DNA from: Thioalkalivibrio thiocyanodenitrificans ARhD 1
Lineage (GTDB): Bacteria > Pseudomonadota > Gammaproteobacteria > Ectothiorhodospirales > Ectothiorhodospiraceae
Direction: 5' to 3'
DNA: 64,000 bases
Assembly (NCBI RefSeq): GCF_000378965.1
Contig: NZ_KB900536.1
Location: forward strand, 1,852,052 to 1,916,051
The position numbers and the translations under genes are program-made. The notes below the pieces were generated by a model. It saw nothing but the letters and a program-made list of their open reading frames with translations. It was not told the origin of the DNA and did no database searches. Positions 1 to 64,000 of the stretch are shown here, piece by piece. The stretch's first letter is position 1; each line of letters begins with the position of its first letter.

Positions 1-97
1 CGCGAGGTTCGCAGATGAATGACTCCCATGGCGATCACCTTGCATTGACTCGCGCCCGTTTGCGGCACGGTCGCCCCCCATCTCCCCCGGCCAGGCG
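1..97. other. Leading edge, possible 3' end of an upstream gene
   Basis: In frame 1 the first 18 bases read five codons and a TGA, which could be the tail of a gene lying to the left. Too little is present to identify it. The remaining bases before rsmE show no recognisable site. Confidence 0.25.
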
Positions 98-835
98 ATG
101 CGCCTGACGCGGTTGTTCCTGGACCAGCCGTTGGCGGTCGGCGCAGACATCGACCTGGATGAACACGCGCACCGCCATGCCGTTCAGGTCCTGCGCCTGC
201 GCCAGGGAGCGGAACTGGTGCTGTTCAATGGGTCGGGGGGCGAGTACCGGGGGAGGCTGACCGAGGCGTCAAGGCGCCGGTCCCGGGTCACGCTCACGGC
301 CTTTGACGACCGTGACACCCGCCCTGCACTGCACGTCACCCTTGTCCAGGGTGTCTCCAGGGGAGACCGCATGGACTTCAGCCTGCAGAAGGCCACGGAA
401 CTGGGGGTGACCCGTGTCATACCGGTCATCACGAAACGCAGCCGGATCCCCGGCGACTCCCGCCGTCTGGACAGTCGTCATGAACACTGGCGGGGTGTGA
501 TCATCAGTGCCTGCGAGCAATGCGGGCGCAATGACCTGCCTGTGCTGGATCCGGTGACCACCCTGGAACACTGGCTGACAAACCGACCGGAAGGCCACGC
601 CCTGGTGCTGGACCCGCAGGCCGGAACAGGTCTCGCCGACCGCGCGCCCGACGGCCCCGTCCAGCTTCTCATCGGCCCGGAAGGGGGTCTGGACGGAACC
701 GAGATTACGGCGGCACGGCATCAGGGACTGCAGGGGGTGAGTCTGGGCCCCCGAACCCTGCGCACCGAAACCGCCGGCATCGCCGCACTGGCGGTGATTC
801 AGGCGTTGTGGGGGGATTTAAGAGGCAGTGGCTAG
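98..835 (+). CDS. rsmE: 16S rRNA (uracil1498-N3)-methyltransferase RsmE
   Basis: RsmE uses S-adenosylmethionine to methylate N3 of U1498 in 16S rRNA of the 30S subunit. The 245-residue protein has the usual family length. It has an N-terminal PUA-like part (about 1-70) and a C-terminal SPOUT trefoil-knot domain with the signatures LLIGPEGG (about 190-198) and SLGPRTLRTETAG (about 215-227), which build the AdoMet pocket. The start begins with the typical MRLTRLFL. It converges on chpC. Its last codons and stop lie inside an inverted heptamer-type repeat, so its C-terminal Gly-Ser-Gly is repeat-derived. Confidence 0.95.
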   Translation: MRLTRLFLDQPLAVGADIDLDEHAHRHAVQVLRLRQGAELVLFNGSGGEYRGRLTEASRRRSRVTLTAFDDRDTRPALHVTLVQGVSRGDRMDFSLQKATELGVTRVIPVITKRSRIPGDSRRLDSRHEHWRGVIISACEQCGRNDLPVLDPVTTLEHWLTNRPEGHALVLDPQAGTGLADRAPDGPVQLLIGPEGGLDGTEITAARHQGLQGVSLGPRTLRTETAGIAALAVIQALWGDLRGSG

Positions 836-913
836 TCTCAAGTCTCAAGTGGCAAGGAAAGGACAATCCCTGAACCGGCTTCCTTGCCACTTGAGACTTG
901 AGACTCGCCACTG
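826..913. repeat. Inverted heptamer-unit repeat between convergent rsmE and chpC
   Basis: Bases 834-858 and 881-905 are perfect 25-base inverted copies. The match extends outward as 826-832 with 907-913 after one mismatch. The arms are built from 7-base units (AAGTCTC, AAGTGGC). The loop is 22 bases. There is no T-run, so it is not a classical terminator, although a transcript from either side could fold into a long hairpin. It contains the rsmE stop codon. Confidence 0.9.
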
Positions 914-916
914 CCC

Positions 917-1384
917 TCAAAGGCGCTGCAGATTCTCCTGCAACTCGGTCTCGATGCGTTCCAGGCGGGGGATGATGCAGGTGACACCGCTCGCTCGCAC
1001 GCGGCAGCCAAACTCCTCGCCGGCCTCGACGCCTGCGTCGAGCGGTTCCACGTCGTGCTCGAAGACCTTCAGGGGATGGGGAATGCCTCGCACCTGAACG
1101 GCATAGTAGGCAAGCCCGGGAATCTGCTCCAGACCATGCATCACAAGGACACGCAGCAGGCGGTTGCCCTGCTCTACCGGTGTACCCATCAGGGTCTCCA
1201 TGGAAACCACGGGCACCTGCTCGTTACGCCATTCCACCACACCCGTCAGCCAGGGTGGCGCACCGGGCACCTGGCGCGAGAACTGCTGGGTGAGCACCTC
1301 GGCCACGACGTGCTGCGGAAGGAGCATATGCTGCTCTGCCAGGGGCACGATCAGGCAGTTCAGGGTATCCGGAGAATCACTCAT
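917..1384 (-). CDS. chpC: CheW-like adaptor ChpC
   Basis: A 155-residue protein made almost entirely of one CheW-like domain. It is an adaptor thought to couple receptors to the ChpA/PilL kinase in the Pil-Chp chemosensory system controlling twitching and cAMP. Recognisable features are the hydrophobic N-terminal strand (LNCLIVPLAEQHMLLP), GVVEWRNEQVPVVSMETLMG at about 48-67 and the VEPLDAGVE segment. It is the last gene of the operon, 13 bases after the kinase gene, which matches chpC placement in Pseudomonas. It could also be called a PilI paralogue; the assignment to ChpC rests on position. Confidence 0.8.
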   Translation of the reverse strand: MSDSPDTLNCLIVPLAEQHMLLPQHVVAEVLTQQFSRQVPGAPPWLTGVVEWRNEQVPVVSMETLMGTPVEQGNRLLRVLVMHGLEQIPGLAYYAVQVRGIPHPLKVFEHDVEPLDAGVEAGEEFGCRVRASGVTCIIPRLERIETELQENLQRL

Positions 1385-1397
1385 GATGCACGATCGA

Positions 1398-4300
1398 TCA
1401 TGCCGGGAGGATATCCTTGATGTTGGCCAGCAGGTCCGCCTCCTGATAGGGCTTGCCCAGATAGCGGTTCACACCGATGTCCAGCGCCCGCTGGCGGTGT
1501 TTCTCACCTGTACGCGAGGTGATCATGATGATGGGCACGTTCTGCAGCCGGCTGTCGTTGCGCATATGGGTGGCCAGTTCGTAGCCATCCATACGCGGCA
1601 TCTCGATATCGAGCAGCATGATGTCAGGCACATTGTCCTGTAACTGGGCGACGGCATCTAGGCCGTCCTTCGCGGTGATCACCCGATAGCGGTTGCGCTC
1701 CAGCATGCGCGCGGTGACCTTGCGGATGGTAATGGAGTCATCCACCACCATGACCGTGGGCATCGCCTCGCCGCTTTCCGGCTCGGGTGCCCGGTAGACG
1801 AGCTGCACGCCGGCACCGATGCGCACCAGCGCCGGCACGTCCAGAATCAGCACCACCCGGCCGTCGCCCAGGATGGTGGCGCCGGAGATACCGCGCACCT
1901 TGGCCACCTGCGGGCCCACGGACTTGACCACCACCTCGCGGCTGCCCATAAGCCCGTCCACATGCAGGGCAATACGGTGATCGCCCGAGCGCACCAGCAG
2001 CACCGGATACATCATTTCACCCGTGTGCAGGACAGGCTGCGAAACATCCAGCAGCACACCCAGGTGCTTCACCTCGTATGTGTTGCCGGCATAGTCGTAG
2101 ACCGGATGTTCCTGCTTGTAGTAGGCGGCCAGATCCTCAGCTCGCAAGCGCACGATGCCCTCGATGCTGGACAGCGGCACCGCATAGATATCTTCTCCCA
2201 CCTGAACCAGCAAGGCCTGATTGATGGCCAGCGTGAAGGGCAGCCGCACGGTAAACCGGGTGCCCTGCCCCTGCACGGACTCGATACTCAGGGTTCCGCC
2301 CAGCTGCTTGATCTCGCTGTTCACCACGTCCATACCCACGCCCCGGCCCGAGATCTGGCTGACCTCCCTGGCCGTCGAGAATCCGGACTCGAGGATGAAC
2401 TGCATGACGTCCTCATCCGTGAGCAGGGCTTCATCGGCACCGATCAAGCCAAGGTTGTGCGCCTTCTCGCGCACCGCCTTCAGGTTGATACCCGCCCCAT
2501 CGTCATTGACGCGGATCACCACTTCGGAACCCTCCCTGCTCACCTGCAGGTCGATCTGACCGGCCTCCGGCTTCCCGGCGACCTTGCGTTCGTCCACGGA
2601 CTCGATGCCATGGGAAACCGCATTGCGCAGCATGTGCTCCAGAGGTGCCACCATGCGTTCCAGCACGGAACGATCCAGCTCACTGCCCTCACCGCTCACG
2701 GTCAGGTTCACGCGCTTGCCAAGCTCCGCCGCGGTCTGGCGCACCACACGGCGCAACCGGGGTGCCATATTGGAGAACTGCACCATGCGCGTGCGCATGA
2801 GGCCTTCCTGCAGATCGGTACTGACCCGCGACTGCTGCAGGAGGAGCGTTGCGGAGTCCCGCACCTGGTCGGAGAGGATCTCCTGGATACTCACGAGGTC
2901 GTTGATACTTTCGGCAAGTGCACGCGAGAGCTGCTGGATATTGGAATAGCGGTCCATCTCCAGCGGATCGAAATCGCCTTCGAGGCCCTGCTCCTCCTTT
3001 TCCTTCTCGTAACGGAACAGAATCTGCGCCTCGGTCTCAAGCTCCAGTTTGCGAAGCTGCTCCCTGAGTCGCATGACGGTCTGCGCGAGTTCGCCCAGGT
3101 TGAAACCGAAACCGGTAATCTGCTGCTCCAGGCGGGCGTGATAGATGTTCACCTCACCCGCGTAGTTCACCAGATTATCCAGCACCTCGGAACGTACCCT
3201 GACCAGCTCCTGAGCGGCCGTGACGTCCGCGGGTCTCGCATCGCGGGTCTCACGCGCGCCTTCGCGAGCCGCCGGACCCGCCACGGAATCGGGCAGCTCG
3301 GTCCCCTCCAGGCGCTCCCCGCCCCCGCCCAGGGATTCATCCACCGGCAGATCGGCCACGTCCAGGAGCGCCTGACCCGGATCGTCCTCGACAGGGGGTA
3401 CGTCGTACGCGGGCGAATCCGCCTCAAGTTCCCCGTCACCCTCCGGAGACAGCGGGCCCGCTGGTGCCTCGCAGAACGAGGTGATCCGCTCGACCAGATC
3501 GGGTGCGGCCAGCACGGGCTCGCGACGCCGCGCCTGCTCGACCTGGCTGCTCAGGCGATCCAGGGCGACACCCACCGCCTCCAGCATCTCCTGCTCGGGG
3601 ACCCGCCCGGTCTCCGAGATGTCGATCACCAGGCTTTCCAGGGCGTGACTCAGATCGCCGATATTGCGGAACCCGGCCATGCGGGCGCCGCCCTTGAGGG
3701 TATGGAGCTGACGCTGGAACTCCGTGATGATCTGTTCGTCCTCCGGGGCCTTCCGCCAGGACTCGAGCAGGTTGTCGGCGGCGTCCAGGATCTCCACCCC
3801 TTCCTCCAGGAAGATGTCCACCAACTCCATATCCTGCGCATTGGGCACATCCGGGGGAGGCACGTCCTCGGTGGCGGCCTGTTCCGTCATTGGAACGGTT
3901 TCCCCTGGTGCAGGAAACGCTTCTTCACTCACCGGGGAGACGTCGTCAGGCCCCGGGGGCGTCTCCGGACCGGCAGCGGTCTCATCGGATGACGGTTCCG
4001 GCCCTGGCGCCATCCGCGGCAGCGGCCGCATGGCATTCTCATGGCGCACGGCCTCGATACGGGCCAATTCCTCATCCAGCAGGGTCTGCATCTCTGTCGC
4101 CAGGCGCTCACCGGAAGGAAGACTGCCGGTGGCGTACCCCAGGGCACCCAGCACGTCGGTGACGTGGTCAATCATGGCACCGAACCGTGGAAGCACCTCC
4201 GGGGGTATGGCCAATCCCACGTCGGCACGGGCCTTCACATAACGTTCGCACGGGCCGCAGACTTCGGAGATCTCCGGCACTTCAGCGGTGCGTGCGGCAC

Positions 4301-7300
4301 CATTGAGGGTGTGTATGGCGCGCAACAGGGCATCCGTGACGGGCAGCCCCTCATCGCCGTTCTGCCCCGCGGCGGCAAGCAACTCACGCAGCGCATCCAG
4401 ATGCTGGCCGGTCTCATTGCGGAAGATCTCCAGCAACATCGGGTCCATACGCTCCGACGGCTCATCGCCAACCGTGGCGGCGATCTCCGGGGCATCATCG
4501 CTCCACCGGATGGAGGCATGCGATTCCGGGTCCTCGGTCCGATCGTCGCGCTCCGGCATCGGAGTGCCGGTTGCTTCCGAACTCAGCGCCGTGCCTTCAT
4601 CCTGCAACCGGTCTTCACCGTCCGCGGCGCCTGCTTCATGCCCTTCGAGCACACGGGTGTCGAAGTCGTCCGAGATCACCGTATCGGTATCGTCCTCTGC
4701 CGGGAACGTGTCAGACCCCGCCAGCGCCCCGGCGCCTTCGGTATCGGCCTCGAAGGGTACGCCGGGGGAAAGCCCGGGATCTGCCGCGGAAACCGCATCC
4801 TCACCGCCCGGTTCGGAAACATCGCGAAACGACGATCGTAATTCAACGATTCCCGGAACCGGCTTCGCCAGGGTATCGTCATCACCGGATGGTGGCCCGG
4901 CATCGGTGGCATCGGCTGCCGTCGGATGACTCTCGGGCGACTGCGGTGCCGGCGAAGCGGCGGCCCGTTCCCCCCTGGCCAGCCCGTCTGCCCTGGACAT
5001 GAGCCCGTACACCTGCTCATCGGCACCTTCGCCGCCGGCAATCTGTTCACGAAGTACGGGCAGGGTACGCAATGCGCCGTCGAGCACATGGTGGACTTCC
5101 GGAGAGGCCGGCACCGTCTGATCGATCACCCGGTTGAGCAGATTCTCCATGGACCAGGCGAATTCGCCCAGCAGCTGCGCGCCCACCAGCCGACCGCTGC
5201 CCTTGAGGGTATGGAAAGATCGACGCACCGTGGCCAGCGCGTCCTGATCCGCCGGATTGTTGCGCCACTGGGGCAGGAACTCGCGCACGCGCTCGATCTC
5301 CTCCTGGGCCTCCTCCAGGAAGATCTCCAGGATCTCTTCATCCATGTCGCCGGACATCACCGGATAACGCACCGGTTCGGCCTCAGGCTCCGGCGATGGC
5401 CCCGACTCCACCGGCGCGGGCTGCTCGACCGAAGCCCCCGTGTCCGATTCCAGCCCGGGGGCGGGTGCCTCGGCGAGCGATTCGCCGGCATGCGCCCCTT
5501 CCGGCTCCGGCGGCGTCAGGACCAGGGTATCGGCCTCATCGCGGGGCGGCTCGCCGGCAGCAGCGGCCGGCGCAGGTGCGGTATCCGCCTCCACGGACAC
5601 CTGAGCCGGCACCAGCCGGGGCAGACACCGGCGAGCCGTGTCCAGCATGGGCCGGGGGTCGCCGCTGCCGTTGTCCAGGGTTTCCAGGTACAACTCGATG
5701 GCCGTCACTGCCTCGGCCAAGGCCTCCTGCTCGCCGATATCGGGAACGTGACCGCCCTCAAGTACCTGGCTCTCGACGTAGCGTCGCACGTCGCGCAATA
5801 GATCGGCCACTTCTTCCAGGGACAGCATCGCCAGCGCACCGGCGACGCGTGAAAGCATCTCGGCGACATCGTTCAGTTGACCCGGATTCTGTGGTTCCCC
5901 GATATAATCGAGGATGCCGCCCTTGGCCTTTGCGATATCCGCCAGGGCCTCGTGCAGAATGGTCGTAATGATTGTCCGGGACTCACCCTCGGTGAGCGCC
6001 CCCAGCGCACCGGGCAATAGATTCTCGCGCGCGGCAACAGGGCCCCGGGAAGCCACCAGCCCGTTGATGGATGTCTCCAGCATCAAGAGGCGCGAGGCCA
6101 CGTCCATGAGCACGGTGTCATCGTGCTGCGACTGTCCGTCGACCATCTGTTCGATGATATCGGCCTCGCGGAGCGCCAGTTCCCGCGGCTCGCCCATACC
6201 CAGCATGGCCATGGTGTCGGCCATGCGGCGCAGGCTGTCCACCAGCGGCGCCAGACTTGCCACGTCCTGACTCTCGCTGTGCATGAACACGTCGAGCCCG
6301 TCCTTGACCTCTGCCAGATCCTCGCGAATGGCGCGGGATACAGTCTCCAGCAGCTGCTGATTCGGGCCCCGGATGTTCTCCAGGGCCTGCTCCAGATCGA
6401 TGCCTTCGGGCAGCACTTCGTTGAGCCGGAAGGCACGCTTGACCGCCTGCACCTGCTCACCGCCGGGGCCGGACCGTCCCACGTAATAGATGAGATTCTT
6501 GAGGAGGTCGGAAGGCATCTGCCTCGCCATGGCGGACTCGCCTTCCTGTATCAGCACCCGGATCTGGCGGTCTACACGACCCAGCAACTGCTTGACGGTA
6601 ACACTTGCCTCCAGCGCACCATCGGTCAGCGCTTCGACCATGGCACCGCTGATCCAGAACATCCGGCCCACGGAATCATCCCGGGCCGCGTGGCGCAGAC
6701 CGGAGAGCACGTCCTGGATACGATCGAGGCTCGGCTTGATATCCTTGTGCCGGAAGAGGCCGAGCAGGCCAAGTTGATACGCATGGCGACTCCGGCGCGC
6801 CAAAGACTGAACGTCTTCGCCCCTTTCCTCGTTGGCCTCCTCCCCTTCTTCGAGGCCGGTGATGCCATCCATATCGGGGAAAAACAGCACGTTCTCCGAC
6901 AGCAGGCTGGCGTTGCGCGTGGTACGAAGATCATTGAGCAGGGGAAGCAGGACGATCGGAATATCCCGGTGTCCCGTCTGAATGTGCTCCAGGTAATCGG
7001 GCAGCTGCAGAATCGCCCGCATCAGGATTTCATAGGCATCTTCGCGACTGGTGACGCCGCCTGCTCGCAGGGCGCGGACCAGATGCACCATCTCCTCGGC
7101 CAGCAGCGCCGCCCCGTGGAGTTCCACCATCTGCAGGGTACCCTGCACCTGATGGAGCCTGACCTCGGTGTCGACCAGCCTGTCCGACTGGGTATCATCC
7201 TCGATATAGCCTTCGAGCGCGGCCCGGGCCTCGTCCAGCAGGATATCCAGATCCTTCTTGACCCAATGCAGGGCGCTGTACTCGATGGTGTCATCCTGGC

Positions 7301-7304
7301 TCAT
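1398..7304 (-). CDS. pilL: PilL/ChpA-type hybrid CheA histidine kinase
   Basis: A 1968-residue hub kinase of the type IV pilus chemosensory pathway. In order: a long helical N-terminal region (1-560), an acidic proline-rich linker, three Hpt modules with FHTLKGSGR (about 699), IHTLNGAAR (about 999) and LHTLKGGAR (about 1202), separated by low-complexity acidic linkers, then a dimerisation helix region, a CheA-type HATPase (N-box LRNAVSHGIE about 1560, then DDGAGI and GRGVGMDVV), a CheW-like domain, and a receiver domain (about 1845-1965) with the phospho-acceptor in LLDIEMPRMDG (Asp about 1899). It should autophosphorylate Hpt histidines in response to PilJ and feed PilG and PilH. An AGGT ribosome site precedes the ATG. 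It has fewer Hpt sites than Pseudomonas ChpA, and the second has Asn where the Lys normally follows HTL. Confidence 0.95.
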   Translation of the reverse strand: MSQDDTIEYSALHWVKKDLDILLDEARAALEGYIEDDTQSDRLVDTEVRLHQVQGTLQMVELHGAALLAEEMVHLVRALRAGGVTSREDAYEILMRAILQLPDYLEHIQTGHRDIPIVLLPLLNDLRTTRNASLLSENVLFFPDMDGITGLEEGEEANEERGEDVQSLARRSRHAYQLGLLGLFRHKDIKPSLDRIQDVLSGLRHAARDDSVGRMFWISGAMVEALTDGALEASVTVKQLLGRVDRQIRVLIQEGESAMARQMPSDLLKNLIYYVGRSGPGGEQVQAVKRAFRLNEVLPEGIDLEQALENIRGPNQQLLETVSRAIREDLAEVKDGLDVFMHSESQDVASLAPLVDSLRRMADTMAMLGMGEPRELALREADIIEQMVDGQSQHDDTVLMDVASRLLMLETSINGLVASRGPVAARENLLPGALGALTEGESRTIITTILHEALADIAKAKGGILDYIGEPQNPGQLNDVAEMLSRVAGALAMLSLEEVADLLRDVRRYVESQVLEGGHVPDIGEQEALAEAVTAIELYLETLDNGSGDPRPMLDTARRCLPRLVPAQVSVEADTAPAPAAAAGEPPRDEADTLVLTPPEPEGAHAGESLAEAPAPGLESDTGASVEQPAPVESGPSPEPEAEPVRYPVMSGDMDEEILEIFLEEAQEEIERVREFLPQWRNNPADQDALATVRRSFHTLKGSGRLVGAQLLGEFAWSMENLLNRVIDQTVPASPEVHHVLDGALRTLPVLREQIAGGEGADEQVYGLMSRADGLARGERAAASPAPQSPESHPTAADATDAGPPSGDDDTLAKPVPGIVELRSSFRDVSEPGGEDAVSAADPGLSPGVPFEADTEGAGALAGSDTFPAEDDTDTVISDDFDTRVLEGHEAGAADGEDRLQDEGTALSSEATGTPMPERDDRTEDPESHASIRWSDDAPEIAATVGDEPSERMDPMLLEIFRNETGQHLDALRELLAAAGQNGDEGLPVTDALLRAIHTLNGAARTAEVPEISEVCGPCERYVKARADVGLAIPPEVLPRFGAMIDHVTDVLGALGYATGSLPSGERLATEMQTLLDEELARIEAVRHENAMRPLPRMAPGPEPSSDETAAGPETPPGPDDVSPVSEEAFPAPGETVPMTEQAATEDVPPPDVPNAQDMELVDIFLEEGVEILDAADNLLESWRKAPEDEQIITEFQRQLHTLKGGARMAGFRNIGDLSHALESLVIDISETGRVPEQEMLEAVGVALDRLSSQVEQARRREPVLAAPDLVERITSFCEAPAGPLSPEGDGELEADSPAYDVPPVEDDPGQALLDVADLPVDESLGGGGERLEGTELPDSVAGPAAREGARETRDARPADVTAAQELVRVRSEVLDNLVNYAGEVNIYHARLEQQITGFGFNLGELAQTVMRLREQLRKLELETEAQILFRYEKEKEEQGLEGDFDPLEMDRYSNIQQLSRALAESINDLVSIQEILSDQVRDSATLLLQQSRVSTDLQEGLMRTRMVQFSNMAPRLRRVVRQTAAELGKRVNLTVSGEGSELDRSVLERMVAPLEHMLRNAVSHGIESVDERKVAGKPEAGQIDLQVSREGSEVVIRVNDDGAGINLKAVREKAHNLGLIGADEALLTDEDVMQFILESGFSTAREVSQISGRGVGMDVVNSEIKQLGGTLSIESVQGQGTRFTVRLPFTLAINQALLVQVGEDIYAVPLSSIEGIVRLRAEDLAAYYKQEHPVYDYAGNTYEVKHLGVLLDVSQPVLHTGEMMYPVLLVRSGDHRIALHVDGLMGSREVVVKSVGPQVAKVRGISGATILGDGRVVLILDVPALVRIGAGVQLVYRAPEPESGEAMPTVMVVDDSITIRKVTARMLERNRYRVITAKDGLDAVAQLQDNVPDIMLLDIEMPRMDGYELATHMRNDSRLQNVPIIMITSRTGEKHRQRALDIGVNRYLGKPYQEADLLANIKDILPA

Positions 7305-7357
7305 GGCACACCTGGTTTCAGTGAGACGATGGACGGCTGATCAATGCTTCCCGGCAA

Positions 7358-9472
7358 TCAGGCCACCTTGTGCGCGTCTTCGTTCTCGTTGCCCTGCGCT
7401 TCCTCGTCCATCTGGTCGATGATGACCGTCTCCAACTGCTCCGATTCGGGGAGTTTGAAGCCGGCCACCGACTTGCGCAGCTCGGTTGCCAGGTTGGTAA
7501 GGTTTCCGATGGACACCGCCGTTTCGTTGGTGCCGTCGGAGGTCTGCATGGTGATCTCCTGAATCACGTTCATGGTGTTGGACACGTTCTGGGCCACCGC
7601 CGCCTGCTGCCGGGCGGCGTGGGAGATGGTCGCGATCAGGTCGGCAAGCTGGTGGGACACACCTTCAATCTCGTTGAGGGCGTCGCCCGCATCGAGAGCC
7701 AGTTTCGCACCGTTCACCACGTTGGCCGTGGAGTGCTCCATGGAGATCACCGCCTCGTTGGTGTCGGCCTGAATGGTCTTCACCAGGGCCTCGATCTGCT
7801 TCGTGGCGTTGGCGGAGCGCTCGGCGAGTCGCTGCACTTCGTCCGCCACCACCGCGAAGCCGCGGCCCGCCTCGCCGGCGGCAGACGCCTGAATGGCGGC
7901 ATTGAGCGCCAGGATATTGGTCTGATCCGCGATGTCGTTGATCAGGCCCACGATATCGCCGATCTCCTGGGACGATTCACCAAGACGCTTGATTCGCTTG
8001 GAGGTCTCCTGGATCTGTTCTCGAATGGTGTCCATGCCGTCGATGGTCTTGCGTACGGTGAGCGCACCCTTGCCGGCGATCTCCACCGACTTCTGGGCCA
8101 CCTCCGCGGAGGTCTCCGCACTCCGTGACACCTTTTCGATGGTATCCGCCATGTCGGTAATGGACGATGACGCCGAGGCGATCTCGCGCGCCTGGTGGCT
8201 GGACGCATCGGCCAGGCGCAGGGCGGTGGACTGGGTCTTGACCGCGGCGGTCGACACCTGCATGGCGGTCTGGTTGATGGTGGTCACCAGGCTGCGCAGC
8301 GCATCGATGGCGTAGTTGACCGAGTCCGCGATGGCGCCGGTGATGTCCTCCGTCACGGTTGCGTGCACGGTGAGGTCACCTTCCGCCAGGTTGGTCATCT
8401 CGTCGAGCAGCTGCAGAATCGCCCTCTGGTTACGACGGTTCTGCTCCGTGGTGACCGCGAGCCGGCGGCGGGTATCCTGGTAAAGGATGTAACCCAGCAG
8501 CACGAGGGTTGCCAGGGACAGGGCACCGAACAGGTAACCCGCGAATACCCAGATATCCAGGCGCGAGCCGCTCGCCACCAGGGCGGATTCCAGCTCCGTG
8601 GTCACGGCGAGCATGTCGCCGGACAGGCCTTCCACCTGTGCGGCCGACTCCTTGATCTCGAACAACTGGGGCACGATCTCCAGGATGCCGCCCACGTTGT
8701 CCTGCACCATGCTGAACAGCATGGCCACCTCCCGCAACTGCGACAGGGCCTCCGGATCCTCCACCTGCTCGATTCCGCGGCCGGGGAGACCGCGCACCAT
8801 GCCTTCCAGCATGATGCCGAACTCCACCGCGTCCCGGGCAAAGCTGTCGGCTGAACGGCCGGCCCCGATGCCGCCCTCGATGACCTGGGTGAGGTGGTTC
8901 TGCGCCCGCTGCGCAAGCATCATCTGACGGGTGGCATTGAACACCTGCCGGGGATCGGCGTTGGCGGCGGCGAGGCTTCGCGCCACCTCCTCGGACAGGG
9001 AAACGAGTTCAGGGATGGATTCGGTGATGATCTGGTTGTACTCAGCAACGTCGAGGACCGCATCCCGTCCCTCGGTAATGCTGTCGATACTCTCCCGGTA
9101 ACTCGCCCATGCCCGCTCCACGCCGGCCAGCTGTTCAGCCACGTCTTCGGGCACCGCCGGCATGCCGGTGGCCGGGTCGCCGCGCTGCAACAGCGTCAGG
9201 GACTGTTCAAACTCGTCACGCAGGGCTGCCAACTGGGCAAATGCGGCATCGTTGCCGGCCGCCGATTCCAGGGCAAACGTCGCGATGCGCTGAGACGTCA
9301 GACGCTGCTCGGCGGCGATAGCAACCTGATCACGGTTGTGGCCCAACTGGATGGTGTAATAGAAGAACGCCACCACCGTCAGCACCATGAATAGAATGAG
9401 CAGACCCACCAGCATGGTGAAGGTCCGGTTGAACCCGAGCTTCAGCCCGCCGTCGCTTGAAGACCCCTTCAT
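7358..9472 (-). CDS. pilJ: PilJ methyl-accepting chemotaxis receptor
   Basis: A 704-residue inner-membrane receptor for twitching chemosensing. A transmembrane helix lies at about 17-38 and a second at about 305-328, flanking a periplasmic helical sensor of the type IV pilus MCP N-terminal family. Then follow a HAMP-like segment and a cytoplasmic coiled-coil signalling domain whose hairpin tip reads ILALNAAIQASAAGEAGRGF. I chose ATG 9472, which has GGGGAG seven bases upstream, over an in-frame GTG six bases earlier. It lies between pilI and pilL. No PilK-type methyltransferase or ChpB-type methylesterase gene accompanies it in this window. Confidence 0.95.
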   Translation of the reverse strand: MKGSSSDGGLKLGFNRTFTMLVGLLILFMVLTVVAFFYYTIQLGHNRDQVAIAAEQRLTSQRIATFALESAAGNDAAFAQLAALRDEFEQSLTLLQRGDPATGMPAVPEDVAEQLAGVERAWASYRESIDSITEGRDAVLDVAEYNQIITESIPELVSLSEEVARSLAAANADPRQVFNATRQMMLAQRAQNHLTQVIEGGIGAGRSADSFARDAVEFGIMLEGMVRGLPGRGIEQVEDPEALSQLREVAMLFSMVQDNVGGILEIVPQLFEIKESAAQVEGLSGDMLAVTTELESALVASGSRLDIWVFAGYLFGALSLATLVLLGYILYQDTRRRLAVTTEQNRRNQRAILQLLDEMTNLAEGDLTVHATVTEDITGAIADSVNYAIDALRSLVTTINQTAMQVSTAAVKTQSTALRLADASSHQAREIASASSSITDMADTIEKVSRSAETSAEVAQKSVEIAGKGALTVRKTIDGMDTIREQIQETSKRIKRLGESSQEIGDIVGLINDIADQTNILALNAAIQASAAGEAGRGFAVVADEVQRLAERSANATKQIEALVKTIQADTNEAVISMEHSTANVVNGAKLALDAGDALNEIEGVSHQLADLIATISHAARQQAAVAQNVSNTMNVIQEITMQTSDGTNETAVSIGNLTNLATELRKSVAGFKLPESEQLETVIIDQMDEEAQGNENEDAHKVA

Positions 9473-9614
9473 AGTCACACTCCCCGCACCTGCTTCGGTG
9501 AATTCGTCGTCGTGGTGGACATCGACCCTGTCCGGCAGGGCCCTTCTGTTCCTGTTACGCGAAGATTGCCCGTTTCACCGGGGCCGCACCTCATTATGAT
9601 GTCGGTCAATCGCC

Positions 9615-10163
9615 TCAACTGGACACGTTCAGGAAAGCCTCGTCCCGGGCCAGACGCCACGGACTGAAGACCGCCAGGAGCTCATCATCGGACCGGAACG
9701 CACCCGTCAGGTAGGGTGCCAGTGCCTGATCGCGAACCGGCACCTCCATGTCCCGGTCATCCACCCAGAAATGCTTCATTCCCAGCACAGCCTCCACGAC
9801 GAGACCCGCATACACGCCGTCACAGTTGACCACCAGCAACCGATGGCGGCGAGCGTCCCCGGACAGGTTGTCTCCGTAAAGAAACCCCTGCAGGTCCATG
9901 ACGGGCAACAGGTTGCCGCGCATGTTGGCCATGCCGTAGGCCCAGGGTTTGACGCCGGGGATGCGCGTACAACGGGGCGGCGTCACGATCTCCGCCACCT
10001 CGTCCATCGGTGCAAGCAGCCGGTGGCCGCGCAATTCGAACAGCACACCCTTCCAGGCCTCCTTGTGCTCCACCTGCACCGGCAGGTGCCCGGCGAGCGC
10101 CATGCCCTTGCTGGCCAGGGACTGCAGATACCGGAAAGGGGACTGGGCGGTGGCGGCTGTCAT
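9615..10163 (-). CDS. pilI: PilI CheW-like adaptor
   Basis: A 182-residue single-domain CheW family adaptor linking PilJ to the PilL kinase. CheW features include the start of the domain at about 40 (GVLFELRGHRLLAPMDEVAEI), GMANMRGNLLPVMDLQGFL and the C-terminal LAVFSPWRLARDEAF. A longer frame begins at GTG 10199 inside pilH. I prefer ATG 10163 because it leaves a 13-base gap after pilH and begins like known PilI proteins. A 142-base gap separates it from pilJ. Confidence 0.9.
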   Translation of the reverse strand: MTAATAQSPFRYLQSLASKGMALAGHLPVQVEHKEAWKGVLFELRGHRLLAPMDEVAEIVTPPRCTRIPGVKPWAYGMANMRGNLLPVMDLQGFLYGDNLSGDARRHRLLVVNCDGVYAGLVVEAVLGMKHFWVDDRDMEVPVRDQALAPYLTGAFRSDDELLAVFSPWRLARDEAFLNVSS

Positions 10164-10176
10164 CGGCGGGACGGAC

Positions 10177-10539
10177 TCAGGATACCAGCGCCTTGACACG
10201 CTCCATCAGATCCCCTTCCCTGACCGGCTTGACGATGTAGTCCTTGGCGCCCTGGCGCATGGCCCAGACCTTGTCGGTTTCCTGGTCCTTCGTGGTCACC
10301 ACGATCACGGGAATGGCCTTGGTGGCAGCGTCGTTGGCCAGCTGGCGCGTGGCCTGGAATCCATTGAGGCCGGGCATCACCACGTCCATCAGGACCAGAT
10401 CCGGCTTCTGCTGCTTGGCGATGGAGATCCCTTCCTCACCACTGGAGGCGGTCAGCACGGCATAGCCGTTCTTCTCCAGCATGGCCTTGAGGACGTGGAC
10501 CTCGGTGGGAGAATCATCAACTACCAGGATGCGCGTCAT
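10177..10539 (-). CDS. pilH: PilH response regulator
   Basis: A 120-residue stand-alone CheY-like receiver. The acidic pocket is in ILVVDDSPTE (Asp 7-8), the phospho-acceptor in LVLMDVVMPGLNG (Asp about 52), and the conserved Thr and Lys are in VVTTKDQETD and IVKPVREGDL. In the Pil-Chp pathway PilH acts with PilG downstream of the ChpA/PilL kinase on pilus retraction and cAMP. It has no output domain. It lies between pilG and pilI in the conserved order. Confidence 0.93.
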   Translation of the reverse strand: MTRILVVDDSPTEVHVLKAMLEKNGYAVLTASSGEEGISIAKQQKPDLVLMDVVMPGLNGFQATRQLANDAATKAIPVIVVTTKDQETDKVWAMRQGAKDYIVKPVREGDLMERVKALVS

Positions 10540-10640
10540 CGAACCTTCTCTCCGTCGTGTTGTAGTCCATTGCCTGCCTGGACCGTTGCGATCAGATCGC
10601 AGCCCGGCCCGATTCCGCGCTCGCCCGGTGGGCAGGCCTT

Positions 10641-11072
10641 TCAGTGTTGCTTCACATGCAACTTGATGGCGCCGAGCAGGTCATCACGGGTAAAGGGTTT
10701 GGTCAGATACTGCTCCGACCCCACGATACGTCCGCGCGCCTTGTCAAAGATGCTGTCCTTGCTGGACAACATGATTACCGGCGTCTGCTTGAACAGACGG
10801 TTGTGCTTGATCAGCGCACAGGTCTGGTAGCCGTCCAGCCGGGGCATCATGATGTCCACGAATATGATGTCGGGCTTGTGCTCGGCGATCTTGGCCAGGG
10901 CCTCGAAACCGTCCGTGGCGGTCACCACGTCGCAGCCCTGTTTCTTGAGCAGGGTCTCGGCAGTTCGGCGGATGGTCTTGCTGTCATCAATCACCATGAC
11001 CTTGAGCCCGGCCAGTTCGACCTGGCCATCGACACTGCCCTGGATTTCTTCGCTCACAGCACCCCCAAGCAT
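10641..11072 (-). CDS. pilG: PilG response regulator
   Basis: A 143-residue CheY-like receiver with a short N-terminal extension. LKVMVIDDSKTIRRTAETLL (about 23-42), IIFVDIMMPRLDGYQTCALI (phospho-acceptor Asp about 73) and QYLTKPFTRDDLLGAI match PilG closely. It is the first gene of the pilG-H-I-J-L-chpC operon, with a 101-base gap before pilH. In Pseudomonas PilG promotes pilus extension through PilB and activates CyaB; the same role is inferred here. An internal start near residue 21 is possible. Confidence 0.93.
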   Translation of the reverse strand: MLGGAVSEEIQGSVDGQVELAGLKVMVIDDSKTIRRTAETLLKKQGCDVVTATDGFEALAKIAEHKPDIIFVDIMMPRLDGYQTCALIKHNRLFKQTPVIMLSSKDSIFDKARGRIVGSEQYLTKPFTRDDLLGAIKLHVKQH

Positions 11073-11407
11073 CCGTAAACTGTCGAAGTTTCGGGCCGAA
11101 TTTACTCCATGACCTGGGTTTAATCAAACAGATAGCCAAGGCCCAAGGACAGTTACAGGCTCAATGTTAGGTGACTTCTAGGCGCTTCATGCGCCCATCG
11201 GTCAGGGGAAATGTGCCCTTCATCACACTCTGCATGCCACCAACGGTCGACCAGGTCATGCCGGCAGGCCGGGTCGGCCGGAATCCGCGGCTCCCTGATT
11301 GTGGTATGGCCACGGACTGCATTATCTTGAATCAGGGCGGGGGCACCGCTTGCCGCCCTGATGCCCGGCACAGTTCCGAGTTCCGCCAGCCTACCGGAGA
11401 AGCGCCC
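11073..11407. other. Intergenic region between divergent pilG and gshB, with an inverted repeat
   Basis: This gap of about 335 bases should hold promoters for the pil-chp operon (leftward) and gshB (rightward). I see no strong promoter match. CCCTGATT at 11293-11300 and AATCAGGG at 11330-11337 form an 8-base inverted repeat with a 29-base loop about 70 bases before gshB; it could be an operator or leader hairpin. Nothing else is recognisable. Confidence 0.5.
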
Positions 11408-12373
11408 TTGCAGGCCACATCACGACACATCGGTGTCATCATGGATCCCATCGGATCCATCAATATCAAGAAGGATTCCACCTTCGCCATGCTGCTGGCC
11501 GCCCAGCGTCGGGGCTGGACGGTGTACTACATGGAACAGCACGATCTGTGGCTTGAGGATGGTCGTGTCCGGGCGGCTGCCCGCACCCTTGAATTGCGTG
11601 ATGATCCGCTGGACTGGTACACCCTCGGCCAGGCGCAGGAACGGCCCCTGGGCTCCATCGAGGCGGTGCTCATGCGAAAGGATCCACCTTTCGATATGGA
11701 GTATGTGTACACCACCTACCTGCTGGAGCTGGCCATGCAGGAAGGCTGCCTGGTGGTGAATCGGCCGGACAGTCTGCGCGACGCCAACGAGAAACTGTTC
11801 ACCGCATGGTTCCCCCGGTGCTGCCCCCCGACACTGGTCAGCCGGGACATCGCCCGCCTGCGCGGGTTTCTTGAGCGTCAGCAGGACATGGTGGTCAAAC
11901 CGCTGGACGGCATGGGCGGCGCATCGGTCTTCCGTGTACGCAAGGGAGACCCGAACACCGGCGTCATCCTGGAGACGGTCACCGGGCACGGGCAACGCAC
12001 GGTCATGGCGCAGCGCTTCCTGCCCGAGTATGTCGACGGCGACAAGCGCATCCTGCTCGTGGATGGCGAGCCCGCTCCGTACGCCCTGGCCCGAATCCCC
12101 GCAAGCGGCGAGGCCCGCGCCAACCTGGCCGCCGGCGGACGCGGCGAAGGCGTGGCGCTCACCGAACGCGACCGCTGGATCTGCGATCAGGTGGCACCGG
12201 CGCTCAGGGAACGCGGGCTCATGTTCGTGGGGCTGGACGTGATCGGCGACTACCTCACGGAAATCAATGTCACCAGCCCCACCTGCATTCGCGAGCTGGA
12301 TGCCCTTTATGGACTGGACATCGGCGGCTGGCTCATGGATGCCATCGGCCGGCGCCTGGAGGCTGCCCGGTGA
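11408..12373 (+). CDS. gshB: Glutathione synthetase GshB
   Basis: An ATP-grasp ligase joining gamma-glutamylcysteine and glycine to make glutathione. The open frame reaches further upstream, but the first recognisable strand, IGVIMDPIGSINIKKDSTF, fixes the start. TTG 11408 has GGAGA seven bases upstream and gives 321 residues, close to the 316 of E. coli; ATG 11441 would cut that strand. VVKPLDGMGGASVFRV (ATP-grasp loop) and LDVIGDYLTEINVTSPTCIRE (Mg and substrate site) are intact. It overlaps apbE by four bases. Confidence 0.93.
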   Translation: MQATSRHIGVIMDPIGSINIKKDSTFAMLLAAQRRGWTVYYMEQHDLWLEDGRVRAAARTLELRDDPLDWYTLGQAQERPLGSIEAVLMRKDPPFDMEYVYTTYLLELAMQEGCLVVNRPDSLRDANEKLFTAWFPRCCPPTLVSRDIARLRGFLERQQDMVVKPLDGMGGASVFRVRKGDPNTGVILETVTGHGQRTVMAQRFLPEYVDGDKRILLVDGEPAPYALARIPASGEARANLAAGGRGEGVALTERDRWICDQVAPALRERGLMFVGLDVIGDYLTEINVTSPTCIRELDALYGLDIGGWLMDAIGRRLEAAR

Positions 12374-13410
12374 GTCGAAGCGGCTGGCTGATGCTGCTTC
12401 CGATCGCACTGCTGCTTTCCGCCTGCGAGCGACCCGAGATCCACACGCAACGGATCCTGGCCTTCGGTACGCTGGTGGAGGTCAGCATCTACAGTGCGGA
12501 TGCCGAACTTGCGCGCACCGCCACGGAGGCCGTGCGCCAGGACCTTGAGCGCATGCATCGCGCCTGGCACCCGTGGGAGCCCGGCGCATTGGGGCGCACC
12601 AACGAGCAGCTGGCGACGCAGAATGAATTTTCCGTCGACCCGTCGATCCTGCCGCTGCTGGAACTCGGTCAGGCGCTGGAACGGCGAAGTGACGGGCTGT
12701 TCAACCCGGCCATGGGCGACCTCATCACCTTGTGGGGTTTCCACGGCGATGATCGCCCCGACGACCCGCCGCCCGCGGATGCACAGATCCGGCAGTGGCT
12801 GGAACGTGCGCCCTCCATGGCGCACATCGAACTTGACGGACTTCGCGCACGCGCCACCCGGCCCGGCCTGCGCCTGGACCTGGGCGGATTCGCGAAAGGC
12901 TACGGGGTGGATCGCGCCATGCAGCGGTTGAGGGATATGGGTATCGAGCACGCCATCATCAACGCCGGGGGCGACCTGCGGGCCATCGGCCAGCCGGGCA
13001 ACCGGCCCTGGCGCATCGGCATTCGTCATCCGGACGGCGAGGGGATCATGGCTTCCCTCGAACTTCGGGGTGATGAGAGCGTCTATACATCCGGCGACTA
13101 TGAGCGTTATTTCGTGTACGACGGCATCCGTTATCACCACATACTCGATCCGCGTACCGGCCAACCGGCCCGGGAGGCGCGGTCCGTGACCGTGCTGCAC
13201 CATGACGGCGCCGAGGCCGATGCCGCCGCCACCGCCCTGTTCGTGGCCGGACCCGGGCGATTCGCCGAGATCGCCGCGGGCCTGGGTATCAGCAAGGCCA
13301 TGCTGCTGGATCCGCAAGGCAATATGCACATGACACCGGACATGGCCGAACGCGTGCGTTTCGAAACGGATCCCGTCCCCTCGGTGCACAGGGTGGAGCT
13401 GCCCCGATGA
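12370..13410 (+). CDS. apbE: FAD:protein FMN transferase ApbE (lipoprotein)
   Basis: ApbE attaches FMN through a phosphoester to Thr of periplasmic or membrane flavoproteins such as RnfG/RnfD and NqrB/NqrC. The 346-residue protein starts at GTG and has a lipoprotein signal with lipobox LLSAC (Cys19), so it should be a periplasm-facing lipoprotein. Family motifs: DLGGFAKGYGVDRA, NAGGDLRAIG, TSGDYERYF and HHILDPRTG, the last two forming the Mg/FAD site. It overlaps gshB (GTGA) and the following gene. No rnf or nqr genes lie in the window, so the target is unknown. Confidence 0.93.
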   Translation: MSRSGWLMLLPIALLLSACERPEIHTQRILAFGTLVEVSIYSADAELARTATEAVRQDLERMHRAWHPWEPGALGRTNEQLATQNEFSVDPSILPLLELGQALERRSDGLFNPAMGDLITLWGFHGDDRPDDPPPADAQIRQWLERAPSMAHIELDGLRARATRPGLRLDLGGFAKGYGVDRAMQRLRDMGIEHAIINAGGDLRAIGQPGNRPWRIGIRHPDGEGIMASLELRGDESVYTSGDYERYFVYDGIRYHHILDPRTGQPAREARSVTVLHHDGAEADAAATALFVAGPGRFAEIAAGLGISKAMLLDPQGNMHMTPDMAERVRFETDPVPSVHRVELPR

Positions 13411-13772
13411 CACGCGGCGACGTCCTGGTGATCATGTTTGCGGCATTGCTGGCCGGGTGGTCCTTCACCGAGTTCTGGGGTGTACAGGGGCCGGGCGCCA
13501 CGGAGGTACGGATCATCTCCGGAAACGAGGAATTCGCCCGGCTGCCGCTTGCCCGGGACACCCGCATCGACGTCCCGGGACCCGCCGGCATCACCCGGGT
13601 GGAGATCGCCGACGGTGCCGCCCGATGCGCCCGCTCCCCGGGCAGCGCGGGCATCTGCCAGCGCGCCGGCTGGCTGCGCGAGACCGGCGACATGGCGGTG
13701 AGCCTGCCAAATCGCGTGCTGATCGAGATCCTGGGTGAAGGGGATAAACAATTCGACAGCATCAACCACTGA
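13407..13772 (+). CDS. NusG domain II-containing membrane-anchored protein
   Basis: A 121-residue protein with one N-terminal hydrophobic helix (about 6-22), then a small beta-rich domain of the NusG_II type (EVRIISGNEEFARLPL, IDVPGPAGITRVEIADG, ARCARSPGSAGICQRAGW). The two Cys flanking the SPGSAGI segment are typical of this family, which often sits beside apbE and Gx-transporter genes. It is not the transcription factor NusG. It overlaps apbE by four bases. Function unknown; a role in periplasmic flavin or redox maturation is suggested only by context. Confidence 0.75.
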   Translation: MTRGDVLVIMFAALLAGWSFTEFWGVQGPGATEVRIISGNEEFARLPLARDTRIDVPGPAGITRVEIADGAARCARSPGSAGICQRAGWLRETGDMAVSLPNRVLIEILGEGDKQFDSINH

Positions 13773-13773
13773 T

Positions 13774-13841
13774 GAAGGTGGCAGGGGCAAGTCCCCCGAA
13801 GCGGCCCCCACTTGCACCCTGTCTCTTGTATCTTGTCCCTG
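13774..13841. repeat. Heptamer-unit repeat, CTTGNNN type
   Basis: Bases 13811-13838 read as four consecutive 7-base units CTTGCAC, CCTGTCT, CTTGTAT, CTTGTCC. A GGTGGCAGGGGCAAGT segment lies on the left. The element lies between two genes and ends one base before the ATG I chose for the next gene, so a longer reading of that gene would be repeat-derived. Confidence 0.7.
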
Positions 13842-14354
13842 ATGCGCTTATCAACCACCCGTGAAGACCACCTGATCGCCTGGCTGGCGGCACTGGCCGT
13901 TGCCATCCACGTGCTGGAATCGGCACTGCCCAGCCCCCTGCCGGGCGTCAAGCCGGGTCTCGCAAACGTAATCACCGTAGTGGCCCTGATGATGTACGGC
14001 TGGCGCGTGGCGGCCTGGATCAGCGTGCTGCGTGTCATCGCAGGCAGCCTGTTGACGGGCACGTTCCTGAGCCCCACCTTCCTGCTCAGCATCAGCGGCG
14101 CCCTGGCAAGCCTGGCGGTGCTGCTGGCCGCCCACGCCCTGACCGGGCCCCGGCTGAGCGCCATCGGCCTGTGCGTACTCGCGGCCATGGCCCACATGCT
14201 GGGGCAGTTTCTGATCGCCTACACGCTGATCATCCCCCATCCGGCCCTGTTGAAGCTTCTGCCGATCCTGCTGACGGCCGCCCTGCTGTTCGGTGTGGCC
14301 ACTGGTACAATGGCCAACCGGATCTACCGACTGCCTCCGGCAACATCCTCATGA
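13842..14354 (+). CDS. Gx transporter family membrane protein
   Basis: About 170 residues with five or so predicted membrane helices. It resembles the family called Gx transporter or heptaprenyl diphosphate synthase component I-like. The family signature is the segment LPGVKPGLANVITVVALMMYG (about 34-54), followed by the glycine-containing segment VIAGSLLTGTFLSPTFLLSISG. A ten-codon upstream extension exists but is encoded by the heptamer repeat, so I use ATG 13842. It lies between the NusG_II gene and a TonB-type gene. The substrate is not known; a small vitamin or cofactor is plausible. Confidence 0.75.
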   Translation: MRLSTTREDHLIAWLAALAVAIHVLESALPSPLPGVKPGLANVITVVALMMYGWRVAAWISVLRVIAGSLLTGTFLSPTFLLSISGALASLAVLLAAHALTGPRLSAIGLCVLAAMAHMLGQFLIAYTLIIPHPALLKLLPILLTAALLFGVATGTMANRIYRLPPATSS

Positions 14355-15238
14355 GCGCAGCCCCGTCCGTCCATACCATCACTTCCGGCGACCGGCTGGG
14401 CCTCACCCTGTTCCTGGCAGCCGTGATTCACGGCATCGTGATCCTGGGCGTCGGCTTCGGCATCCACCTGGGTTCCGGCGAGCGCACGCCGCCCATGATC
14501 GATGTGGTGCTGGTACAAACCGAATCACCCACCCCGCCCGAGGAGACCGAGCGCATCGCCCAGGCGGATCAGCAGGCCAGCGGCCAGGCGGAGGAGCCCG
14601 ACCGGCCCAGCGCGCCGATGACGGCGCCCCTGCCGCTGCCCACCGACGGGCAGGCCCGGGAACAGGCCACTCCCACGGCGCCCGAACCGGCCCCGGCGGA
14701 GGATATCCCGGTGCTCGCCGTTGAAGACGCGGACACGCCGGCACCTGAACCGGAACCCGTGGAGGAGGCCCCGCGTCTGGACGTGCCCAGCGCTGACCGG
14801 CTCGTCGAGCGCAGCCTCGAGATGGCGCGGCTCAGCTCCGAGATCAGGGAACGTACGCAGCGCTACGCCGAACGCCCCCGCATCCATTACGTGGATGCCC
14901 TGAGCGCCCGCAGTGCCGTGGAGGCCAGCTACATCGAGTCGTGGGTACGCAAGGTGGAGCGGGTGGGTAATCTGAACTATCCGGACGACGCCCGCCGGCG
15001 GCGACTGGACGGCTCGCTCATCCTGAACGTGCTGCTGGATCGAGAGGGGCGCGTACTCACCGTGGAAGTGGCCTCCAGTTCCGGGCACCAGATCCTGGAT
15101 GACGCTGCCCGGCGCATCGTGGAGCTGTCCAGCCCGTTTGCCCCCTTTCCCGAAGAGATGCGCAAACGCTACGATCAGCTGATGATCACGCGCACCTGGG
15201 TGTTCCAGGGAGAGGCCCGCATGCGCACCCGATTCTGA
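14351..15238 (+). CDS. TonB family energy transducer
   Basis: A 295-residue TonB-like protein. It has a single N-terminal membrane anchor (about 17-38, LTLFLAAVIHGIVILGVGFG), a long Pro/Glu/Ala-rich periplasmic stretch (about 55-165), and a C-terminal TonB domain (about 200-290) beginning YIESWVRKVERVGNLNYPDDA and ending ITRTWVFQ. It starts by a four-base ATGA overlap with the previous gene. TonB normally transmits proton-motive force to outer-membrane receptors. No exbB/exbD is adjacent, so it may be an accessory TonB working with ExbBD elsewhere. Confidence 0.85.
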   Translation: MSAAPSVHTITSGDRLGLTLFLAAVIHGIVILGVGFGIHLGSGERTPPMIDVVLVQTESPTPPEETERIAQADQQASGQAEEPDRPSAPMTAPLPLPTDGQAREQATPTAPEPAPAEDIPVLAVEDADTPAPEPEPVEEAPRLDVPSADRLVERSLEMARLSSEIRERTQRYAERPRIHYVDALSARSAVEASYIESWVRKVERVGNLNYPDDARRRRLDGSLILNVLLDREGRVLTVEVASSSGHQILDDAARRIVELSSPFAPFPEEMRKRYDQLMITRTWVFQGEARMRTRF

Positions 15239-15324
15239 GATGGAAATATCACGTCACCGTCCGGGCTTGCGATGATCCGGGTCCGCGCCCGATACTCCCG
15301 TATACCGCACCACGCATTCAACCC

Positions 15325-15885
15325 ATGACCGCCAACAACAACTTCACAAGCCAGTTCCTCATCGCCATGCCCGGCCTGCAGGATCCGAATTTCTTTCATT
15401 CGGTCACCTATATCTGTGAACACAGTGACGAAGGGGCCATGGGCATCGTGATCAACCAGCCGTCGGACCTGACCCTGCGTACCGTGCTCGAGCACATGCA
15501 GATCGAGGCGGACGATACCTGTGCGCAGATCCCCGTATACAACGGCGGCCCTGTGCAGCCGGACCGCGGTTTCGTGCTGCATCCGCCCGGCGGCTCATGG
15601 TCGTCGTCGGTGCAGGTGGCGGACACCGTGGCCGTGACCACCTCACGGGATATTCTCGAGGCCATGGCGCGCCATGAAGGGCCGGAACGCTGCCTGGTGG
15701 CCCTGGGCTACGCCGGCTGGGGCGCGGGACAACTGGAGCAGGAGATCGCCGGCAACGCCTGGCTCACCACATCCGCGGACCCGGATATCCTTTTTACACT
15801 GCCCGCCCCGGACCGCTGGCAAGCAGCGGCCACCCGGCTCGGTATCGACCTCTCGCTGATGAGCGGTGATGCGGGACATGCGTAA
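15325..15885 (+). CDS. algH: AlgH/YqgE family (UPF0301) protein
   Basis: A 186-residue protein of the AlgH family with the typical start FTSQFLIAMPGLQDPNFFHSV and the motifs GAMGIVINQPS, VYNGGPVQPDRGFVLH and ALGYAGWGAGQLEQEI. Named for its effect on alginate genes in Pseudomonas, its biochemical role is unresolved. It overlaps the longest ruvX reading and lies directly upstream of ruvX, the classic gammaproteobacterial pair. The 86 bases before it contain nothing I recognise. Confidence 0.92.
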   Translation: MTANNNFTSQFLIAMPGLQDPNFFHSVTYICEHSDEGAMGIVINQPSDLTLRTVLEHMQIEADDTCAQIPVYNGGPVQPDRGFVLHPPGGSWSSSVQVADTVAVTTSRDILEAMARHEGPERCLVALGYAGWGAGQLEQEIAGNAWLTTSADPDILFTLPAPDRWQAAATRLGIDLSLMSGDAGHA

Positions 15886-16342
15886 GGACAGTGGCAAGTC
15901 TCAAGTGGCAAGTGGCAAGGGGTTGACCGCGCTCGGGATCGATTTCGGGCAGCGGCGGATCGGGATGGCGGTGGGCAGCGCGGACAGCGGCGGCGGCACA
16001 CCGCTGGGCACGGTGGCCAACCGGGGCAATGAGCCGGACTGGAATGCACTGGACCGGCTGGTGCGCGAATGGCGGCCCGGGGTCTTCGTGGTGGGCAAAC
16101 CCTTCAATCTGGACGGCAGCGATCACGGACTTGAACCCCTGATCGAGCGCTTCTGCGAGCGGCTTTCCGATCGGTATGCACTGCCCGTGGTACGGGTGGA
16201 CGAACGACTGAGCTCCATGGAGGCTGCGGAGCGCCTGCGCGAGGCCCGCCAGAGCGGGCGGCGGGGTCGCCGGGTACGCAAGGAAGACATCGACGCCATC
16301 TCGGCCGTGATCCTGCTGGAGAACTGGCTCTCGGACGGCTGA
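15866..16342 (+). CDS. ruvX: Putative pre-16S rRNA nuclease / Holliday junction resolvase-like RuvX (YqgF)
   Basis: An RNase H-like fold nuclease implicated in 16S rRNA 5' maturation. LGIDFGQRRIGMAVG (strand with first catalytic Asp), VVGKPFNLDGS, VDERLSSMEA and DIDAISAVILLENW are intact. The longest frame (158 residues) begins with about 19 residues that include SGKSQVASGKG, read out of a heptamer repeat. TTG 15923 would give 139 residues, nearer the 138 of E. coli. I list the longest frame and regard the true start as uncertain. Confidence 0.88.
   Translation: MMRDMRKDSGKSQVASGKGLTALGIDFGQRRIGMAVGSADSGGGTPLGTVANRGNEPDWNALDRLVREWRPGVFVVGKPFNLDGSDHGLEPLIERFCERLSDRYALPVVRVDERLSSMEAAERLREARQSGRRGRRVRKEDIDAISAVILLENWLSDG
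15889..15921. repeat. Heptamer-unit repeat at the algH-ruvX junction
   Basis: CAGTGGCAAGTCTCAAGTGG and the following bases repeat AAGTCTC and AAGTGGC units, the same sequence family as the arms at 826-913 and 21581-21679, but without a partner arm. It is translated in the long reading of ruvX and may provide a ribosome-binding AAGG before TTG 15923. Confidence 0.8.
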
Positions 16343-16530
16343 CAGTCCGCCCCGCATCATCCACCCGTACCGGCCGTCCGGAAGCACGTTGGATCCGTGG
16401 CAGCCGAACGGTGAACGATGCATGGGCATGTAGTGCACCCCCGCCACCCATCCTGTAACATTCTGCGGGCCGGAAAACACCCGAACGCAAGGGAGCGCGC
16501 CAAAGCCGCCAACCGCGCGGGGGACACGAC

Positions 16531-17040
16531 ATGAGCGAAGACATCCAGGCTGTGCTGGACCGCATGGCCGAGGCACTCAAGCAGCGCCTGAGCGCCCGGG
16601 GCACCCCGGACCCGGTGATGATCGGTATTCATACCGGCGGCGTATGGGTGGCCCAGGCCCTGCATCGGCGGCTGGGCCTCTCCCAGCCCCTCGGAGTGCT
16701 GGATATCTCCTTCTATCGGGACGACTTCAGCCGCATCGGCATGCACCCCCAGGTCAAGCCGTCGAGCCTGCCCTTCTCCGTGGACGACCGGCATATCGTG
16801 CTGGTGGACGACGTGCTGTTCACCGGACGCACCATCCGCGCCGCCCTCAACGAGATCTTCGACTTCGGTCGCCCGGCCTCCGTGACGCTGGCCGTGCTGG
16901 TGGAACGCGACGGGCGGGAACTGCCCATGGAGGCGCAGGTGGTGGGCCAGCATCTCAGCCTGCGCCCGGACCAGCAGGTGAAGCTGCGCGGGCCCGACCC
17001 GCTCCGGCTGGAGATCGTCAACCTGAAGGGCCAGCCGTGA
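16531..17040 (+). CDS. pyrR: Bifunctional pyr regulator / uracil phosphoribosyltransferase PyrR
   Basis: A type I phosphoribosyltransferase of 169 residues. The PRPP loop is [17 protein letters not shown] (about 89-105). [20 protein letters not shown] and [14 protein letters not shown] match PyrR. In Bacillus PyrR binds pyr mRNA leaders; in gammaproteobacteria its regulatory role is less clear. It is first in a pyrR-pyrB-pyrC' operon and overlaps pyrB by GTGA. A GGGGG ribosome site precedes the ATG. The 188-base upstream gap could hold a leader, but I could not identify an attenuator. Confidence 0.93.
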
Positions 17041-18047
17041 GCAGCTCGATTCAGACGTCCCCGCTTATTCCGGCACCGGGCCCCCTGCCTGCAAGTCTGC
17101 AGTTCACTGACGAGGGCCGACTGCGGCATCTGCTCACCATCGAGGGGCTCTCGCACGCACTGATCACCGAGATTCTGGACACGGCGGAATCCTTCGCCAG
17201 CATGAATGCCAAGTCCGTGAAGAAGGTGCCGCTGCTGCGCGGCAAGACCGTGGTGAACCTGTTCTTCGAGGCCAGCACACGCACCCGGACCACCTTCGAA
17301 CTGGCCGCGAAGCGCCTTTCCGCGGACGTGCTCAACATAAACATCTCCACCTCGGCCACGGTCAAGGGCGAGAGCCTGCTGGACACCCTGCGCAACCTGG
17401 AAGCCATGTACGTGGACATGTTCGTGGTGCGCCACCAGGCGAGTGGAGCGGCCCACTTCATCGCCCGTCACGTGGCGTCGCACGTGGCGGTACTCAACGC
17501 CGGCGACGGGCGCCATGCCCACCCCACCCAGGCCCTGCTGGACATGTTCACCATCCGCCGTCACAAGGGCGACTTCAGCGCCCTTCGCGTGGCCATTGTG
17601 GGCGATATCCTTCACTCCCGGGTGGCCCGTTCCCAGATCCACGCCCTGAACATCCTCAACACCGGAGAGATCCGAGTGATCGCGCCCCAGTCACTGCTGC
17701 CCGCCCATGTGGAATCGCTCGGCGTACACGTCTACAACGATATCCGCACGGGCCTGCGGGACGTGGACGTGGTCATCATGCTGCGTCTGCAACGCGAACG
17801 CATGGAGGCGGGCCTGCTGCCCTCGGAACACGAGTTCTTCCAGCTCTACGGACTCACCCAGGAACGCCTCTCCCTGGCCAATCCGGGCTGCCTGGTCATG
17901 CATCCGGGCCCTGCGAACCGGGGCGTGGAGATCGACTCCCGCGTCGCCGACGGACCCCAGTCGGTGATCCTTGAACAGGTCACCTACGGCATTGCCGTGC
18001 GCATGGCGGTCATGTCCATGATCATGGGCGGAGGCCTGACGCAGTGA
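17037..18047 (+). CDS. pyrB: Aspartate carbamoyltransferase catalytic chain PyrB
   Basis: PyrB condenses carbamoyl phosphate and aspartate to carbamoyl aspartate. GTG 17037 overlaps the pyrR stop and gives 336 residues, the length of the Pseudomonas-type enzyme with its N-terminal extension. Carbamoyl-phosphate motif [13 protein letters not shown] (about 75-87), [23 protein letters not shown] and [13 protein letters not shown] are intact. No pyrI follows. Instead an inactive dihydroorotase-like gene overlaps it, as in Pseudomonas, where PyrB and PyrC' form a dodecamer. Confidence 0.96.
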
Positions 18048-19327
18048 AGCTGCTCATCGAGAACGGCCGCCTGGTGGACCCGGCCCAGGGTCTGGACCGT
18101 GTCGCAAGCATCTATATCCAGAGGGACGCGGTGGTGGCCCTGGACGAGGCGCCCGATGGCTTCGAACCCCAGCGACGCATCGATGCCGCCGGACGCCTGG
18201 TCATCCCCGGGGTGGTCGATCTGGCAGCGCGCCTGCGCGAACCCGGGCAGGAGCACAAGGCCACCATCGCCTCGGAGACCCGGGCCGCTTCGAGTGCAGG
18301 CATCACCACCCTGTGCTGCCCGCCGGATACCAACCCGCCCGTGGATTCTCCGGCGGAAGTGGAACTCATCACCCGGCGTGCCAAACAGGCCTGCGGCGTA
18401 CGCGTCCATGCACTGGGTGCACTGACCGCCGGGCTCGGGGGCGACCAGCTCTCGGAGATGGCTGCCCTCAAGCGCGCAGGGGTACTGGGGGTCAGCCAGG
18501 CGCTCAAACCCATGACCAGCCACCTGCTGCTGCGCCGGGCCATGGAGTACGCCGCCAGCCATGAACTGACCGTGTTCCTGCATCCCATCGACTGGTCGCT
18601 CAATGCCCATGGCTGCGTGCACGAAGGGCCCGTAGGCACCCGTCTGGGTCTGCCCGGCATCCCGGAGGCAGCGGAAACCGCGGCGCTCGGCATGATCCTG
18701 GCGCTCACCGAACAGACCGGCGTGCGGGTGCATCTGTGCCGCCTGTCGACGGCCCGGGCCGCACACCTGGTGGCGCGCGCACGCGCCGACGGACTGCCGG
18801 TGAGCGCCGACGTGGCGGCCCACCAGCTGTTCCTCACGGACATGGACGTGGCCGACTTCAACACCCTGTGCCATGTGATGCCCCCGCTTCGCAGCCAGCG
18901 TGACCGGGACGGTTTGCGCCAGGCGGTGGCCGACGGGGCGGTCTCGGTCATCTGCTCGGATCATCAGCCCCACGAGGCGGACACCAAGCTCGCACCTTTC
19001 CCGGACACCCAGCCCGGCATCTCGGCACTCGAAACCCTGGTGCCCCTGACACTGCGCCTGGTGGAAGAAGGAGTGCTGAACCTCACCGAGGCGGTGCGCT
19101 GCCTGACGGCGAGTCCCGCGGCGATCCTGGGCCTGCCGGTGGGTACCCTGGCACCGGGCCACCGGGCCGACATCTGCATCCTGGACATGGATGCGGACTA
19201 CGCTCCGGAGCCGGGCAACTGGGTCAGCCAGGGACGCAACAGCCCGTTCTTCGGATGGACGTTCCGGGGCCGCATCACCCACACCCTGGTGGCGGGACGG
19301 GTCATCTACGAACATGCACAGGGTTGA
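18044..19327 (+). CDS. pyrX: Dihydroorotase-like subunit PyrC' (PyrX), probably inactive
   Basis: A 427-residue amidohydrolase-fold protein in the pyrB operon. Active dihydroorotases have DxHxH near residue 60; here the segment reads [11 protein letters not shown] (59-68), so both metal-binding histidines are replaced. The later H-x-x-H-x-S-T-type motif reads HLCRLST, again losing a His, although DHQPHE near residue 308 remains. Such proteins in Pseudomonas are structural partners needed for ATCase assembly. A functional pyrC must lie elsewhere. It overlaps pyrB by four bases. Confidence 0.9.
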
Positions 19328-19363
19328 AGGCGTCTTTTTGCCGCAGAGACACGGAACGAAGCC

Positions 19364-20233
19364 ATGAACAAGCCCCATCGCGGCACCATTTTTGTCGAGG
19401 ACGCGAATATCCTCGCCCACGACGCCTTCGCAGGTGAGCAGTACATCCTGCGCGTGCATGCGCCCCGCTGTGCGCAGAGCGCCGAACCCGGCAGCTTTGC
19501 CCACATCCAGTGCGATCCCCTGCTGCCCTTGCGCCGGCCGTTGTCCATCATGCGCTCGGACCCCCGGGCGGGCTGGGTGGAGTTTCTCTACAAGGCGGTG
19601 GGGGAAGGTACCCGCCTGCTGGCGCGCAGAGCCGTGGGCGAGACCCTCAGCATCATGGGTCCCATCGGCAAACCGTTCCAGCCCCATGGCGATCGGCCTC
19701 TGGCACTGCTGCTTGGCGGCGGTGTCGGCATCCCGCCCATGGTGTTTCTCGCCTCGATGCTGCGTGCAAACCCGGCGTATCAACCGGTGGTGTTCATGGG
19801 TTCCGAGGCACCATTTCCGTTCAGGACACGGCCATCCGGGATCATGCTGCCGGGGATGCCCGATGGCGTGATCGCCACCATGCCCCTGCTCGAGGACTGG
19901 GGTGTCCCCTGCCGGCTCACCAGCCTGTCGGGCTTCTCCGGCTGTCATGAGGGTTACGTCACCGACCTGGCCAGGCTGTGGCTGGACGCGCTGGAAGGAC
20001 CCGCAAGACACCGGGTCGAGATCTTCGCCTGCGGCCCCCACCCGATGCTGGAGGCGTGCGCTCGGCTGGCGGTGGAGTATCACCTCCCCTGTCAGGTTTC
20101 ACTGGAGGAATTCATGGCCTGCGCCGTGGGCGGTTGCGCCGGATGCGTGGTGGAAGTCAGGACGGATCAGGGTCCCGCCATGAAGCGGGTATGCGTGGAC
20201 GGGCCGGTGTTTGACGCGAAGACAGTGTTTTGA
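19364..20233 (+). CDS. Dihydroorotate dehydrogenase electron-transfer subunit-like (PyrK-like) protein
   Basis: A 289-residue ferredoxin-reductase-type flavoprotein. An FAD-binding beta-barrel contains RRPLSIM (about 58-64), a nucleotide-binding domain has LLLGGGVGIPPMVFLASML (about 115-133) and CGPHPMLEACA, and the C-terminus carries a [2Fe-2S] cluster motif C-x4-C-x2-C then a fourth Cys (CAVGGCAGC...VCVDGP). This is the PyrK layout. No PyrDB partner is next door, so the electron acceptor is uncertain. It follows pyrX by 36 bases. Its stop codon abuts a heptamer repeat. Confidence 0.85.
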   Translation: MNKPHRGTIFVEDANILAHDAFAGEQYILRVHAPRCAQSAEPGSFAHIQCDPLLPLRRPLSIMRSDPRAGWVEFLYKAVGEGTRLLARRAVGETLSIMGPIGKPFQPHGDRPLALLLGGGVGIPPMVFLASMLRANPAYQPVVFMGSEAPFPFRTRPSGIMLPGMPDGVIATMPLLEDWGVPCRLTSLSGFSGCHEGYVTDLARLWLDALEGPARHRVEIFACGPHPMLEACARLAVEYHLPCQVSLEEFMACAVGGCAGCVVEVRTDQGPAMKRVCVDGPVFDAKTVF

Positions 20234-20355
20234 AGTGGGAAGTGTGAATTGGGAACTCGGAAATGGAATAACTTGACTTCTCACTTCTCACTTCTCACTT
20301 CCCACTTCTCACTTCCCACTTCCCACTTCATCTCCCCCTTCCCAATTCACACTTT
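20232..20355. repeat. Heptamer array with eight ACTTCYC-type direct units and flanking inverted arms
   Basis: Bases 20276-20331 are eight consecutive 7-base units: ACTTCTC three times, ACTTCCC, ACTTCTC, ACTTCCC twice, ACTTCAT. To the left, 20232-20254 carries a 23-base arm (units AAGTGGG, AAGTGTG, AATTGGG) identical to one at 34115-34137. Its last 15 bases are inverted at 20340-20354. It lies between convergent genes. Confidence 0.9.
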
Positions 20356-20360
20356 GCACC

Positions 20361-21566
20361 TCATTCGTCCTTGTCAAGGCCGCTCTCCGACAGCGGCTTG
20401 AGATCATCGAAGTGGGTGGCGGGAGGGCGGGCGCTTTCCGCCGGGGGCGGGGTGACGACGTCGCTGGGCATCTGCAGGGAATCGTCGGCCTCCTTGGTGG
20501 CCTTCACGCCGCCGCCAAAGTGGATACGCCATTCCAGATCCCCACGGGAATCGGCCTTGGCAAGCGCCTCCTGCAGGCTGATCGTACCCGCCTTGTGCAG
20601 CTCGAACAGGGACTGGTCGAAGGTATGCATGCCTACAGAGGCGCCCTTTCCGATGATCTCCTTGATCCCGCTGACCTCGCCCTTGCGGATCAGTTCGGAG
20701 ATGTAGGGCGTGTTGAGCAGTACTTCGGTGGCGGGCAGGCGGGTGCCGTCCTTGGTGGTCACCAGCCGCTGGCACATGATGCCCTTGATGTTGAGAGACA
20801 GATCCATGAGGATCTGCCGCCGGGAATCCGGCGGGAAGAAGTTGATGATGCGGTCCAGGGCCTGATTGGCGTTGACCGCATGAATGGTGGAGAGCACGAG
20901 GTGGCCGGTATCGGCGTAGCTGAGCGCGGCCTCCATGGTTTTCAGGTCCCGGATTTCTCCGATCATGATCACGTCCGGCGCTTCGCGCATGGCCTCGCGC
21001 AGGGCGTTCTCGTAGGACATGGTGTCGAGCCCCACCTCCCGCTGCCCGACGATGGACTTGCGGTGGGTGAATGAATACTCGATCGGATCCTCCACCGTGA
21101 GGATGTGACCGTAGGTCTGCGCGTTTCGGTAGTCGATCATGGACGCCAGCGAGGTGGATTTACCCGAGCCGGTGGAGCCCGCCACGATCACAAGGCCATT
21201 CTTGCCCAGCACCAGATCCTTGAGCACAACAGGCAGATGGAGCTGCTCGATCGTGGGGACGTCCGACTTGATGTAACGGATCACCATAGAGACTTCGCCG
21301 CGCTGCATGTAGATGTTCACGCGAAAGCGCCCCAACTCCTCCACGGAGATGCCGATGTTCATTTCCCGGGTGCGCTCGAACTCCTCGATCTTGCGTTCAT
21401 CCAGCAGTTCATAGGCTATGTCCCTGACCGCTCCCGGCGCAAGCGGCTGGCGGCTCATGGGCCGCATCTCGCCCTCGACCTTCACACTGGCCGGCGCGCC
21501 CACCGTGAAGAACAGGTCCGACGCCTCCTTCTTCACCATCAGTTTGAGATAGGGCTCGATTTGCAT
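20361..21566 (-). CDS. PilT/PilU family ATPase, third paralogue
   Basis: A 401-residue GspE/PilT-type hexameric ATPase. N-terminal PAS-like part, Walker A GSTGSGKST (about 137-145), Asp/His boxes around TVEDPIEY, Walker B region DVIMIGEIRD. It resembles PilU more than PilT and lacks the PilT AIRNLIRE motif. The C-terminal tail is Pro-rich and acidic. ATG 21566 is preferred; a longer frame starts at a TTG inside the heptamer repeat. It follows pilU in the same direction, so pilT-pilU-(this gene) form a row. Role inferred: accessory retraction ATPase. Confidence 0.88.
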   Translation of the reverse strand: MQIEPYLKLMVKKEASDLFFTVGAPASVKVEGEMRPMSRQPLAPGAVRDIAYELLDERKIEEFERTREMNIGISVEELGRFRVNIYMQRGEVSMVIRYIKSDVPTIEQLHLPVVLKDLVLGKNGLVIVAGSTGSGKSTSLASMIDYRNAQTYGHILTVEDPIEYSFTHRKSIVGQREVGLDTMSYENALREAMREAPDVIMIGEIRDLKTMEAALSYADTGHLVLSTIHAVNANQALDRIINFFPPDSRRQILMDLSLNIKGIMCQRLVTTKDGTRLPATEVLLNTPYISELIRKGEVSGIKEIIGKGASVGMHTFDQSLFELHKAGTISLQEALAKADSRGDLEWRIHFGGGVKATKEADDSLQMPSDVVTPPPAESARPPATHFDDLKPLSESGLDKDE

Positions 21567-21580
21567 AAAGGCAGTCTCAA

Positions 21581-21679
21581 GTGGCAAGTCTCAAGTGGCA
21601 AGGGTTCCCTCCCCAACCCTTCCCCTCATGGGGGAGAGCCGGGTGGGGGTGGTTTCCCTTGCCACTTGAGACTTGCCAC
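21581..21679. repeat. Inverted heptamer-unit repeat between two PilU-type genes
   Basis: Bases 21581-21604 and 21656-21679 are perfect 24-base inverted copies made of AAGTGGC and AAGTCTC units, with a 51-base loop rich in CCCTCCCC and GGGGGAG. The left part runs on to 21571. The pilU stop codon lies directly beside the right arm, and the TTG of the longest reading of the next gene lies in the left arm. Confidence 0.9.
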
Positions 21680-21681
21680 TG

Positions 21682-22848
21682 TCATTTAAGCATGCCGGAT
21701 TCCTCCGGCGATTCCTCCATTTGCAGGTTCTCGGTATCCTCCAGGAGATTTTCCCGGCGGGCCCGTTTGCTGTCGAGCTTGATGCGCAGACGCAGGTCGT
21801 TGACCGAATCCGCATTGCGCAATGCATCCTCGTAGCTGATCTGACCCATCTCGAACAACTGGAACAGAGCCTGGTCGAAGGTCTGCATGCCCAGTTCATT
21901 GGACTCGGCCATCAGTTCCTTCATGGCGTGAACCTCGCCCTTGAAGATCAGATCCGCCATGAGCGGCGAGTTGATCATGATCTCCACGGCCGGCACTCGG
22001 CCCTTGCCGTCGCTCTTGGGGATCAGGCGCTGGGAAACCAGCCCCTTGAGGTTGAGTGACAGGTCCATGAGCAATTGCTGGCGCCGCTCCTCGGGGAAGA
22101 AGTTGATGATGCGGTCCAGTGCCTGGTTGGTACTGTTGGCGTGCAGGGTGGACAGACACAGGTGCCCGGTCTCTGCAAAGGCGATTGCATGATCCATGGT
22201 CTCCCGGTCCCGGATCTCGCCGATCAGGATCACGTCGGGTGCCTGTCTCAGTGTGTTCTTGAGCGCGATCTCGTAGCTCTCGGTATCCACGCCCACCTCG
22301 CGCTGGGTGACCAGGCAGTTGACGTGGTAATGCACGAACTCAATGGGATCCTCGATGGTAACGATATGGCCGTAGCTGTTCTGGTTGCGATATCCGATCA
22401 TGGCTGCCAGCGAGGTGGATTTACCCGATCCCGTACCGCCCACGAAGATCACGAGCCCGCGCCGGGCCATGGAGATGTCCTTCACCTGGGGCGGCAGATT
22501 GAGTTCCTCGGTGGTGGGAATCTCGGTGGTGATGACCCGGAGCACCATACCCGCGCTGCCCCGCTGGGTGAACGCACTGACGCGGAACCGCGAAACGCCT
22601 GGAAGGCTGATGGCGAAGTTGCATTCCTGGGAACGCTCATACTCGGCCGCCTGGCGATCGTTCATGATTGACCGCACCAGCACCTGGGTGTGGGCAGGCG
22701 AAAGGGGTTGATTGGTGATGGGTGTCATTCGCCCGTCGACCTTCATGGACGGCGGTGCACCCACGGTGACAAACAGGTCCGAGCCCTTCTTGCTGAGCAG
22801 GGTCCGGAGCAGGTCGTGCATGAATCGTATGGCCTTTTCTCGATCCAT
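21682..22848 (-). CDS. pilU: Twitching motility ATPase PilU
   Basis: A 388-residue PilT-family ATPase assisting pilus retraction. Close to Pseudomonas PilU: KKGSDLFVTVGAPPSMKVDG, GGTGSGKSTSLAAMIGYRN (Walker A), TIEDPIEFVH, LRQAPDVILIGEIRDRETMD (Walker B) and GMQTFDQALFQLFEMGQISY. The open frame extends 54 codons upstream; ATG 22848 begins the conserved sequence and has GAGG about eight bases before it. It follows pilT by 52 bases. Confidence 0.93.
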   Translation of the reverse strand: MDREKAIRFMHDLLRTLLSKKGSDLFVTVGAPPSMKVDGRMTPITNQPLSPAHTQVLVRSIMNDRQAAEYERSQECNFAISLPGVSRFRVSAFTQRGSAGMVLRVITTEIPTTEELNLPPQVKDISMARRGLVIFVGGTGSGKSTSLAAMIGYRNQNSYGHIVTIEDPIEFVHYHVNCLVTQREVGVDTESYEIALKNTLRQAPDVILIGEIRDRETMDHAIAFAETGHLCLSTLHANSTNQALDRIINFFPEERRQQLLMDLSLNLKGLVSQRLIPKSDGKGRVPAVEIMINSPLMADLIFKGEVHAMKELMAESNELGMQTFDQALFQLFEMGQISYEDALRNADSVNDLRLRIKLDSKRARRENLLEDTENLQMEESPEESGMLK

Positions 22849-22900
22849 TATGAAAGCCTCGTCAAACGGTCGTCGGAGTGCCCCGCGGACACAGGCAGGC

Positions 22901-23935
22901 TCACAGGCTGTCCGGGTTGGTCGCCTTGCGGCGGGCGTCTTCCTTGCCGATGATACCCCGCGCCAGCAGTTCCTTGAGACTGGAATCCAGGGTCTGCATA
23001 CCGACACCATGGCTGGTCTGGATCGCCGAGTACATCTGGGCGATCTTGTTCTCCCGGATCAGGTTGCGGATGGCCGGTGTGCCCAGCATGATCTCATGGG
23101 CCGCCACGCGCCCGCCGCCGATGCGCTTGAGCAGGGTCTGGGAGATGACGGCACGCAGGGACTCGGACAGCATCGCCCGCACCATGTCCTTTTCCGCCGC
23201 CGGGAACACATCCACGATACGGTCGATGGTCTTGGCCGCGGAACTGGTGTGCAGGGTGCCGAACACCAGGTGACCGGTCTCGGCTGCGGTGAGCGCCAGG
23301 CGAATGGTCTCCAGATCGCGCATCTCGCCCACCAGCACGGTGTCCGGGTCTTCGCGCAGCGCCGATCGCAGGGCCTCGTTGAAACCCAGAGTGTCCCGGT
23401 GCACCTCGCGCTGGTTGACCAGACACTTCTTGCTCTCGTGCACGAACTCGATGGGATCCTCGATGGTCAGAATGTGCCCGTACTCGGTTTCGTTCTTGTG
23501 ATTGATCATGGCGGCCAGCGTGGTGGACTTGCCCGACCCTGTGGGGCCGGTCACCAGCACGATACCCCTCGGGTATTCCGAGATCGGTTCAAAGATGCGC
23601 GGGCAGTTGAGTTCCTCCAGTGAGAGAATCTTGCTGGGGATGGTCCGAAAGACGGCGCCGGCGCCACGGTTGTGATTGAAGGCATTGACCCGAAAACGTG
23701 CAAGGCCTGGGATCTCGAAGGAAAAATCCGTTTCCAGGAACTCCTCGAAATCCTTGCGCTGCTTGTCGTTCATGATGTCGTACACCATGCCGTGAACTTC
23801 CTTGTGTTCCAGGGCGGGTACGTTGATGCGCCGCACGTCGCCATCCACCCGGATCATGGGCGGCAGTCCGGCGGAAAGGTGCAGATCCGAGGCACCGTTC
23901 TTGACCCCGAACGCGAGCAGCTGCGTAATGTCCAT
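22901..23935 (-). CDS. pilT: Type IV pilus retraction ATPase PilT
   Basis: A 344-residue hexameric ATPase that depolymerises pilin during twitching. MDITQLLAFGVKNGASDLHLS at the start, Walker A GPTGSGKST (130-138), Asp box TIEDPIEFVH, Walker B TVLVGEMRD, and the retraction-specific AIRNLIRE motif near residue 286 are all present, so it is a true PilT. It is divergent from the yggS-proC-yggT group, the usual arrangement in this class, across a 192-base gap. Confidence 0.97.
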   Translation of the reverse strand: MDITQLLAFGVKNGASDLHLSAGLPPMIRVDGDVRRINVPALEHKEVHGMVYDIMNDKQRKDFEEFLETDFSFEIPGLARFRVNAFNHNRGAGAVFRTIPSKILSLEELNCPRIFEPISEYPRGIVLVTGPTGSGKSTTLAAMINHKNETEYGHILTIEDPIEFVHESKKCLVNQREVHRDTLGFNEALRSALREDPDTVLVGEMRDLETIRLALTAAETGHLVFGTLHTSSAAKTIDRIVDVFPAAEKDMVRAMLSESLRAVISQTLLKRIGGGRVAAHEIMLGTPAIRNLIRENKIAQMYSAIQTSHGVGMQTLDSSLKELLARGIIGKEDARRKATNPDSL

Positions 23936-24127
23936 TCAATCCCCCAAGTCTGGCGCCCTGTCAGGCTTTTGCGCGGAGTCTGCCCGCCGCCGGCCGGGGC
24001 GTGAAGCGGCATCGCGCATGAACGGTAGTTAACACCGGGCAGACGGATGTCTCCTGATACACGGCCCGTGTCGGAGAGTGGGGCCGAAATCTGAACCAGC
24101 AACCGGATTGGAATATAGCACAGCACC

Positions 24128-24826
24128 ATGGACACCTTCTGCGACAGACTCCATCACCTCCAGGCGCACATCGCCGAGACGGCAATTCGCTACGGCAGGG
24201 CGCCTGAAGAGATCCGCCTGCTCGCCGTGAGCAAGACGCATCCGGTGGAGCGGGTGCGCGAGGCGATCGACTGCGGTCAACGCGCCTTCGGCGAGAACTA
24301 CGTGCAGGAGATGGCGGAGAAGGCCAGGGCACTGGCGGACCTCGAGGTGGAGTGGCATTTCATCGGGCCGATCCAGAGCAACAAGACACGGCTCATCGCC
24401 GAACTGTCCGGCTGGGTGCACTCGGTGGATCGTGAGAAGATCGCCCGCCGTCTGAGCGAGCAACGCCCGGCGGGCGCGCCGCCCATCCAGACCTGCCTGC
24501 AGGTCAATGTCAGCGGCGAGGAAAGCAAGTCCGGCGCCGATCCGGCAGACCTGCCCGCGCTGGCGCAGGCCGTGGCCGGTCTGCCCGGGCTTGAATTGCG
24601 CGGACTCATGGCCATACCGGCCGCCACCGACGACGCGGCCCTTCAGCGTCAGGCGTTTGCCCGGGTCCGGGAACTCATGGAGGACCTGCAACGCCGGGGC
24701 CACCGCCTGGACACCCTCTCCATGGGCATGAGCAACGACCTGGAGGCGGCCATCGCCGAGGGCGCTACAATCGTGCGCGTGGGCACGGCCCTGTTCGGCG
24801 CCCGCCAAAAGCCGACCGGCAAGTAA
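24128..24826 (+). CDS. yggS: YggS family pyridoxal phosphate homeostasis protein
   Basis: A 232-residue single-domain TIM-barrel PLP-binding protein (PLPBP) that buffers pyridoxal phosphate without known catalysis. The PLP-binding lysine is in LLAVSKTHPVE (Lys about 36), with FGENYVQEM, WHFIGPIQSNK, VNVSGEESKSG and LSMGMSNDLEAAI following. It is divergent from pilT and upstream of proC and yggT, a conserved neighbourhood. Confidence 0.94.
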   Translation: MDTFCDRLHHLQAHIAETAIRYGRAPEEIRLLAVSKTHPVERVREAIDCGQRAFGENYVQEMAEKARALADLEVEWHFIGPIQSNKTRLIAELSGWVHSVDREKIARRLSEQRPAGAPPIQTCLQVNVSGEESKSGADPADLPALAQAVAGLPGLELRGLMAIPAATDDAALQRQAFARVRELMEDLQRRGHRLDTLSMGMSNDLEAAIAEGATIVRVGTALFGARQKPTGK

Positions 24827-24998
24827 GTCCAATGCGCCCGGGGACCGGGCCCGGCTTCAGCTGACGGCACCCCTTCATAGACTGCCGGCTTCGACGGGGA
24901 GCAGCCGGCACCTCACTCACGACCGGTTCGGCAGGTGGCCTTGACCGGGCCGGGATGAGTATCATCTGGACCATGAGCAACCTGCGGACACCCTCGTC

Positions 24999-25826
24999 AT
25001 GAACGAACCCATCGCATTCATCGGTGCCGGCAACATGGCCCGGAGCCTGATCGGCGGACTCATCCAGGACGGCTGGCCGGAGGACGCCCTGTGGGCGGTG
25101 GATCCGGATGCGGCACAACGGGAAGGCGTCTCGCGGCGCTGGCCGAGGGTGCACGTGCACGCCGACGCCGACCAGGCGGTGGCCCATGCGGACGTGCTGG
25201 TCCTGGCGGTAAAGCCGCAGGTGCTCGGGGGCGTGGCCCGCGGGCTTGCCGGGGCCGTGCAGGCCCGGGGTCCGCTGGTGGTGTCCATCGCCGCCGGAGT
25301 GCGTGGCGAGGACATCGAACGCTGGCTGGGCGGCGATCTCCCGGTGGTGCGATGCATGCCCAACACGCCTGCGCTGGTGGGCAGCGGCGCCACGGCGCTG
25401 GTGGCCAATGCACGCGTCAGCTCCGATCAGAAGGCGGTGGCAGAGTCCATACTGCGGGCCGTGGGTCTTACCGTCTGGCTGGACGACGAGGCCGCCCTGG
25501 ATGCGGTCACCGCCCTGTCCGGGAGCGGGCCCGCTTACTGCTTCCTGGTCATGGAGGCCATGGAGGACGCCGGTGTGCAGCTGGGGCTGCCCCGGGAGAC
25601 GGCGCGTCTGCTGGCGCTCCAGACCGCCTTCGGGGCAGCCAAGCTGGCGCTGGAATCCGAGGAGGATGCGGCCACGCTGCGCGCCCGGGTCACTTCCCGG
25701 GGAGGCACCACTGAACAGGCCCTGCAGGTACTGGAATCCGGCGGGCTACGGGAGCTGCTGGCCCGGGCGCTGACCGCCGCCCGGGACCGCTCGCGGGAAC
25801 TGGCCGATCAACTGGGCAGGGACTGA
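24999..25826 (+). CDS. proC: Pyrroline-5-carboxylate reductase ProC
   Basis: The last step of proline synthesis, NAD(P)H reduction of pyrroline-5-carboxylate. A 275-residue protein with an N-terminal Rossmann fold (IAFIGAGNMARSLIGGL), VLAVKPQVL, MPNTPALVGSGATAL and the C-terminal dimerisation signature ALSGSGPAYCFLVMEAMEDA and TSRGGTTEQAL. It follows yggS after a 172-base gap with no evident signal. Confidence 0.96.
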   Translation: MNEPIAFIGAGNMARSLIGGLIQDGWPEDALWAVDPDAAQREGVSRRWPRVHVHADADQAVAHADVLVLAVKPQVLGGVARGLAGAVQARGPLVVSIAAGVRGEDIERWLGGDLPVVRCMPNTPALVGSGATALVANARVSSDQKAVAESILRAVGLTVWLDDEAALDAVTALSGSGPAYCFLVMEAMEDAGVQLGLPRETARLLALQTAFGAAKLALESEEDAATLRARVTSRGGTTEQALQVLESGGLRELLARALTAARDRSRELADQLGRD

Positions 25827-25879
25827 GCGCCCGGCGACGTGTTCACGGGCCATGAGCCCGCAAGGAGAACCATCACACC

Positions 25880-26440
25880 ATGCCTACCCCCCTTCAGGAT
25901 GTCAGCGTCTTTCTGGTCTCCACCCTGCTCAGCCTGTACGTGATCGCACTCATGCTGCGCATGCTGCTGGCCATGGCGCGCGCAGACTTCTACAACCCGA
26001 TCTCCCAGTTCCTGGTCACCGTGACCAACCCGCCCGTGCTGCTGCTGCGCCGGTTCGTGCCGCCGCTGGGCCGGCTGGACACATCGGTGCTCCTGCTGAT
26101 CATAGTGCTGAAAATGCTTGAGATCTGGCTGGTGGCGACGATGCGGGGCGTGAACCCCCCGTTCGGCGTGGTGTTCATGGTGACGGTGTTCCAGCTGTTG
26201 CAATTGCTGATCTACATCTACATCGTGAGCATTATCATTCACGCGATCATGAGCTGGTTCATGGCCGCCGGCGGCCACATGGGGCGCAACCCCCTGTCCG
26301 GCCTTCTCCACAGCCTCAATCGCCCGATACTGGATCCCATTCGCCGCGTCATGCCGCAGATGGGCATGGTGGACCTCTCTCCCCTGGTGGCGATCATCGG
26401 CCTCAATGTGCTGCTGATCCTTCTGCGCTCGCTTTTCTGA
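25880..26440 (+). CDS. yggT: YggT family membrane protein
   Basis: A 186-residue inner-membrane protein with two YggT repeats, each of two helices (about 12-32 and 60-80; 105-125 and 160-182). Each repeat has an FYNPISQFLV- or GRNPLSGLLHSL-like loop followed by NPPVLLLRRFVPP or NRPILDPIRRVMP. The family is linked to membrane integrity and osmotic tolerance, mechanism unknown. It follows proC by 53 bases with an AAGGAG ribosome site. Confidence 0.92.
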   Translation: MPTPLQDVSVFLVSTLLSLYVIALMLRMLLAMARADFYNPISQFLVTVTNPPVLLLRRFVPPLGRLDTSVLLLIIVLKMLEIWLVATMRGVNPPFGVVFMVTVFQLLQLLIYIYIVSIIIHAIMSWFMAAGGHMGRNPLSGLLHSLNRPILDPIRRVMPQMGMVDLSPLVAIIGLNVLLILLRSLF

Positions 26441-26449
26441 CCCCCCGGC

Positions 26450-26752
26450 GTGACCGAAGGATATTATCGTTGGGAGGATGAGCATCTCTATCTTCGGCTT
26501 CGGGTACAGCCCCGGGCCTCGCGGGACGGCGTGGGTGACGTATTGGGAGACCGGCTCAAGATTCAGTTGACCGCACCACCCGTGGATGGCAAGGCCAACG
26601 AGCACCTGATCCGTTTCATGGCCCGCTCTTTCGGTGTGAAACGCAGCGCCGTACGGATCACCGCCGGCGAAACCGGCCGGGACAAGACCCTGCGCATCAG
26701 CGCACCGGGCCGTCTTCCGGCGGCATTCCCGACCCTGGCGCCGCCCCGCTGA
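26450..26752 (+). CDS. yggU: YggU family (DUF167) protein
   Basis: A 100-residue protein of the DUF167/YggU family: LRVQPRASRDGV (about 17-28), LKIQLTAPPVDGKANEHLIRF and VRITAGETGRDKTLRI. The structure is known for the family; the function is not. It starts at GTG nine bases after yggT, completing the yggS-proC-yggT-yggU group. Confidence 0.9.
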   Translation: MTEGYYRWEDEHLYLRLRVQPRASRDGVGDVLGDRLKIQLTAPPVDGKANEHLIRFMARSFGVKRSAVRITAGETGRDKTLRISAPGRLPAAFPTLAPPR

Positions 26753-26857
26753 AAACCCGCGCTCGCATGGATGTTTTTTGGCTACACTTGCAATGAGGGG
26801 GACGTTCGAAACCCCTTACACCAGGAACCACGGTACGCAACGGAGGAGCATCGCCAC

Positions 26858-27307
26858 ATGAAACCCTTGCATGTCATACACACAGTTCTGCTGCTCGCAC
26901 TCGTCATCGCACCGGGTGCCAAGGCGCAGGCGGGAGGTCAACAGGACTTTGGCGATTTCGTGGTGCACTTCAACGCCATCAATACGGATTTCCTTGCACC
27001 CTCCGTCGCGAGTTCCTACGGGATCACCCGAAGCCGAAACCGTGCACTGGTCAACATCAGTGTCATGAAGAAGGCATTGGGCGTGACCGCCGAGCCGCAG
27101 CTTGCACATGTCACCGGCAAGAGCGTCAACCTGCGCGGTCAGACCCGCAACCTGTCGTTCCGCGAGATCAGGGACGAATCAGCGATCTATTACCTGGCAG
27201 AGATCGGCATTGATGACGGCGAAACCCTCGACTTCGTGATCCAGGCCGTGCCCCGAGGCGGCGACCCCCTGGACATTCGTTTTCGCCAGCAGTTCTTTAC
27301 ACGCTGA
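26858..27307 (+). CDS. DUF4426 periplasmic protein
   Basis: A 149-residue secreted protein. A signal peptide (about 1-24, ending AKAQA) precedes a beta-rich DUF4426-type domain: FGDFVVHFNAINTDFLAPSVA, YGITRSRNRALVNISV and a C-terminal YLAEIGIDDGETLDFVIQA. The family commonly follows yggT/yggU or metW in gammaproteobacteria and has no known function. ATG 26858 has GGAGGAG upstream and starts the signal peptide; the longer frame is not supported. Confidence 0.85.
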   Translation: MKPLHVIHTVLLLALVIAPGAKAQAGGQQDFGDFVVHFNAINTDFLAPSVASSYGITRSRNRALVNISVMKKALGVTAEPQLAHVTGKSVNLRGQTRNLSFREIRDESAIYYLAEIGIDDGETLDFVIQAVPRGGDPLDIRFRQQFFTR

Positions 27308-27353
27308 CGGGGCCGACGGCCCCGGCAGGTGCGGGGCGGCGCAATGCCGGCAC

Positions 27354-28058
27354 TCAGCCCCATGCACGCCAGACCTGCGCCAGCATGTACAGGCCGAAAC
27401 CCGCCACCATCAGACCCGCTACGGTACGCACCCCGTAAGCCCTGAGCACGCCACCGAGTCTTGCCGCCATGGCGCCCATGAGCAGCAGGTTCGGCAGGGT
27501 GCCCAGGCCGAAGGCGCCCATGAGTGCCGCACCCTGCAAGGCGCCGCCGGCAGAGATCGACCAGATCAGCACACTGTAGACGAGGCCGCAGGGCAGCCAG
27601 CCCCACACGAGCCCGAGCAAAACGGCCTGGCGAGGGGACCGGACCGGCATGAAGCGCCTGCCCAGGGGTTCCAGGCGCCGCCACAGCACGCCGCCTGCCC
27701 GCTCCACCCGTGCCAGGCCGTGCCACCAGCCGGCCAGGTAAAGGCCGAGGGCGACCATGAACAGCCCGGCAAGAATCTGCAACACCAGTTGCGCCTGGTT
27801 CACATCCATCATGCGCGTGGCGAACCAGCCGGCTCCCCCGGCAATCGCCCCCGCCACGACATAACTGAGGATCCGGCCGACGTTGTAGGCCAGCAGGATG
27901 TGCGGGGATGCGCCCCGGGGCGCATCCCCGGCGGAGATCTCGGGCCGGGCCGTGCCCAGGCTCAGCGCCGCCACGATACCGCCGCACATCCCCGCACAGT
28001 GAACACCACCGAGCAGGCCCACCACGAACGCCGCAATCAGGGTTCCGTGCTCGATCAC
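27354..28058 (-). CDS. Sulfite exporter TauE/SafE-like (DsbD_2) membrane protein
   Basis: A 234-residue protein with about six membrane helices. The motif GLLGGVHCAGMCGGIVAAL (about 14-32) and the central GLVWGWLPCGLVYSVL (about 147-162) place it in the DsbD-type SafE family often associated with cytochrome oxidase or copper handling. The paired Cys in CAGMC and the central Cys could bind metal or exchange thiols; this is inference. It stands alone, convergent with the DUF4426 gene. Confidence 0.8.
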   Translation of the reverse strand: MIEHGTLIAAFVVGLLGGVHCAGMCGGIVAALSLGTARPEISAGDAPRGASPHILLAYNVGRILSYVVAGAIAGGAGWFATRMMDVNQAQLVLQILAGLFMVALGLYLAGWWHGLARVERAGGVLWRRLEPLGRRFMPVRSPRQAVLLGLVWGWLPCGLVYSVLIWSISAGGALQGAALMGAFGLGTLPNLLLMGAMAARLGGVLRAYGVRTVAGLMVAGFGLYMLAQVWRAWG

Positions 28059-28258
28059 GACACCACCTCAGAACAGCGTGAATTCCTGTTGAACACACAC
28101 GCCGGTGCTCTGAGAAAACCATCTCGCCAGTAGTCATTCATCGTGCTATCTTAGTCCGCGATTCAACCCAGGGACGCGCCGCACCTGATCCGGCGTTTCC
28201 CGCACGCATCTGCATCTCCAATCGAGCGCACCGTTGCGCTCCAACAGGGAGCCACCCC

Positions 28259-28612
28259 ATGGCAGCGAAGAAGACCGCGACGAAGACCAAGGCCGCCGCC
28301 TCCGCGGCTCAGAAGCCACCCACCAAGACCGAGATCCTCACCCACATCGCCGGCGAAACCGGCCTGAGCAAGAAGGACGTCGGCGCCGCTCTGGACTCCC
28401 TGCAGGGCCTGATCCAGAAGAGCGTGAAACCCCGGGGCGTGGGCATGTTCACCCTGCCCGGGCTGCTCAAGATCAAGGTGGTCAAGAAGCCCGCCACCAA
28501 GGCTCGCAAGGGCCGTAACCCCGCCACCGGCGAAGAAATGATGTTCAAGGCCAAGCCGGCCCGCAAGGTGGTCAAGGTCCTGCCGCTCAAGAACCTGAAA
28601 GACATGATTTAA
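28259..28612 (+). CDS. HU family DNA-binding protein with Lys/Ala-rich N-terminus
   Basis: A 117-residue nucleoid protein. The first about 20 residues are Ala/Lys/Thr-rich, followed by an HU/IHF-like fold: TKTEILTHIAGETGLSKKDV (helices), GVGMFTLPGLLKIKVVKK and RKGRNPATGEEMMFKAKPA (the DNA-binding arm with RNPATG). An AGGGAG ribosome site precedes the ATG. A strong GC hairpin follows. It is not hupA/hupB or ihf itself but a related type found in several proteobacteria. Confidence 0.88.
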   Translation: MAAKKTATKTKAAASAAQKPPTKTEILTHIAGETGLSKKDVGAALDSLQGLIQKSVKPRGVGMFTLPGLLKIKVVKKPATKARKGRNPATGEEMMFKAKPARKVVKVLPLKNLKDMI

Positions 28613-28634
28613 GGCCACTGCGGCTGAATAAACG

Positions 28635-28655
28635 GGGCCCGGCGCTGCCGGGCCC
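28635..28655 (+). terminator. Putative transcription terminator after the HU-like gene
   Basis: A 9-base perfect stem GGGCCCGGC / GCCGGGCCC with a 3-base GCT loop lies 22 bases after the stop codon. The following GATCGTTCTG has only a weak T-run, so termination is likely but not certain. Confidence 0.65.
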
Positions 28656-28667
28656 GATCGTTCTGCC

Positions 28668-28747
28668 GCAAGTGCCAGAGACAGGATACAAGAAGATCCG
28701 CGCCTGGCGTCAGTGGTCCCCTGCGTCCGGCATCCTGTCCCTGACAC
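28668..28747. repeat. Heptamer-unit repeat, CTTGTAT/CCTGTCT type
   Basis: On the minus strand 28668-28695 reads CTTGTAT, CCTGTCT, CTGGCAC units, matching those at 13811-13838. A second copy CATCCTGTCCCTGAC lies at about 28731-28745 and overlaps the 3' end of the neighbouring TerB-like gene. Confidence 0.6.
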
Positions 28748-29225
28748 CCTCCTCCGCCTTGAGCTTCGCGCGGATGTAGACCGAATGCGGCACATAGAGG
28801 AGGTCGGTGATCTTGCGCACCGTGTATTCCTGGTACTTGTCCAGTTTGCCGTCCGCATAGGCCACGTGCCACAGGTCTTCGATGATGCGCGCGCGGCCCT
28901 GACCATCAAAATGCTCGTTGATCAGCCGCACGAACGGATGCAGCGAGAGCATCTCGTCGCTTTCCGAGCGGGCGACCTCCAGGAGTTCGCGGGTCTCCTC
29001 ATCGCCAAAATCGAACTGGCGCTGAAGTATGCCGGCAATTGCAGCCAGTTCCTTGTCGTGCACATGGAAATCAGCCCGGCTGACCTCCAGCAGCAGGGCG
29101 GCCGTGGCCAGATGCAGCGCATGGTCCGGATCCCCACCGCTACCCTGGCCGGAGCGCGGCGGCGAAGCGTCGCGCAGTTCCGCCACGATATGCTGTTCGA
29201 AGAAATGCCTGATGCGATCCAGCAC
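28710..29225 (-). CDS. TerB family protein
   Basis: A 171-residue helical protein of the tellurite-resistance TerB-like family: LATAALLLEVSRADFHVHDKELAAIAGIL (acidic metal-binding-type helix pair) and DLWHVAYADGKLDKYQEYTVRKITDLLYVP. GTG 29225 gives VLDRIRHFFEQH, the usual beginning. It lies 11 bases after hspQ and is co-directional. The biochemical role of chromosomal stand-alone TerB proteins is unknown. Its C-terminus is encoded partly by repeat-like sequence. Confidence 0.82.
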   Translation of the reverse strand: MLDRIRHFFEQHIVAELRDASPPRSGQGSGGDPDHALHLATAALLLEVSRADFHVHDKELAAIAGILQRQFDFGDEETRELLEVARSESDEMLSLHPFVRLINEHFDGQGRARIIEDLWHVAYADGKLDKYQEYTVRKITDLLYVPHSVYIRAKLKAEEGVRDRMPDAGDH

Positions 29226-29236
29226 CGTGCCCGCCT

Positions 29237-29548
29237 TCAGTTGACCTGCGCCCGGGCGCGGTAACTGCCGTTCTCGAAACCGCTGAAATACGCCTCTGTA
29301 TGAGGATGCTCGATGGGCGCGCTCGCGTCCCCCAGTTCCAGGTTGCGCTGCGCCACATAGGTCTGCACCGGCTGACCGTCCACCAGCACGTGATACCAGG
29401 GTTCGTCCCGGGGCGGGCGGCTGTGCGCCATGGACTCGTACCACTCCTCGGTACCCTGGAAATCGGGATCCACGTCCACCACCACGCCCCGATAGCCGAA
29501 CAGGCGGTGATGTATGATCTGTCCGATACTGAAAGCTGCCTGATTCAT
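29237..29548 (-). CDS. hspQ: Heat shock protein HspQ
   Basis: A 103-residue HspQ/YccV-type hemimethylated DNA-binding fold protein: FSIGQIIHHRLFGYRGVVVDVDP, PWYHVLVDGQPVQTYVAQRNLE and the C-terminal YFSGFENGSYRAR. In E. coli HspQ (105 residues) is a Lon specificity-enhancing factor. The frame can be read upstream, but MNQAAFSIGQ at ATG 29548 is the natural start. Confidence 0.93.
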   Translation of the reverse strand: MNQAAFSIGQIIHHRLFGYRGVVVDVDPDFQGTEEWYESMAHSRPPRDEPWYHVLVDGQPVQTYVAQRNLELGDASAPIEHPHTEAYFSGFENGSYRARAQVN

Positions 29549-29589
29549 GGGTTGCGGTACCTCGCGCTCCGTAGCCGTTTGATTCCAAT

Positions 29590-30252
29590 ATGGGGGCTTC
29601 CTTGTCAATTTCGAGTCCCGGACAGACTGCCGGTTCCCTCTTGCTGCTCAGTGGCGGCATCGAAAGCGCCACGCTGCTGGCCCGGGAGGCGGCCGAACGC
29701 CCTGTGACGCCGCTGGTGGTGGACTATGGCCAAAGGGCGGCCCGGCAGGAGGCGCGGGCCGCGGACCGGCTGTGCGCCCATCACGGGCTGAAGCCGGTCC
29801 ACCTGGACCTCTCGGCCGCGGGGGAAGGCTTTCGCGACGGCCTGGAGAAACGGCCCCACGTGCCCCTGCCTCACCGAAACCTGGTCATACTGGCCCTGGC
29901 GGTGAGCTATGCGGGCCGGGGTGGTATCACCCGGGTGGCGCTGGCGCTGAACCGGGAGGACACGGACGCCTACCCCAGCGCCTCGCGGCCGTTTCTGGAA
30001 AATTTCGCCGCGCTCGTGGACACCCTGCAACCCGGACTCGAGGTCGCCACGCCGCTCATCGATCTGGACAAGGCCGGAGTCATCCGGCTCGGGCATGCAC
30101 TGGGCGTGACCTTCGCGGATACCTGGAGTTGCCTTCTGGGACATGAACGCCATTGCGGTGCATGCCCCCAGTGCCGCCACCGGCGTGCCGCGTTCAGGAC
30201 GGCAGGCGTTGAAGACCCCACTCCCTATCGTCATACGCCGCGTGAGACATGA
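29590..30252 (+). CDS. QueC-like 7-cyano-7-deazaguanine synthase homologue
   Basis: A 220-residue PP-loop ATPase related to QueC, which makes preQ0. The pyrophosphate loop reads SGGIES (21-26) rather than the usual SGGxDS. VDYGQRAARQEARAA, LPHRNLVILALAVSYA, ALNREDTDAYPSASRPFLENF and DTWSCLLGHERHCGACPQC, the zinc-binding Cys set, are recognisable. The Asp-to-Glu change and the loss of GRN before LVIL suggest a diverged function or substrate. It is divergent from hspQ; the neighbours give no further hint. Confidence 0.8.
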   Translation: MGASLSISSPGQTAGSLLLLSGGIESATLLAREAAERPVTPLVVDYGQRAARQEARAADRLCAHHGLKPVHLDLSAAGEGFRDGLEKRPHVPLPHRNLVILALAVSYAGRGGITRVALALNREDTDAYPSASRPFLENFAALVDTLQPGLEVATPLIDLDKAGVIRLGHALGVTFADTWSCLLGHERHCGACPQCRHRRAAFRTAGVEDPTPYRHTPRET

Positions 30253-30315
30253 TCCGCCGACTTGTTTATCATGCCTGCCCAGACCTCCCCGTGACCGACC
30301 TGCAGTGAGACCGTC

Positions 30316-30732
30316 ATGAACCGACTGGCAGACATCCCCGTACATCCCGCGCCCGGCGTGAAGATCACACCTGAGAACAAGTGCGATTTCTGCACCAACT
30401 CCAAGTGCTGCACCTACATTACCCAGGAGATCGATACACCGCGCTCGAAGTACGACTTCGAACATCTCCTGTGGCAGGTGTCTCACGAGAACGTATGCGC
30501 CTACAAGGACGAGGATGGCTGGTACCTGCTGGTGGAGGCCCGGTGCTCGCACCTGCAGCCGGACGGACGATGCGGCATCTACGAGGTGCGCCCCGAGATC
30601 TGCCGGGAGCATTCCAACGACTACTGCGAGTTCGATGCGCCCGCAGAGGACGGCTTTGATCTCTACTTCCCGGATTACGCCTCGATGCTGAAGTACTGCA
30701 GGAAACGCTTCAAGCGGTGGGAAAGAGGGTGA
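30316..30732 (+). CDS. YkgJ family cysteine cluster protein
   Basis: A 138-residue protein of the YkgJ/UPF0153 type with several conserved Cys: CDFCTNSKCC (about 23-32), CAYKDEDGW, RCSHLQPDGRCGIYEVRPEICREH and DYCEF. The pattern suggests a zinc or iron-sulfur site. The family has no assigned function. Its stop abuts a heptamer repeat shared with convergent yrfG. Confidence 0.88.
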   Translation: MNRLADIPVHPAPGVKITPENKCDFCTNSKCCTYITQEIDTPRSKYDFEHLLWQVSHENVCAYKDEDGWYLLVEARCSHLQPDGRCGIYEVRPEICREHSNDYCEFDAPAEDGFDLYFPDYASMLKYCRKRFKRWERG

Positions 30733-30812
30733 GGGAGGTGGGAATTGAGAATTGGGAAGTGCGAAGTTAAAGGCCTTTCATTCCGACTTCCCAGTTCCCA
30801 CTTCACACCTCA
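30733..30812. repeat. Heptamer-unit inverted element between convergent genes
   Basis: The left part (30735-30766) contains GGTGGGAATTGAGAATTGGG and AAGTGCG units. The right part (30788-30812) contains inverted units CTTCCCAGTTCCCACTTCAC. The pairing is imperfect. The right arm includes the stop codon (30803-30805) and last codons of yrfG. Confidence 0.8.
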
Positions 30813-31495
30813 GAGGGTTTCCCTAACTCCCTGAAGTCCCCGATCGCCGGAAACTCGTCGGTCTCCACCTCGTCACCACGGGAATCGGGACGCCGGACTG
30901 CCCTGAGGTGGGCGATGCCGTAGTCGCGGGCGGCGCGCAGCACGGCCAGGTTGTCGTCCACGAACAGGGATCTTTCCGGGTCGAAAGGGATCCTCTCGCG
31001 CAGCCTGTCCCAGAAACCGGGTTCCTCCTTGGCGCAACCCAGGTCGTGAGCGGTAACGACCCGGTGGAAGTGACAGCCGATTTCCGTGCAGGCCAGCTTC
31101 AGATCCAGGCTGTTCCGATGGGCGTTGGTCACCAGCATGACCTGACGGCCGCTGCGCCTGACCGCATCGAGAAACGGCTCCACGTGTTCATGCACCGAGA
31201 TCAGGTGAATGATCTCGCGCTTCAGGGACATGATGTCCACGCCCAGTTCCCGGGCCCAGTAATCCAGGCAATACCAGGATAACTGTCCGCGCACGGCATT
31301 GGTTCGCGCCCTCAGCCAGGGGCGGACCTCCGCCTCGTCCAGACCCCGCATCTGGGCCAGGCGCACGGGCAGATGCTCCTGCCAGAAGTGGTTGTCGAAA
31401 TGCAGGTCGAGCAGGGTGCCGTCCATGTCCAGCATCACCGTTTCCACCTGCTCCCAGGCCAGGGCCGGGAATCCTGTCTTCGTCGGACGATCCAT
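30803..31495 (-). CDS. yrfG: HAD family GMP/IMP nucleotidase YrfG
   Basis: A 230-residue haloacid-dehalogenase phosphatase: DMDGTLLDLHFDNHFW (catalytic Asp about 22 and 24), VMLVTNAHRNSLDLK (motif II Thr), and SLFVDDNLAVLRAARDYGI (motif IV). DNHFWQEHLP and HDLGCAKEEPGFW are typical of YrfG, a purine mononucleotide phosphatase. ATG 31495 is preferred over long upstream extensions. It is divergent from nudE, the same arrangement as in E. coli. Confidence 0.9.
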   Translation of the reverse strand: MDRPTKTGFPALAWEQVETVMLDMDGTLLDLHFDNHFWQEHLPVRLAQMRGLDEAEVRPWLRARTNAVRGQLSWYCLDYWARELGVDIMSLKREIIHLISVHEHVEPFLDAVRRSGRQVMLVTNAHRNSLDLKLACTEIGCHFHRVVTAHDLGCAKEEPGFWDRLRERIPFDPERSLFVDDNLAVLRAARDYGIAHLRAVRRPDSRGDEVETDEFPAIGDFRELGKPSEV

Positions 31496-31802
31496 GGCGC
31501 CATTATCCCTCAAATCGCGCAACCACCCCACCCCGCTGCCACAGCTTCGGGCCCGGTGACGACCGGGCCGCTCAGGCGCCATGCCACGCGGGCAGGTGCG
31601 GTACAATAAAGACGGGTTCGGGGCCCGCCGGATCCGCAAGGGGCCATGCATGCGGCAGTTCCCGAAGGCGCTTGTCCCATGCACATGGACACCCCCTCGA
31701 GGGCCGGTTGCACACCGCGTTCCGCCTGCTGCCGGGGCCCCGAGGGCGCGTATTCCGAAGGCGCCTCCACTGCGGGGCCTGCCGACACCGAAGGAGAGTG
31801 AT

Positions 31803-32345
31803 GTGCGCAAGAAACCGACGATCCTGAGCAGCCGCACAGTCGCCCGCAGCCGCCTGTTCCACGTGGAGGAGGTGGAGCTCGAGTTCTCCAACGGGGTCAA
31901 CACACGCTACGAGCGCCTGGTGGGCTCGAGCCGGGGCGCGGTGCTGATTGTTCCGGTCATGGACGACGGCAACGTGCTGCTCATCCGTGAATACGCCGCC
32001 GGCACCCACCGTTACGAACTGGCCCTGCCCAAGGGGCGCATCGAGGCCGGCGAGGATCTGCTGGCGGCGGCCAACCGGGAGATCATGGAAGAGGTGGGCT
32101 ACGGCGCCCGGAAGCTCATCCATCTCACCTCGCTGACCGTTGCCCCCGGATACCTGAGCCACACCACCCATGTGGTGCTTGCCCGGGACCTGCATCCACA
32201 GCGCCTGGACGGAGACGAGCCCGAGGCCATCGAAGTGGTGCCCTGGCCGCTCGATCGGATCGAGGCGCTCACGGCCCAGGAGGATTTCACCGAGGCGCGC
32301 AGTATCGCCGCCCTGTATCTGGCCCGGGAGCGTCTGGCCCGATGA
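31803..32345 (+). CDS. nudE: ADP compounds hydrolase NudE
   Basis: A Nudix hydrolase of 180 residues acting on ADP-ribose, NADH and Ap3A-type substrates. The Nudix box GRIEAGEDLLAAANREIMEEVG fits GX5EX7REUXEEXGU. The longer frame is ignored because GTG 31803 has AAGGAG six bases upstream and starts RKKPTILSSRTVARSRLF, as in NudE. It overlaps cysQ by ATGA. Confidence 0.93.
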   Translation: MRKKPTILSSRTVARSRLFHVEEVELEFSNGVNTRYERLVGSSRGAVLIVPVMDDGNVLLIREYAAGTHRYELALPKGRIEAGEDLLAAANREIMEEVGYGARKLIHLTSLTVAPGYLSHTTHVVLARDLHPQRLDGDEPEAIEVVPWPLDRIEALTAQEDFTEARSIAALYLARERLAR

Positions 32346-33178
32346 CCTCGCGTGCGAAGGACCTTCCCGCGGACCTTTCCCTGGAACACCTGCACAACAA
32401 TGCCTGCCTGATCGCGCGGCAGGCGGGCGCACTGATCCTGGCGGTCTATGAACAGGACTTTCATGTGACCGAAAAGACCGATCGCTCGCCGCTCACGGAA
32501 GCGGACATGGCGGCCCACAACCACATCGTGACCGCGTTGAAGGACCTCACGCCGGCCCTGCCCGTACTTTCGGAGGAATCAGACCGGATCCCTTTTTCGG
32601 AGCGATCAGGCTGGCGGACCTACTGGCTGGTGGACCCCCTCGACGGTACCCGGGAGTTCGTCAAGCGCAACGGTGAGTTCACCGTCAACATCGCGCTGAT
32701 TCATGATCACGAACCGGTTCTGGGCGTGGTGTATGCCCCGGTTCTGGACCTGTGTTACACGGCCGCCCGGGGCCTCGGGGCGAGCCGCAACGCTTCCGGA
32801 GCAGGTCCGGAGGCGATCCGCGTCGGGCGGCGCCGGCGCCACCCGGTGGTGGCCGGCAGCCGTTCCCACGGCACCGAACGCATGGGCCGGCTGCTGGAGC
32901 GCCTGGGTAAGCACGAGCTCATCAGCATGGGCAGCTCGCTCAAGTTCTGCCTGGTGGCGGAAGGCCGTGCCGACATCTATCCCCGCCTGGGCCCCACCTG
33001 TGAGTGGGATACCGCCGCTGCTCAGTGCGTAGTCTGCGAGGCCGGCGGCCAGGTGGTCGACCTGCAGGGGGAGCCCCTGCGCTACAACACCCGGGAGTCT
33101 CTGAGAAACCCCGAGTTCCTCGTCATCGGCGACGAGCGCTGGCTGGACACCCTCACGGGAATAGCGTCTTCGATCTGA
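32342..33178 (+). CDS. cysQ: 3'(2'),5'-bisphosphate nucleotidase CysQ
   Basis: An inositol-monophosphatase-fold enzyme of 278 residues that hydrolyses 3'-phosphoadenosine 5'-phosphate (PAP) made by PAPS reduction or sulfotransfer. The metal sites are ILSEESD-like VLSEESDRIPF, DPLDGTREFVKRNGEFTVNI (about 97-116) and EWDTAAAQCVV. Translationally coupled to nudE, the usual pair. It would also clear PAP released by the sulfotransferase in the accessory cluster at 60 kb. Confidence 0.95.
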   Translation: MTSRAKDLPADLSLEHLHNNACLIARQAGALILAVYEQDFHVTEKTDRSPLTEADMAAHNHIVTALKDLTPALPVLSEESDRIPFSERSGWRTYWLVDPLDGTREFVKRNGEFTVNIALIHDHEPVLGVVYAPVLDLCYTAARGLGASRNASGAGPEAIRVGRRRRHPVVAGSRSHGTERMGRLLERLGKHELISMGSSLKFCLVAEGRADIYPRLGPTCEWDTAAAQCVVCEAGGQVVDLQGEPLRYNTRESLRNPEFLVIGDERWLDTLTGIASSI

Positions 33179-33297
33179 CGCGTTGGCATTGCAATCACGG
33201 GAACACGAAGAATGGCCGGGGTAAAAAAGATTCTTTCGCGTGAGAGGAATTCCTTGAACTTCTTCGTGCCCCTGGTGAGCCTCGTGGTTCAGAAGGT
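33179..33297. repeat. CACGAAG/CTTCGTG-type intergenic repeat
   Basis: The sequence between convergent cysQ and ppsR contains AACACGAAGAATGG on the left and CTTCTTCGTGCCCCTGGTGA with CTCGTGGTTC on the right. This is an imperfect inverted element of a kind common in proteobacterial intergenic DNA and again based on 7-base units (CACGAAG). Confidence 0.6.
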
Positions 33298-34110
33298 TCA
33301 GATGCGCCGCTGCAGGCCCGACTGGTTGATCAGCGTGGCGGCAATCTCCTCCACGGACATGAAGGTGATGTTGAGGTAGGGGATGTGTTCACGGCGAAAC
33401 AGCGCCTCGGCCGCCGCCAGTTCCCTGCGGCACTGCTCCGCGCTCGCGTAGGTGGTACCCGGACGCCGCTCGGCACGGATCTGCTGCAGGCGTTCCGGAT
33501 CCACGGTCAGACCGAAGAGCTTGTGGCGATGCGGTACCAGCTGGCCGGGGAGATCGCCGCTGTCAAAGTCGCCCTCCGTGAGAGGGTAGTTGGCCGCCTG
33601 GATGCCGTACTGCAGGGCCAGGTACAGGCAGGTGGGCGTCTTGCCGCTGCGCGACACGCCGATCAGGATCAGGTCGGCCATGGGGTATTCGCGCACGACC
33701 GCACCATCATCGTTGGCCAGCGCATAGTGCAGCGCGTTCATGCGGCGCGTGTAGGTATGGAGGTTGCCCATGCCGTGCGAACGGCCGGTGGCCGGCGCGG
33801 CCGGAATGTCCAGGACCTCCTCCAACTTCGGCGTGAAGGTGTCGAAGAAATCGAACACCACGCCCTTGCAGTGGGCCAGACCATCACGCAGGCGGCTGTC
33901 GATGAGCGTGCTGAACACCAGCGGCGGGACGCCGTCATGTTGCGCGGCACGCTCGATACGCACCAGCACCGCATCGAGTTTCTCCGGCGTATCCACAAAC
34001 GGCAGGCTCACCGGATTGACCTTCAGACCGTTGAACTGGGTCAGCAGGGTATGGCCCAGGGTCTCGGCGGTGATGCCGGTGCCATCGGAGATGTAGAAGA
34101 CGGTACGCAC
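33298..34110 (-). CDS. ppsR: PEP synthase regulatory kinase/pyrophosphorylase PpsR
   Basis: A 270-residue DUF299 protein that phosphorylates PEP synthase with ADP and reverses it with phosphate. The start MRTVFYISDGTGITAETLG, the P-loop ILIGVSRSGKTPTCLYLA (about 149-166) and the C-terminal IPYLNITFMSVEEIAATLI are typical. It lies directly downstream of its target gene ppsA, 142 bases apart, with a heptamer inverted repeat between them. Confidence 0.95.
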   Translation of the reverse strand: MRTVFYISDGTGITAETLGHTLLTQFNGLKVNPVSLPFVDTPEKLDAVLVRIERAAQHDGVPPLVFSTLIDSRLRDGLAHCKGVVFDFFDTFTPKLEEVLDIPAAPATGRSHGMGNLHTYTRRMNALHYALANDDGAVVREYPMADLILIGVSRSGKTPTCLYLALQYGIQAANYPLTEGDFDSGDLPGQLVPHRHKLFGLTVDPERLQQIRAERRPGTTYASAEQCRRELAAAEALFRREHIPYLNITFMSVEEIAATLINQSGLQRRI

Positions 34111-34114
34111 TTAT

Positions 34115-34254
34115 GAAGTGGGAAGTGTGAATTGGGAAGTGGGAATGGCATTAGGGCGCAACGGAGACCGTATACACCTTCGATCCCTGCTCAAGCGCAT
34201 TGGACAGATGATTTTAGTTCTCACTTCCCAATCCCAATTCACACTTCCCACTTC
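34115..34254. repeat. Inverted heptamer-unit repeat between ppsA and ppsR
   Basis: Bases 34115-34137 and 34232-34254 are perfect 23-base inverted copies (units AAGTGGG, AAGTGTG, AATTGGG) separated by 94 bases. The left arm is identical to 20232-20254. The right arm overlaps the ppsA stop codon (34253-34255). The element would form a hairpin in a ppsA-ppsR transcript. Confidence 0.9.
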
Positions 34255-36619
34255 AGTCCTCCTGTCCTCCCAGCATCAGCCACGTATCCACCACCGTGTC
34301 CGGGTTGAGGGAGATGCTGTCGATCTTCTGCTCCATGAGCCACTCGGCCAGGTCGGGATAGTCCGACGGGCCCTGGCCGCAGATGCCCACGTACTTGCCG
34401 GCGCGGTGTGCGGCCTGAATGGCCATGGCAAGCAGCTTCTTCACCGCCGGGTCGCGCTCGTCGAAGCTGCCGGCCACGAGGCCTGAGTCCCGGTCCAGGC
34501 CCAGCGTGAGCTGGGTGAGGTCGTTGGAACCAATGGAGAAGCCGTCGAAGTACTCGAGGAATTCGTCGGCCAGCACGGCATTGGACGGAATCTCGCACAT
34601 CATGTAGATCTTGAGCCCGTTCTCGCCCCGCTTGAGCCCCAGGTCCGCCAGCAGGCTGATCACGCCCTCGGCCTCGGCCAGCGTGCGCACGAAGGGGACC
34701 ATGATCACCACGTTGGTGAGCCCCATGTCGTTGCGCACACGGCGCACCGCCTGGCATTCCAGCTCGAAGCAGGGACGGAACTCCCGGGACAGATACCGCG
34801 CGGTGCCCCGGAATCCGATCATGGGGTTCTCCTCTTCCGGCTCGTAACGCTCACCGGCGAGCAGGTTGGCGTACTCGTTGGACTTGAAGTCCGACAGGCG
34901 CACGATCACCGGCTTGGGATGGAAGGCGGCACCCAGGGTACTGATGCCTTCCACCAGGCGATCCACATAGAAGCTCACCGGGTCCTTATAGCCCGCGATG
35001 CGGCGATCCACCTCGGCACGCAGGTCTTCCGGCAGGGTGTGATGCTCCAGCAGCGCCTTGGGATGTACCCCGATCATGCTGTTGATGATGAATTCAAGCC
35101 GGGCGAGACCCACGCCGTGATTGGGGATACTGCTGAAATGGAAGGCCCGGCCCGGATTGCCCACGTTCATCATGACCTTCAGGGGCAGCTCCGGCATGGT
35201 GTCGGTGCGGGTCCTGAGTACCTGGAAATCCAGCCTGCCCTCGTAGACCCGCCCCTCGTCGCCCTCGGAACACACCACCGTGCCCTCGGTACCGTCCGGG
35301 AGGGTCTCGGTGGCATTGCCGCATCCCACCACGGCGGGAATCCCCATCTCCCGGGCGATGATGGCCGCGTGGCAGGTGCGGCCGCCCCGGTTGGTCACGA
35401 TCGCGGCGGCGCGCTTCATCACCGGCTCCCAGTCCGGGTCGGTCATGTCGGTGACGAGAACGTCGCCCGCCTCCACCTTGTGCATGTCTTCCAGACCGGC
35501 CACCACGCGCACCTTGCCGGCACCGATCTTCTGGCCGATGGCCCGACCCGTGGCCAGCACCTTGCCACCCTTCTGCTTCAGGTGAAAACGCTCGATCACC
35601 TGCCCGTCCTGCCGGCTCTCAACGGTCTCGGGCCGGGCCTGAACGATGTAGAGGCCTCCGTCCACGCCATCGAGGGCCCACTCGATGTCCATGGGCCGAC
35701 CGTAGTGCTTCTCGATGATCACCGCCTGGCGGGCCAGGTCGGTGATCTGCTCGTCGGTCAGACTGAAGCGGTTGCGATCGGCCTCCTCCACATCCACGGT
35801 CCGCGTCTGCTGTCCGTCGTCGCCGAAGATCATCTTGATGGCCTTGGAACCCATGTTGCGCCGCAGGATGGCGGGGCGACCCTCGGCCAGCGCCGGCTTG
35901 TAGACATGGAACTCGTCCGGGTTGACGGCCCCCTGCACCACCGTCTCGCCGAGGCCCCAGGCGGCGGTGATGAATACCGCATCGCGGAATCCGGACTCCG
36001 TATCCAGGGTGAACATCACACCGCTGGCGCCCTCGTCGCTGCGCGCCATTCGCTGGATACCCGCGGAGAGCGCCACATCGGCGTGGTCAAAGCCCTGGTG
36101 CACCCGGTAGGAAATGGCCCGGTCGTTGTACAGGGAGGCAAACACCTCGTGGATCGCCCTGAACACCGCCTCCTCGCCGCGCACGTTGAGAAAGGTCTCC
36201 TGCTGCCCGGCAAACGAGGCATCGGGAAGATCCTCGGCGGTGGCGGAGGAACGCACCGCCACCGTGCACTCGCCCTCGGTATCCGACTCCAGGCGATTCC
36301 AGGCCTCGCGGATGGCATCGGTCAGCGGCTGAGGAAAGGGGGTTTCCACCACCCAGCCGCGGATGGTGCGCCCGGCCTCGCGCAGGGCGTTGATGTTGTC
36401 CACATCCAGCTTGTCGAGCAATTGGTTGATGCGCTTATCCAGGTCCTTGTGGCGAAGAAACTCGCGGTAGGCCTCGGCGGTGGTCGCAAAGCCGCCGGGC
36501 ACCTGAACACCGGCCCCGGACAGGCCGCTGATCATCTCGCCGAGGGAGGCGTTCTTGCCGCCCACCCGGCCCACATCACCCATGCCCAGTTCATCGAACC
36601 ACAGCACGTACTCACTCAT
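34253..36619 (-). CDS. ppsA: Phosphoenolpyruvate synthase PpsA
   Basis: A 788-residue enzyme converting pyruvate and ATP to PEP, AMP and phosphate. N-terminal ATP-grasp domain ([11 protein letters not shown] near 20, [20 protein letters not shown] near 125), swivelling phosphohistidine domain with [13 protein letters not shown] (catalytic His about 420), and C-terminal PEP/pyruvate TIM barrel with [17 protein letters not shown] and [17 protein letters not shown] ribosome site lies seven bases before the ATG. It is regulated by the adjacent PpsR. Confidence 0.97.
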
Positions 36620-37072
36620 TACCGGACCTCCGCATCAAGCGCGACTTGCCCCGCGGCGGCGAACCGCGGGCCGTGAACAGAATTATGCCGACTGTGTATG
36701 ATCCCGCCCCCCAAGGCAACCGCACAGAGGCGTCGGGTCGCCCGTCTGCCGGGACGCGCCCGTCCACAGGGCAGGCCTGCCATCCCGGGAACGCGGGGGG
36801 ACACCCGCGCACCCGGCACCAGGAGGGTCCAGGTCATCGCCGACAGGACAACGGGGTTCCCGGCCCCGCATGGGGGCTTGGCAGCCTACACACCTCTATA
36901 TGATATAGGTGACATTATAAGGCCAAAAAGACCGCCAGAGACACTCTTCCGCCACCACAGGCCTGATGGGATCCAAGGAACCATCCTGACACCCATCGGA
37001 CAAAACTCAAGTCCGCTTTCTGCCCGCCGGTCTGCCGGGCACCCCTCTGTCGTTCGCCCCAAGGACACATCG
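36620..37072. other. Long intergenic region with divergent promoter candidates
   Basis: A 453-base gap between ppsA (leftward) and a retropepsin gene (rightward). On the minus strand a perfect TATAAT lies at 36914-36919 without a good -35, and a second CATAAT-like box lies nearer ppsA at about 36683-36688. ACCTCTATATGATATAGGT at 36891-36909 is an imperfect AT-rich palindrome that could be an operator. The open frame reading through this stretch shows no coding character. Confidence 0.45.
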
Positions 37073-37588
37073 ATGCTTCGTTTTCTGCCATGGTTCCTGA
37101 TTCTTGCGGCCTGGGTCCCGGCCGCGCACGGGGAAAAACCGGACCATGACGAAATCCGGGAACAATCCGTCCACGGATGGGTGGAGAAGGTGACGATCAG
37201 GCCGGAGAACATCGAACTCAAGGCCAAGATGGACACCGGCGCCACCACATCGTCGCTGAATGCGCTCAACAAGGAGATCTTCGAGCGCGACGGGCAGGAA
37301 TGGATCGCATTCGACATCATCAATCCGGAAGACGAGGACGACACGAAGCGCCTGGAGCGCGAGATCGTGCGCTATGTACGCATCATCCGCCACGACGGCA
37401 ACCACCAGCGCCGTCCAGTGGTGAGCATGGAACTGTGTATGGGCACGCACCGCAGGGATGCGGACATCAGCCTGGTCGACCGCACGGAACTCACCTATCA
37501 GGCGCTGATCGGGCGCAATCACATGGAAGGGATCATCCTGGTGGACCCCGGCCACACCTATCTGCAGCCGCCGCGCTGCGACGACTGA
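37073..37588 (+). CDS. Secreted retropepsin-like aspartic protease
   Basis: A 171-residue protein with a signal peptide (about 1-20, ending AAHG) and a retropepsin-type domain of the RimK/ATP-dependent zinc protease family (DUF785-like). The catalytic motif is ELKAKMDTGATTSSLNAL with DTGA at about 53-56. YQALIGRNHMEGIILVDPG forms the second psi-loop. Only one catalytic Asp is present, so it should act as a dimer. It precedes a UUP1-type membrane protein and a RimK-like ligase. Confidence 0.85.
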   Translation: MLRFLPWFLILAAWVPAAHGEKPDHDEIREQSVHGWVEKVTIRPENIELKAKMDTGATTSSLNALNKEIFERDGQEWIAFDIINPEDEDDTKRLEREIVRYVRIIRHDGNHQRRPVVSMELCMGTHRRDADISLVDRTELTYQALIGRNHMEGIILVDPGHTYLQPPRCDD

Positions 37589-37601
37589 AGACACACGGCA
37601 C

Positions 37602-39122
37602 ATGAGGCGCCTGCATCTGACCCTGCTGGTACTCGGCCTGCTGGCGACCAGCCTGGTCATGGTCGGCTACAAGGTCAGCGTTCTCGGATTCCCGCTCCAG
37701 CCCGCACAAACCGTGGACAACTGGATCGTGGAGGCGCGGGTCGCCTTCGAGCCCAGCGGCGGCGCGGTGACGGCACGGCTGATGCTGCCAGACGACCCGC
37801 CGGGCTACGGCATCCTGGACGAGAACTTCGTCTCCCGGGGCTACGGTCTGACCACCACCCAGCAGGGGGAGAACCGGGAGGCCCGCTGGACCACCCGCAC
37901 GCCCAGCGGCCGGCAGGTCATCTACTACCGTGCCACGGTCTACGAACACCCGGGCAGCAACGGGGATGACGCCCCCTACCCGGGTCCGGTGTCGGTCCCC
38001 GATTACGGCGAACCCTACCATTCCGCGGCCATGGCATTGCTGGAGAGCGTACGCGAGCGCTCCGCGGACATCACCAGCTTCGCTTCGGTGCTGGTCAATG
38101 ACCTCAATGCACACAACCCGGGCGAGAATGCCGCGCTGTTCATCGACCGGGATGCCTCGGAAACCGACAGGGTGCGCACCGTCATCGACCTGCTGGCGGG
38201 TGCGCGCATCCCGACACGCATGGTGCACGGCATCACCCTCACCGACTGGACCCGGGAGGCCGGTCCACAGGCCTGGCTGGAGGTGCACAACACCCGGGAA
38301 TGGGTGCCGGTGAATCCCCGGGACGGCACCCCCGGTTATCCGCCCAATTTCCTGGTCTGGTGGCGCGGGGACATGGAACCCCTTCAGGTGGACCGCGCCG
38401 AACGCCCCGAGATCAGCTTCTCCGTGACCCGCAACATCCACGACGCCATCGACGTGGCCGAGCAACGGGCCCAGATCATGGACTCGCGCATCGTGGACTT
38501 CTCGCTGTTCGGCCTGCCGGTGCAGACCCAGAACATGTACCGGGTGCTGCTCATGGTGCCGGTGGGCGCGTTGATCATCGTGCTGCTGCGAAACATGGTG
38601 GGCATCCAGACCTTCGGCACCTTCATGCCCGTGCTGATCGCCCTCTCCTTTCGCGAGACCCGGCTGGTCGGCGGCATCGTCCTGTTCACCCTGATCGTAT
38701 CCCTGGGGCTGGCCATCCGCTTCTACCTGGAACACCTCAAGCTCCTGCTGGTGCCACGGCTCGCGGCCGTGGTGATCGTGGTCATCATGCTCATGGCCCT
38801 GATCAGCATCCTGAGCCACAACCTGGGCATCGAGCAGGGCCTTTCACTCGCCCTGTTCCCCATCGTGATCCTGGCCATGACCATCGAACGCATGTCCATC
38901 GTCTGGGAGGAACACGGCCCGCAGGACGCCATCTATCAGGGGCTCGGCAGTCTTGCCGTTGCCGCGGCCAGCTACCTGTTCATGATCAACCGCAACCTGG
39001 AGCACCTGATCTTCGTGTTCCCGGAACTGCTTCTCGTCGTACTGGCGCTGACGCTGCTGGTCGGGCGCTATACCGGCTACCGGCTCACGGAGCTCGTGCG
39101 CTTTCGCGCATTGAAGGAATGA
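37602..39122 (+). CDS. UUP1 family membrane protein with transglutaminase-like periplasmic domain
   Basis: A 506-residue protein: N-terminal membrane helix (about 5-27), a periplasmic domain (about 35-300) resembling an inactive transglutaminase (VRTVIDLLAGARIPTRMVHG, GPQAWLEVHN, WVPVNPRDG, where the catalytic Cys is absent), then about seven membrane helices from residue 308. It lies 13 bases after the retropepsin gene and overlaps the next gene by ATGA. The triad is conserved in many gammaproteobacteria and, from memory, has been linked to osmotic tolerance. Biochemistry unknown. Confidence 0.82.
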   Translation: MRRLHLTLLVLGLLATSLVMVGYKVSVLGFPLQPAQTVDNWIVEARVAFEPSGGAVTARLMLPDDPPGYGILDENFVSRGYGLTTTQQGENREARWTTRTPSGRQVIYYRATVYEHPGSNGDDAPYPGPVSVPDYGEPYHSAAMALLESVRERSADITSFASVLVNDLNAHNPGENAALFIDRDASETDRVRTVIDLLAGARIPTRMVHGITLTDWTREAGPQAWLEVHNTREWVPVNPRDGTPGYPPNFLVWWRGDMEPLQVDRAERPEISFSVTRNIHDAIDVAEQRAQIMDSRIVDFSLFGLPVQTQNMYRVLLMVPVGALIIVLLRNMVGIQTFGTFMPVLIALSFRETRLVGGIVLFTLIVSLGLAIRFYLEHLKLLLVPRLAAVVIVVIMLMALISILSHNLGIEQGLSLALFPIVILAMTIERMSIVWEEHGPQDAIYQGLGSLAVAAASYLFMINRNLEHLIFVFPELLLVVLALTLLVGRYTGYRLTELVRFRALKE

Positions 39123-40111
39123 TGGGACGCTGGTTCATCACACCGGGAGAACTGCGCAGCCGGGGGGTGCTCGGCCTGAATGCCCGCAACGGTGCCTTGA
39201 TCGCCGCGTACAACGACCGCTGCAATTACCCCCTGGTGGACGACAAGCTGCAGACAAAACGCCTGGCCCTGGAGGCGGGCATCGCCGTGCCGGAACTCTA
39301 CGGGGTGATAGAAACCCAGCAGCAGGTCAGGCGCCTCGGCGGGATGATCGGGGATCACGAGGATTTCGTCATCAAGCCCGCCCATGGCGCTGGCGGCGAC
39401 GGCATCCTGGTGATCACCGGGCGCATGGGCCATCACCACCGGCGCGCCAACGGCAAGCTCGTGGACCGGGATGGCATCGCCCATCATGTGGCCAACATCC
39501 TGAGCGGCATGTACAGCCTGGGCGGGCAGCCCGACAAGGCCATGGTGGAGTCCCGGGTGAAGTTCGACCCCATGTTCGAACAGGTGAGCTTCCAGGGGGT
39601 GCCCGACATCCGCACCGTGGTTTACCGGGGTTACCCGGTCATGGCCATGGTGCGCCTGCCCACCCGCGAGGCGGACGGCAAGGCCAACCTGCACCAGGGC
39701 GCGGTGGGCGCCGGGATCGACATGGGCACCGGCAAGACCCTCTATGGCGTATGGCGCAGCCAGCCGGTGGAGCGCCACCCGGACACCGGTGCACCCATCG
39801 CCGGCATCCCGATCCCCGGCTGGGCCAGGCTGCTGGAACTGGCGGCCCGCTGCCACGACCTTGCCGGCCTCGGCTACCTGGGGGTGGACGTAGTGCTCGA
39901 CCGGGATCGCGGCCCCCTGATCCTGGAACTCAATGCCCGCCCGGGGCTGGCGATACAGATCGCCAACCATGAAGGTCTGCTGCATCGCACAGAGGCTGTG
40001 GACGAACGGCTGGACACGCTGGAGCGCAGGGAGGACGCGCAGTCCCGCGCCGCCTGGACACAAGCGCGATTTGCCGTAAACCCCGGCGCCGGGCCGGCCA
40101 CACGGGACTGA
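39119..40111 (+). CDS. Alpha-L-glutamate ligase-like (RimK-type) ATP-grasp protein
   Basis: A 330-residue ATP-grasp protein. FVIKPAHGAGGDGILVI is the ATP loop (about 84-100), and LGVDVVLDRDRGPLILELNARPG gives the Mg-binding Glu-x-Asn. MGRWFITPGELRSRGVLGLNARN is the typical start of this subfamily. The frame extends far upstream, but the ATG 39119 overlap with the UUP1 stop is convincing. It presumably joins an amino acid to a protein or small-molecule carboxylate; the substrate is unknown. Confidence 0.87.
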   Translation: MMGRWFITPGELRSRGVLGLNARNGALIAAYNDRCNYPLVDDKLQTKRLALEAGIAVPELYGVIETQQQVRRLGGMIGDHEDFVIKPAHGAGGDGILVITGRMGHHHRRANGKLVDRDGIAHHVANILSGMYSLGGQPDKAMVESRVKFDPMFEQVSFQGVPDIRTVVYRGYPVMAMVRLPTREADGKANLHQGAVGAGIDMGTGKTLYGVWRSQPVERHPDTGAPIAGIPIPGWARLLELAARCHDLAGLGYLGVDVVLDRDRGPLILELNARPGLAIQIANHEGLLHRTEAVDERLDTLERREDAQSRAAWTQARFAVNPGAGPATRD

Positions 40112-40153
40112 GCCCGGTGCGGGCAGCTTCCGGCGGGTCCGGACGCCGCCGCT

Positions 40154-40978
40154 TCAGAACAAGGCCATCTCGAGTCCCACCAGCAGGATGAACACCGCGA
40201 ACACCTGGCGCAGCCGGGTCACGTCTAGCCGGTGGCAGAGGCGCACGCCGAGAGGTGCGAAGAGCATGGTGGCCGGCACCAGTAACGCGAAGGCCAGCCA
40301 GTTCACATAGCCGGTGGAGAAGGCCGGCAGACTGGGAGAACCCCATCCCGCGATCACGTAGCCGGCGGCGGCGGGCACGCTGATGAAGAATCCGAACACC
40401 GCCGATGTGCCCACCGCCCGATGGATGGGGAAGGCGAAGAGATTGAGCGCGGGCACCGCCAGCGTGCCGCCGCCGATCCCGAGCATCGCCGCCAGGCTGC
40501 CGATACCGAAGGAGATGCCGCGTTGGGTGTACCTGCCGGGCAGGCCATCGCTCACTGTCGGTTTGTTTCGGGCGGTGAGCAGCATGTGCGCGGAGACCGC
40601 AACCAGCAGGACGCCAAACAGTGCCTTGAGCAGCGCGCCGGAAACCACGGCGCCGCCGAGCCATGTACCGACGACGACGCCCGCGAGGATGCCCGGCGCC
40701 CAGGATCTCAGCAGCGCCCCGTCCACGGTGCCGCGACGGTGATGTGCGCTTGCCGACATCACGGAGGTGAGCACGATGGAGGCAAGCGAGGTACCCACCG
40801 CCAGCGGCATGGTCACGTCCAGGGGCAGGCCGTCAGCCGTGAACACATGGTAGAGGATGGGCACGATCACGATGCCGCCGCCGACGCCCAGCAGACCCGC
40901 CAGCAGACCCGCGACCATGCCGCAGGCCAGCAGCACCGGCGCCAGAATGATCCAGTTCCCGTCCGGGATCGGGACCAT
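40154..40978 (-). CDS. TauE/SafE (TSUP) family sulfite/sulfonate exporter-like permease
   Basis: A 274-residue protein with about eight membrane helices in two repeats: LLAGLLGVGGGIVIVPILYHVF (about 24-45) and LAAMLGIGGGTLAVPALNLF (about 157-176). TSUP proteins move sulfite, sulfoacetate or related organic anions. Its ATG overlaps the stop of the gamma-glutamyltransferase gene by one base, so they form one operon. It is clearly paralogous to the gene at 46448-47260. Confidence 0.85.
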   Translation of the reverse strand: MVPIPDGNWIILAPVLLACGMVAGLLAGLLGVGGGIVIVPILYHVFTADGLPLDVTMPLAVGTSLASIVLTSVMSASAHHRRGTVDGALLRSWAPGILAGVVVGTWLGGAVVSGALLKALFGVLLVAVSAHMLLTARNKPTVSDGLPGRYTQRGISFGIGSLAAMLGIGGGTLAVPALNLFAFPIHRAVGTSAVFGFFISVPAAAGYVIAGWGSPSLPAFSTGYVNWLAFALLVPATMLFAPLGVRLCHRLDVTRLRQVFAVFILLVGLEMALF

Positions 40979-42570
40979 CAGAAGGCCGCCACCAGTCCGT
41001 CGCTGCGCGGATCCGCGCCGCCGCTCATCACGCCGGCCGGATCGAGCAGCAGCGCGCCCGCGTGGCCCATGATCTCGCTGTAGGGCTCCACGGTGTCCAC
41101 TTCATGACCCCGGGAGTGCAGGCCGGCGATCACCGCCGGGTCGAAGCGCGATTCCAGCTTGAGACTGGTGGAATGCGAACCCCATGTGCGGCCAAGCAGC
41201 CAGCGGGGCGCGGTGATGGCGGCCTGGGGTGACAGGCCATGCACGGCGATGCGGGTGAACACCGCGGCCTGCGTCTGGGGCTGACCGTCCCCGCCCATGG
41301 TGCCGTACACGAGCCAGCGTCCGTCGGCCAGTTCCGCCATGGCCGGGTTGAGGGTGTGGAAGGGCTGACGCCCCGGCAGGAGGCTGCGCGGCGAGCCCTC
41401 GTCCAGGGTGAAGCTCGTGCCCCGGTTCTGCCAGCAGATGCCTGAACGGCCGAGCACCACGCCGCTGCCGAACTCGTGGTAGAGGCTCTGGATGGCGGAG
41501 ACCATGCGCCCCGCCCCGTCGATCACGCCGAACCAGGTGGTGTCGCCGGTCTCGCCCGCCCCCCAGGGCGCGGCACGCAGGGGATCGATGGCCGCCGCCT
41601 CGCCATCGAGCGCATCGGCGGCAAGCCAGGCGGCGGGCGGAGCGGTCATGTCCATGGGGTCGCGGATGAAACGGTCGCGCACGGCGAAGGCGCGCTTGGT
41701 GGCCTCCACCAGCAGATGGATGTGATCCACGCCCGACTCGGTGACCCGGAGCCCGCCGATGCGCTCGTAGAGGGCCAGGATCATGAGCGAGGCGAGCCCC
41801 TGGGACGGGGGCGGCGTGTTGTAGAGGCGCGCACCCGCGAAGCGCGCAGTGAGCGCGGGCGTCGTCACCACACGATGCGCCTGCAGATCGGCGAGCCCCA
41901 CGGGGCTGCCCGCCGCTTCCAGGTCCGCCGCCAGCACGCGCGCCAGGTCGCCCCGGTAGAAATCCTCGCAGCCCGCCTCGGCGACGCGCGCGAGCGTCGC
42001 GGCGAGCGCCGCCAAGCGCTGCCTGCTCCCCTCGACGGGCACATCGCCCGCGTCCAGGAACACCTGCGCGAAGCCGGGTTGCGATGCGAGTTCCTCCCGC
42101 CTGGCTGCCGTGGTGCGGCACTGGCTGGCGGTCACCGGCTGCCCCTCCCGGGCCAGGTGAACGGCATCGGCCAGCAGGCGGTCCAGGGGCATGCGGCCGC
42201 CCCAGTCGCGGGCCGTGTCGAGCACGGCCCCCCAGGCGGAGACGGCGCCCGCCACGGTGTTGGCGGCCCAGGGTCCCCGCACCGGTATGTGCGCGTGGCC
42301 GGCCTCACGGTGGCGCGCCGCCGTGAGATCGGCGGGGGTGCGCCCGACACCGGTGATGGCGCGGGGTGTCTCCCCGGGCGCGCGGCACAGCCAGAAGGCG
42401 TCGCCGCCGATGCCGCTCATGTGCGGATAGACCACGGCGAGCGCGGCGGCCACCGCCACCGAGGCCTCGGCCGCGTTGCCGCCCTCGCGCAGCACGGCAA
42501 GCCCTGCCTGGGCCGCAAGCGCGTGGGGGGCGACCACCATCCCCCGGCAGCCGCGTACGGAATTCAACAT
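40978..42570 (-). CDS. Gamma-glutamyltransferase family protein
   Basis: A 530-residue Ntn-hydrolase of the GGT family, which self-cleaves before a catalytic Thr. The Thr is in GETGDTTWFGVIDGAG (about 346-361). REGGNAAEASVAVAAALAVVYP and SGIGGDAFWL near the start and YGTMGGDGQPQTQAAVFTR near 440 are family hallmarks. There is no signal peptide, so it should be cytoplasmic, unlike periplasmic Ggt; related enzymes hydrolyse gamma-glutamyl compounds or oxamate-type amides. It sits between TRAP transporter genes and a TSUP exporter. GAGGAG precedes the ATG. Confidence 0.88.
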   Translation of the reverse strand: MLNSVRGCRGMVVAPHALAAQAGLAVLREGGNAAEASVAVAAALAVVYPHMSGIGGDAFWLCRAPGETPRAITGVGRTPADLTAARHREAGHAHIPVRGPWAANTVAGAVSAWGAVLDTARDWGGRMPLDRLLADAVHLAREGQPVTASQCRTTAARREELASQPGFAQVFLDAGDVPVEGSRQRLAALAATLARVAEAGCEDFYRGDLARVLAADLEAAGSPVGLADLQAHRVVTTPALTARFAGARLYNTPPPSQGLASLMILALYERIGGLRVTESGVDHIHLLVEATKRAFAVRDRFIRDPMDMTAPPAAWLAADALDGEAAAIDPLRAAPWGAGETGDTTWFGVIDGAGRMVSAIQSLYHEFGSGVVLGRSGICWQNRGTSFTLDEGSPRSLLPGRQPFHTLNPAMAELADGRWLVYGTMGGDGQPQTQAAVFTRIAVHGLSPQAAITAPRWLLGRTWGSHSTSLKLESRFDPAVIAGLHSRGHEVDTVEPYSEIMGHAGALLLDPAGVMSGGADPRSDGLVAAF

Positions 42571-42603
42571 GGCGTCACTCCTCGTCGTATCTTCGCTGCG
42601 ACA

Positions 42604-43926
42604 TTACCAGCCGAGGTTCCTGGGCAGCCAGGTGGCGATGGCGGGAAAGGCCATCACCAGCACGAGCCCCAGAAGCTGGATGCCGATGAACGGCAGCGCG
42701 CCTGCATAGATCTCCCGGGTGGACACCTGGGGCGGGGCCACGCCCTTGAGAAAGAACAGCGCCCAGCCGAAGGGCGGCGTCAGGAAGGACGCCTGCAGGT
42801 TGAGGGTGACCAGCATGGCGAACCAGATCATGTCCACCTGCAGGGCGATGAACACGGGCAGCATCAGGGGCAGGACGATGTAGGAGATCTCGATCCATTC
42901 CAGGAAGAAGCCCAGGATGAAGATCGCCGCCATGGTGAAGATGAGCGCGCCCCACATGCCGCCCGGCAGCATGTCGAACACGCCTTCGATCAGGTACTCG
43001 CCGTCGAGCCCCCGGAAGCTGAGCGCAAAGATCTGCGCGGCAATGAGCACGAACATGATCATGCCGGTGATCTTGAGCGTGTCGCGCACGGTCTCGCCGA
43101 GCACCCGGCCGTTCATCTTGCGGCCCAGGACGGTGATAAGAAGCGCACCCAGCGCGCCCATGGCCGCCGCCTCCGTGGGGGCGGCGAGCCCGCTGATGAT
43201 GGAACCGAGCACCACCGCAATCAGCGCGAGCGGCGGCACGGCACTCTTCAGCACCCGCAGCAGCAACTGCCGCCGGCTGAGCGCGTCACGCTCGGCCTGG
43301 GGCACTGGCGGGGCCCAGTGGGGCAGGAAGCGGCCGATGGCGATGATGTAGACGGCGTACAGGGCCGCGAGCAGCAAGGACGGCATCACGGCGGCGGCGA
43401 ACAGTGCGCCCACCGACTCGCCCATGATGTCCGAGAGCAGGATCAGCACCAGGCTCGGCGGGATGATCTGCCCGAGCGTCCCCGAGGCGCAGATGGTGCC
43501 GCAGGCAAGCGAGGAGCGGTAACCGCGCTCCAGCAGCTTGCCCAGCGTGATGAGCCCCATGGTCACCACGGTGGCGCCGACGATGCCCGTGGACGCGCCC
43601 ATGAGCACGCCCACCAGCACGATGGCGAGCGCCATGCCGCCGGGCCGGTTGCCCGCCAGATGGCCAAGGGCCGAGAGGGTATCCTCCGCAAGGCGCGATT
43701 TCTCCAGCAGCACGCCCATGAACACGAACAGGGGGATGGCGAGCAGCGTGTAGTTGGTGATCACCCCGAAGACCCGCGCGGGCAGCAGGCTGAACAGGGT
43801 CTCGCCGAAGCCGATGTAGCCGAACACCAGTCCCGCGCCGGCGATGGCGAGCGCCACGGGGATGCCCGCCAGGATCATCACGAACAGGCAGGCCACCATG
43901 ATCAGGGCGATGGTTTCCGGGCTCAT
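42604..43926 (-). CDS. TRAP transporter large permease (DctM type)
   Basis: A 440-residue integral membrane protein with about 12 helices, the ion-coupled translocation subunit of a TRAP system. Typical motifs: IPLFVFMGVLLEKSRLAEDTL, GASTGIVGATVVTMGLITL, GTICASGTLGQIIPPSLVLIL and NLQASFLTPPFGWALFFLKG. ATG 43926 overlaps the DctQ stop; the longer frame is not needed. Confidence 0.93.
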   Translation of the reverse strand: MSPETIALIMVACLFVMILAGIPVALAIAGAGLVFGYIGFGETLFSLLPARVFGVITNYTLLAIPLFVFMGVLLEKSRLAEDTLSALGHLAGNRPGGMALAIVLVGVLMGASTGIVGATVVTMGLITLGKLLERGYRSSLACGTICASGTLGQIIPPSLVLILLSDIMGESVGALFAAAVMPSLLLAALYAVYIIAIGRFLPHWAPPVPQAERDALSRRQLLLRVLKSAVPPLALIAVVLGSIISGLAAPTEAAAMGALGALLITVLGRKMNGRVLGETVRDTLKITGMIMFVLIAAQIFALSFRGLDGEYLIEGVFDMLPGGMWGALIFTMAAIFILGFFLEWIEISYIVLPLMLPVFIALQVDMIWFAMLVTLNLQASFLTPPFGWALFFLKGVAPPQVSTREIYAGALPFIGIQLLGLVLVMAFPAIATWLPRNLGW

Positions 43927-44459
43927 GTGGCGTACGCACGGACGGGGACAGGGCTGCGCGCGCCCAGCAGCGACGCAGCCGCCGACAGAGCCATGGAGAC
44001 GCCCTGCAGGGCGATCAGCGCGAAGCCGAGCGGGATCACCGCCTTGAGCAGGAACCGGTACGGCAGGCCGCCCGCCTCCGGGGAGCGCTCGCCGATGTTG
44101 TAGGCGTACAGCACGTAGTCCCAGGACAGCATGGCCAGCCACACGCCGAGCGGCACCACCAGCAGCAGCGCCACGGCCAGGTCGAACCAGCGCCGCACGA
44201 CCTCGCCGTAGCGCTGGTACAAGATGTCCACGCGCACGTGCTCACCCTGCTGCAGGGTGTAGACCGAACCGAGCATCGCGATCACGGCCAGCAGGTGCCA
44301 TTCCAGTTCCTGGGTGGCGATGGAACTCATGTGCAGGAAGTAGCGGGCCAGGACATTGGCGGCCACCAGCAACACCAGGATCAGGGTGAGCCAGGCGCTC
44401 ACCCGACCGATCCGCATGACGAGAGCGTCCATGCCCCGGGCAATCGTTGCGATCGTCAT
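43923..44459 (-). CDS. TRAP transporter small permease (DctQ type)
   Basis: A 178-residue protein with four membrane helices, partner of the DctM permease. DALVMRIGRVSAWLTLILVLLVAANVLARYF near the start and the GEVVRRWFDLAVALLLVVPLG stretch fit the family. It lies 11 bases after the binding-protein gene and overlaps dctM by ATGA. Confidence 0.9.
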   Translation of the reverse strand: MTIATIARGMDALVMRIGRVSAWLTLILVLLVAANVLARYFLHMSSIATQELEWHLLAVIAMLGSVYTLQQGEHVRVDILYQRYGEVVRRWFDLAVALLLVVPLGVWLAMLSWDYVLYAYNIGERSPEAGGLPYRFLLKAVIPLGFALIALQGVSMALSAAASLLGARSPVPVRAYAT

Positions 44460-44470
44460 GGCTGCGCGCC

Positions 44471-45556
44471 TCAGGCCAGATCCGTCTGCAGGATCGTCTC
44501 GGAGATGCGCTGCCAGCCGTCGTGCCTGCCCTTGAAGGCCATGTAGCTCTCGTGCACCTTCTTCACCATGGGGTCGGCCTCCGCCGCGGCGGCCAGCGTC
44601 TCGGCGGTGACCTCACGCAGGCGCGCGACGATCTCCGGAGACAGGGCGCGCAGCTCCGTCCCGTGGTTCTTCACCAGGTCATCCAGGGCCTCGGCGTTGA
44701 CCGCCTCCGACCAGGTGTGGCTGAGCGCATTGCAGGTGGCCGCCGCCGAGCGGACGATCTCCTGCAGGTCCTCGGGCAGCGACTCCCAGGCCGCTTTGTT
44801 GATGAGCAGTTCGGAGGTGGTGGCCGGCTCGTGCCAGCCGGTGGTGTAGTAGTACCTCGCGGCCCGGTGCAGGCCCATGCGGCGATCCTGGTAGGGGCCC
44901 ACGAACTCGGCGGCGTCGATGTTGCCGCGCTCCAGCGCCGGGAAGATCTCACCGCCGGGCAACAGACGGGTGGCCACCCCCAGCTGTTCGTACACGCGCC
45001 CGGCGAGCCCGGGGATGCGCATGCGCAGGCCGTCGAAGTCCTCGAGCTTGTCCACCGGCCGCTTGAACCAGCCGGTCATCTGCACGCCGGTGTTGCCGCA
45101 GGGCAGGGCCTTGAGGTTGAAGGGCGCGTACACCTCGTCCCACAGCTCCTGGCCGCCGCCGAAGTAGAGCCAGGCGCTGTGCCCCTGGAAGTTCATGCCG
45201 AAGGGCACGGTGGTGAAGTACTGGGCGGCGAAGGACTTGCCGGCCCAGAAATAGGAGTTGGCCCAGTTCATCTCCACGGTGCCCTGGGACACCGCGTCAA
45301 AGCCCTCCAGGGCCGGGATCAGTTCGCCGGCGGCGTAGTGCCGGATGCGCAGGCGCCCGCCGGACATGGCCTCCACCATCCTGCAGAAGTCCGTGGCGCT
45401 GCCCGGGCCGGTGCTGTAGAAGGGCGCACCCGCCGGGTAGGCATTGGTCATGCGCCAGCGGAAGCTGCGCTTGTCGTCGGCACAGATGATGGCGGGCGCC
45501 GCCAGGGCACCTGCGGCCGCTCCGGCCTTGAGGAAACTGCGTCGCGTGATGGACAT
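44471..45556 (-). CDS. TRAP transporter substrate-binding protein, TakP-like
   Basis: A 361-residue periplasmic binding protein with a Tat-type signal (RRSFLKAGAAAGALAAPA). The body resembles TakP, the 2-oxo acid binder of Rhodobacter: YAAGELIPALEGFDAVSQG, GNTGVQMTGWFKRPV, GLRMRIPGLAGRVYEQLG, ERGNIDAAEFVGPYQDRRMG, YYYTTGWHEPATT. A 2-oxo acid or related organic anion is therefore the likely ligand. ATG 45556 has GGGAG upstream. First gene of a dctP-dctQ-dctM-ggt-TSUP operon. Confidence 0.9.
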   Translation of the reverse strand: MSITRRSFLKAGAAAGALAAPAIICADDKRSFRWRMTNAYPAGAPFYSTGPGSATDFCRMVEAMSGGRLRIRHYAAGELIPALEGFDAVSQGTVEMNWANSYFWAGKSFAAQYFTTVPFGMNFQGHSAWLYFGGGQELWDEVYAPFNLKALPCGNTGVQMTGWFKRPVDKLEDFDGLRMRIPGLAGRVYEQLGVATRLLPGGEIFPALERGNIDAAEFVGPYQDRRMGLHRAARYYYTTGWHEPATTSELLINKAAWESLPEDLQEIVRSAAATCNALSHTWSEAVNAEALDDLVKNHGTELRALSPEIVARLREVTAETLAAAAEADPMVKKVHESYMAFKGRHDGWQRISETILQTDLA

Positions 45557-45928
45557 GGATCGACTCCCGTTGCTTTGTTGGTTGCATCGCCCGCGCTTTA
45601 CATTCGCGGCCACGTCCATCCAATGAGCAACACCCATGCCAGACCCTGCGGACCCGCCTTTCGCTGCTGATTCCGCAGGGATTTTTCGCCGCCCGAGCCA
45701 CGAGAGGCCACGAGGCCGGCTGCACACAAAGAAGGCGCGTCCCGCGAGCGGTCCCGACGTTTGTAGGCGATGGCCTGTTTCTTGAATCGATTGTCAGCGG
45801 TCGCCCGGGGTACGCCGTACAAGCGACGCGCATGGGGGCGCCCCGCGCCTCACATGTTCAGTTCGCCCCCCTGCGGTGCCGGAGCGCCCCGAATCGGTGC
45901 ATGTGGCGGACGAGGAGATCAGACCTGC
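45557..45928. other. Divergent regulatory region between the TRAP operon and an Lrp-type regulator
   Basis: A 372-base gap. CCCTGCGGA at 45644-45652 and TCCGCAGGG at 45672-45680 form a 9-base inverted repeat followed by ATTTTTCG; on the plus strand this looks like an intrinsic terminator, on the minus strand it would be a leader hairpin 5' of the TRAP operon. GCCACGAGAGGCCACGAGGC (about 45700-45719) is another repeat-like stretch. I see no confident promoter. Confidence 0.5.
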
Positions 45929-46375
45929 ATGAATAAGCTGGATACCGACATCGTGAGTCTGCTTATCCGCGACGGGCGCATGTCCTTCGCCGAGATCGCC
46001 CGCCGCCTGGGCGTGACACGCGCGCATGTGAGGGACCGGGTGCAGGTGCTTCAGGAGGCGGGCGTCATCGAGCAGTTTACCGCCGTCATCAATCCGGAGA
46101 AGCTCGGCAAGAGCGTCTCGGCCTACCTGGACATCAAGGTCGCCCCACAGGGTGTCGAGGCGGTCGCCGCCCACCTGGCGGAGCTTCCCGAAGTGGCCAG
46201 CCTTTACGTGATGAGCGACATGAGAAGCCTGCACGTGCACACGCTCACCGATTCGCACGAACGCCTGCACGAGTTCGTGCGCCGGCACGTCTACTCTCAG
46301 GCGCAGGTGACGAGCGTGGAAAGTCAGACCCTGCTCAGCCGGGTCAAGAACCGGCGCGGCGGGCCCCGGCTGTGA
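45929..46375 (+). CDS. Lrp/AsnC family transcriptional regulator
   Basis: A 148-residue regulator: N-terminal winged helix (DTDIVSLLIRDGRMSFAEIARRLGVTRAHVRDRV, about 5-38) and a C-terminal RAM/AsnC ligand domain (YLDIKVAPQGVEAVAAHLA, VASLYVMSDMRSLHVHTLTD). ATG 45929 with GAGGAG 12 bases upstream fits; the longer frame starts in non-conserved sequence. Divergent from the TRAP-GGT operon, which it probably controls in response to an amino acid or the imported compound. Confidence 0.9.
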   Translation: MNKLDTDIVSLLIRDGRMSFAEIARRLGVTRAHVRDRVQVLQEAGVIEQFTAVINPEKLGKSVSAYLDIKVAPQGVEAVAAHLAELPEVASLYVMSDMRSLHVHTLTDSHERLHEFVRRHVYSQAQVTSVESQTLLSRVKNRRGGPRL

Positions 46376-46447
46376 TCACGACCGGCATTCCGAGTGCAGC
46401 TCCACGCGGGTCCGGAGGGAGCCGGCTGACCGGTCTGGGCAGGCGTT

Positions 46448-47260
46448 TCAGAGGAAGGCCATCTCCAGACCCACCAGCAGGATGAATACCGCGAAGGCCT
46501 GGCGCAGACGGGCCACGGCCAGTCGGTGGCACAGGCGGGCACCCAGCGGCACAAACAGCATGGACGTCGGGACCAGCAGCACAAGGGAGAACCAGTTCAG
46601 ATAACCGGAAGAATAGGTCGGCAGCCCGTCAACCCCCCAACCGGCGACGACATAGCCGACCGCGGCCGGCACGCTGATGAACAACCCGAATGCGGCCGAG
46701 GTGCCCACGGCGCGATGGATGGGATAGGAGAACAGATTGAGAATGGGTACGGACAGGGTGCCGCCGCCGATACCCAGCATGGAGGCAAGCCCGCCCACCC
46801 CGAATGACAGGCCCTGCTGGGAGCGCTGCCCCGGCAGCCCGTCGCTCACCACGGGCTTGCTGCGGGCCGTCACCAGCATGTGCAGGGCCACCACGATCAG
46901 CACGGCACCGAACACGATCTTGAGCACCATGCCCGACATCACCGCTCCACCCAGCCAGGTCCCGATCAGCACGCCGACGAGACCGGCCGGCGTCCAGAGC
47001 CTCAATACGTCCCGGTCCACGCTACCGCGCAGGTAATGGGCCCTGGCAGAAATCGCCGATATCATGACAATGGCCGCGAGGGAGGTCCCCACGGCCAGGG
47101 GCATGGTCATATCCAGGGGCAGACCGCTCAGGCTGTACAGATGGTAGAGCACGGGTACGATGACGATGCCACCGCCCACACCGAGCAGCCCCCCCAGAAA
47201 TCCCGCCAGAGAACCGCAGGCCAGCAGCGCCGGCACCCAGATGATCCAGTTCCCGTCCAT
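46448..47260 (-). CDS. TauE/SafE (TSUP) family permease, second paralogue
   Basis: A 270-residue protein with about eight helices. It matches the protein at 40154-40978 nearly domain for domain (FLGGLLGVGGGIVIVPVLYHLY; LASMLGIGGGTLSVPILNLF; the C-termini ADRQLxL-like RLRQAFAVFILLVGLEMAFL and RLRQVFAVFILLVGLEMALF are near-identical). Both start MDGNWII or IPDGNWII. The copies flank the TRAP-GGT-Lrp cluster, suggesting duplication. Convergent with the Lrp gene. Confidence 0.87.
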   Translation of the reverse strand: MDGNWIIWVPALLACGSLAGFLGGLLGVGGGIVIVPVLYHLYSLSGLPLDMTMPLAVGTSLAAIVMISAISARAHYLRGSVDRDVLRLWTPAGLVGVLIGTWLGGAVMSGMVLKIVFGAVLIVVALHMLVTARSKPVVSDGLPGQRSQQGLSFGVGGLASMLGIGGGTLSVPILNLFSYPIHRAVGTSAAFGLFISVPAAVGYVVAGWGVDGLPTYSSGYLNWFSLVLLVPTSMLFVPLGARLCHRLAVARLRQAFAVFILLVGLEMAFL

Positions 47261-47408
47261 GATCTATCTCTGCTCCGGTCCGGAGAGGACCTGCGCCCTC
47301 ACCCGCATGTCATCGTCTCCGGGCCCCCCTGCATGGCACCCGAAATCATCATCCCAGCCTGGCATCATGTCTCTCCCGAAATACCCTGGATAATACCTTC
47401 GTCCGACC

Positions 47409-48323
47409 TCAGAACCGGGTCGACAACACCGTCTCCGCAGAACGCACACCGGTGGCGCGCCGCTCCAGCCAGCGCAGTGCGGCCGGCCAGTTCACGGGCT
47501 CGACCGACAGCGCCCGAAGGGGCAGCCGCAGGTAATCGCCCCGCTCATTCACGATTAAACGCTGCATACCATCGCCCGGGTCATCCTCCACACGCAACAT
47601 CCGCCACTCGATGCGTCCGCCTTCGCGCACCACCTGTGCGAGCACTCCCGACAGGGACTCGAGGTCTGCAGCCAGCGCCCGGCAGCGCTCCTCCCGGGAC
47701 GCGCGATCGCGAAGGTCCGCGAAGGCGCAACGTACACCGCCTTCGGACTCCCAGCCCGGCCCGTGCATCTGCGACATGCTCCACGCGCCGCCCACATCCC
47801 CGGCTCGCGCAATGCCGCGTGATGCGCCCGCTTCGCCCAACGCGGGGCAGGCATGCAGGGTGCAGTAGCGTTGCACCAGATCCATCTCCCGGTCAGCCTG
47901 CCCGGCCACCCGCGGCCAGCTCACCAGCAGCGGGGAGCCCCCCACCATGAGAAGCACCTGACCCTGGCGATCCACTTCCACCAGGACGTCTCCAGTCGTC
48001 ACCAGCGCCTGGCGAAAGCGGTGCAGGCGCGCAAGCTCCATCTCCATGGCCTGCCGCCAGCGCACCAGCCTGCGTTCCCGGCCCGCACCACGCGCGCGCT
48101 CCAGCCCCGAATGTTCCAGTTCCTCCGCATAAACCTCGATGAGCGCTTCCACGACCAGGCCCGCGAAATCCGCGCGGGCCGATGAGGAAGCCTCCGTGAG
48201 CCCCTCCGCCACCTGCGCCATGACCGGGGGCTGCACATAGAGCTGACGGGGTTCCGTGGCCGCGGATGCGGCAGACCACACCGTCAACACCGCAAGCAGG
48301 GCACCCGAAATCCAGGCTCGCAT
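47409..48323 (-). CDS. Hypothetical secreted protein
   Basis: A 304-residue protein I do not recognise. A signal peptide (about 1-21, ending AASA) precedes a mostly helical body rich in Arg, Glu and Ala, with several Cys at about 150-155 (RYCTLHACP) and 195-215. It follows the MFS gene by five bases in the same direction, so the two are probably co-transcribed. No catalytic motif is evident. The 148 bases after it, before the TSUP gene, show nothing recognisable. Confidence 0.7.
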   Translation of the reverse strand: MRAWISGALLAVLTVWSAASAATEPRQLYVQPPVMAQVAEGLTEASSSARADFAGLVVEALIEVYAEELEHSGLERARGAGRERRLVRWRQAMEMELARLHRFRQALVTTGDVLVEVDRQGQVLLMVGGSPLLVSWPRVAGQADREMDLVQRYCTLHACPALGEAGASRGIARAGDVGGAWSMSQMHGPGWESEGGVRCAFADLRDRASREERCRALAADLESLSGVLAQVVREGGRIEWRMLRVEDDPGDGMQRLIVNERGDYLRLPLRALSVEPVNWPAALRWLERRATGVRSAETVLSTRF

Positions 48324-48328
48324 ATGGC

Positions 48329-49603
48329 TCAGGGCGAAGATTGCCCGGCGCCCTGCCCATCGGCCCTGTGCGCCGTCACACGCACCGCCCTCACCCCGGC
48401 CAGGGTGAACACACCGAGCAGTGTAAAGGCGGCGATGGCCCAGAACACCAGCGCGGGATGCCCCCGGTCCACCACCCAGCCCAGAAGTACAGGGGCAATG
48501 GCGAACCCCACGCTGAAGCCTGTGGTGACGATGCCGAACGCCGTACCGACGCTGCCCTTGGGCGCGGCCTGACGCACCATCACGTCGCGCAGCGGCGCCG
48601 CCACCGCGATGAAGAAACCGGCCAGCACCATCAGCAGGAACACGCCCGACAGGGACAGCCCGCTGAAGCCGAGCGGAACGACGAAGGCGGCGGAAAGCAG
48701 GAAGGCGGCCGCGGTCGCCAGTTCATGGCGCACCACGCGATCCGCCACCCAGCCGCCAAGCAGCGTACCCGTGGCGGCGGCCACGAAGTAGGCGGTCAAC
48801 GCCATGTTGGCGCTCGTGAGACTCACCCCATGGAGGTCCACAAGGGCCACCACGGAGAAACTCTTGATGCCGTTTCCCGCCAGGGCGATGATGACGTAGA
48901 AGAGGAACAACGCGGCGATCACCGGCGTCATGAGCAGGGCAATCCCCGTCCTGTCTCCATTGGCCCTTCGCCGCGCTGCGTCCACCCGGGCCTCGCGCCG
49001 TTCGTCCTCGTCGCAGAGGCTGTCGCGCTGCGTGACCAGCAGGGCCGCATAGGCGATGCCAAGCCCCCCGAGCACCACCAGCGCCACGCGCCAGCCCGCG
49101 AGCATGGTCAGCACGAGCACCGCGGGCGGCGCCAGCATCCAGCCGATGTATCCTGCGAACAGGTGCATGCTGAACGCCCGGCCGACCCGCCCGTCGCCCA
49201 CCCGGGCGGACAGGATGGCGTAGTCGGCCGGATGGAACACCGCGTTCCCCGCACCCGCCATGACCATGAAACCGACCATGGCCCAGTAGCTGGGCACCAG
49301 CCCCACCAGCAGGATCGCCGCCCCGTTGAGCATCAGCCCCAGCGCCAGGATGGCACGCCCGCCGACACGGTCCACCAGCATGCCCATGGGCACCTGCATC
49401 AGGCCGGTGACGGCGGCGTAGACCGACAGCAGCAGCCCGAGCGCGGCGTAGCTCAGGCCCAGTTCGCCGTGCAGCAGCGGAAATACCGGCGGCAGCACCA
49501 GCATGTAAAAGTGGCTGAAAGCATGCGCCGTCGACACCAGGCCGACGGTCTTTCGCTCCCCGCCGGGGAACGGCGCGATCAGCGCCGATGTGGCGAATGC
49601 CAT
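48329..49603 (-). CDS. Major facilitator superfamily transporter
   Basis: A 424-residue transporter with 12 predicted helices. MFS loop 2-3 motif GMLVDRVGGRAIL (about 72-84) and its repeat GGWVADRVVRH in the second half are present, with a basic central loop (about 200-220). ATG 49603 has GGAG six bases upstream and is preferred to TTG 49615. It lies downstream of the ATP-grasp gene in the same direction, so it could export the peptide product, though MFS drug or metabolite transport unrelated to the cluster is equally possible. Confidence 0.85.
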   Translation of the reverse strand: MAFATSALIAPFPGGERKTVGLVSTAHAFSHFYMLVLPPVFPLLHGELGLSYAALGLLLSVYAAVTGLMQVPMGMLVDRVGGRAILALGLMLNGAAILLVGLVPSYWAMVGFMVMAGAGNAVFHPADYAILSARVGDGRVGRAFSMHLFAGYIGWMLAPPAVLVLTMLAGWRVALVVLGGLGIAYAALLVTQRDSLCDEDERREARVDAARRRANGDRTGIALLMTPVIAALFLFYVIIALAGNGIKSFSVVALVDLHGVSLTSANMALTAYFVAAATGTLLGGWVADRVVRHELATAAAFLLSAAFVVPLGFSGLSLSGVFLLMVLAGFFIAVAAPLRDVMVRQAAPKGSVGTAFGIVTTGFSVGFAIAPVLLGWVVDRGHPALVFWAIAAFTLLGVFTLAGVRAVRVTAHRADGQGAGQSSP

Positions 49604-49754
49604 GGAACGCTCCAATCGGGTGAACGGGCCCGGCAGGCTCCGGGAGCGGCCGGGCGATCAATCCGTCATGTTAAGGGATTGCTGGAGGATCGTCACAATC
49701 CCGCACCGGGAGCGGGCGGAAGGGCCCTGCTCAAGGCAGGTGTTCTCCGGGGAC

Positions 49755-50726
49755 TCAGGGGCTTTGCGGGACCCGGCGCCAGCGCCCTGAGCAGTAGAGG
49801 TCACGCAGCCGGTCCCTGATCGATCTGTGATCCGCGAGCCGGCAGCGTGATCCGGAGGCAGGGCCATCGATGCGCGAGAACGCATCCACCAGCGCGGATA
49901 TGGCCACGTCGGAAGCCCTGAGCCGCACCGGAAACGGGTGGGTCTTCAGATTGCGGATCATCGGGTTGGTGTTGATTTCGTAGACCTGGGGCCGCCCCTG
50001 GAACAGTCCGAAATCCGCACGCCCGTACTCAATGGCGCCGAGGTCGAACGCGGGGCGTATCGCCTCGCCGAAGGCATTCTCCGAGACGATGCGGTACTCG
50101 TCGTCATAAAGTGCGCCACCGGCAATCCCCGACTCCCCGAACTTGGCCTTCCAGTGACCCTGGTGCGCGCACAGGGCGGGCACCATCCGCCCGCCCACCC
50201 GGTATACGGCCAGTTTGCGATAGAGGTTCTCGCGCACCGGCTCGGCCGCGTACTGGACGATCATCAGTTCCCGTACGGGCACAGCGCGGGCGATCTGCGC
50301 ATCGATTGCGACCCGGAGTTCCTCGGGAGTCGTCAGCAGGTCCGTCAACGGCCCGCGGTGGGCGGAGTCCGTACGCAGAAACACCGGATAAGCCGACGCC
50401 GGGGGCGATTCATCCACGGACCAGACGTTGAAATCGTTGAAACCCCGGGCGTGCAGCCGCCGCAACAACTGAAAACGGGAACGGAAGCGGCCCGGATCGT
50501 TCAGCACACGGGCGCCGAATTCACCGAGCTGGCGGTGGATGCGCCCCGCGCATTCCAGATCCCAGAAATGCAGCCGGTCGAGATCGGAGAAGATGTACGT
50601 CGCCCGGGGCAGGCTGCGCGCGCGGAACAGTCGTTCATAGGACATGACCCGAAAATCGAAGGCGCCGGACCGTTCCAGCGGCCGGTGGGTCCGGCAGTGT
50701 ATTCGGGTGGTAAAGAGAATGATCAT
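49755..50726 (-). CDS. ATP-grasp enzyme of the putative RiPP locus
   Basis: A 323-residue protein with ATP-grasp features: RTDSAHRGPLTDLL mid-domain, LMIVQYAAEPVRENLYRKLAVYRVGGRMVP, and the Mg-binding segment GRADFGLFQGRPQVYEINTNP (about 250-270) with Glu-x-Asn. The N-terminal about 100 residues are not a standard MvdC/MvdD-like start, so it is not an obvious graspetide ligase. It lies 100 bases after the 44-residue peptide gene, with a strong hairpin between. Likely role (inferred): amide or ester bond formation on the peptide. Confidence 0.75.
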   Translation of the reverse strand: MIILFTTRIHCRTHRPLERSGAFDFRVMSYERLFRARSLPRATYIFSDLDRLHFWDLECAGRIHRQLGEFGARVLNDPGRFRSRFQLLRRLHARGFNDFNVWSVDESPPASAYPVFLRTDSAHRGPLTDLLTTPEELRVAIDAQIARAVPVRELMIVQYAAEPVRENLYRKLAVYRVGGRMVPALCAHQGHWKAKFGESGIAGGALYDDEYRIVSENAFGEAIRPAFDLGAIEYGRADFGLFQGRPQVYEINTNPMIRNLKTHPFPVRLRASDVAISALVDAFSRIDGPASGSRCRLADHRSIRDRLRDLYCSGRWRRVPQSP

Positions 50727-50750
50727 CGGGTCGCGGCCCGGCTCCTTGCA

Positions 50751-50785
50751 GGAACCCCGATCCGGACCATGCCGGATCGGGGTCC
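50751..50785 (-). promoter_or_regulatory. Stable hairpin between peptide gene A and the ATP-grasp gene
   Basis: A perfect 11-base stem CCCCGATCCGG / CCGGATCGGGG with a 6-base loop at 50755-50782, extendable by three more pairs. There is no T-run. In many RiPP operons a stem-loop between the abundant precursor mRNA and the modifying-enzyme genes lowers downstream expression or protects the precursor message; that is my reading here. Confidence 0.7.
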
Positions 50786-50826
50786 GTCACCTGCCGGAGG
50801 CCCGGAGGGCGTACCCGGCAACACCC

Positions 50827-50961
50827 TTACTTCCGGGCAGTCGGTGCCCGGACAGTGGGCGGTGGCTTGGGTTCGCCGATCTTCGAGCCGATGGGGGCAG
50901 ACCGCTCGAGACGGAAGCCGAGCAGTCTGGCGGTGTCGAGTCTGATCACTTGACGGTGCAT
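50827..50961 (-). CDS. Putative RiPP precursor peptide A (44 residues)
   Basis: A small gene with AAGGGAGA six to seven bases before its ATG. The N-terminal half has VIRLDTARLLGFRLERS (5-21), nearly identical to the same part of peptides B and C at 52177 and 52570. The C-terminal half has IGSKIGEPKPPPTV (24-37), sharing GSKIG with them. Compared with B and C it lacks the central VRDxG...ITVKL segment. The tail is basic and Pro-rich without Cys, Tyr or His. Its promoter (51004-51032) has near copies before B and C. Function as a modified peptide is inferred from the repeats and the neighbouring HExxH and ATP-grasp genes. Confidence 0.82.
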   Translation of the reverse strand: MHRQVIRLDTARLLGFRLERSAPIGSKIGEPKPPPTVRAPTARK

Positions 50962-51003
50962 GACGTTCTCCCTTGGGGTATACAGCTCTCTGCTGCCCGA
51001 TTG

Positions 51004-51032
51004 TTCATATCAAACCGCCCCGAAAAACGCAA
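51004..51032 (-). promoter_or_regulatory. Promoter of peptide gene A
   Basis: Reading leftward: -35 TTGCGT (51032-51027), exactly 17 bases, -10 TATGAA (51009-51004). The predicted start is about 36 bases before the peptide ATG. The spacer end CGGGGCGGTTTGA matches those of peptides B and C, so the three promoters are homologous. Confidence 0.75.
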
Positions 51033-51118
51033 TATGGCAGCCCCTTGCGCGTGGAGCGGATCCTGACATTCGCTTAGCGGCCGACGCATGATTACGCGCG
51101 CGTGGACGCACAGGACGA

Positions 51119-52099
51119 TCATGCACCCACGGCATCCATGTACTCCCGTGCACCCTGCATCAACAGGTGACCGTGACGTGTGAGCCGGCCGTGCTCCGCC
51201 ACCACCCGATATCCCGCCTCGAAGTTCTCCCTGTCGGTTGCCGCCGCCGCCTTCGCCTCCCGGATCTCCTCCCCGGTCAGCACGCCGGATTCGAGCAACT
51301 GCTGCATGGCCCAGTGCATCCGCGCGGATACGAACGTTGCGTGATAGATGCCGTCCATGGGGCGGAGATCGGCGCGCAGCGGCGAGGGATAGATCTCCGC
51401 GTCGTCGTTCAGCACCAGCGCCTCCTCCGTACAGAAGGAAAAGAGCAGGCTGTGGGCACTCTCGTGCGCGATCACCTCCGCCATGGCGATCCGGGTTTCA
51501 TGCAGGGCGGCATTCAGGAACAGCGCGCCCCAGAGCTGGAAGTGCGACCCGCCATGGAACTCGCCGACGTCATCCGGCCCGCCGGCCACGCCCACCACCT
51601 CGTGCACGATGGCCTCCACCTCGGCGGCCAGCGACGGCGCGCCCTGGCGAAGCAGCGCCATGCCCTGCTCGAATCGTTGCGTGAAAGCGGCACCGACGCC
51701 GGCCTGCGGAACATTTACGGTCAGGTCCGGCCCCATGTCCGCACTCATGCGAAGACGGTAGCATTCACTGCGTTCCGATTCATCCAGCGGCCCCGCATGC
51801 TGGCCCTCCGGCAACGGCTGTTCTTCGGCAAGCCGCGTGTGATGTCCGGCCGCCGCAGCGAGATCATCGCTCAGGAGCGCGACCACCAGATCGTAGTAGC
51901 GGGCAAAGGTGGTGGCAGGATACCGTGTGCCCGACTCGAGCGCGATACAGAGTGCGTCCATCGCCCGGGCGTCGAAGGGGTAGCGGCCAAGGCATTGCTC
52001 CGAGACATGCCGCAGACTGCGCCCCAGCTCCACATACATGCGGCGATCCAGCGCGCGGGCGCGCGCCGGATCAGGCTGGAAATCGAAATGGATCGACAA
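51119..52099 (-). CDS. HExxH-motif putative peptide-modifying enzyme (2-oxoglutarate-type peptide beta-hydroxylase family)
   Basis: A 326-residue protein with metal-binding motif HESAH (212-216) preceded by GGSHFQLWGALFLNAAL (183-199), the layout of the HExxH family found with peptide-modification genes; members have been described as 2-oxoglutarate-dependent peptide beta-hydroxylases. A further His in GIYHATFVSARMHW (250-263) could be the third ligand. It starts at TTG 52099 with GGAG seven bases upstream. It lies between peptide genes B (upstream) and A (downstream), which makes them its likely substrates. Confidence 0.82.
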   Translation of the reverse strand: MSIHFDFQPDPARARALDRRMYVELGRSLRHVSEQCLGRYPFDARAMDALCIALESGTRYPATTFARYYDLVVALLSDDLAAAAGHHTRLAEEQPLPEGQHAGPLDESERSECYRLRMSADMGPDLTVNVPQAGVGAAFTQRFEQGMALLRQGAPSLAAEVEAIVHEVVGVAGGPDDVGEFHGGSHFQLWGALFLNAALHETRIAMAEVIAHESAHSLLFSFCTEEALVLNDDAEIYPSPLRADLRPMDGIYHATFVSARMHWAMQQLLESGVLTGEEIREAKAAAATDRENFEAGYRVVAEHGRLTRHGHLLMQGAREYMDAVGA

Positions 52100-52129
52100 C
52101 GACCGGCTCCAATGGGGTCAGAACAAGGC

Positions 52130-52151
52130 AAAAGGCGCCCCAAGAGGCGCC
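52130..52151 (-). terminator. Terminator or attenuator between peptide gene B and the HExxH gene
   Basis: On the minus strand GGCGCC (52151-52146), six loop bases, GGCGCC (52139-52134), then TTTT. The six-base stem is all G-C and is followed by four T. It would limit read-through from the strong peptide B promoter into the enzyme gene. Confidence 0.6.
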
Positions 52152-52176
52152 CCGAAAGTTACGGTGCTCAGCCCTT

Positions 52177-52350
52177 CTACCGCCCGGGCTTGACGCCGAC
52201 CTTCCCATTCCCGATCTTGCTGCCCAGCTTCACGGTGATGTCGCCTCCCCTGGAGCCGCGCTTCACGCCGTTGTCACGCACGGTAAACGCGCCCTGGAGA
52301 CGGAAGCCGAGCAACCTGGCAGTGTCGAGCTTGACTTGGGGATGATTCAT
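52177..52350 (-). CDS. Putative RiPP precursor peptide B (57 residues)
   Basis: It starts MNHPQVKLDTARLLGFRL (1-18), then GAFTVRDNGVKRGS (20-33), ITVKLGSKIGNGKVGVKP (38-55) and a final GR. It aligns with peptide C along its whole length (MNHP, LDTxRLLGFRL, GAxxVRDxGxK, ITVKLGSKIG, GVK) and with A at both ends. The core is rich in Lys and Gly with Thr and Ser, and has no Cys. A seven-codon longer start exists, but ATG 52350 corresponds to the start of C. GAGG and AGGA precede it. Own promoter at 52393-52421. Confidence 0.82.
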   Translation of the reverse strand: MNHPQVKLDTARLLGFRLQGAFTVRDNGVKRGSRGGDITVKLGSKIGNGKVGVKPGR

Positions 52351-52392
52351 CAGTCCTATCCTCGGATTCATACAGGTCCACCCTGCCGGTTG

Positions 52393-52421
52393 TTCATATC
52401 AAAGCGGCCCAGGCATTGCAA
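52393..52421 (-). promoter_or_regulatory. Promoter of peptide gene B
   Basis: Reading leftward: -35 TTGCAA (52421-52416), 17 bases, -10 TATGAA (52398-52393). The predicted start is about 36 bases before ATG 52350. The spacer CTGGGCCGCTTTGA is shared with the peptide C promoter and partly with A. Confidence 0.77.
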
Positions 52422-52569
52422 GGCGGCAGACCATGGAACTGCGCCACCCCTCTGTGCGGCAGATCCGAACCACATGGCACGATATGGCCACGGGAATCCG
52501 GGCAAGAACCAGGAAGCGCCCGGAAGGGCATCCGGCATGGGCACGCGCCGGCTCGATCTGCGCACCAGG

Positions 52570-52734
52570 CTAGAATTTGACGCCCGGCTTCCCGCCTATC
52601 TTGCTTCCAAGTTTGACAGTAATCTCGTGCTCCCCGGAGGTGCCCTTCCTGCCCTTGTCACGCACGGCGCACGCCCCGTGAAGGCGGAAGCCGAGCAATC
52701 TGGTGGTATCGAGCTTGACTGCGGGATGATTCAT
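52570..52734 (-). CDS. Putative RiPP precursor peptide C (54 residues)
   Basis: It starts MNHPAVKLDTTRLLGFRL (1-18), then GACAVRDKGRKGTSGEHE (20-37), ITVKLGSKIGGKPGVKF (38-54). It closely matches peptide B but has a Cys at 22 and a shorter tail ending KF. GGAG lies about eight bases before ATG 52734. The open frame continues upstream without similarity, so this start is preferred. It has its own promoter (52779-52807). It follows a glycosyltransferase gene in the same direction. Confidence 0.82.
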   Translation of the reverse strand: MNHPAVKLDTTRLLGFRLHGACAVRDKGRKGTSGEHEITVKLGSKIGGKPGVKF

Positions 52735-52778
52735 GGGTCTCTCCTCACGGGTTTCAGGCAGGCCTGCCCTGCCGGTCG

Positions 52779-52807
52779 TTATTACCAAACCGGCCCAGGC
52801 GATGCAA
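52779..52807 (-). promoter_or_regulatory. Promoter of peptide gene C
   Basis: Reading leftward: -35 TTGCAT (52807-52802), 17 bases, -10 TAATAA (52784-52779). The predicted start is about 38 bases before ATG 52734. The spacer CGCCTGGGCCGGTTTGG is closely related to that of peptide B. Confidence 0.77.
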
Positions 52808-52980
52808 GCCCGCCTTTCACGACCCTCGCCGGTCGAGTCGGCCACCCGTCCCCCGGCCGGGCCGGGAACGAAACGTCCGAACCGGATCCGGATCATCGGC
52901 AGGCGAAGATCACCGGGACGGGCCGATCAAGCGCCTTCCTGAGATCCCCATCCGGTTGGCGCCCATCCTCGCGGACCCCA

Positions 52981-53931
52981 TCAGGAGGGCCCCTGGCCCC
53001 CGCGACCGGACACGTATATGGAAAGGCAACCGATGTATGCGCTCAGCAACAGGAAAGGCATCAACAGCAGCGCCTTTCTCATCGCAACGCGTTCCTCGCC
53101 GGAGGCGAACTTCACAATGTTCGTGGACGCCCTGAACGCTGACGACAAATACACGCGGAGCAGCCTGAGCGGAGAACGGCGGACGTCGACGCGCACGCGC
53201 CAGGCATCCCTGCGGGCACGCCGGAACTGGTCCGCCAGCGCCGGAAGCATCCTCCCTGGATACCTGTGCAGCGACATGATCTGCGGAGCCCAGACCGGAC
53301 GACCACATGTGGCCGCTGCCCTCCTGTTGAACAGGGAGTCCTCCGCGACTCGCAGATCCTCCCTGAACAGGCCATGCCTCTCAAAGGCCGTCCTGCAGTA
53401 GGAAACCCCGTGCCGGCTGGCACCGTCTTCGGGAATCTCGGGCATACGGCGTGCATGGATCAGACAATAAGCCGCCCAGCTGACCAGCGATATCCGTCCG
53501 CTCTCATCGGCAGCCGGCCGAAGCGATGACGCCACCATGCAATGCCCCCGATGATGCAGATTCAGGCGGTGACGAAGCCAGTCGGGCGTCGCCATGCAAT
53601 CCGCCGCCAGGAAAGCGATCACCGGACCGGTTGCGTGAAGTATGCCGATGTTGCGCGCACCGCCCGGCAGGCACCTCCCCGGCGATTCCACCAGAATGAT
53701 TCGATCCAGGCAGCCCCGAAGCAAGGGCCCCACACTTCCCGCGCCGGTGTTGACCACGATCACCTCGGCATGTCCGCCCTGTTTCAGAATGGACTCCACC
53801 GCACTGACGATGCACGGTTGCGAATCGACCGAAATCACAACCACGGACACGTGCGGGTCCTTCTCCACCTCGCACCCGATACGCGTATCCAGGACTCTGG
53901 ACCGGCTTTCTTTCATCTGCGGCACATCCAT
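52981..53931 (-). CDS. Family 2 glycosyltransferase with C-terminal membrane helix
   Basis: A 316-residue GT-A fold protein: VSVVVISVDSQPCIVSAVESIL (about 28-49), the nucleotide-sugar site around PGRCLPGGARNIGILHATG (84-102) and IAFLAADCMATPDWL, where AAD replaces the usual DxD. A hydrophobic helix near the C-terminus (about 288-308) suggests membrane attachment. It lies upstream of peptide gene C in the same direction, separated by about 250 bases with the peptide promoter. It could glycosylate the peptide or a cell-surface glycan; I cannot tell which. Confidence 0.8.
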   Translation of the reverse strand: MDVPQMKESRSRVLDTRIGCEVEKDPHVSVVVISVDSQPCIVSAVESILKQGGHAEVIVVNTGAGSVGPLLRGCLDRIILVESPGRCLPGGARNIGILHATGPVIAFLAADCMATPDWLRHRLNLHHRGHCMVASSLRPAADESGRISLVSWAAYCLIHARRMPEIPEDGASRHGVSYCRTAFERHGLFREDLRVAEDSLFNRRAAATCGRPVWAPQIMSLHRYPGRMLPALADQFRRARRDAWRVRVDVRRSPLRLLRVYLSSAFRASTNIVKFASGEERVAMRKALLLMPFLLLSAYIGCLSIYVSGRGGQGPS

Positions 53932-54022
53932 ATCCCCGATCGATCAGACAGGCGGCGGCATGCGCAACTCCCGGCCTTCGCCGGGGCGAATGGACATCCG
54001 CCGGATTGAACGCACCCGCCTC

Positions 54023-54997
54023 TCAGGTTCGCGAAACGCCGAATATTCGTGCCATTCGTCTGGCAAGAATGCCCAGTTCCATATCCATGTATCTCAGCGC
54101 GTCCCTGATTCCCATCCTGCCCTGTCTGAACAGAGTACCGGCCTCGCGTCTTGCGGTATCCGAATCTCCGTGTTTGCGTGCGAGCTGAAACTTCTTTCTC
54201 GCCATGTGCAATGAGAACTCGTTGTTGTAATGGTTCTCGTCGCAATCGCAGTGATGCAGCGTGGCCCTGATGATCTCAACGAAATCATCCAGTCGCTCAA
54301 TCTTCTCCTTGTATGACCTCTGAACCCTGCTGTGGCTGCCCGGCCTTTCAAGTATGTAGCAGAGATCCTCGTCCACGAACCCGCTCCTGAAGCGGCTGGC
54401 CACAGGCAGCAACAACTGAAAATTCTGACCCGCCCTGGACTCATGAATCCTTCTTCCCGGATAAGCATCCAGCAAGGCAGTCGTGCGCACCATATTGGCG
54501 ACCGCGCTGAGACCGATATTCTCGAACAGGAGATCATCGAACAGGTGTTGCCTGAACCTCAGTTCGTCATTGAAGATTCTGCCTCTCCTGACGATATCCC
54601 CCTGCGCCTCAGCCACGAAGTATCCGTTGCAGCGCACCAGTCCGCACACCGGGTTGGCGATCAGGTACGCGACGCGGCGCTCGACCGACTCGGGAGCCAG
54701 AAAATCGTCGGCATCCGGCCACGTGAGATACTCACCCGTAAAGACCTGGAGCCCCGTATTTATTGCGGCCGCCTGCCCCTGATGCGACTGATACAGATAC
54801 TTGAGCGCATACCCCTTCTCCTCAAACCTGCGTATGTACGGGTCAACCACCCGTTGTGTATCGTCTGAAGACCCATCATCGACCAGGATCATCTCGATCC
54901 GCCCGTAACTCTGCGCCAGGATGGAATCAAGCAGCCTGTACACAAAGGAACCGGCGTTGTGGCAAGGCGTGATGACGCTGACGAGGGGTTGAGTCAT
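54023..54997 (-). CDS. Family 2 glycosyltransferase
   Basis: A 324-residue GT-A protein: PLVSVITPCHNAGSFVYRLL at the start, IEMILVDDGSSDDTQRVVDPY, GQAAAINTGLQVFTGEYLTW and WPDADDFLAPESVERRV (DxD at about 95-97). ATG 54997 starts the conserved domain; the much longer frame runs through the non-coding divergent region. It lies 91 bases upstream of the other leftward glycosyltransferase. Acceptor unknown. Confidence 0.85.
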   Translation of the reverse strand: MTQPLVSVITPCHNAGSFVYRLLDSILAQSYGRIEMILVDDGSSDDTQRVVDPYIRRFEEKGYALKYLYQSHQGQAAAINTGLQVFTGEYLTWPDADDFLAPESVERRVAYLIANPVCGLVRCNGYFVAEAQGDIVRRGRIFNDELRFRQHLFDDLLFENIGLSAVANMVRTTALLDAYPGRRIHESRAGQNFQLLLPVASRFRSGFVDEDLCYILERPGSHSRVQRSYKEKIERLDDFVEIIRATLHHCDCDENHYNNEFSLHMARKKFQLARKHGDSDTARREAGTLFRQGRMGIRDALRYMDMELGILARRMARIFGVSRT

Positions 54998-55394
54998 GAC
55001 CGGCCGATGACCCTGGCGAGAAGGCGGAATGAAAGGTGGTGTGATGAGAATGTATGGGGGTATCGCCGCCAGGGCAACCGGTGTGCGGCGCCCGCGTGTG
55101 CCGATCACGGGGAGGCCCCTCTTCCGCCACCTCGACCCGGCAGGCCCCCGGTCAGGCCGGCGGCCGAATCGAATGCGGATCGGGCAGGATCCGCCCGCGC
55201 AGATCCTCGCTCGCGGAGGATCCCGGACAGGGAGCCGCCCGACGCGCCGCGGCCACAGCGATTGACAAGCTCGACGCGTTCGGTTACCTAGTTCTCGCAT
55301 GCACTTGGAACCAGAGAATGCCTGACGCGCGTGCTCGACCGTGTCTGGGAAGGCTTGGCCGCAATCCGGCCTCCACGACAAACTGAATGCACAC
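54998..55394. other. Divergent regulatory region of the accessory cluster
   Basis: A gap of about 397 bases between the leftward glycosyltransferase/peptide arm and the rightward PqqD operon. It contains the plus-strand promoter at 55262-55290 and GC-rich inverted segments such as GGATCCGCCCGCGCAGATCC (about 55189-55208). I found no fourth copy of the peptide gene or of its promoter here. Confidence 0.5.
55262..55290 (+). promoter_or_regulatory. Putative sigma70 promoter of the PqqD operon
   Basis: A perfect -35 TTGACA (55262-55267), a 17-base spacer, then TACCTA (55285-55290) as a weak -10. The predicted start lies about 100 bases before the PqqD-like ATG. Confidence 0.55.
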
Positions 55395-55850
55395 ATGACT
55401 CCGACTGACCGCTATCGTGTACGCACCCCCGGTATTGTCCATGAACACATTGACGACGAAGTCGTCGTCATCGACATGGAGAGCGGCGCCTACTACAGCC
55501 TGGTGCGCGAAAGCGCGCTGGCCTGGCAGTCCCTGGATCTGGGTCTGTCTGGCGCCGGCATTGCGGCAGCGGTCGGCGCGTCCTATGAAGGCGATCAGGG
55601 CGAGATCGAGGCATCGGTGTTCTCCCTGCTGCAGCAACTGGTTGACGAAGGACTGGTCGAGGTCAGTGACCGTCCGGGGATGACTGAAGGCACCCACGAG
55701 GGAATACCCGATCAGGCCGCTCGGGCACCTTTCCAGGGTTGCGGGCTCGAGCGGTTCAATGACATGCAGGACCTTCTCCTGCTCGACCCGATTCATGATG
55801 TGGACGAATCCGGATGGCCGTCGCGTGAACGGGAGGACGTCGGGAACTGA
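55395..55850 (+). CDS. PqqD family peptide chaperone with an extended C-terminal tail
   Basis: A 151-residue protein. Residues about 13-92 are a PqqD-type RiPP-recognition domain: IVHEHIDDEVVVIDMESGAYY, SLVRESALAWQSL and VFSLLQQLVDEGLVEV. Residues 93-151 form a tail absent from plain PqqD, including LERFNDMQDLLLLDPIHDVD and GWP (118-142), which looks like a conserved motif rather than random linker. I recall such proteins being grouped in the HPr-rel-A system beside HprK-related kinases; the kinase gene follows by 17 bases. Likely role: binding a peptide or presenting the tail for modification. Confidence 0.8.
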   Translation: MTPTDRYRVRTPGIVHEHIDDEVVVIDMESGAYYSLVRESALAWQSLDLGLSGAGIAAAVGASYEGDQGEIEASVFSLLQQLVDEGLVEVSDRPGMTEGTHEGIPDQAARAPFQGCGLERFNDMQDLLLLDPIHDVDESGWPSREREDVGN

Positions 55851-55867
55851 GCCCCCGGCACAGCCTC

Positions 55868-56902
55868 ATGTCCCCCCGCCTGGTGAACACGGCGCCGGAC
55901 CGGTTCTTTCAAGCCGCTTCCGAGGCATACGGGCATGCGGCGAGGGGCGGGTCCGTCCACCGGGACTACCGGATCCACCGCTGGACACTCAGACTGCGCT
56001 TCACTTCCACCGACCTCGCGGAAGCATTGACCCCGGCCATTGACCACCTGCGGGTCGAAGGCGCGCGGCAGATCGACTTCGAGATCCGGTGCTGGCACGA
56101 CCAGGTGCCCGGCAGACCGATGCCTGCAATGCCCTGGAACAACACCGATATCCTTGCGCAGGGCCACATCCGGGGATTCAACGAAGGTCCTTTCCGCACG
56201 GTCTACCAGCATGGAACCGACGCCTTGAACATGATCGACCTGGAACGGGGCACGGGGCTTTTCTGGGTCAGGGATCTGCAGCTGCCCGATTGGGAGAAGG
56301 CCGCCCCACTGCGCAATCTGCTTCACTGGTGGTCACAGGAACACGGACTGCAGTTCATGCACGCCGCGGCCGTCGGCGAGGGCGGCGACTGCGTGCTGAT
56401 CGTCGGCCCCGGGGGGTCAGGCAAATCGACGACCGCGCTGGCAGCACTGATGGCCGGCATGGACTATGCGGGCGACGACTACGTGCTGCTGGAGACGGGC
56501 GAGGCGCCCCGGGTTCATGCACTGTATGCCAGCGCCAAACTCGAACCGCAGCAGCTGGGGCGTTTTCCGGAACTCGGGCCCCATGCGCGCCATCAGGGTG
56601 GCGACAAGACGATCCTGATGATCGCATCCATTCCGGGCCGGCAGATGGCGCACCCCATGCGTATACGGGCGGTGCTCGTTCCACGCGTTACCGGTGGCCC
56701 CGTAACCCGGATCACCGGGTTGAACGGCGGAGAGGCATTGCGGGCACTCGCGCCCAGCACCCTGTTCCAGTTGCCCGGAGGCCGGCACCATGCCTTCCGC
56801 CAGTTGTCGGCGCTGGCGCGTCGCCTTCCCTGTCACCGTCTGGAACTCGGCACCGAGATGCCCGGCGTTGTGTCAGCCCTTCGGCAGGCGCTGCGGCCAT
56901 GA
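55868..56902 (+). CDS. HprK-related kinase
   Basis: A 344-residue protein whose C-terminal half resembles the HPr serine kinase/PEP carboxykinase fold: LQFMHAAAVGEGG (about 161-173), P-loop VLIVGPGGSGKSTTALAAL (about 177-195) and YAGDDYVLLETGE. The N-terminal 150 residues are not standard HprK. Kinases of this type occur next to PqqD-like and nucleotidyltransferase-like genes, as here, and have been proposed to act in peptide modification; the substrate is unknown. Overlaps the next glycosyltransferase by ATGA. Confidence 0.8.
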   Translation: MSPRLVNTAPDRFFQAASEAYGHAARGGSVHRDYRIHRWTLRLRFTSTDLAEALTPAIDHLRVEGARQIDFEIRCWHDQVPGRPMPAMPWNNTDILAQGHIRGFNEGPFRTVYQHGTDALNMIDLERGTGLFWVRDLQLPDWEKAAPLRNLLHWWSQEHGLQFMHAAAVGEGGDCVLIVGPGGSGKSTTALAALMAGMDYAGDDYVLLETGEAPRVHALYASAKLEPQQLGRFPELGPHARHQGGDKTILMIASIPGRQMAHPMRIRAVLVPRVTGGPVTRITGLNGGEALRALAPSTLFQLPGGRHHAFRQLSALARRLPCHRLELGTEMPGVVSALRQALRP

Positions 56903-57609
56903 CGGAACCACGGGTCAGCGTCATCATCCCCGCCTGGAACGCGAGCGCCCATATCGAGCGGGCGCTCGCGAGTGTGCATGCGCAGGCGGTGGTTCCTCCA
57001 CCCCAGGTGATCGTGGTCGACGACGCCTCCACGGATGACACGGTTGCACGGGTGCGCCGGGCGGACCCCGATGCCACGATTCTGCGCCACGAACGCAATC
57101 TCGGCCCTGCGGCTGCCCGCAACCGGGGACTGACGGCCGCAAGCGCGGAGTTCATCGCTTTTCTGGATGCGGATGACCTCTGGCCGACCGGGAAACTCAC
57201 CATGCAACTGTCGATACTGGCCGGGGAACCGGCGGTCGATATTGTCACGGGCCGCACCCGCTGGTTCCGCGACGAAAGCGAGTTGGCGGCGGAGGACCCG
57301 CATGGGCAAGCGAGCCGTGACATACGCAACTTCGGCAACACGCTGATTCGGCGGCGCGCCTTCACTCAGGTGGGCCTGCTGGACGAACGCCTGCGATACA
57401 GTGAAGACCAGGACTGGTTTCTCAGGGCAGACGAAGCGGGACTGGTCGTTCACCGGATCCCGCAGATCACCCTGTACTACCGTATGCATGCGGGCAACAT
57501 GACGCGCGGGATGGACGCCGTTGCCCTGGGCATACCGCGCACACTGCATCGTGCCATCCAGCGACGACGAAGGGCCGCTGCCCGACACAAAACAGACGGG
57601 GAATCCTGA
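56899..57609 (+). CDS. Family 2 glycosyltransferase
   Basis: A 236-residue GT-A enzyme: PRVSVIIPAWNASAHIERAL, VIVVDDASTDDTVARV, RNLGPAAARNRGLTAASAEF and FLDADDLWPTGKL with DxD at about 86-88. C-terminal SEDQDWFLRADEAGL and YYRMHAGNMTR are typical of surface-glycan GT2 proteins. It begins at an ATGA overlap with the kinase gene. First of three related, tightly packed glycosyltransferases. Confidence 0.88.
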   Translation: MTEPRVSVIIPAWNASAHIERALASVHAQAVVPPPQVIVVDDASTDDTVARVRRADPDATILRHERNLGPAAARNRGLTAASAEFIAFLDADDLWPTGKLTMQLSILAGEPAVDIVTGRTRWFRDESELAAEDPHGQASRDIRNFGNTLIRRRAFTQVGLLDERLRYSEDQDWFLRADEAGLVVHRIPQITLYYRMHAGNMTRGMDAVALGIPRTLHRAIQRRRRAAARHKTDGES

Positions 57610-57612
57610 GCC

Positions 57613-58326
57613 GTGCCGGTCGGAAATCCGAGAATCAGCGTCATCATCCCCGTGTACAACGGGGAGAGGTACCTGGCCGCGGCGCTCGAAAGCGTGGTCA
57701 ACCAGACGTTCCGCACCGCGGAAATCATCGTCGTCGATGACGGCTCCTCAGACGGAAGTCATGCTCTCTGTGCGGGGTTTCCCGGTATCCGGACACTCAG
57801 GCAGAAGAACCTCGGGGTCGCGGCCGCACGCAACGCCGGTGTGCGCGCCTCCACGGGTGACTTCCTGGCCTTTCTGGACCAGGACGACACCTGGACATCC
57901 AACAAGCTGGAGCTGCAATCCGATTATCTGGCACGCAATCCGGAATACGACTTCGCCCTGGGAATGCAGCGGCTTTTCCTCGACCCCGAGGTGACGGAGC
58001 CACCCGCGTGGTTGCGTGCAGGGCATCTGGACAAGCCGCAACTGGGTTACCTGCCCGGTACCCTGCTGTGCGCCCGCGCCGTATTCGACCGGGTCGGCCC
58101 CTTTGACACACGGTACCGGTTCGGGGGTGATGACGCCGACTGGTTCGCGCGCGCGGAGGATCTGGGGCTGCATCGCGGGGTCGTGAACGAAACCGTGCTC
58201 ATGAGACGAATCCATGCGGACAACCTGTCCGCGATGACACAACAGGGCAACCGGGAACTGACTTCCCTGCTGCACGCTTCCATCCTGCGCAAGCGGGGGA
58301 AGGCCCCCGGAGGGGTGCGGAAATGA
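57613..58326 (+). CDS. Family 2 glycosyltransferase
   Basis: A 237-residue GT-A enzyme starting at GTG: PRISVIIPVYNGERYLAAAL, EIIVVDDGSSDGSH, KNLGVAAARNAGVRASTGDF and FLDQDDTWTSNKLELQ (DxD-like at about 86-88). FGGDDADWFARAEDLGL and LMRRIHADNLSAM follow. It lies three bases after the previous gene and overlaps the next. Confidence 0.88.
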   Translation: MPVGNPRISVIIPVYNGERYLAAALESVVNQTFRTAEIIVVDDGSSDGSHALCAGFPGIRTLRQKNLGVAAARNAGVRASTGDFLAFLDQDDTWTSNKLELQSDYLARNPEYDFALGMQRLFLDPEVTEPPAWLRAGHLDKPQLGYLPGTLLCARAVFDRVGPFDTRYRFGGDDADWFARAEDLGLHRGVVNETVLMRRIHADNLSAMTQQGNRELTSLLHASILRKRGKAPGGVRK

Positions 58327-59015
58327 AGGTCAGCGTGATCATCCCCACCTACAACCGGGCCGACTACCTGGTCGATGCCATCGACAGCGTTCTGAACCAG
58401 ACTGTGCCCGTGGACGAGATCATCGTCATCGATGATGGCTCGACGGACCATACGGCCGCCAGCCTGCGCGGTTACAGCCGATCCGTGCGCTTGCTTCGCC
58501 AGGATCGCGCGGGTGCGGGTGCGGCACGCAATCGGGGCGTGCACGAGGCACGCGGAGAACTGATCGCCTTTCTGGACTCCGACGACCTCTGGACCCCGGT
58601 CAAGATGGAACTGCAACTCGCAGCCATGGCGGCGCATCCCGGGGTGGATATCGTGTTCGGCCATGCCGAACAGTTCATCAGCAGTGATGTGCCGGCGGCG
58701 GACGCGGCCAGACTGCACTGCCCGAACGAGCCGGTGCCCGGATACGTGTTCGGATCCATGCTGCTCCCGCGCCCTGTATTCCAACGGGTGGGCCCCATCG
58801 CCACGGCATGGCGTGTCGGGGAGTTCATCGACTGGTACGACCGTGCGAGGGCCCTTGGGCTCCACATCCACATGCTGGAAGCCACCCTTCTCCGCCGGCG
58901 GGTACACGGGCCAGATCAGATGGCGGCCACCAGGGAGGTCTACGGCGACTACGCCCGCGTGCTCAAGGCCGCCCTCGACCGCCGCCGCCAGGCCGGAAGG
59001 ACGGGGTCCGCGTGA
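58323..59015 (+). CDS. Family 2 glycosyltransferase
   Basis: A 230-residue GT-A enzyme: MKVSVIIPTYNRADYLVDAI, EIIVIDDGSTDHTA, AGAGAARNRGVHEARGEL and FLDSDDLWTPVKMELQ. It is close in length and motifs to the two genes before it, which suggests duplication within the operon followed by divergence. Overlaps both neighbours by four bases. Confidence 0.88.
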   Translation: MKVSVIIPTYNRADYLVDAIDSVLNQTVPVDEIIVIDDGSTDHTAASLRGYSRSVRLLRQDRAGAGAARNRGVHEARGELIAFLDSDDLWTPVKMELQLAAMAAHPGVDIVFGHAEQFISSDVPAADAARLHCPNEPVPGYVFGSMLLPRPVFQRVGPIATAWRVGEFIDWYDRARALGLHIHMLEATLLRRRVHGPDQMAATREVYGDYARVLKAALDRRRQAGRTGSA

Positions 59016-60157
59016 ACGATCCCCGCACCGCATTCCCGTTCCCGGCCCGGAACAGCAGCCAGCACGGTCTGCTGCGGGTCCTGCTGCTCGATGACAGGTC
59101 TTCGCGTGAAGCCTGGGCGGCATGGCGGCAACGGCACGACATCGAGAAGATCGACTACGGCTCCTTCAAGCTGCTGCCGATGCTGTATGCGCGCCTGCGG
59201 GAACTCGAGCCCGCCGATCCTCTGCTGTCGCGCCTCAAGGGCGTGTACCGCATGACGCTGTACCATAACCACCTGTTGCGGCATCGCGCCGGCGGGATCC
59301 TCGGCTATCTGCAGCACCACGGCATCCACCCGCTGCTGCTCAAGGGTATTCCCCTGCTTGCTCTCCACTACCGGGACTGGGGCGTGCGCAGGACCCACGA
59401 CATCGATATCCTCGTTCCCTACGCGCAACAGGAACGCGCGCGGGCTCTGCTGGCAGGACACGCCGCGTGGAAACGCTTCGCAAGACGTCCGCTGCACCCC
59501 CGTGCGCATCATGGCGAGACCTGGCACGCGGACGGCTTCCAGCTGGATCTGCACTGGCACAGCCTGCACGAGGCACTGTACAGGGACAACGGCGACGCGG
59601 CCCTCCCGGAACACGCCGACACCCTGCAACTGGACGATGTCACCGTCCCCGCGGCCGGGGCGCCGGATCTGCTGTTTCAGTCGTGCATTCACGGGACCCG
59701 GCGCGACAGCCCGCAGGACGCGTATCGGCTGGTCGACGTAGTTACGCTGATCCGCTCCCGGCCCAACAGCCTCGACTGGGATCGGGTTGATGAACTGGCG
59801 ACAAGGCTTCATCTGCGCCTGCGGGTCCACACGGTACTGTCCTATCTGACGGACGAGTTCGGGGTGGACGTGCCACGGGACCTTCGCGGCGCCCCGGGAG
59901 AACGGTACGCACCTGTGGAACATCTTGAAGCAAGACGCCTCTGGCGGCGACCGGGCATCACGGGTCTGCTGCCGATCCACTGGTGCTACTACCATCGAAG
60001 CTTCGCCGATGGCCGGGTGCCCCTGACACGCGTTCTCGGGTTTCCCCGTTTCCTCCACCGCCGCTGGGGCCTGACCTCGACGACCCAGTTCGCGGCCTAT
60101 GTGGCGCGGGCCTGCGCCCGGCGATTCCGTCGGCACCTGTGGAACGGGGCTGCGTGA
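59012..60157 (+). CDS. Nucleotidyltransferase family protein (NTP_transf_5-like)
   Basis: A 381-residue protein with LLLKGIPLLALHYRDWGVRRTHDIDILV (about 109-136), the family motif LLKG...R..DIDILV. Downstream FQLDLHWHSLHEALY and DLLFQSCIHGTRRDS match this group. GTG 59012 overlaps the preceding stop. These proteins accompany PqqD and HprK-like genes and may transfer a nucleotide group; the target is unknown. Confidence 0.82.
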   Translation: MNDPRTAFPFPARNSSQHGLLRVLLLDDRSSREAWAAWRQRHDIEKIDYGSFKLLPMLYARLRELEPADPLLSRLKGVYRMTLYHNHLLRHRAGGILGYLQHHGIHPLLLKGIPLLALHYRDWGVRRTHDIDILVPYAQQERARALLAGHAAWKRFARRPLHPRAHHGETWHADGFQLDLHWHSLHEALYRDNGDAALPEHADTLQLDDVTVPAAGAPDLLFQSCIHGTRRDSPQDAYRLVDVVTLIRSRPNSLDWDRVDELATRLHLRLRVHTVLSYLTDEFGVDVPRDLRGAPGERYAPVEHLEARRLWRRPGITGLLPIHWCYYHRSFADGRVPLTRVLGFPRFLHRRWGLTSTTQFAAYVARACARRFRRHLWNGAA

Positions 60158-61014
60158 TGCTCAGAATCTACTTCGGACATCACCGGAGCGGGTCGACCTG
60201 GATCAAGGGCATTCTCAACGAGATCGCGCGGGCCATGGGGCTGCGCAGCCGCACCGTCATTGACCGGGGCGCCCTGCCCCCGGAAATCCTCGACGGCATC
60301 CGGACGGGCCGCTTCGATCTGCTCAACTGCATCAACGCGGATCCCGCTCACCTGAGCGGTCTGCCCGGTTTCCGCGCCTTCCACGTCGTCCGCGATCCGC
60401 GCGACCTCCTGGTGTCCGCCTATTTTTCACACCGGTACTCCCATCCCACGAGTCAATGGCCGGCACTCGCCGAGCAGCGGGCGCGGCTTGAGTCGATGAC
60501 GATCGAAGAAGGACTGCTGGCGGAACTCGAATTCAACGCGCCCGTGTTCCGGACCATGGGGGACTGGAATTACGGACACGCCGGGATACGGGAGATCCGA
60601 TTCGAAGATCTGATTCACGACCCGTACTCCGGCTTCGCGGACATCCTCCACCACCTTGGACTGCTCAGGAATGAGGAAGGCCGGAGTCACGCAGGCCACA
60701 TGATCCGGCGGTTGGCTTTTCTGATCCACGAGAGCTGGAATCGCGCGTCTCGGAGATTCTTCGGAACGGACGTTCGGCTGTTTCCGGCCCGACGAATCCC
60801 CGTTGAACGCCTGCTCGGGATCGTTCACGCACATCGCTTCGAACGCAAGGCGAGGGGGCGTGCCCGTGGAGAAGAAGATGTTCACAGCCACTACCGCATC
60901 GGGGTGCCCGGCAGCTGGGCGCAGCATTTCACCCCGGCGGTCAGAACGGCCTTCAAGGCTGAGCATGGCGAACTGCTGATCCGGCTTGGCTATGAAGCAG
61001 ACCATGACTGGTGA
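60157..61014 (+). CDS. Sulfotransferase
   Basis: A 285-residue PAPS-dependent sulfotransferase: 5'-phosphosulfate loop YFGHHRSGSTWIKGIL (5-20) and 3'-phosphate motif FHVVRDPRDLLVSAYFSHRY (about 73-92), then IREIRFEDLIHDPYSGF. The C-terminal SWAQHFTPAVRTAFKAEHGELL is typical of carbohydrate-type enzymes. ATG 60157 overlaps the previous stop by one base; GTG 60154 is also possible. It presumably sulfates the sugar chain built by the operon. Confidence 0.88.
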   Translation: MLRIYFGHHRSGSTWIKGILNEIARAMGLRSRTVIDRGALPPEILDGIRTGRFDLLNCINADPAHLSGLPGFRAFHVVRDPRDLLVSAYFSHRYSHPTSQWPALAEQRARLESMTIEEGLLAELEFNAPVFRTMGDWNYGHAGIREIRFEDLIHDPYSGFADILHHLGLLRNEEGRSHAGHMIRRLAFLIHESWNRASRRFFGTDVRLFPARRIPVERLLGIVHAHRFERKARGRARGEEDVHSHYRIGVPGSWAQHFTPAVRTAFKAEHGELLIRLGYEADHDW

Positions 61015-61081
61015 TCCGCACCAGGGCGCCCGGGCGCGCCCCCGGCGGAACTGCCATCCGGCCTTCAGCCGTCACGCCGTT

Positions 61082-61087
61082 TATAAT
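61082..61087 (+). promoter_or_regulatory. Probable -10 box before rfbC
   Basis: A perfect TATAAT 36 bases before the rfbC ATG, in the 108-base gap after the sulfotransferase gene. No good -35 lies 16-18 bases upstream, so an activator may be needed or the match may be fortuitous. Confidence 0.45.
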
Positions 61088-61122
61088 ACGCCCGGCCCCT
61101 CCAACCCGATCACCGGATCCCC

Positions 61123-61689
61123 ATGAAATCCACGCCCACCCCACTGCCCGAAGTCCTGCTCATCGAACCCCGCGTTTTTGGCGATGAGCGGGGCTTCTTC
61201 ATGGAGACCTGGCACTCGGAACGCTATGCCGGGGCCGGTATTCCCGGGCCGTTCGTGCAGGACAACCTGTCCTTCTCACAGAGAGGGGTGCTGCGCGGCC
61301 TTCATTTCCAGAACCCCAATGCCCAGGGCAAGCTCGTGTACGTGCTGCGGGGGGAGGTATTCGACGTGGCGGTGGACATCCGCGTCGGCTCACCGACCTT
61401 CGGGCAGTGGGTCGGCTACACGCTGTCGGCCGACAACAAACGCCAGCTATGGGTTCCGGAAGGGTTCGCGCACGGTTTCTGCGTCACCAGCGAGACAGCA
61501 CTCTTTGCCTACAAGTGCACCGCACTTTACGCGTCCGACTGCGAGCACGTCCTGCGATGGGATGATCCCGGCATCGGCATCCGGTGGCCCGTCGAGTCCC
61601 CGTCGCTGTCCGGCAAGGACCGTGATGCCCCGACGCTCGACACCATTGCGCGGGATGACCTGCCGGTACATCCGGGGGTGCAGGCGTGA
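61123..61689 (+). CDS. rfbC: dTDP-4-dehydrorhamnose 3,5-epimerase RfbC
   Basis: A 188-residue cupin-fold epimerase of dTDP-L-rhamnose synthesis. PEVLLIEPRVFGDERGFFMETW, FVQDNLSFSQRGVLRGLHFQ (catalytic His in RGLHFQ), VDIRVGSPTFGQW and WVPEGFAHGFCVTSE are intact. It overlaps rfbD by four bases. rfbA and rfbB are not in the window. Points to rhamnose in the glycan made by the neighbouring glycosyltransferases. Confidence 0.96.
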   Translation: MKSTPTPLPEVLLIEPRVFGDERGFFMETWHSERYAGAGIPGPFVQDNLSFSQRGVLRGLHFQNPNAQGKLVYVLRGEVFDVAVDIRVGSPTFGQWVGYTLSADNKRQLWVPEGFAHGFCVTSETALFAYKCTALYASDCEHVLRWDDPGIGIRWPVESPSLSGKDRDAPTLDTIARDDLPVHPGVQA

Positions 61690-62588
61690 CTGCCATGGAG
61701 TCCGCCGGCCCGCTTGACGGGCGCCGTATCCTGGTCACCGGCGCCGGGGGACAGTTGGGCATCGCCCTCCAACAGCAGATGTCGCGGGGCGTGGAGCTGC
61801 TGGCCCCGGACCGGGGTCGGCTGGACATCACGGACGCCGGGGCCGTCACCGAGGCCATCAGGGATTTCCGGCCCGACTGGATCATCAACGCCGCCGCCTA
61901 CACCGCCGTGGACAAGGCGGAATCCGAGCCCGAGGCCGCCTTCGCGATCAACCGGGACGGAGCTGCCAACCTCGCGCGGGCTGCCGGGGAGGTCGGCGCC
62001 CGAATGGTCCAGATCTCCACCGACTATGTATTCGACGGCACCCTGGCGCGTCCCTGTCGGCCGGACGACCCCGTCAACCCCGTCAATGTCTACGGCGAAA
62101 GCAAGCTCGCCGGGGAGATCGCGACCCGGGAGATCCTGGGCGATGACCTGCTGATCCTTCGCACTGCCTGGGTCTATGCGCCACATGGCCGAAACTTCCT
62201 CACCACCATGCTTCGACTCATGGGCGAGCGCAGTGAGTTGAAGGTCGTCGAGGACCAGGTCGGCACACCGACCAGCGCGTTGACGCTTTCGTCCACGATC
62301 CTGTCCGCGCTGGAAAAGGAGATCACCGGAACGCACCACTGGACCGACGCTGGTGTCGCCAGCTGGTATGACTTTGCCTGCGCCATTCGCGACCTGGCCA
62401 TGGAAGCCGGGCTGAAGCTTGGCGTACGCCGGATATTGCCGATCACGACCGCCGACTACCCCACGCCTGCCAGGCGACCGGCATGCTCCCTGCTGGACAA
62501 GCAATCGCTGCGCACGGCGATCGCCGACGACGGCATGCACTGGCGTGAGGCATTGCAAAGGGCCGTGGCACGGTCCGCGGGTTTGTAG
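61686..62588 (+). CDS. rfbD: dTDP-4-dehydrorhamnose reductase RfbD
   Basis: A 300-residue short-chain reductase making dTDP-L-rhamnose. RILVTGAGGQLGIALQQQ (Rossmann loop), IINAAAYTAVDKAE, STDYVFDGTLARP and the YGESKLAGE catalytic Tyr/Lys motif are present, followed by LRTAWVYAPHGRNFL. GTG 61686 overlaps rfbC; ATG 61695 is an alternative start. Confidence 0.95.
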   Translation: MTAMESAGPLDGRRILVTGAGGQLGIALQQQMSRGVELLAPDRGRLDITDAGAVTEAIRDFRPDWIINAAAYTAVDKAESEPEAAFAINRDGAANLARAAGEVGARMVQISTDYVFDGTLARPCRPDDPVNPVNVYGESKLAGEIATREILGDDLLILRTAWVYAPHGRNFLTTMLRLMGERSELKVVEDQVGTPTSALTLSSTILSALEKEITGTHHWTDAGVASWYDFACAIRDLAMEAGLKLGVRRILPITTADYPTPARRPACSLLDKQSLRTAIADDGMHWREALQRAVARSAGL

Positions 62589-62865
62589 TCAGAAGGGGCC
62601 CGGGTTGGTACCGCATCGATCACTATTGTGATACCGCGTCGGAACCCGCTTGATCGGTGCCGCGGCCCGGCGGCATACTGCCTGCAAGATCCTTGGATTT
62701 CCTGCGCTTTTTCGCGGAGGGCCCGCTTCCAGTGATCGCCCACTTTTCAATCCGGGCACGGGACACCGCCATCACCGTCCGGCATGGAGGGACACGTCCG
62801 TCCGCCCATTGCCACAGCGCCGGTCTCCGCACGCCCCCCTCTACGCATTCACCCCGGAATCAAAC
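62589..62865. other. Intergenic region with a weak promoter candidate
   Basis: About 277 bases between rfbD and the acetyltransferase gene. TTGATC (about 62650), 18 bases, then CATACT is a weak sigma70-like pair. ATCACTATTGTGAT near 62620 is a 5-base palindrome with a 4-base centre. An open frame spans the region, but its sequence shows no coding similarity. Confidence 0.35.
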
Positions 62866-63462
62866 GTGAAGCAGACCCACGGCCGGATCCTGGACCGGAT
62901 GCTGCGGCACGGGCGATGGGCCGTTTCCCTGCTGCGCAACCTGCGCGCGTGCCACGGGCTCCCGGCGATCGCGTCCACGGAATACAAGGGATACCGGATC
63001 GCCGGGCTGGAGCGGGCCGATCTGCCGGCTTTGCGCAGGCTGCACCGGAGCCTGCGCAACGGATCGGACCTGACGCCGTGGAGACGGATCCTGTACCGCC
63101 TGCACGGCCGGTCCCTGGTGGCGGTCGCCCGGGATCCGTCGGGCAACGTGGTCGGATTCGAGATGTTCTACTTCGAGAAGGGGGGCGCGCGGAAGGCCGT
63201 GATACACGCGGCATTCATCGGCGTGGCTCCGCATTGCCGCAACATGGGCCTTGCCACGCGCCTGCGGCAGGTGGCTGCCCGCCATTTCGCCGGTGCGGGC
63301 CTGCGCGGCATCAGCTCCCGGGTTCGCGAGGACAACGTGGCCTCGCTCCGATCGGCGATTGCCTCGGGATTCGAGATTTCACACAGGCGCGTGGAAAGCG
63401 ACGGCGTCACGACCCTGACCATGCTGCGGCGTCTGGAGGACATCGGCGAGTGTGTGGCGTGA
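62866..63462 (+). CDS. GNAT family acetyltransferase
   Basis: A 198-residue GNAT protein: YRIAGLERADLPALRRLHRSL, SLVAVARDPSGNVVGFEMFYF and the acetyl-CoA loop VIHAAFIGVAPHCRNMGLATRLRQ (motif A, about 114-137), then VREDNVASLRSAIASGFEI. I use GTG 62866; ATG 62899 is an alternative and longer starts are unsupported. It lies 40 bases before the ATP-grasp gene. A role in acylating a cluster product is possible but unproven. Confidence 0.78.
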   Translation: MKQTHGRILDRMLRHGRWAVSLLRNLRACHGLPAIASTEYKGYRIAGLERADLPALRRLHRSLRNGSDLTPWRRILYRLHGRSLVAVARDPSGNVVGFEMFYFEKGGARKAVIHAAFIGVAPHCRNMGLATRLRQVAARHFAGAGLRGISSRVREDNVASLRSAIASGFEISHRRVESDGVTTLTMLRRLEDIGECVA

Positions 63463-63502
63463 CTGCAACCCGTCCGGCGCCACGACCGGACAGGCGGCCC
63501 GA

Positions 63503-64000
63503 ATGACGCGCCTGATTCTGGTCAACGGGCTCCGCCCCGAAATGTCGGCCGATCTCTACATCGACGTGGCGGGGAGACTGCGGACACAGGGCATCGACGT
63601 GGTCCTGGTACACGCGGCGTGTGACCGGCTGCCGGATGTGCACCCGACGGACCTCGTGGTCAGCAACGGCCCGCTGCCGGCGGGATTCGTCCATCACGGG
63701 GCGATCCATGCGGGACGATCCGTCCCACGTCCGGAGTCCATGCAATGGATCGCGTCTGCCGGCATCTCGACCATGGACTGGTCACTGGCCCGGACGCGCC
63801 GGGAAGTCCGCCGCCTGTTCGCACAGTGGCAGGTGGACCGCCTGATTCTCAAGCCCTCGTTCACCGGTGGCGGCCGCGGTGTCCGGGCATTCTCGCAGGG
63901 CGCGCTGTGGCGTATCCGGTGGCACGCGGAGCGGGACATCTTCTGCCGTGAAGTGAATCCCGGGGACGGCACCGTCTACAAGGCGGAACTCTTCAATGGC
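63503..64000 (+). CDS. ATP-grasp protein, truncated by the window end
   Basis: An open frame from ATG 63503 to the last base (166 codons, no stop). TRLILVNGLRPEMSADLYIDV at the start, and DRLILKPSFTGGGRGVRAFS (about 112-131), which looks like an ATP-grasp nucleotide loop, followed by FCREVNPGDGTVYKAELF. The catalytic C-terminal part lies outside. It is a second ATP-grasp gene of the accessory region, distinct from the one at 49755-50726. The substrate cannot be inferred. Confidence 0.7.
   Translation, partial: MTRLILVNGLRPEMSADLYIDVAGRLRTQGIDVVLVHAACDRLPDVHPTDLVVSNGPLPAGFVHHGAIHAGRSVPRPESMQWIASAGISTMDWSLARTRREVRRLFAQWQVDRLILKPSFTGGGRGVRAFSQGALWRIRWHAERDIFCREVNPGDGTVYKAELFNG

Follow-up and report, generated by a model that had tools for sequence, protein, structure and literature searches.

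A putative RiPP cassette pairing an HExxH enzyme with an exchangeable carboxylate-activating ligase in Thioalkalivibrio thiocyanodenitrificans

A stretch of 64,000 nucleotides of Thioalkalivibrio thiocyanodenitrificans ARhD 1 (contig NZ_KB900536.1), hereafter called the window, contains on its minus strand, from 49755 to 52734, a group of five genes that, judged from their sequences, very probably form a RiPP cassette. The explanation that we favour, with a probability of about 0.6, is that an HExxH enzyme hydroxylates lysine-glycine units of short precursor peptides and that a small carboxylic or amino acid is then added to them by an exchangeable ligase. Homology, gene linkage, a conserved leader and a repeated core are the observations from which it was built.

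The cassette is organised in the order P1, P2, HExxH gene, P3, ATP-grasp gene. Precursor P1 (52570..52734, minus strand, 54 aa) has the leader KLDTTRLLGFRL and carries KLGSKIGGKPGVK within its core, precursor P2 (52177..52350, minus strand, 57 aa) has the leader KLDTARLLGFRL and carries KLGSKIGNGKVGVK, and precursor P3 (50827..50961, minus strand, 44 aa) is flanked by the HExxH and ATP-grasp genes. The listed open reading frames of P1 and P2 begin further upstream, and inner ATGs were chosen, since it is there that the shared block lies, together with a purine-rich stretch. A 21-bp cis element, CGGTTTGGTAATAACGACCGG, lies upstream of P1 (52772..52792), with a variant, CGCTTTGATATGAACAACCGG, upstream of P2 (52386..52406) and CGGTTTGATATGAACAATCGG upstream of P3 (50997..51017), all on the minus strand. 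The first-pass annotation had described three short minus-strand genes of 44, 57 and 54 aa sharing LDT(A/T)RLLGFRL and GSKIG, and both blocks were indeed recovered in P1, P2 and P3. It had also presented GSKIG as C-terminal; the motif is common to all three but, found at residues 43-47 in P1 and P2, it stands at residues 25-29 of 44 in P3. Its description of the remaining sequence as variable had to be corrected, the C-terminal part being built instead from repeated GxK[I/V]GxK units. Comparison with the nearest relative gave a dN of 0.040 and a dS of 0.184 for P2 (12 changes, relative at locus L005), and a dN of 0.055 and a dS of 0.116 for P3 (9 changes only). These values lean towards both sequences being coding, a support that is weak because so few sites are involved. 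Scanned with Pfam and NCBIfam, the precursors gave nothing useful, the single Pfam line being at chance level.

The HExxH gene (51119..52099, minus strand, 326 aa, TTG start as listed) had been attributed to a peptide-modification family, and its product matches TIGR04267, the model of aKG-HExxH peptide beta-hydroxylases, with an E-value of 6.6e-34 and 117.4 bits for a curated cutoff of 40. It contains the motifs HESAH and PSPLRxDxRPxxGxxHAxF, and a profile built from five relatives matches ChlH (8s5f) at 8.1e-8. The HExxH and RxDxRPxxGxxH stretches are both present as in ChlH, and their residues are presumably iron or cofactor ligands. Hydroxylation of the peptide core by this enzyme is inferred without enzyme assay or mass spectrum, and we consider it probable.

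The ligase gene (49755..50726, minus strand, 323 aa, with a YGRADF...YEINTNP stretch) gave no Pfam match and no NCBIfam match above cutoff. Its earlier assignment as an ATP-grasp enzyme was nevertheless confirmed by the predicted fold: the AlphaFold2 model (pLDDT 79.8) has RimK as best structural match (Z 16.6), and the top nine matches are all RimK, LysX or ArgX (Z 15.1-16.6, 12-16% identity in the structural alignments), above Ddl (Z 13.9) and PsnB (Z 13.5), with PruB at rank 41 among the Foldseek matches. Residues D238, E250, N252, N254 and P255 are invariant and are taken to be the Mg-binding D...ExNxNP motif, which together with the fold satisfies the definition of the ATP-grasp superfamily. 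Searched against PDB sequences, the family profile gave 5 matches at E 10 or better, touching Ddl and LysX and including no graspetide synthetase by name. Profile comparison of the family detected E. coli DdlB weakly (probability 40) and RimK more weakly (6), and gave nothing against the cyanophycin-like ligase group described below. At the sequence level the family is thus only thinly tied to known ATP-grasps, and the assignment rests on the predicted fold; a shared RimK-like fold by itself shows no function. RimK, LysX and ArgX activate the carboxylate of the protein, not that of the added group, a point against the favoured explanation.

Related loci were then compared. At 22 of 26 HExxH loci (16/20 among those fetched by HExxH alone) there is a short ORF bearing the leader xLDxxKLLGF. 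The proposal of a RiPP locus of unrecognised class is supported, no modification having been shown experimentally. No precursor was visible at L058 and L089, and L059 has only a weak candidate. Carboxylate-activating enzymes lie near 23 of the 26 loci (17/20 when fetched by HExxH alone), namely 17 RimK-like ATP-grasps, 3 cyanophycin-synthetase-like ligases and 3 adenylating enzymes; no ligase was visible at L059, L084 and L089. Over the first 16 loci, a leader motif occurred 17 times in the 46.6 kb that lie no more than 1.5 kb from HExxH, against 0 in the 184 kb beyond, the motif of this count being partly derived from the same loci. A narrower motif fixed beforehand matched 3 ORFs in 10 loci fetched by HExxH alone, at 10-138 bp from HExxH, compared with 5 matches in 4.69 Mb of block-shuffled DNA. 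The linkage between leader and HExxH is not due to chance.

Precursor models were searched in 96 relatives, in 47 genomes from the order (overlapping sets) and in 369 genomes from the class. Convincing matches were obtained in G000, G001 (locus L005), G030, G019, G185 and G391, each of which carries an HExxH gene; peptide homologues common in the absence of modification enzymes, which would have refuted the first-pass annotation, were thus not encountered. At L011 a precursor has no adjoining enzymes, and the cassette is present elsewhere in the same genome. One match, in G161, was rejected as chance (16 residues, E 0.014, apparent flagellar genes alongside, no HExxH match). No relatives of the precursors or of the HExxH enzyme were found in viral contigs. 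On plasmids, four distant HExxH relatives were found, one of them via a second query; in the two surroundings inspected, an MFS transporter is adjacent or separated by one gene, and the annotation lists no ATP-grasp gene. Related cassettes are scattered sporadically among distant Proteobacteria.

The repeated unit common to the cores is GxK[I/V]GxK. KxG(0-2)K was counted 61 times in 29 cores against 6.8 in shuffles; it is absent from L053, L057 and L088, and L053 has no KxG unit. The two near-copies at L005, the L081 precursor, a possible second ORF at L083, the L052 fragment and the weak L059 candidate were excluded from these statistics, that of L081 being included in a separate analysis of 30 precursors. 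There, 19 precursors have at least two GxKxG units and 11 fewer than two, and 7 are free of Asp and Glu between the start of the first unit and the C-terminus. Across the same 30, no conserved Asp/Glu acceptor position was found, the last residues are not conserved, and poly-Gln and ARMD motifs are absent. Locus L082 has a tandem run of six precursors. The family thus presents what is expected of a RiPP: a short gene-encoded precursor, a conserved leader, a distinct core and modification enzymes alongside.

Ligase type varies within supported HExxH groups (L034/L035/L050 and L053/L087, the tree join of the latter being flagged as a possible long-branch effect). One replacement type is an adenylation-carrier-thioesterase protein, a kind of enzyme that normally activates a free carboxylic acid; at L035, L050 and L087 the replacements are similar to the ATP-grasp portion of cyanophycin synthetase, a chain-extending ligase. 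Within the window-type ATP-grasp family, 18 of 25 members sit at HExxH loci (23 genomes with HExxH), and members without HExxH occur as well, on phage contigs and, as paralogues, in the genome to which the window belongs.

Surrounding genes are less constant. The glycosyltransferase gene noted earlier (52981-53931) is present beside the locus but is not part of the conserved set, not being found at the same place in relatives, and it was dropped from the cassette as a mere neighbour. A crude motif script, given 22 loci, reported ABC-type ATPases in the vicinity of 3; it reported no glycosyltransferase in the window, although Pfam detects them there, and is therefore insensitive, so that only its positives count. 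Among the neighbours, which were read by eye and unsystematically, neither proteases nor exporters stood out as conserved. For PqqD/HPr-kinase-like neighbours, the literature matches listed contained nothing relevant.

In the favoured explanation, the N-terminal leader xLDxx[K/R]LLGFR would recruit the modifying enzymes, and GxK[I/V]GxK units, from one to several per precursor, make up the C-terminal core. Residues inside these units would be hydroxylated by the Fe(II)/alpha-ketoglutarate HExxH enzyme, and the ATP-dependent ligase would then activate a carboxylate that becomes joined to the peptide, the likeliest addition being a small carboxylic or amino acid on a core lysine or on the new hydroxyl. 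Substrate pairing, modification site, order of reactions and attached group are inferred, in the absence of any mass spectrum or enzyme assay. That the ligase attaches an external carboxylate remains tentative, at somewhat less than even odds, its chemistry being itself inferred. Still more speculatively, the family could be a new class of RiPPs: the HExxH enzyme, guided by the leader, would prepare the units, an interchangeable ligase would load a small acid on each, and unrelated enzyme types (RimK-like, cyanophycin-synthetase-like, NRPS-type) would acylate one ribosomal scaffold.

Two other roles can be imagined for the ligase. It could activate a carboxylate of the peptide itself, at the C-terminus or on a side chain, and add free amino acids, the HExxH enzyme trimming or hydroxylating. 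The ranking of RimK, LysX and ArgX above Ddl and PsnB speaks for this, as does the chain-extending nature of the enzymes resembled at L035, L050 and L087; however, neither the last residues nor any acidic residue is conserved in the 30 precursors, three loci have adenylating enzymes in the place of the ligase, and likeness of fold does not establish function, so that we regard it as unlikely. Alternatively, as in graspetides, the ligase could link a lysine or new hydroxyl to an acidic side chain through internal amides or esters. Lysine is accepted as a donor in graspetides according to PMC13097080, and PsnB is among the structural matches. The 7 precursors devoid of acidic residues from the first unit onward, the absence of any conserved acidic position and the lack of a named graspetide synthetase among the 5 PDB sequence matches stand against it; without a conserved acceptor, this possibility is quite improbable.

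The HExxH enzyme might instead hydroxylate the backbone beside the conserved glycine, the cores being cut to short amidated peptides capped by the ligase. PflC and PosC, of the same enzyme family, carry out an oxidative cleavage of the backbone that leaves an amide (PMC12636437), and multi-unit cores without a noticed protease would fit, but the precursors lack the ARMD motif and 11 of the 30 have fewer than two GxKxG units, which leaves this reading improbable. It is very doubtful that the peptide decorates a surface polysaccharide with glycosyltransferases as partners: rhamnose genes and glycosyltransferases do lie near the window locus, a sugar transferase and glycosyltransferase-like ORFs near L012, and ORFs judged by eye as sugar- or glycosyltransferase-like at L020, L034 and L052, whereas L050, L055, L080 and L084 stand among other kinds of genes (mostly by eye, L084 also by one Pfam scan). 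Equally hard to sustain is a set of basic housekeeping peptides beside an ordinary protease. Metalloproteases too carry an HExxH motif, and PflC is capable of peptide hydrolysis (PMC12636437); the TIGR04267 match, the conserved leader and repeats and the linkage to ligases contradict this view.

Literature searches found no earlier description of this cassette. The pfl/pos clusters of Pseudomonas likewise pair alpha-ketoglutarate HExxH enzymes, PflC/PosC, with a small precursor and have no protease gene nearby, but they combine a nitrile-hydratase-like leader and a core of consecutive Gln and ARMD with MNIO-nitroreductase and GNAT partners (PMC12636437, whose main text does not contain the term ATP-grasp). 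The window precursors have neither poly-Gln nor ARMD, and no MNIO-nitroreductase neighbour is found among the annotated window genes. ChlH/ChlBH (8s5f) and BipH/BpmH of biphenomycin belong by name to the same enzyme family, and ChlH shares HExxH and the PSPxRxDxRPxxGxxHA stretch; their pathways use radical SAM or MNIO enzymes, whereas in the window a ligase gene is the neighbour. Graspetides (microviridin, plesiocin; PsnB, 7drm) similarly join a ribosomal precursor, an ATP-grasp enzyme and sometimes a hydroxylase, oxygenase-associated groups being described in PMC13097080. They are defined by an acidic acceptor and a Ser/Thr/Lys donor, a definition that the window family, without conserved acceptor, does not meet, and the window ligase profile touches Ddl and LysX by sequence; nor does TIGR04267 figure among the associated families that Table 1 of PMC8939145 lists. 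The amino-acid ligases RimK, LysX and ArgX share the fold at low identity; in contrast, the gene of the window ligase stands together with those of a short precursor and a hydroxylase.

The absence of a noticed conserved exporter or protease raises the question of a product acting inside the cell. If the favoured explanation is true, these loci would represent a class of peptides not described before, made by a minimal machinery of three genes in which unrelated enzyme types occupy the ligase slot. The leader motif and core unit would make it easy to detect in further genomes, and the action of the HExxH hydroxylase on lysine-rich cores could be tested directly. It could also bring a route of lysine or hydroxyl acylation into RiPP chemistry.

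On the minus strand of the window, the genes follow one another in the transcription order P1 (52734-52570), P2 (52350-52177), the HExxH protein (52099-51119), P3 (50961-50827) and, last of the set, the ATP-grasp enzyme (50726-49755). The precursors P1 and P2 share 72% identity, and the LDTARLLGFRL block and GSKIG are also present in P3. A family-2 glycosyltransferase lies upstream of P1 (52981-53931), followed by a second glycosyltransferase, a PqqD-like protein, an HPr-kinase-like protein (weak matches only) and, further along from P1, more glycosyltransferases and rhamnose genes. The PqqD-like protein and the weakly HPr-kinase-like one are encoded at 55341-56902 on the plus strand, adjoining glycosyltransferases; PqqD-like ORFs, judged by eye, are also close to two other HExxH loci, L052 and L053. 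The genome (3.75 Mb, 3 contigs) contains a single HExxH gene of its type at an E threshold of 0.001. Its closest named relative, a Thioalkalivibrio metagenome assembly, encodes a 92% identical HExxH protein and two of the three precursors.

Each window precursor is preceded by a 21-bp element. The corresponding pattern, built from these same sites, occurs twice in the whole window genome, upstream of P1 and of P3 (the element of P2 is a variant outside the pattern), and twice in the nearest relative, once upstream of each precursor. It was not found in the precursor-bearing genomes G019 and G030. The pattern read backwards was absent from all four genomes searched.

The HExxH protein matched TIGR04267 at 6.6e-34. 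A PDB search using a profile from five HExxH relatives retrieved ChlH (8s5f, 8.1e-8), in alignment with which HExxH and the PSPxRxDxRPxxGxxHA stretch are both kept. The ATP-grasp enzyme gave nothing above the Pfam or NCBIfam cutoffs. With its family profile, five PDB sequences were detected, four D-Ala-D-Ala ligases and one LysX labelled as an S6-modification protein (best E 0.0027). Structural alignment of its AlphaFold2 model (eleven input sequences, pLDDT 79.8, pTM 0.80) ranked RimK, LysX and ArgX first (Z 16.6-15.1), and the top Foldseek matches were likewise ATP-grasp ligases. In the YGRADF...YEINTNP stretch of the family, D and ExN are invariant, consistent with an ATP-grasp metal site.

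Precursor models were searched in 96 relatives, 47 genomes of the order (overlapping with the 96) and 369 of the class, yielding G001 (locus L005), G030, G019, G185 and G391. G030 encodes two precursors of two units each, with HExxH and ATP-grasp proteins at 60% identity; G019 encodes a multi-unit precursor, then HExxH, then an ATP-grasp of 52% identity; in G391 the ATP-grasp adjoining the precursor is of the cyanophycin-synthetase type. Searching by HExxH alone, we detected the protein in 6/369 genomes of the class, 8/398 of the phylum (partly the same ones) and 12/295 of one family of another class, taken as alphaproteobacterial. Twenty loci were fetched in this way (L050-L059 and L080-L089) and six came by or with the precursor search. 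The 26 loci contain close pairs (window/L005, L054/L056) and hence are not 26 independent events. Separately, locus L011 carries a lone precursor with a GAKIG unit (7822-7959) and no relatives of the window enzymes within its 16 kb stretch; a complete cassette lies about 0.85 Mb away in the same genome.

A short ORF with the leader was found at 16 of the 20 loci fetched by HExxH alone, the strict motif in short ORFs accounting for 12. L081 satisfies this motif inside a longer open frame and was left out by the scan; the precursors of L083, L086 and L088 follow a relaxed motif and were read by eye. L052 begins at a contig edge, with a core-like end visible (SRIGNKTGNKGD). No precursor was seen at L058 or L089, and L059 has at most a weak candidate. 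Overall, precursors are present at 22/26 loci. The ligases are RimK-like at 17 loci, cyanophycin-like at 3 (split over two ORFs in L050) and adenylating at 3; none was seen at L059, L084 and L089. The L084 genome has a second locus, L082, where six tandem precursor genes (5733-6967) with near-constant leaders and differing cores accompany one HExxH and two ATP-grasp genes. The adenylating enzymes adjoin the HExxH genes of L057 (2467-4992), L058 (3518-5017) and L088 (3326-4735); one of these enzymes also contains a carrier and a thioesterase domain. Such loci combine ribosomal with NRPS-like elements. Distant HExxH peptide-modification genes also lie near MFS transporters on Xenorhabdus (L099) and Pantoea (L100) plasmids, where no clear precursor was recognised; L100 has an upstream 23-residue ORF with SKLL.

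In the part of 29 precursors that follows the leader, KxG occurs 74 times (shuffled sequences, 23.5) and KxG(0-2)K 61 times (shuffled, 6.8), the two patterns being present in 28/29 and 26/29 precursors, respectively. With L081 added (30 precursors), the commonest letters of the unit are G-[A/L]-K-[I/V]-G-x-K, and 19 have at least two GxKxG. Seven of the 30 lack Asp/Glu between the first unit and the end, and the final residue is variable. Core conservation is one of lysine and glycine rather than of acidic residues.

We infer that the leader is the best candidate for a recognition element. PMC12636437, PMC12707348 and PMC12257519 describe HExxH relatives that act on RiPPs by hydroxylating Asp/His, Gln or ortho-Tyr and that can also cleave the backbone; in the last of the three, BpmH is only predicted. 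By analogy, the HExxH protein would hydroxylate the lysine-glycine units of the core. Since a carboxylate-activating enzyme lies near HExxH in 23/26 loci, a second step is indicated, in which this enzyme would make an amide or ester. An internal graspetide bond is unlikely because an acidic acceptor is not conserved. Loading of a small acid onto the peptide by the ligase, favoured by the adenylation-carrier-thioesterase variant, is our preferred reading (probability about 0.4) over the addition of amino acids to the carboxylate of the peptide, which the RimK-like fold would favour.

Our literature search found no paper describing the combination of HExxH, ligase and precursor; subscription papers lay mostly outside it and absence is unproven. 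TIGR04267 is not named in the searched text of PMC8939145 or in its Table 1 of families linked to graspetide ATP-grasps; the same paper mentions zincin-superfamily peptidases for loci in candidate-phyla bacteria. In other sources, oxygenase-associated graspetides are described (PMC13097080), HEXXH denotes a leader protease (PMC13039773), and reference-list passages hold nothing further (PMC13174530). The layout of the system is that of a RiPP; for its combination of enzymes and its core we found no description, without this being proof of absence.

Among 23 HExxH-bearing genomes, the ATP-grasp family has 25 members, 18 of them at HExxH loci (hand count from the list). In a tree of 28 HExxH proteins, L034, L035 and L050 (98/96), as well as L053 and L087 (97/88), form groups mixing RimK-like and cyanophycin-like loci, and the RimK-like label requires at least 4 changes on starred branches; a long-branch warning includes the L053 and L087 pair. 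As RimK-like and cyanophycin-like loci fall inside the same supported groups, the ligase has, judging from these sequences, probably been exchanged. The window genome also encodes two ATP-grasp paralogues (L063 and L064, contig C1, about 2138600 and 3114000). The 10 kb stretches inspected for them contain nothing resembling a precursor ORF, and the sole HExxH match of the genome lies in the window. Further relatives of the family lie on phage contigs (L090-L098). Two of them stand in tandem in L090, and close to some of the relatives there are, judged by eye, glycosyltransferase-like ORFs. No HExxH was found in the phage stretches examined, which suggests that the ATP-grasp family has a further role.
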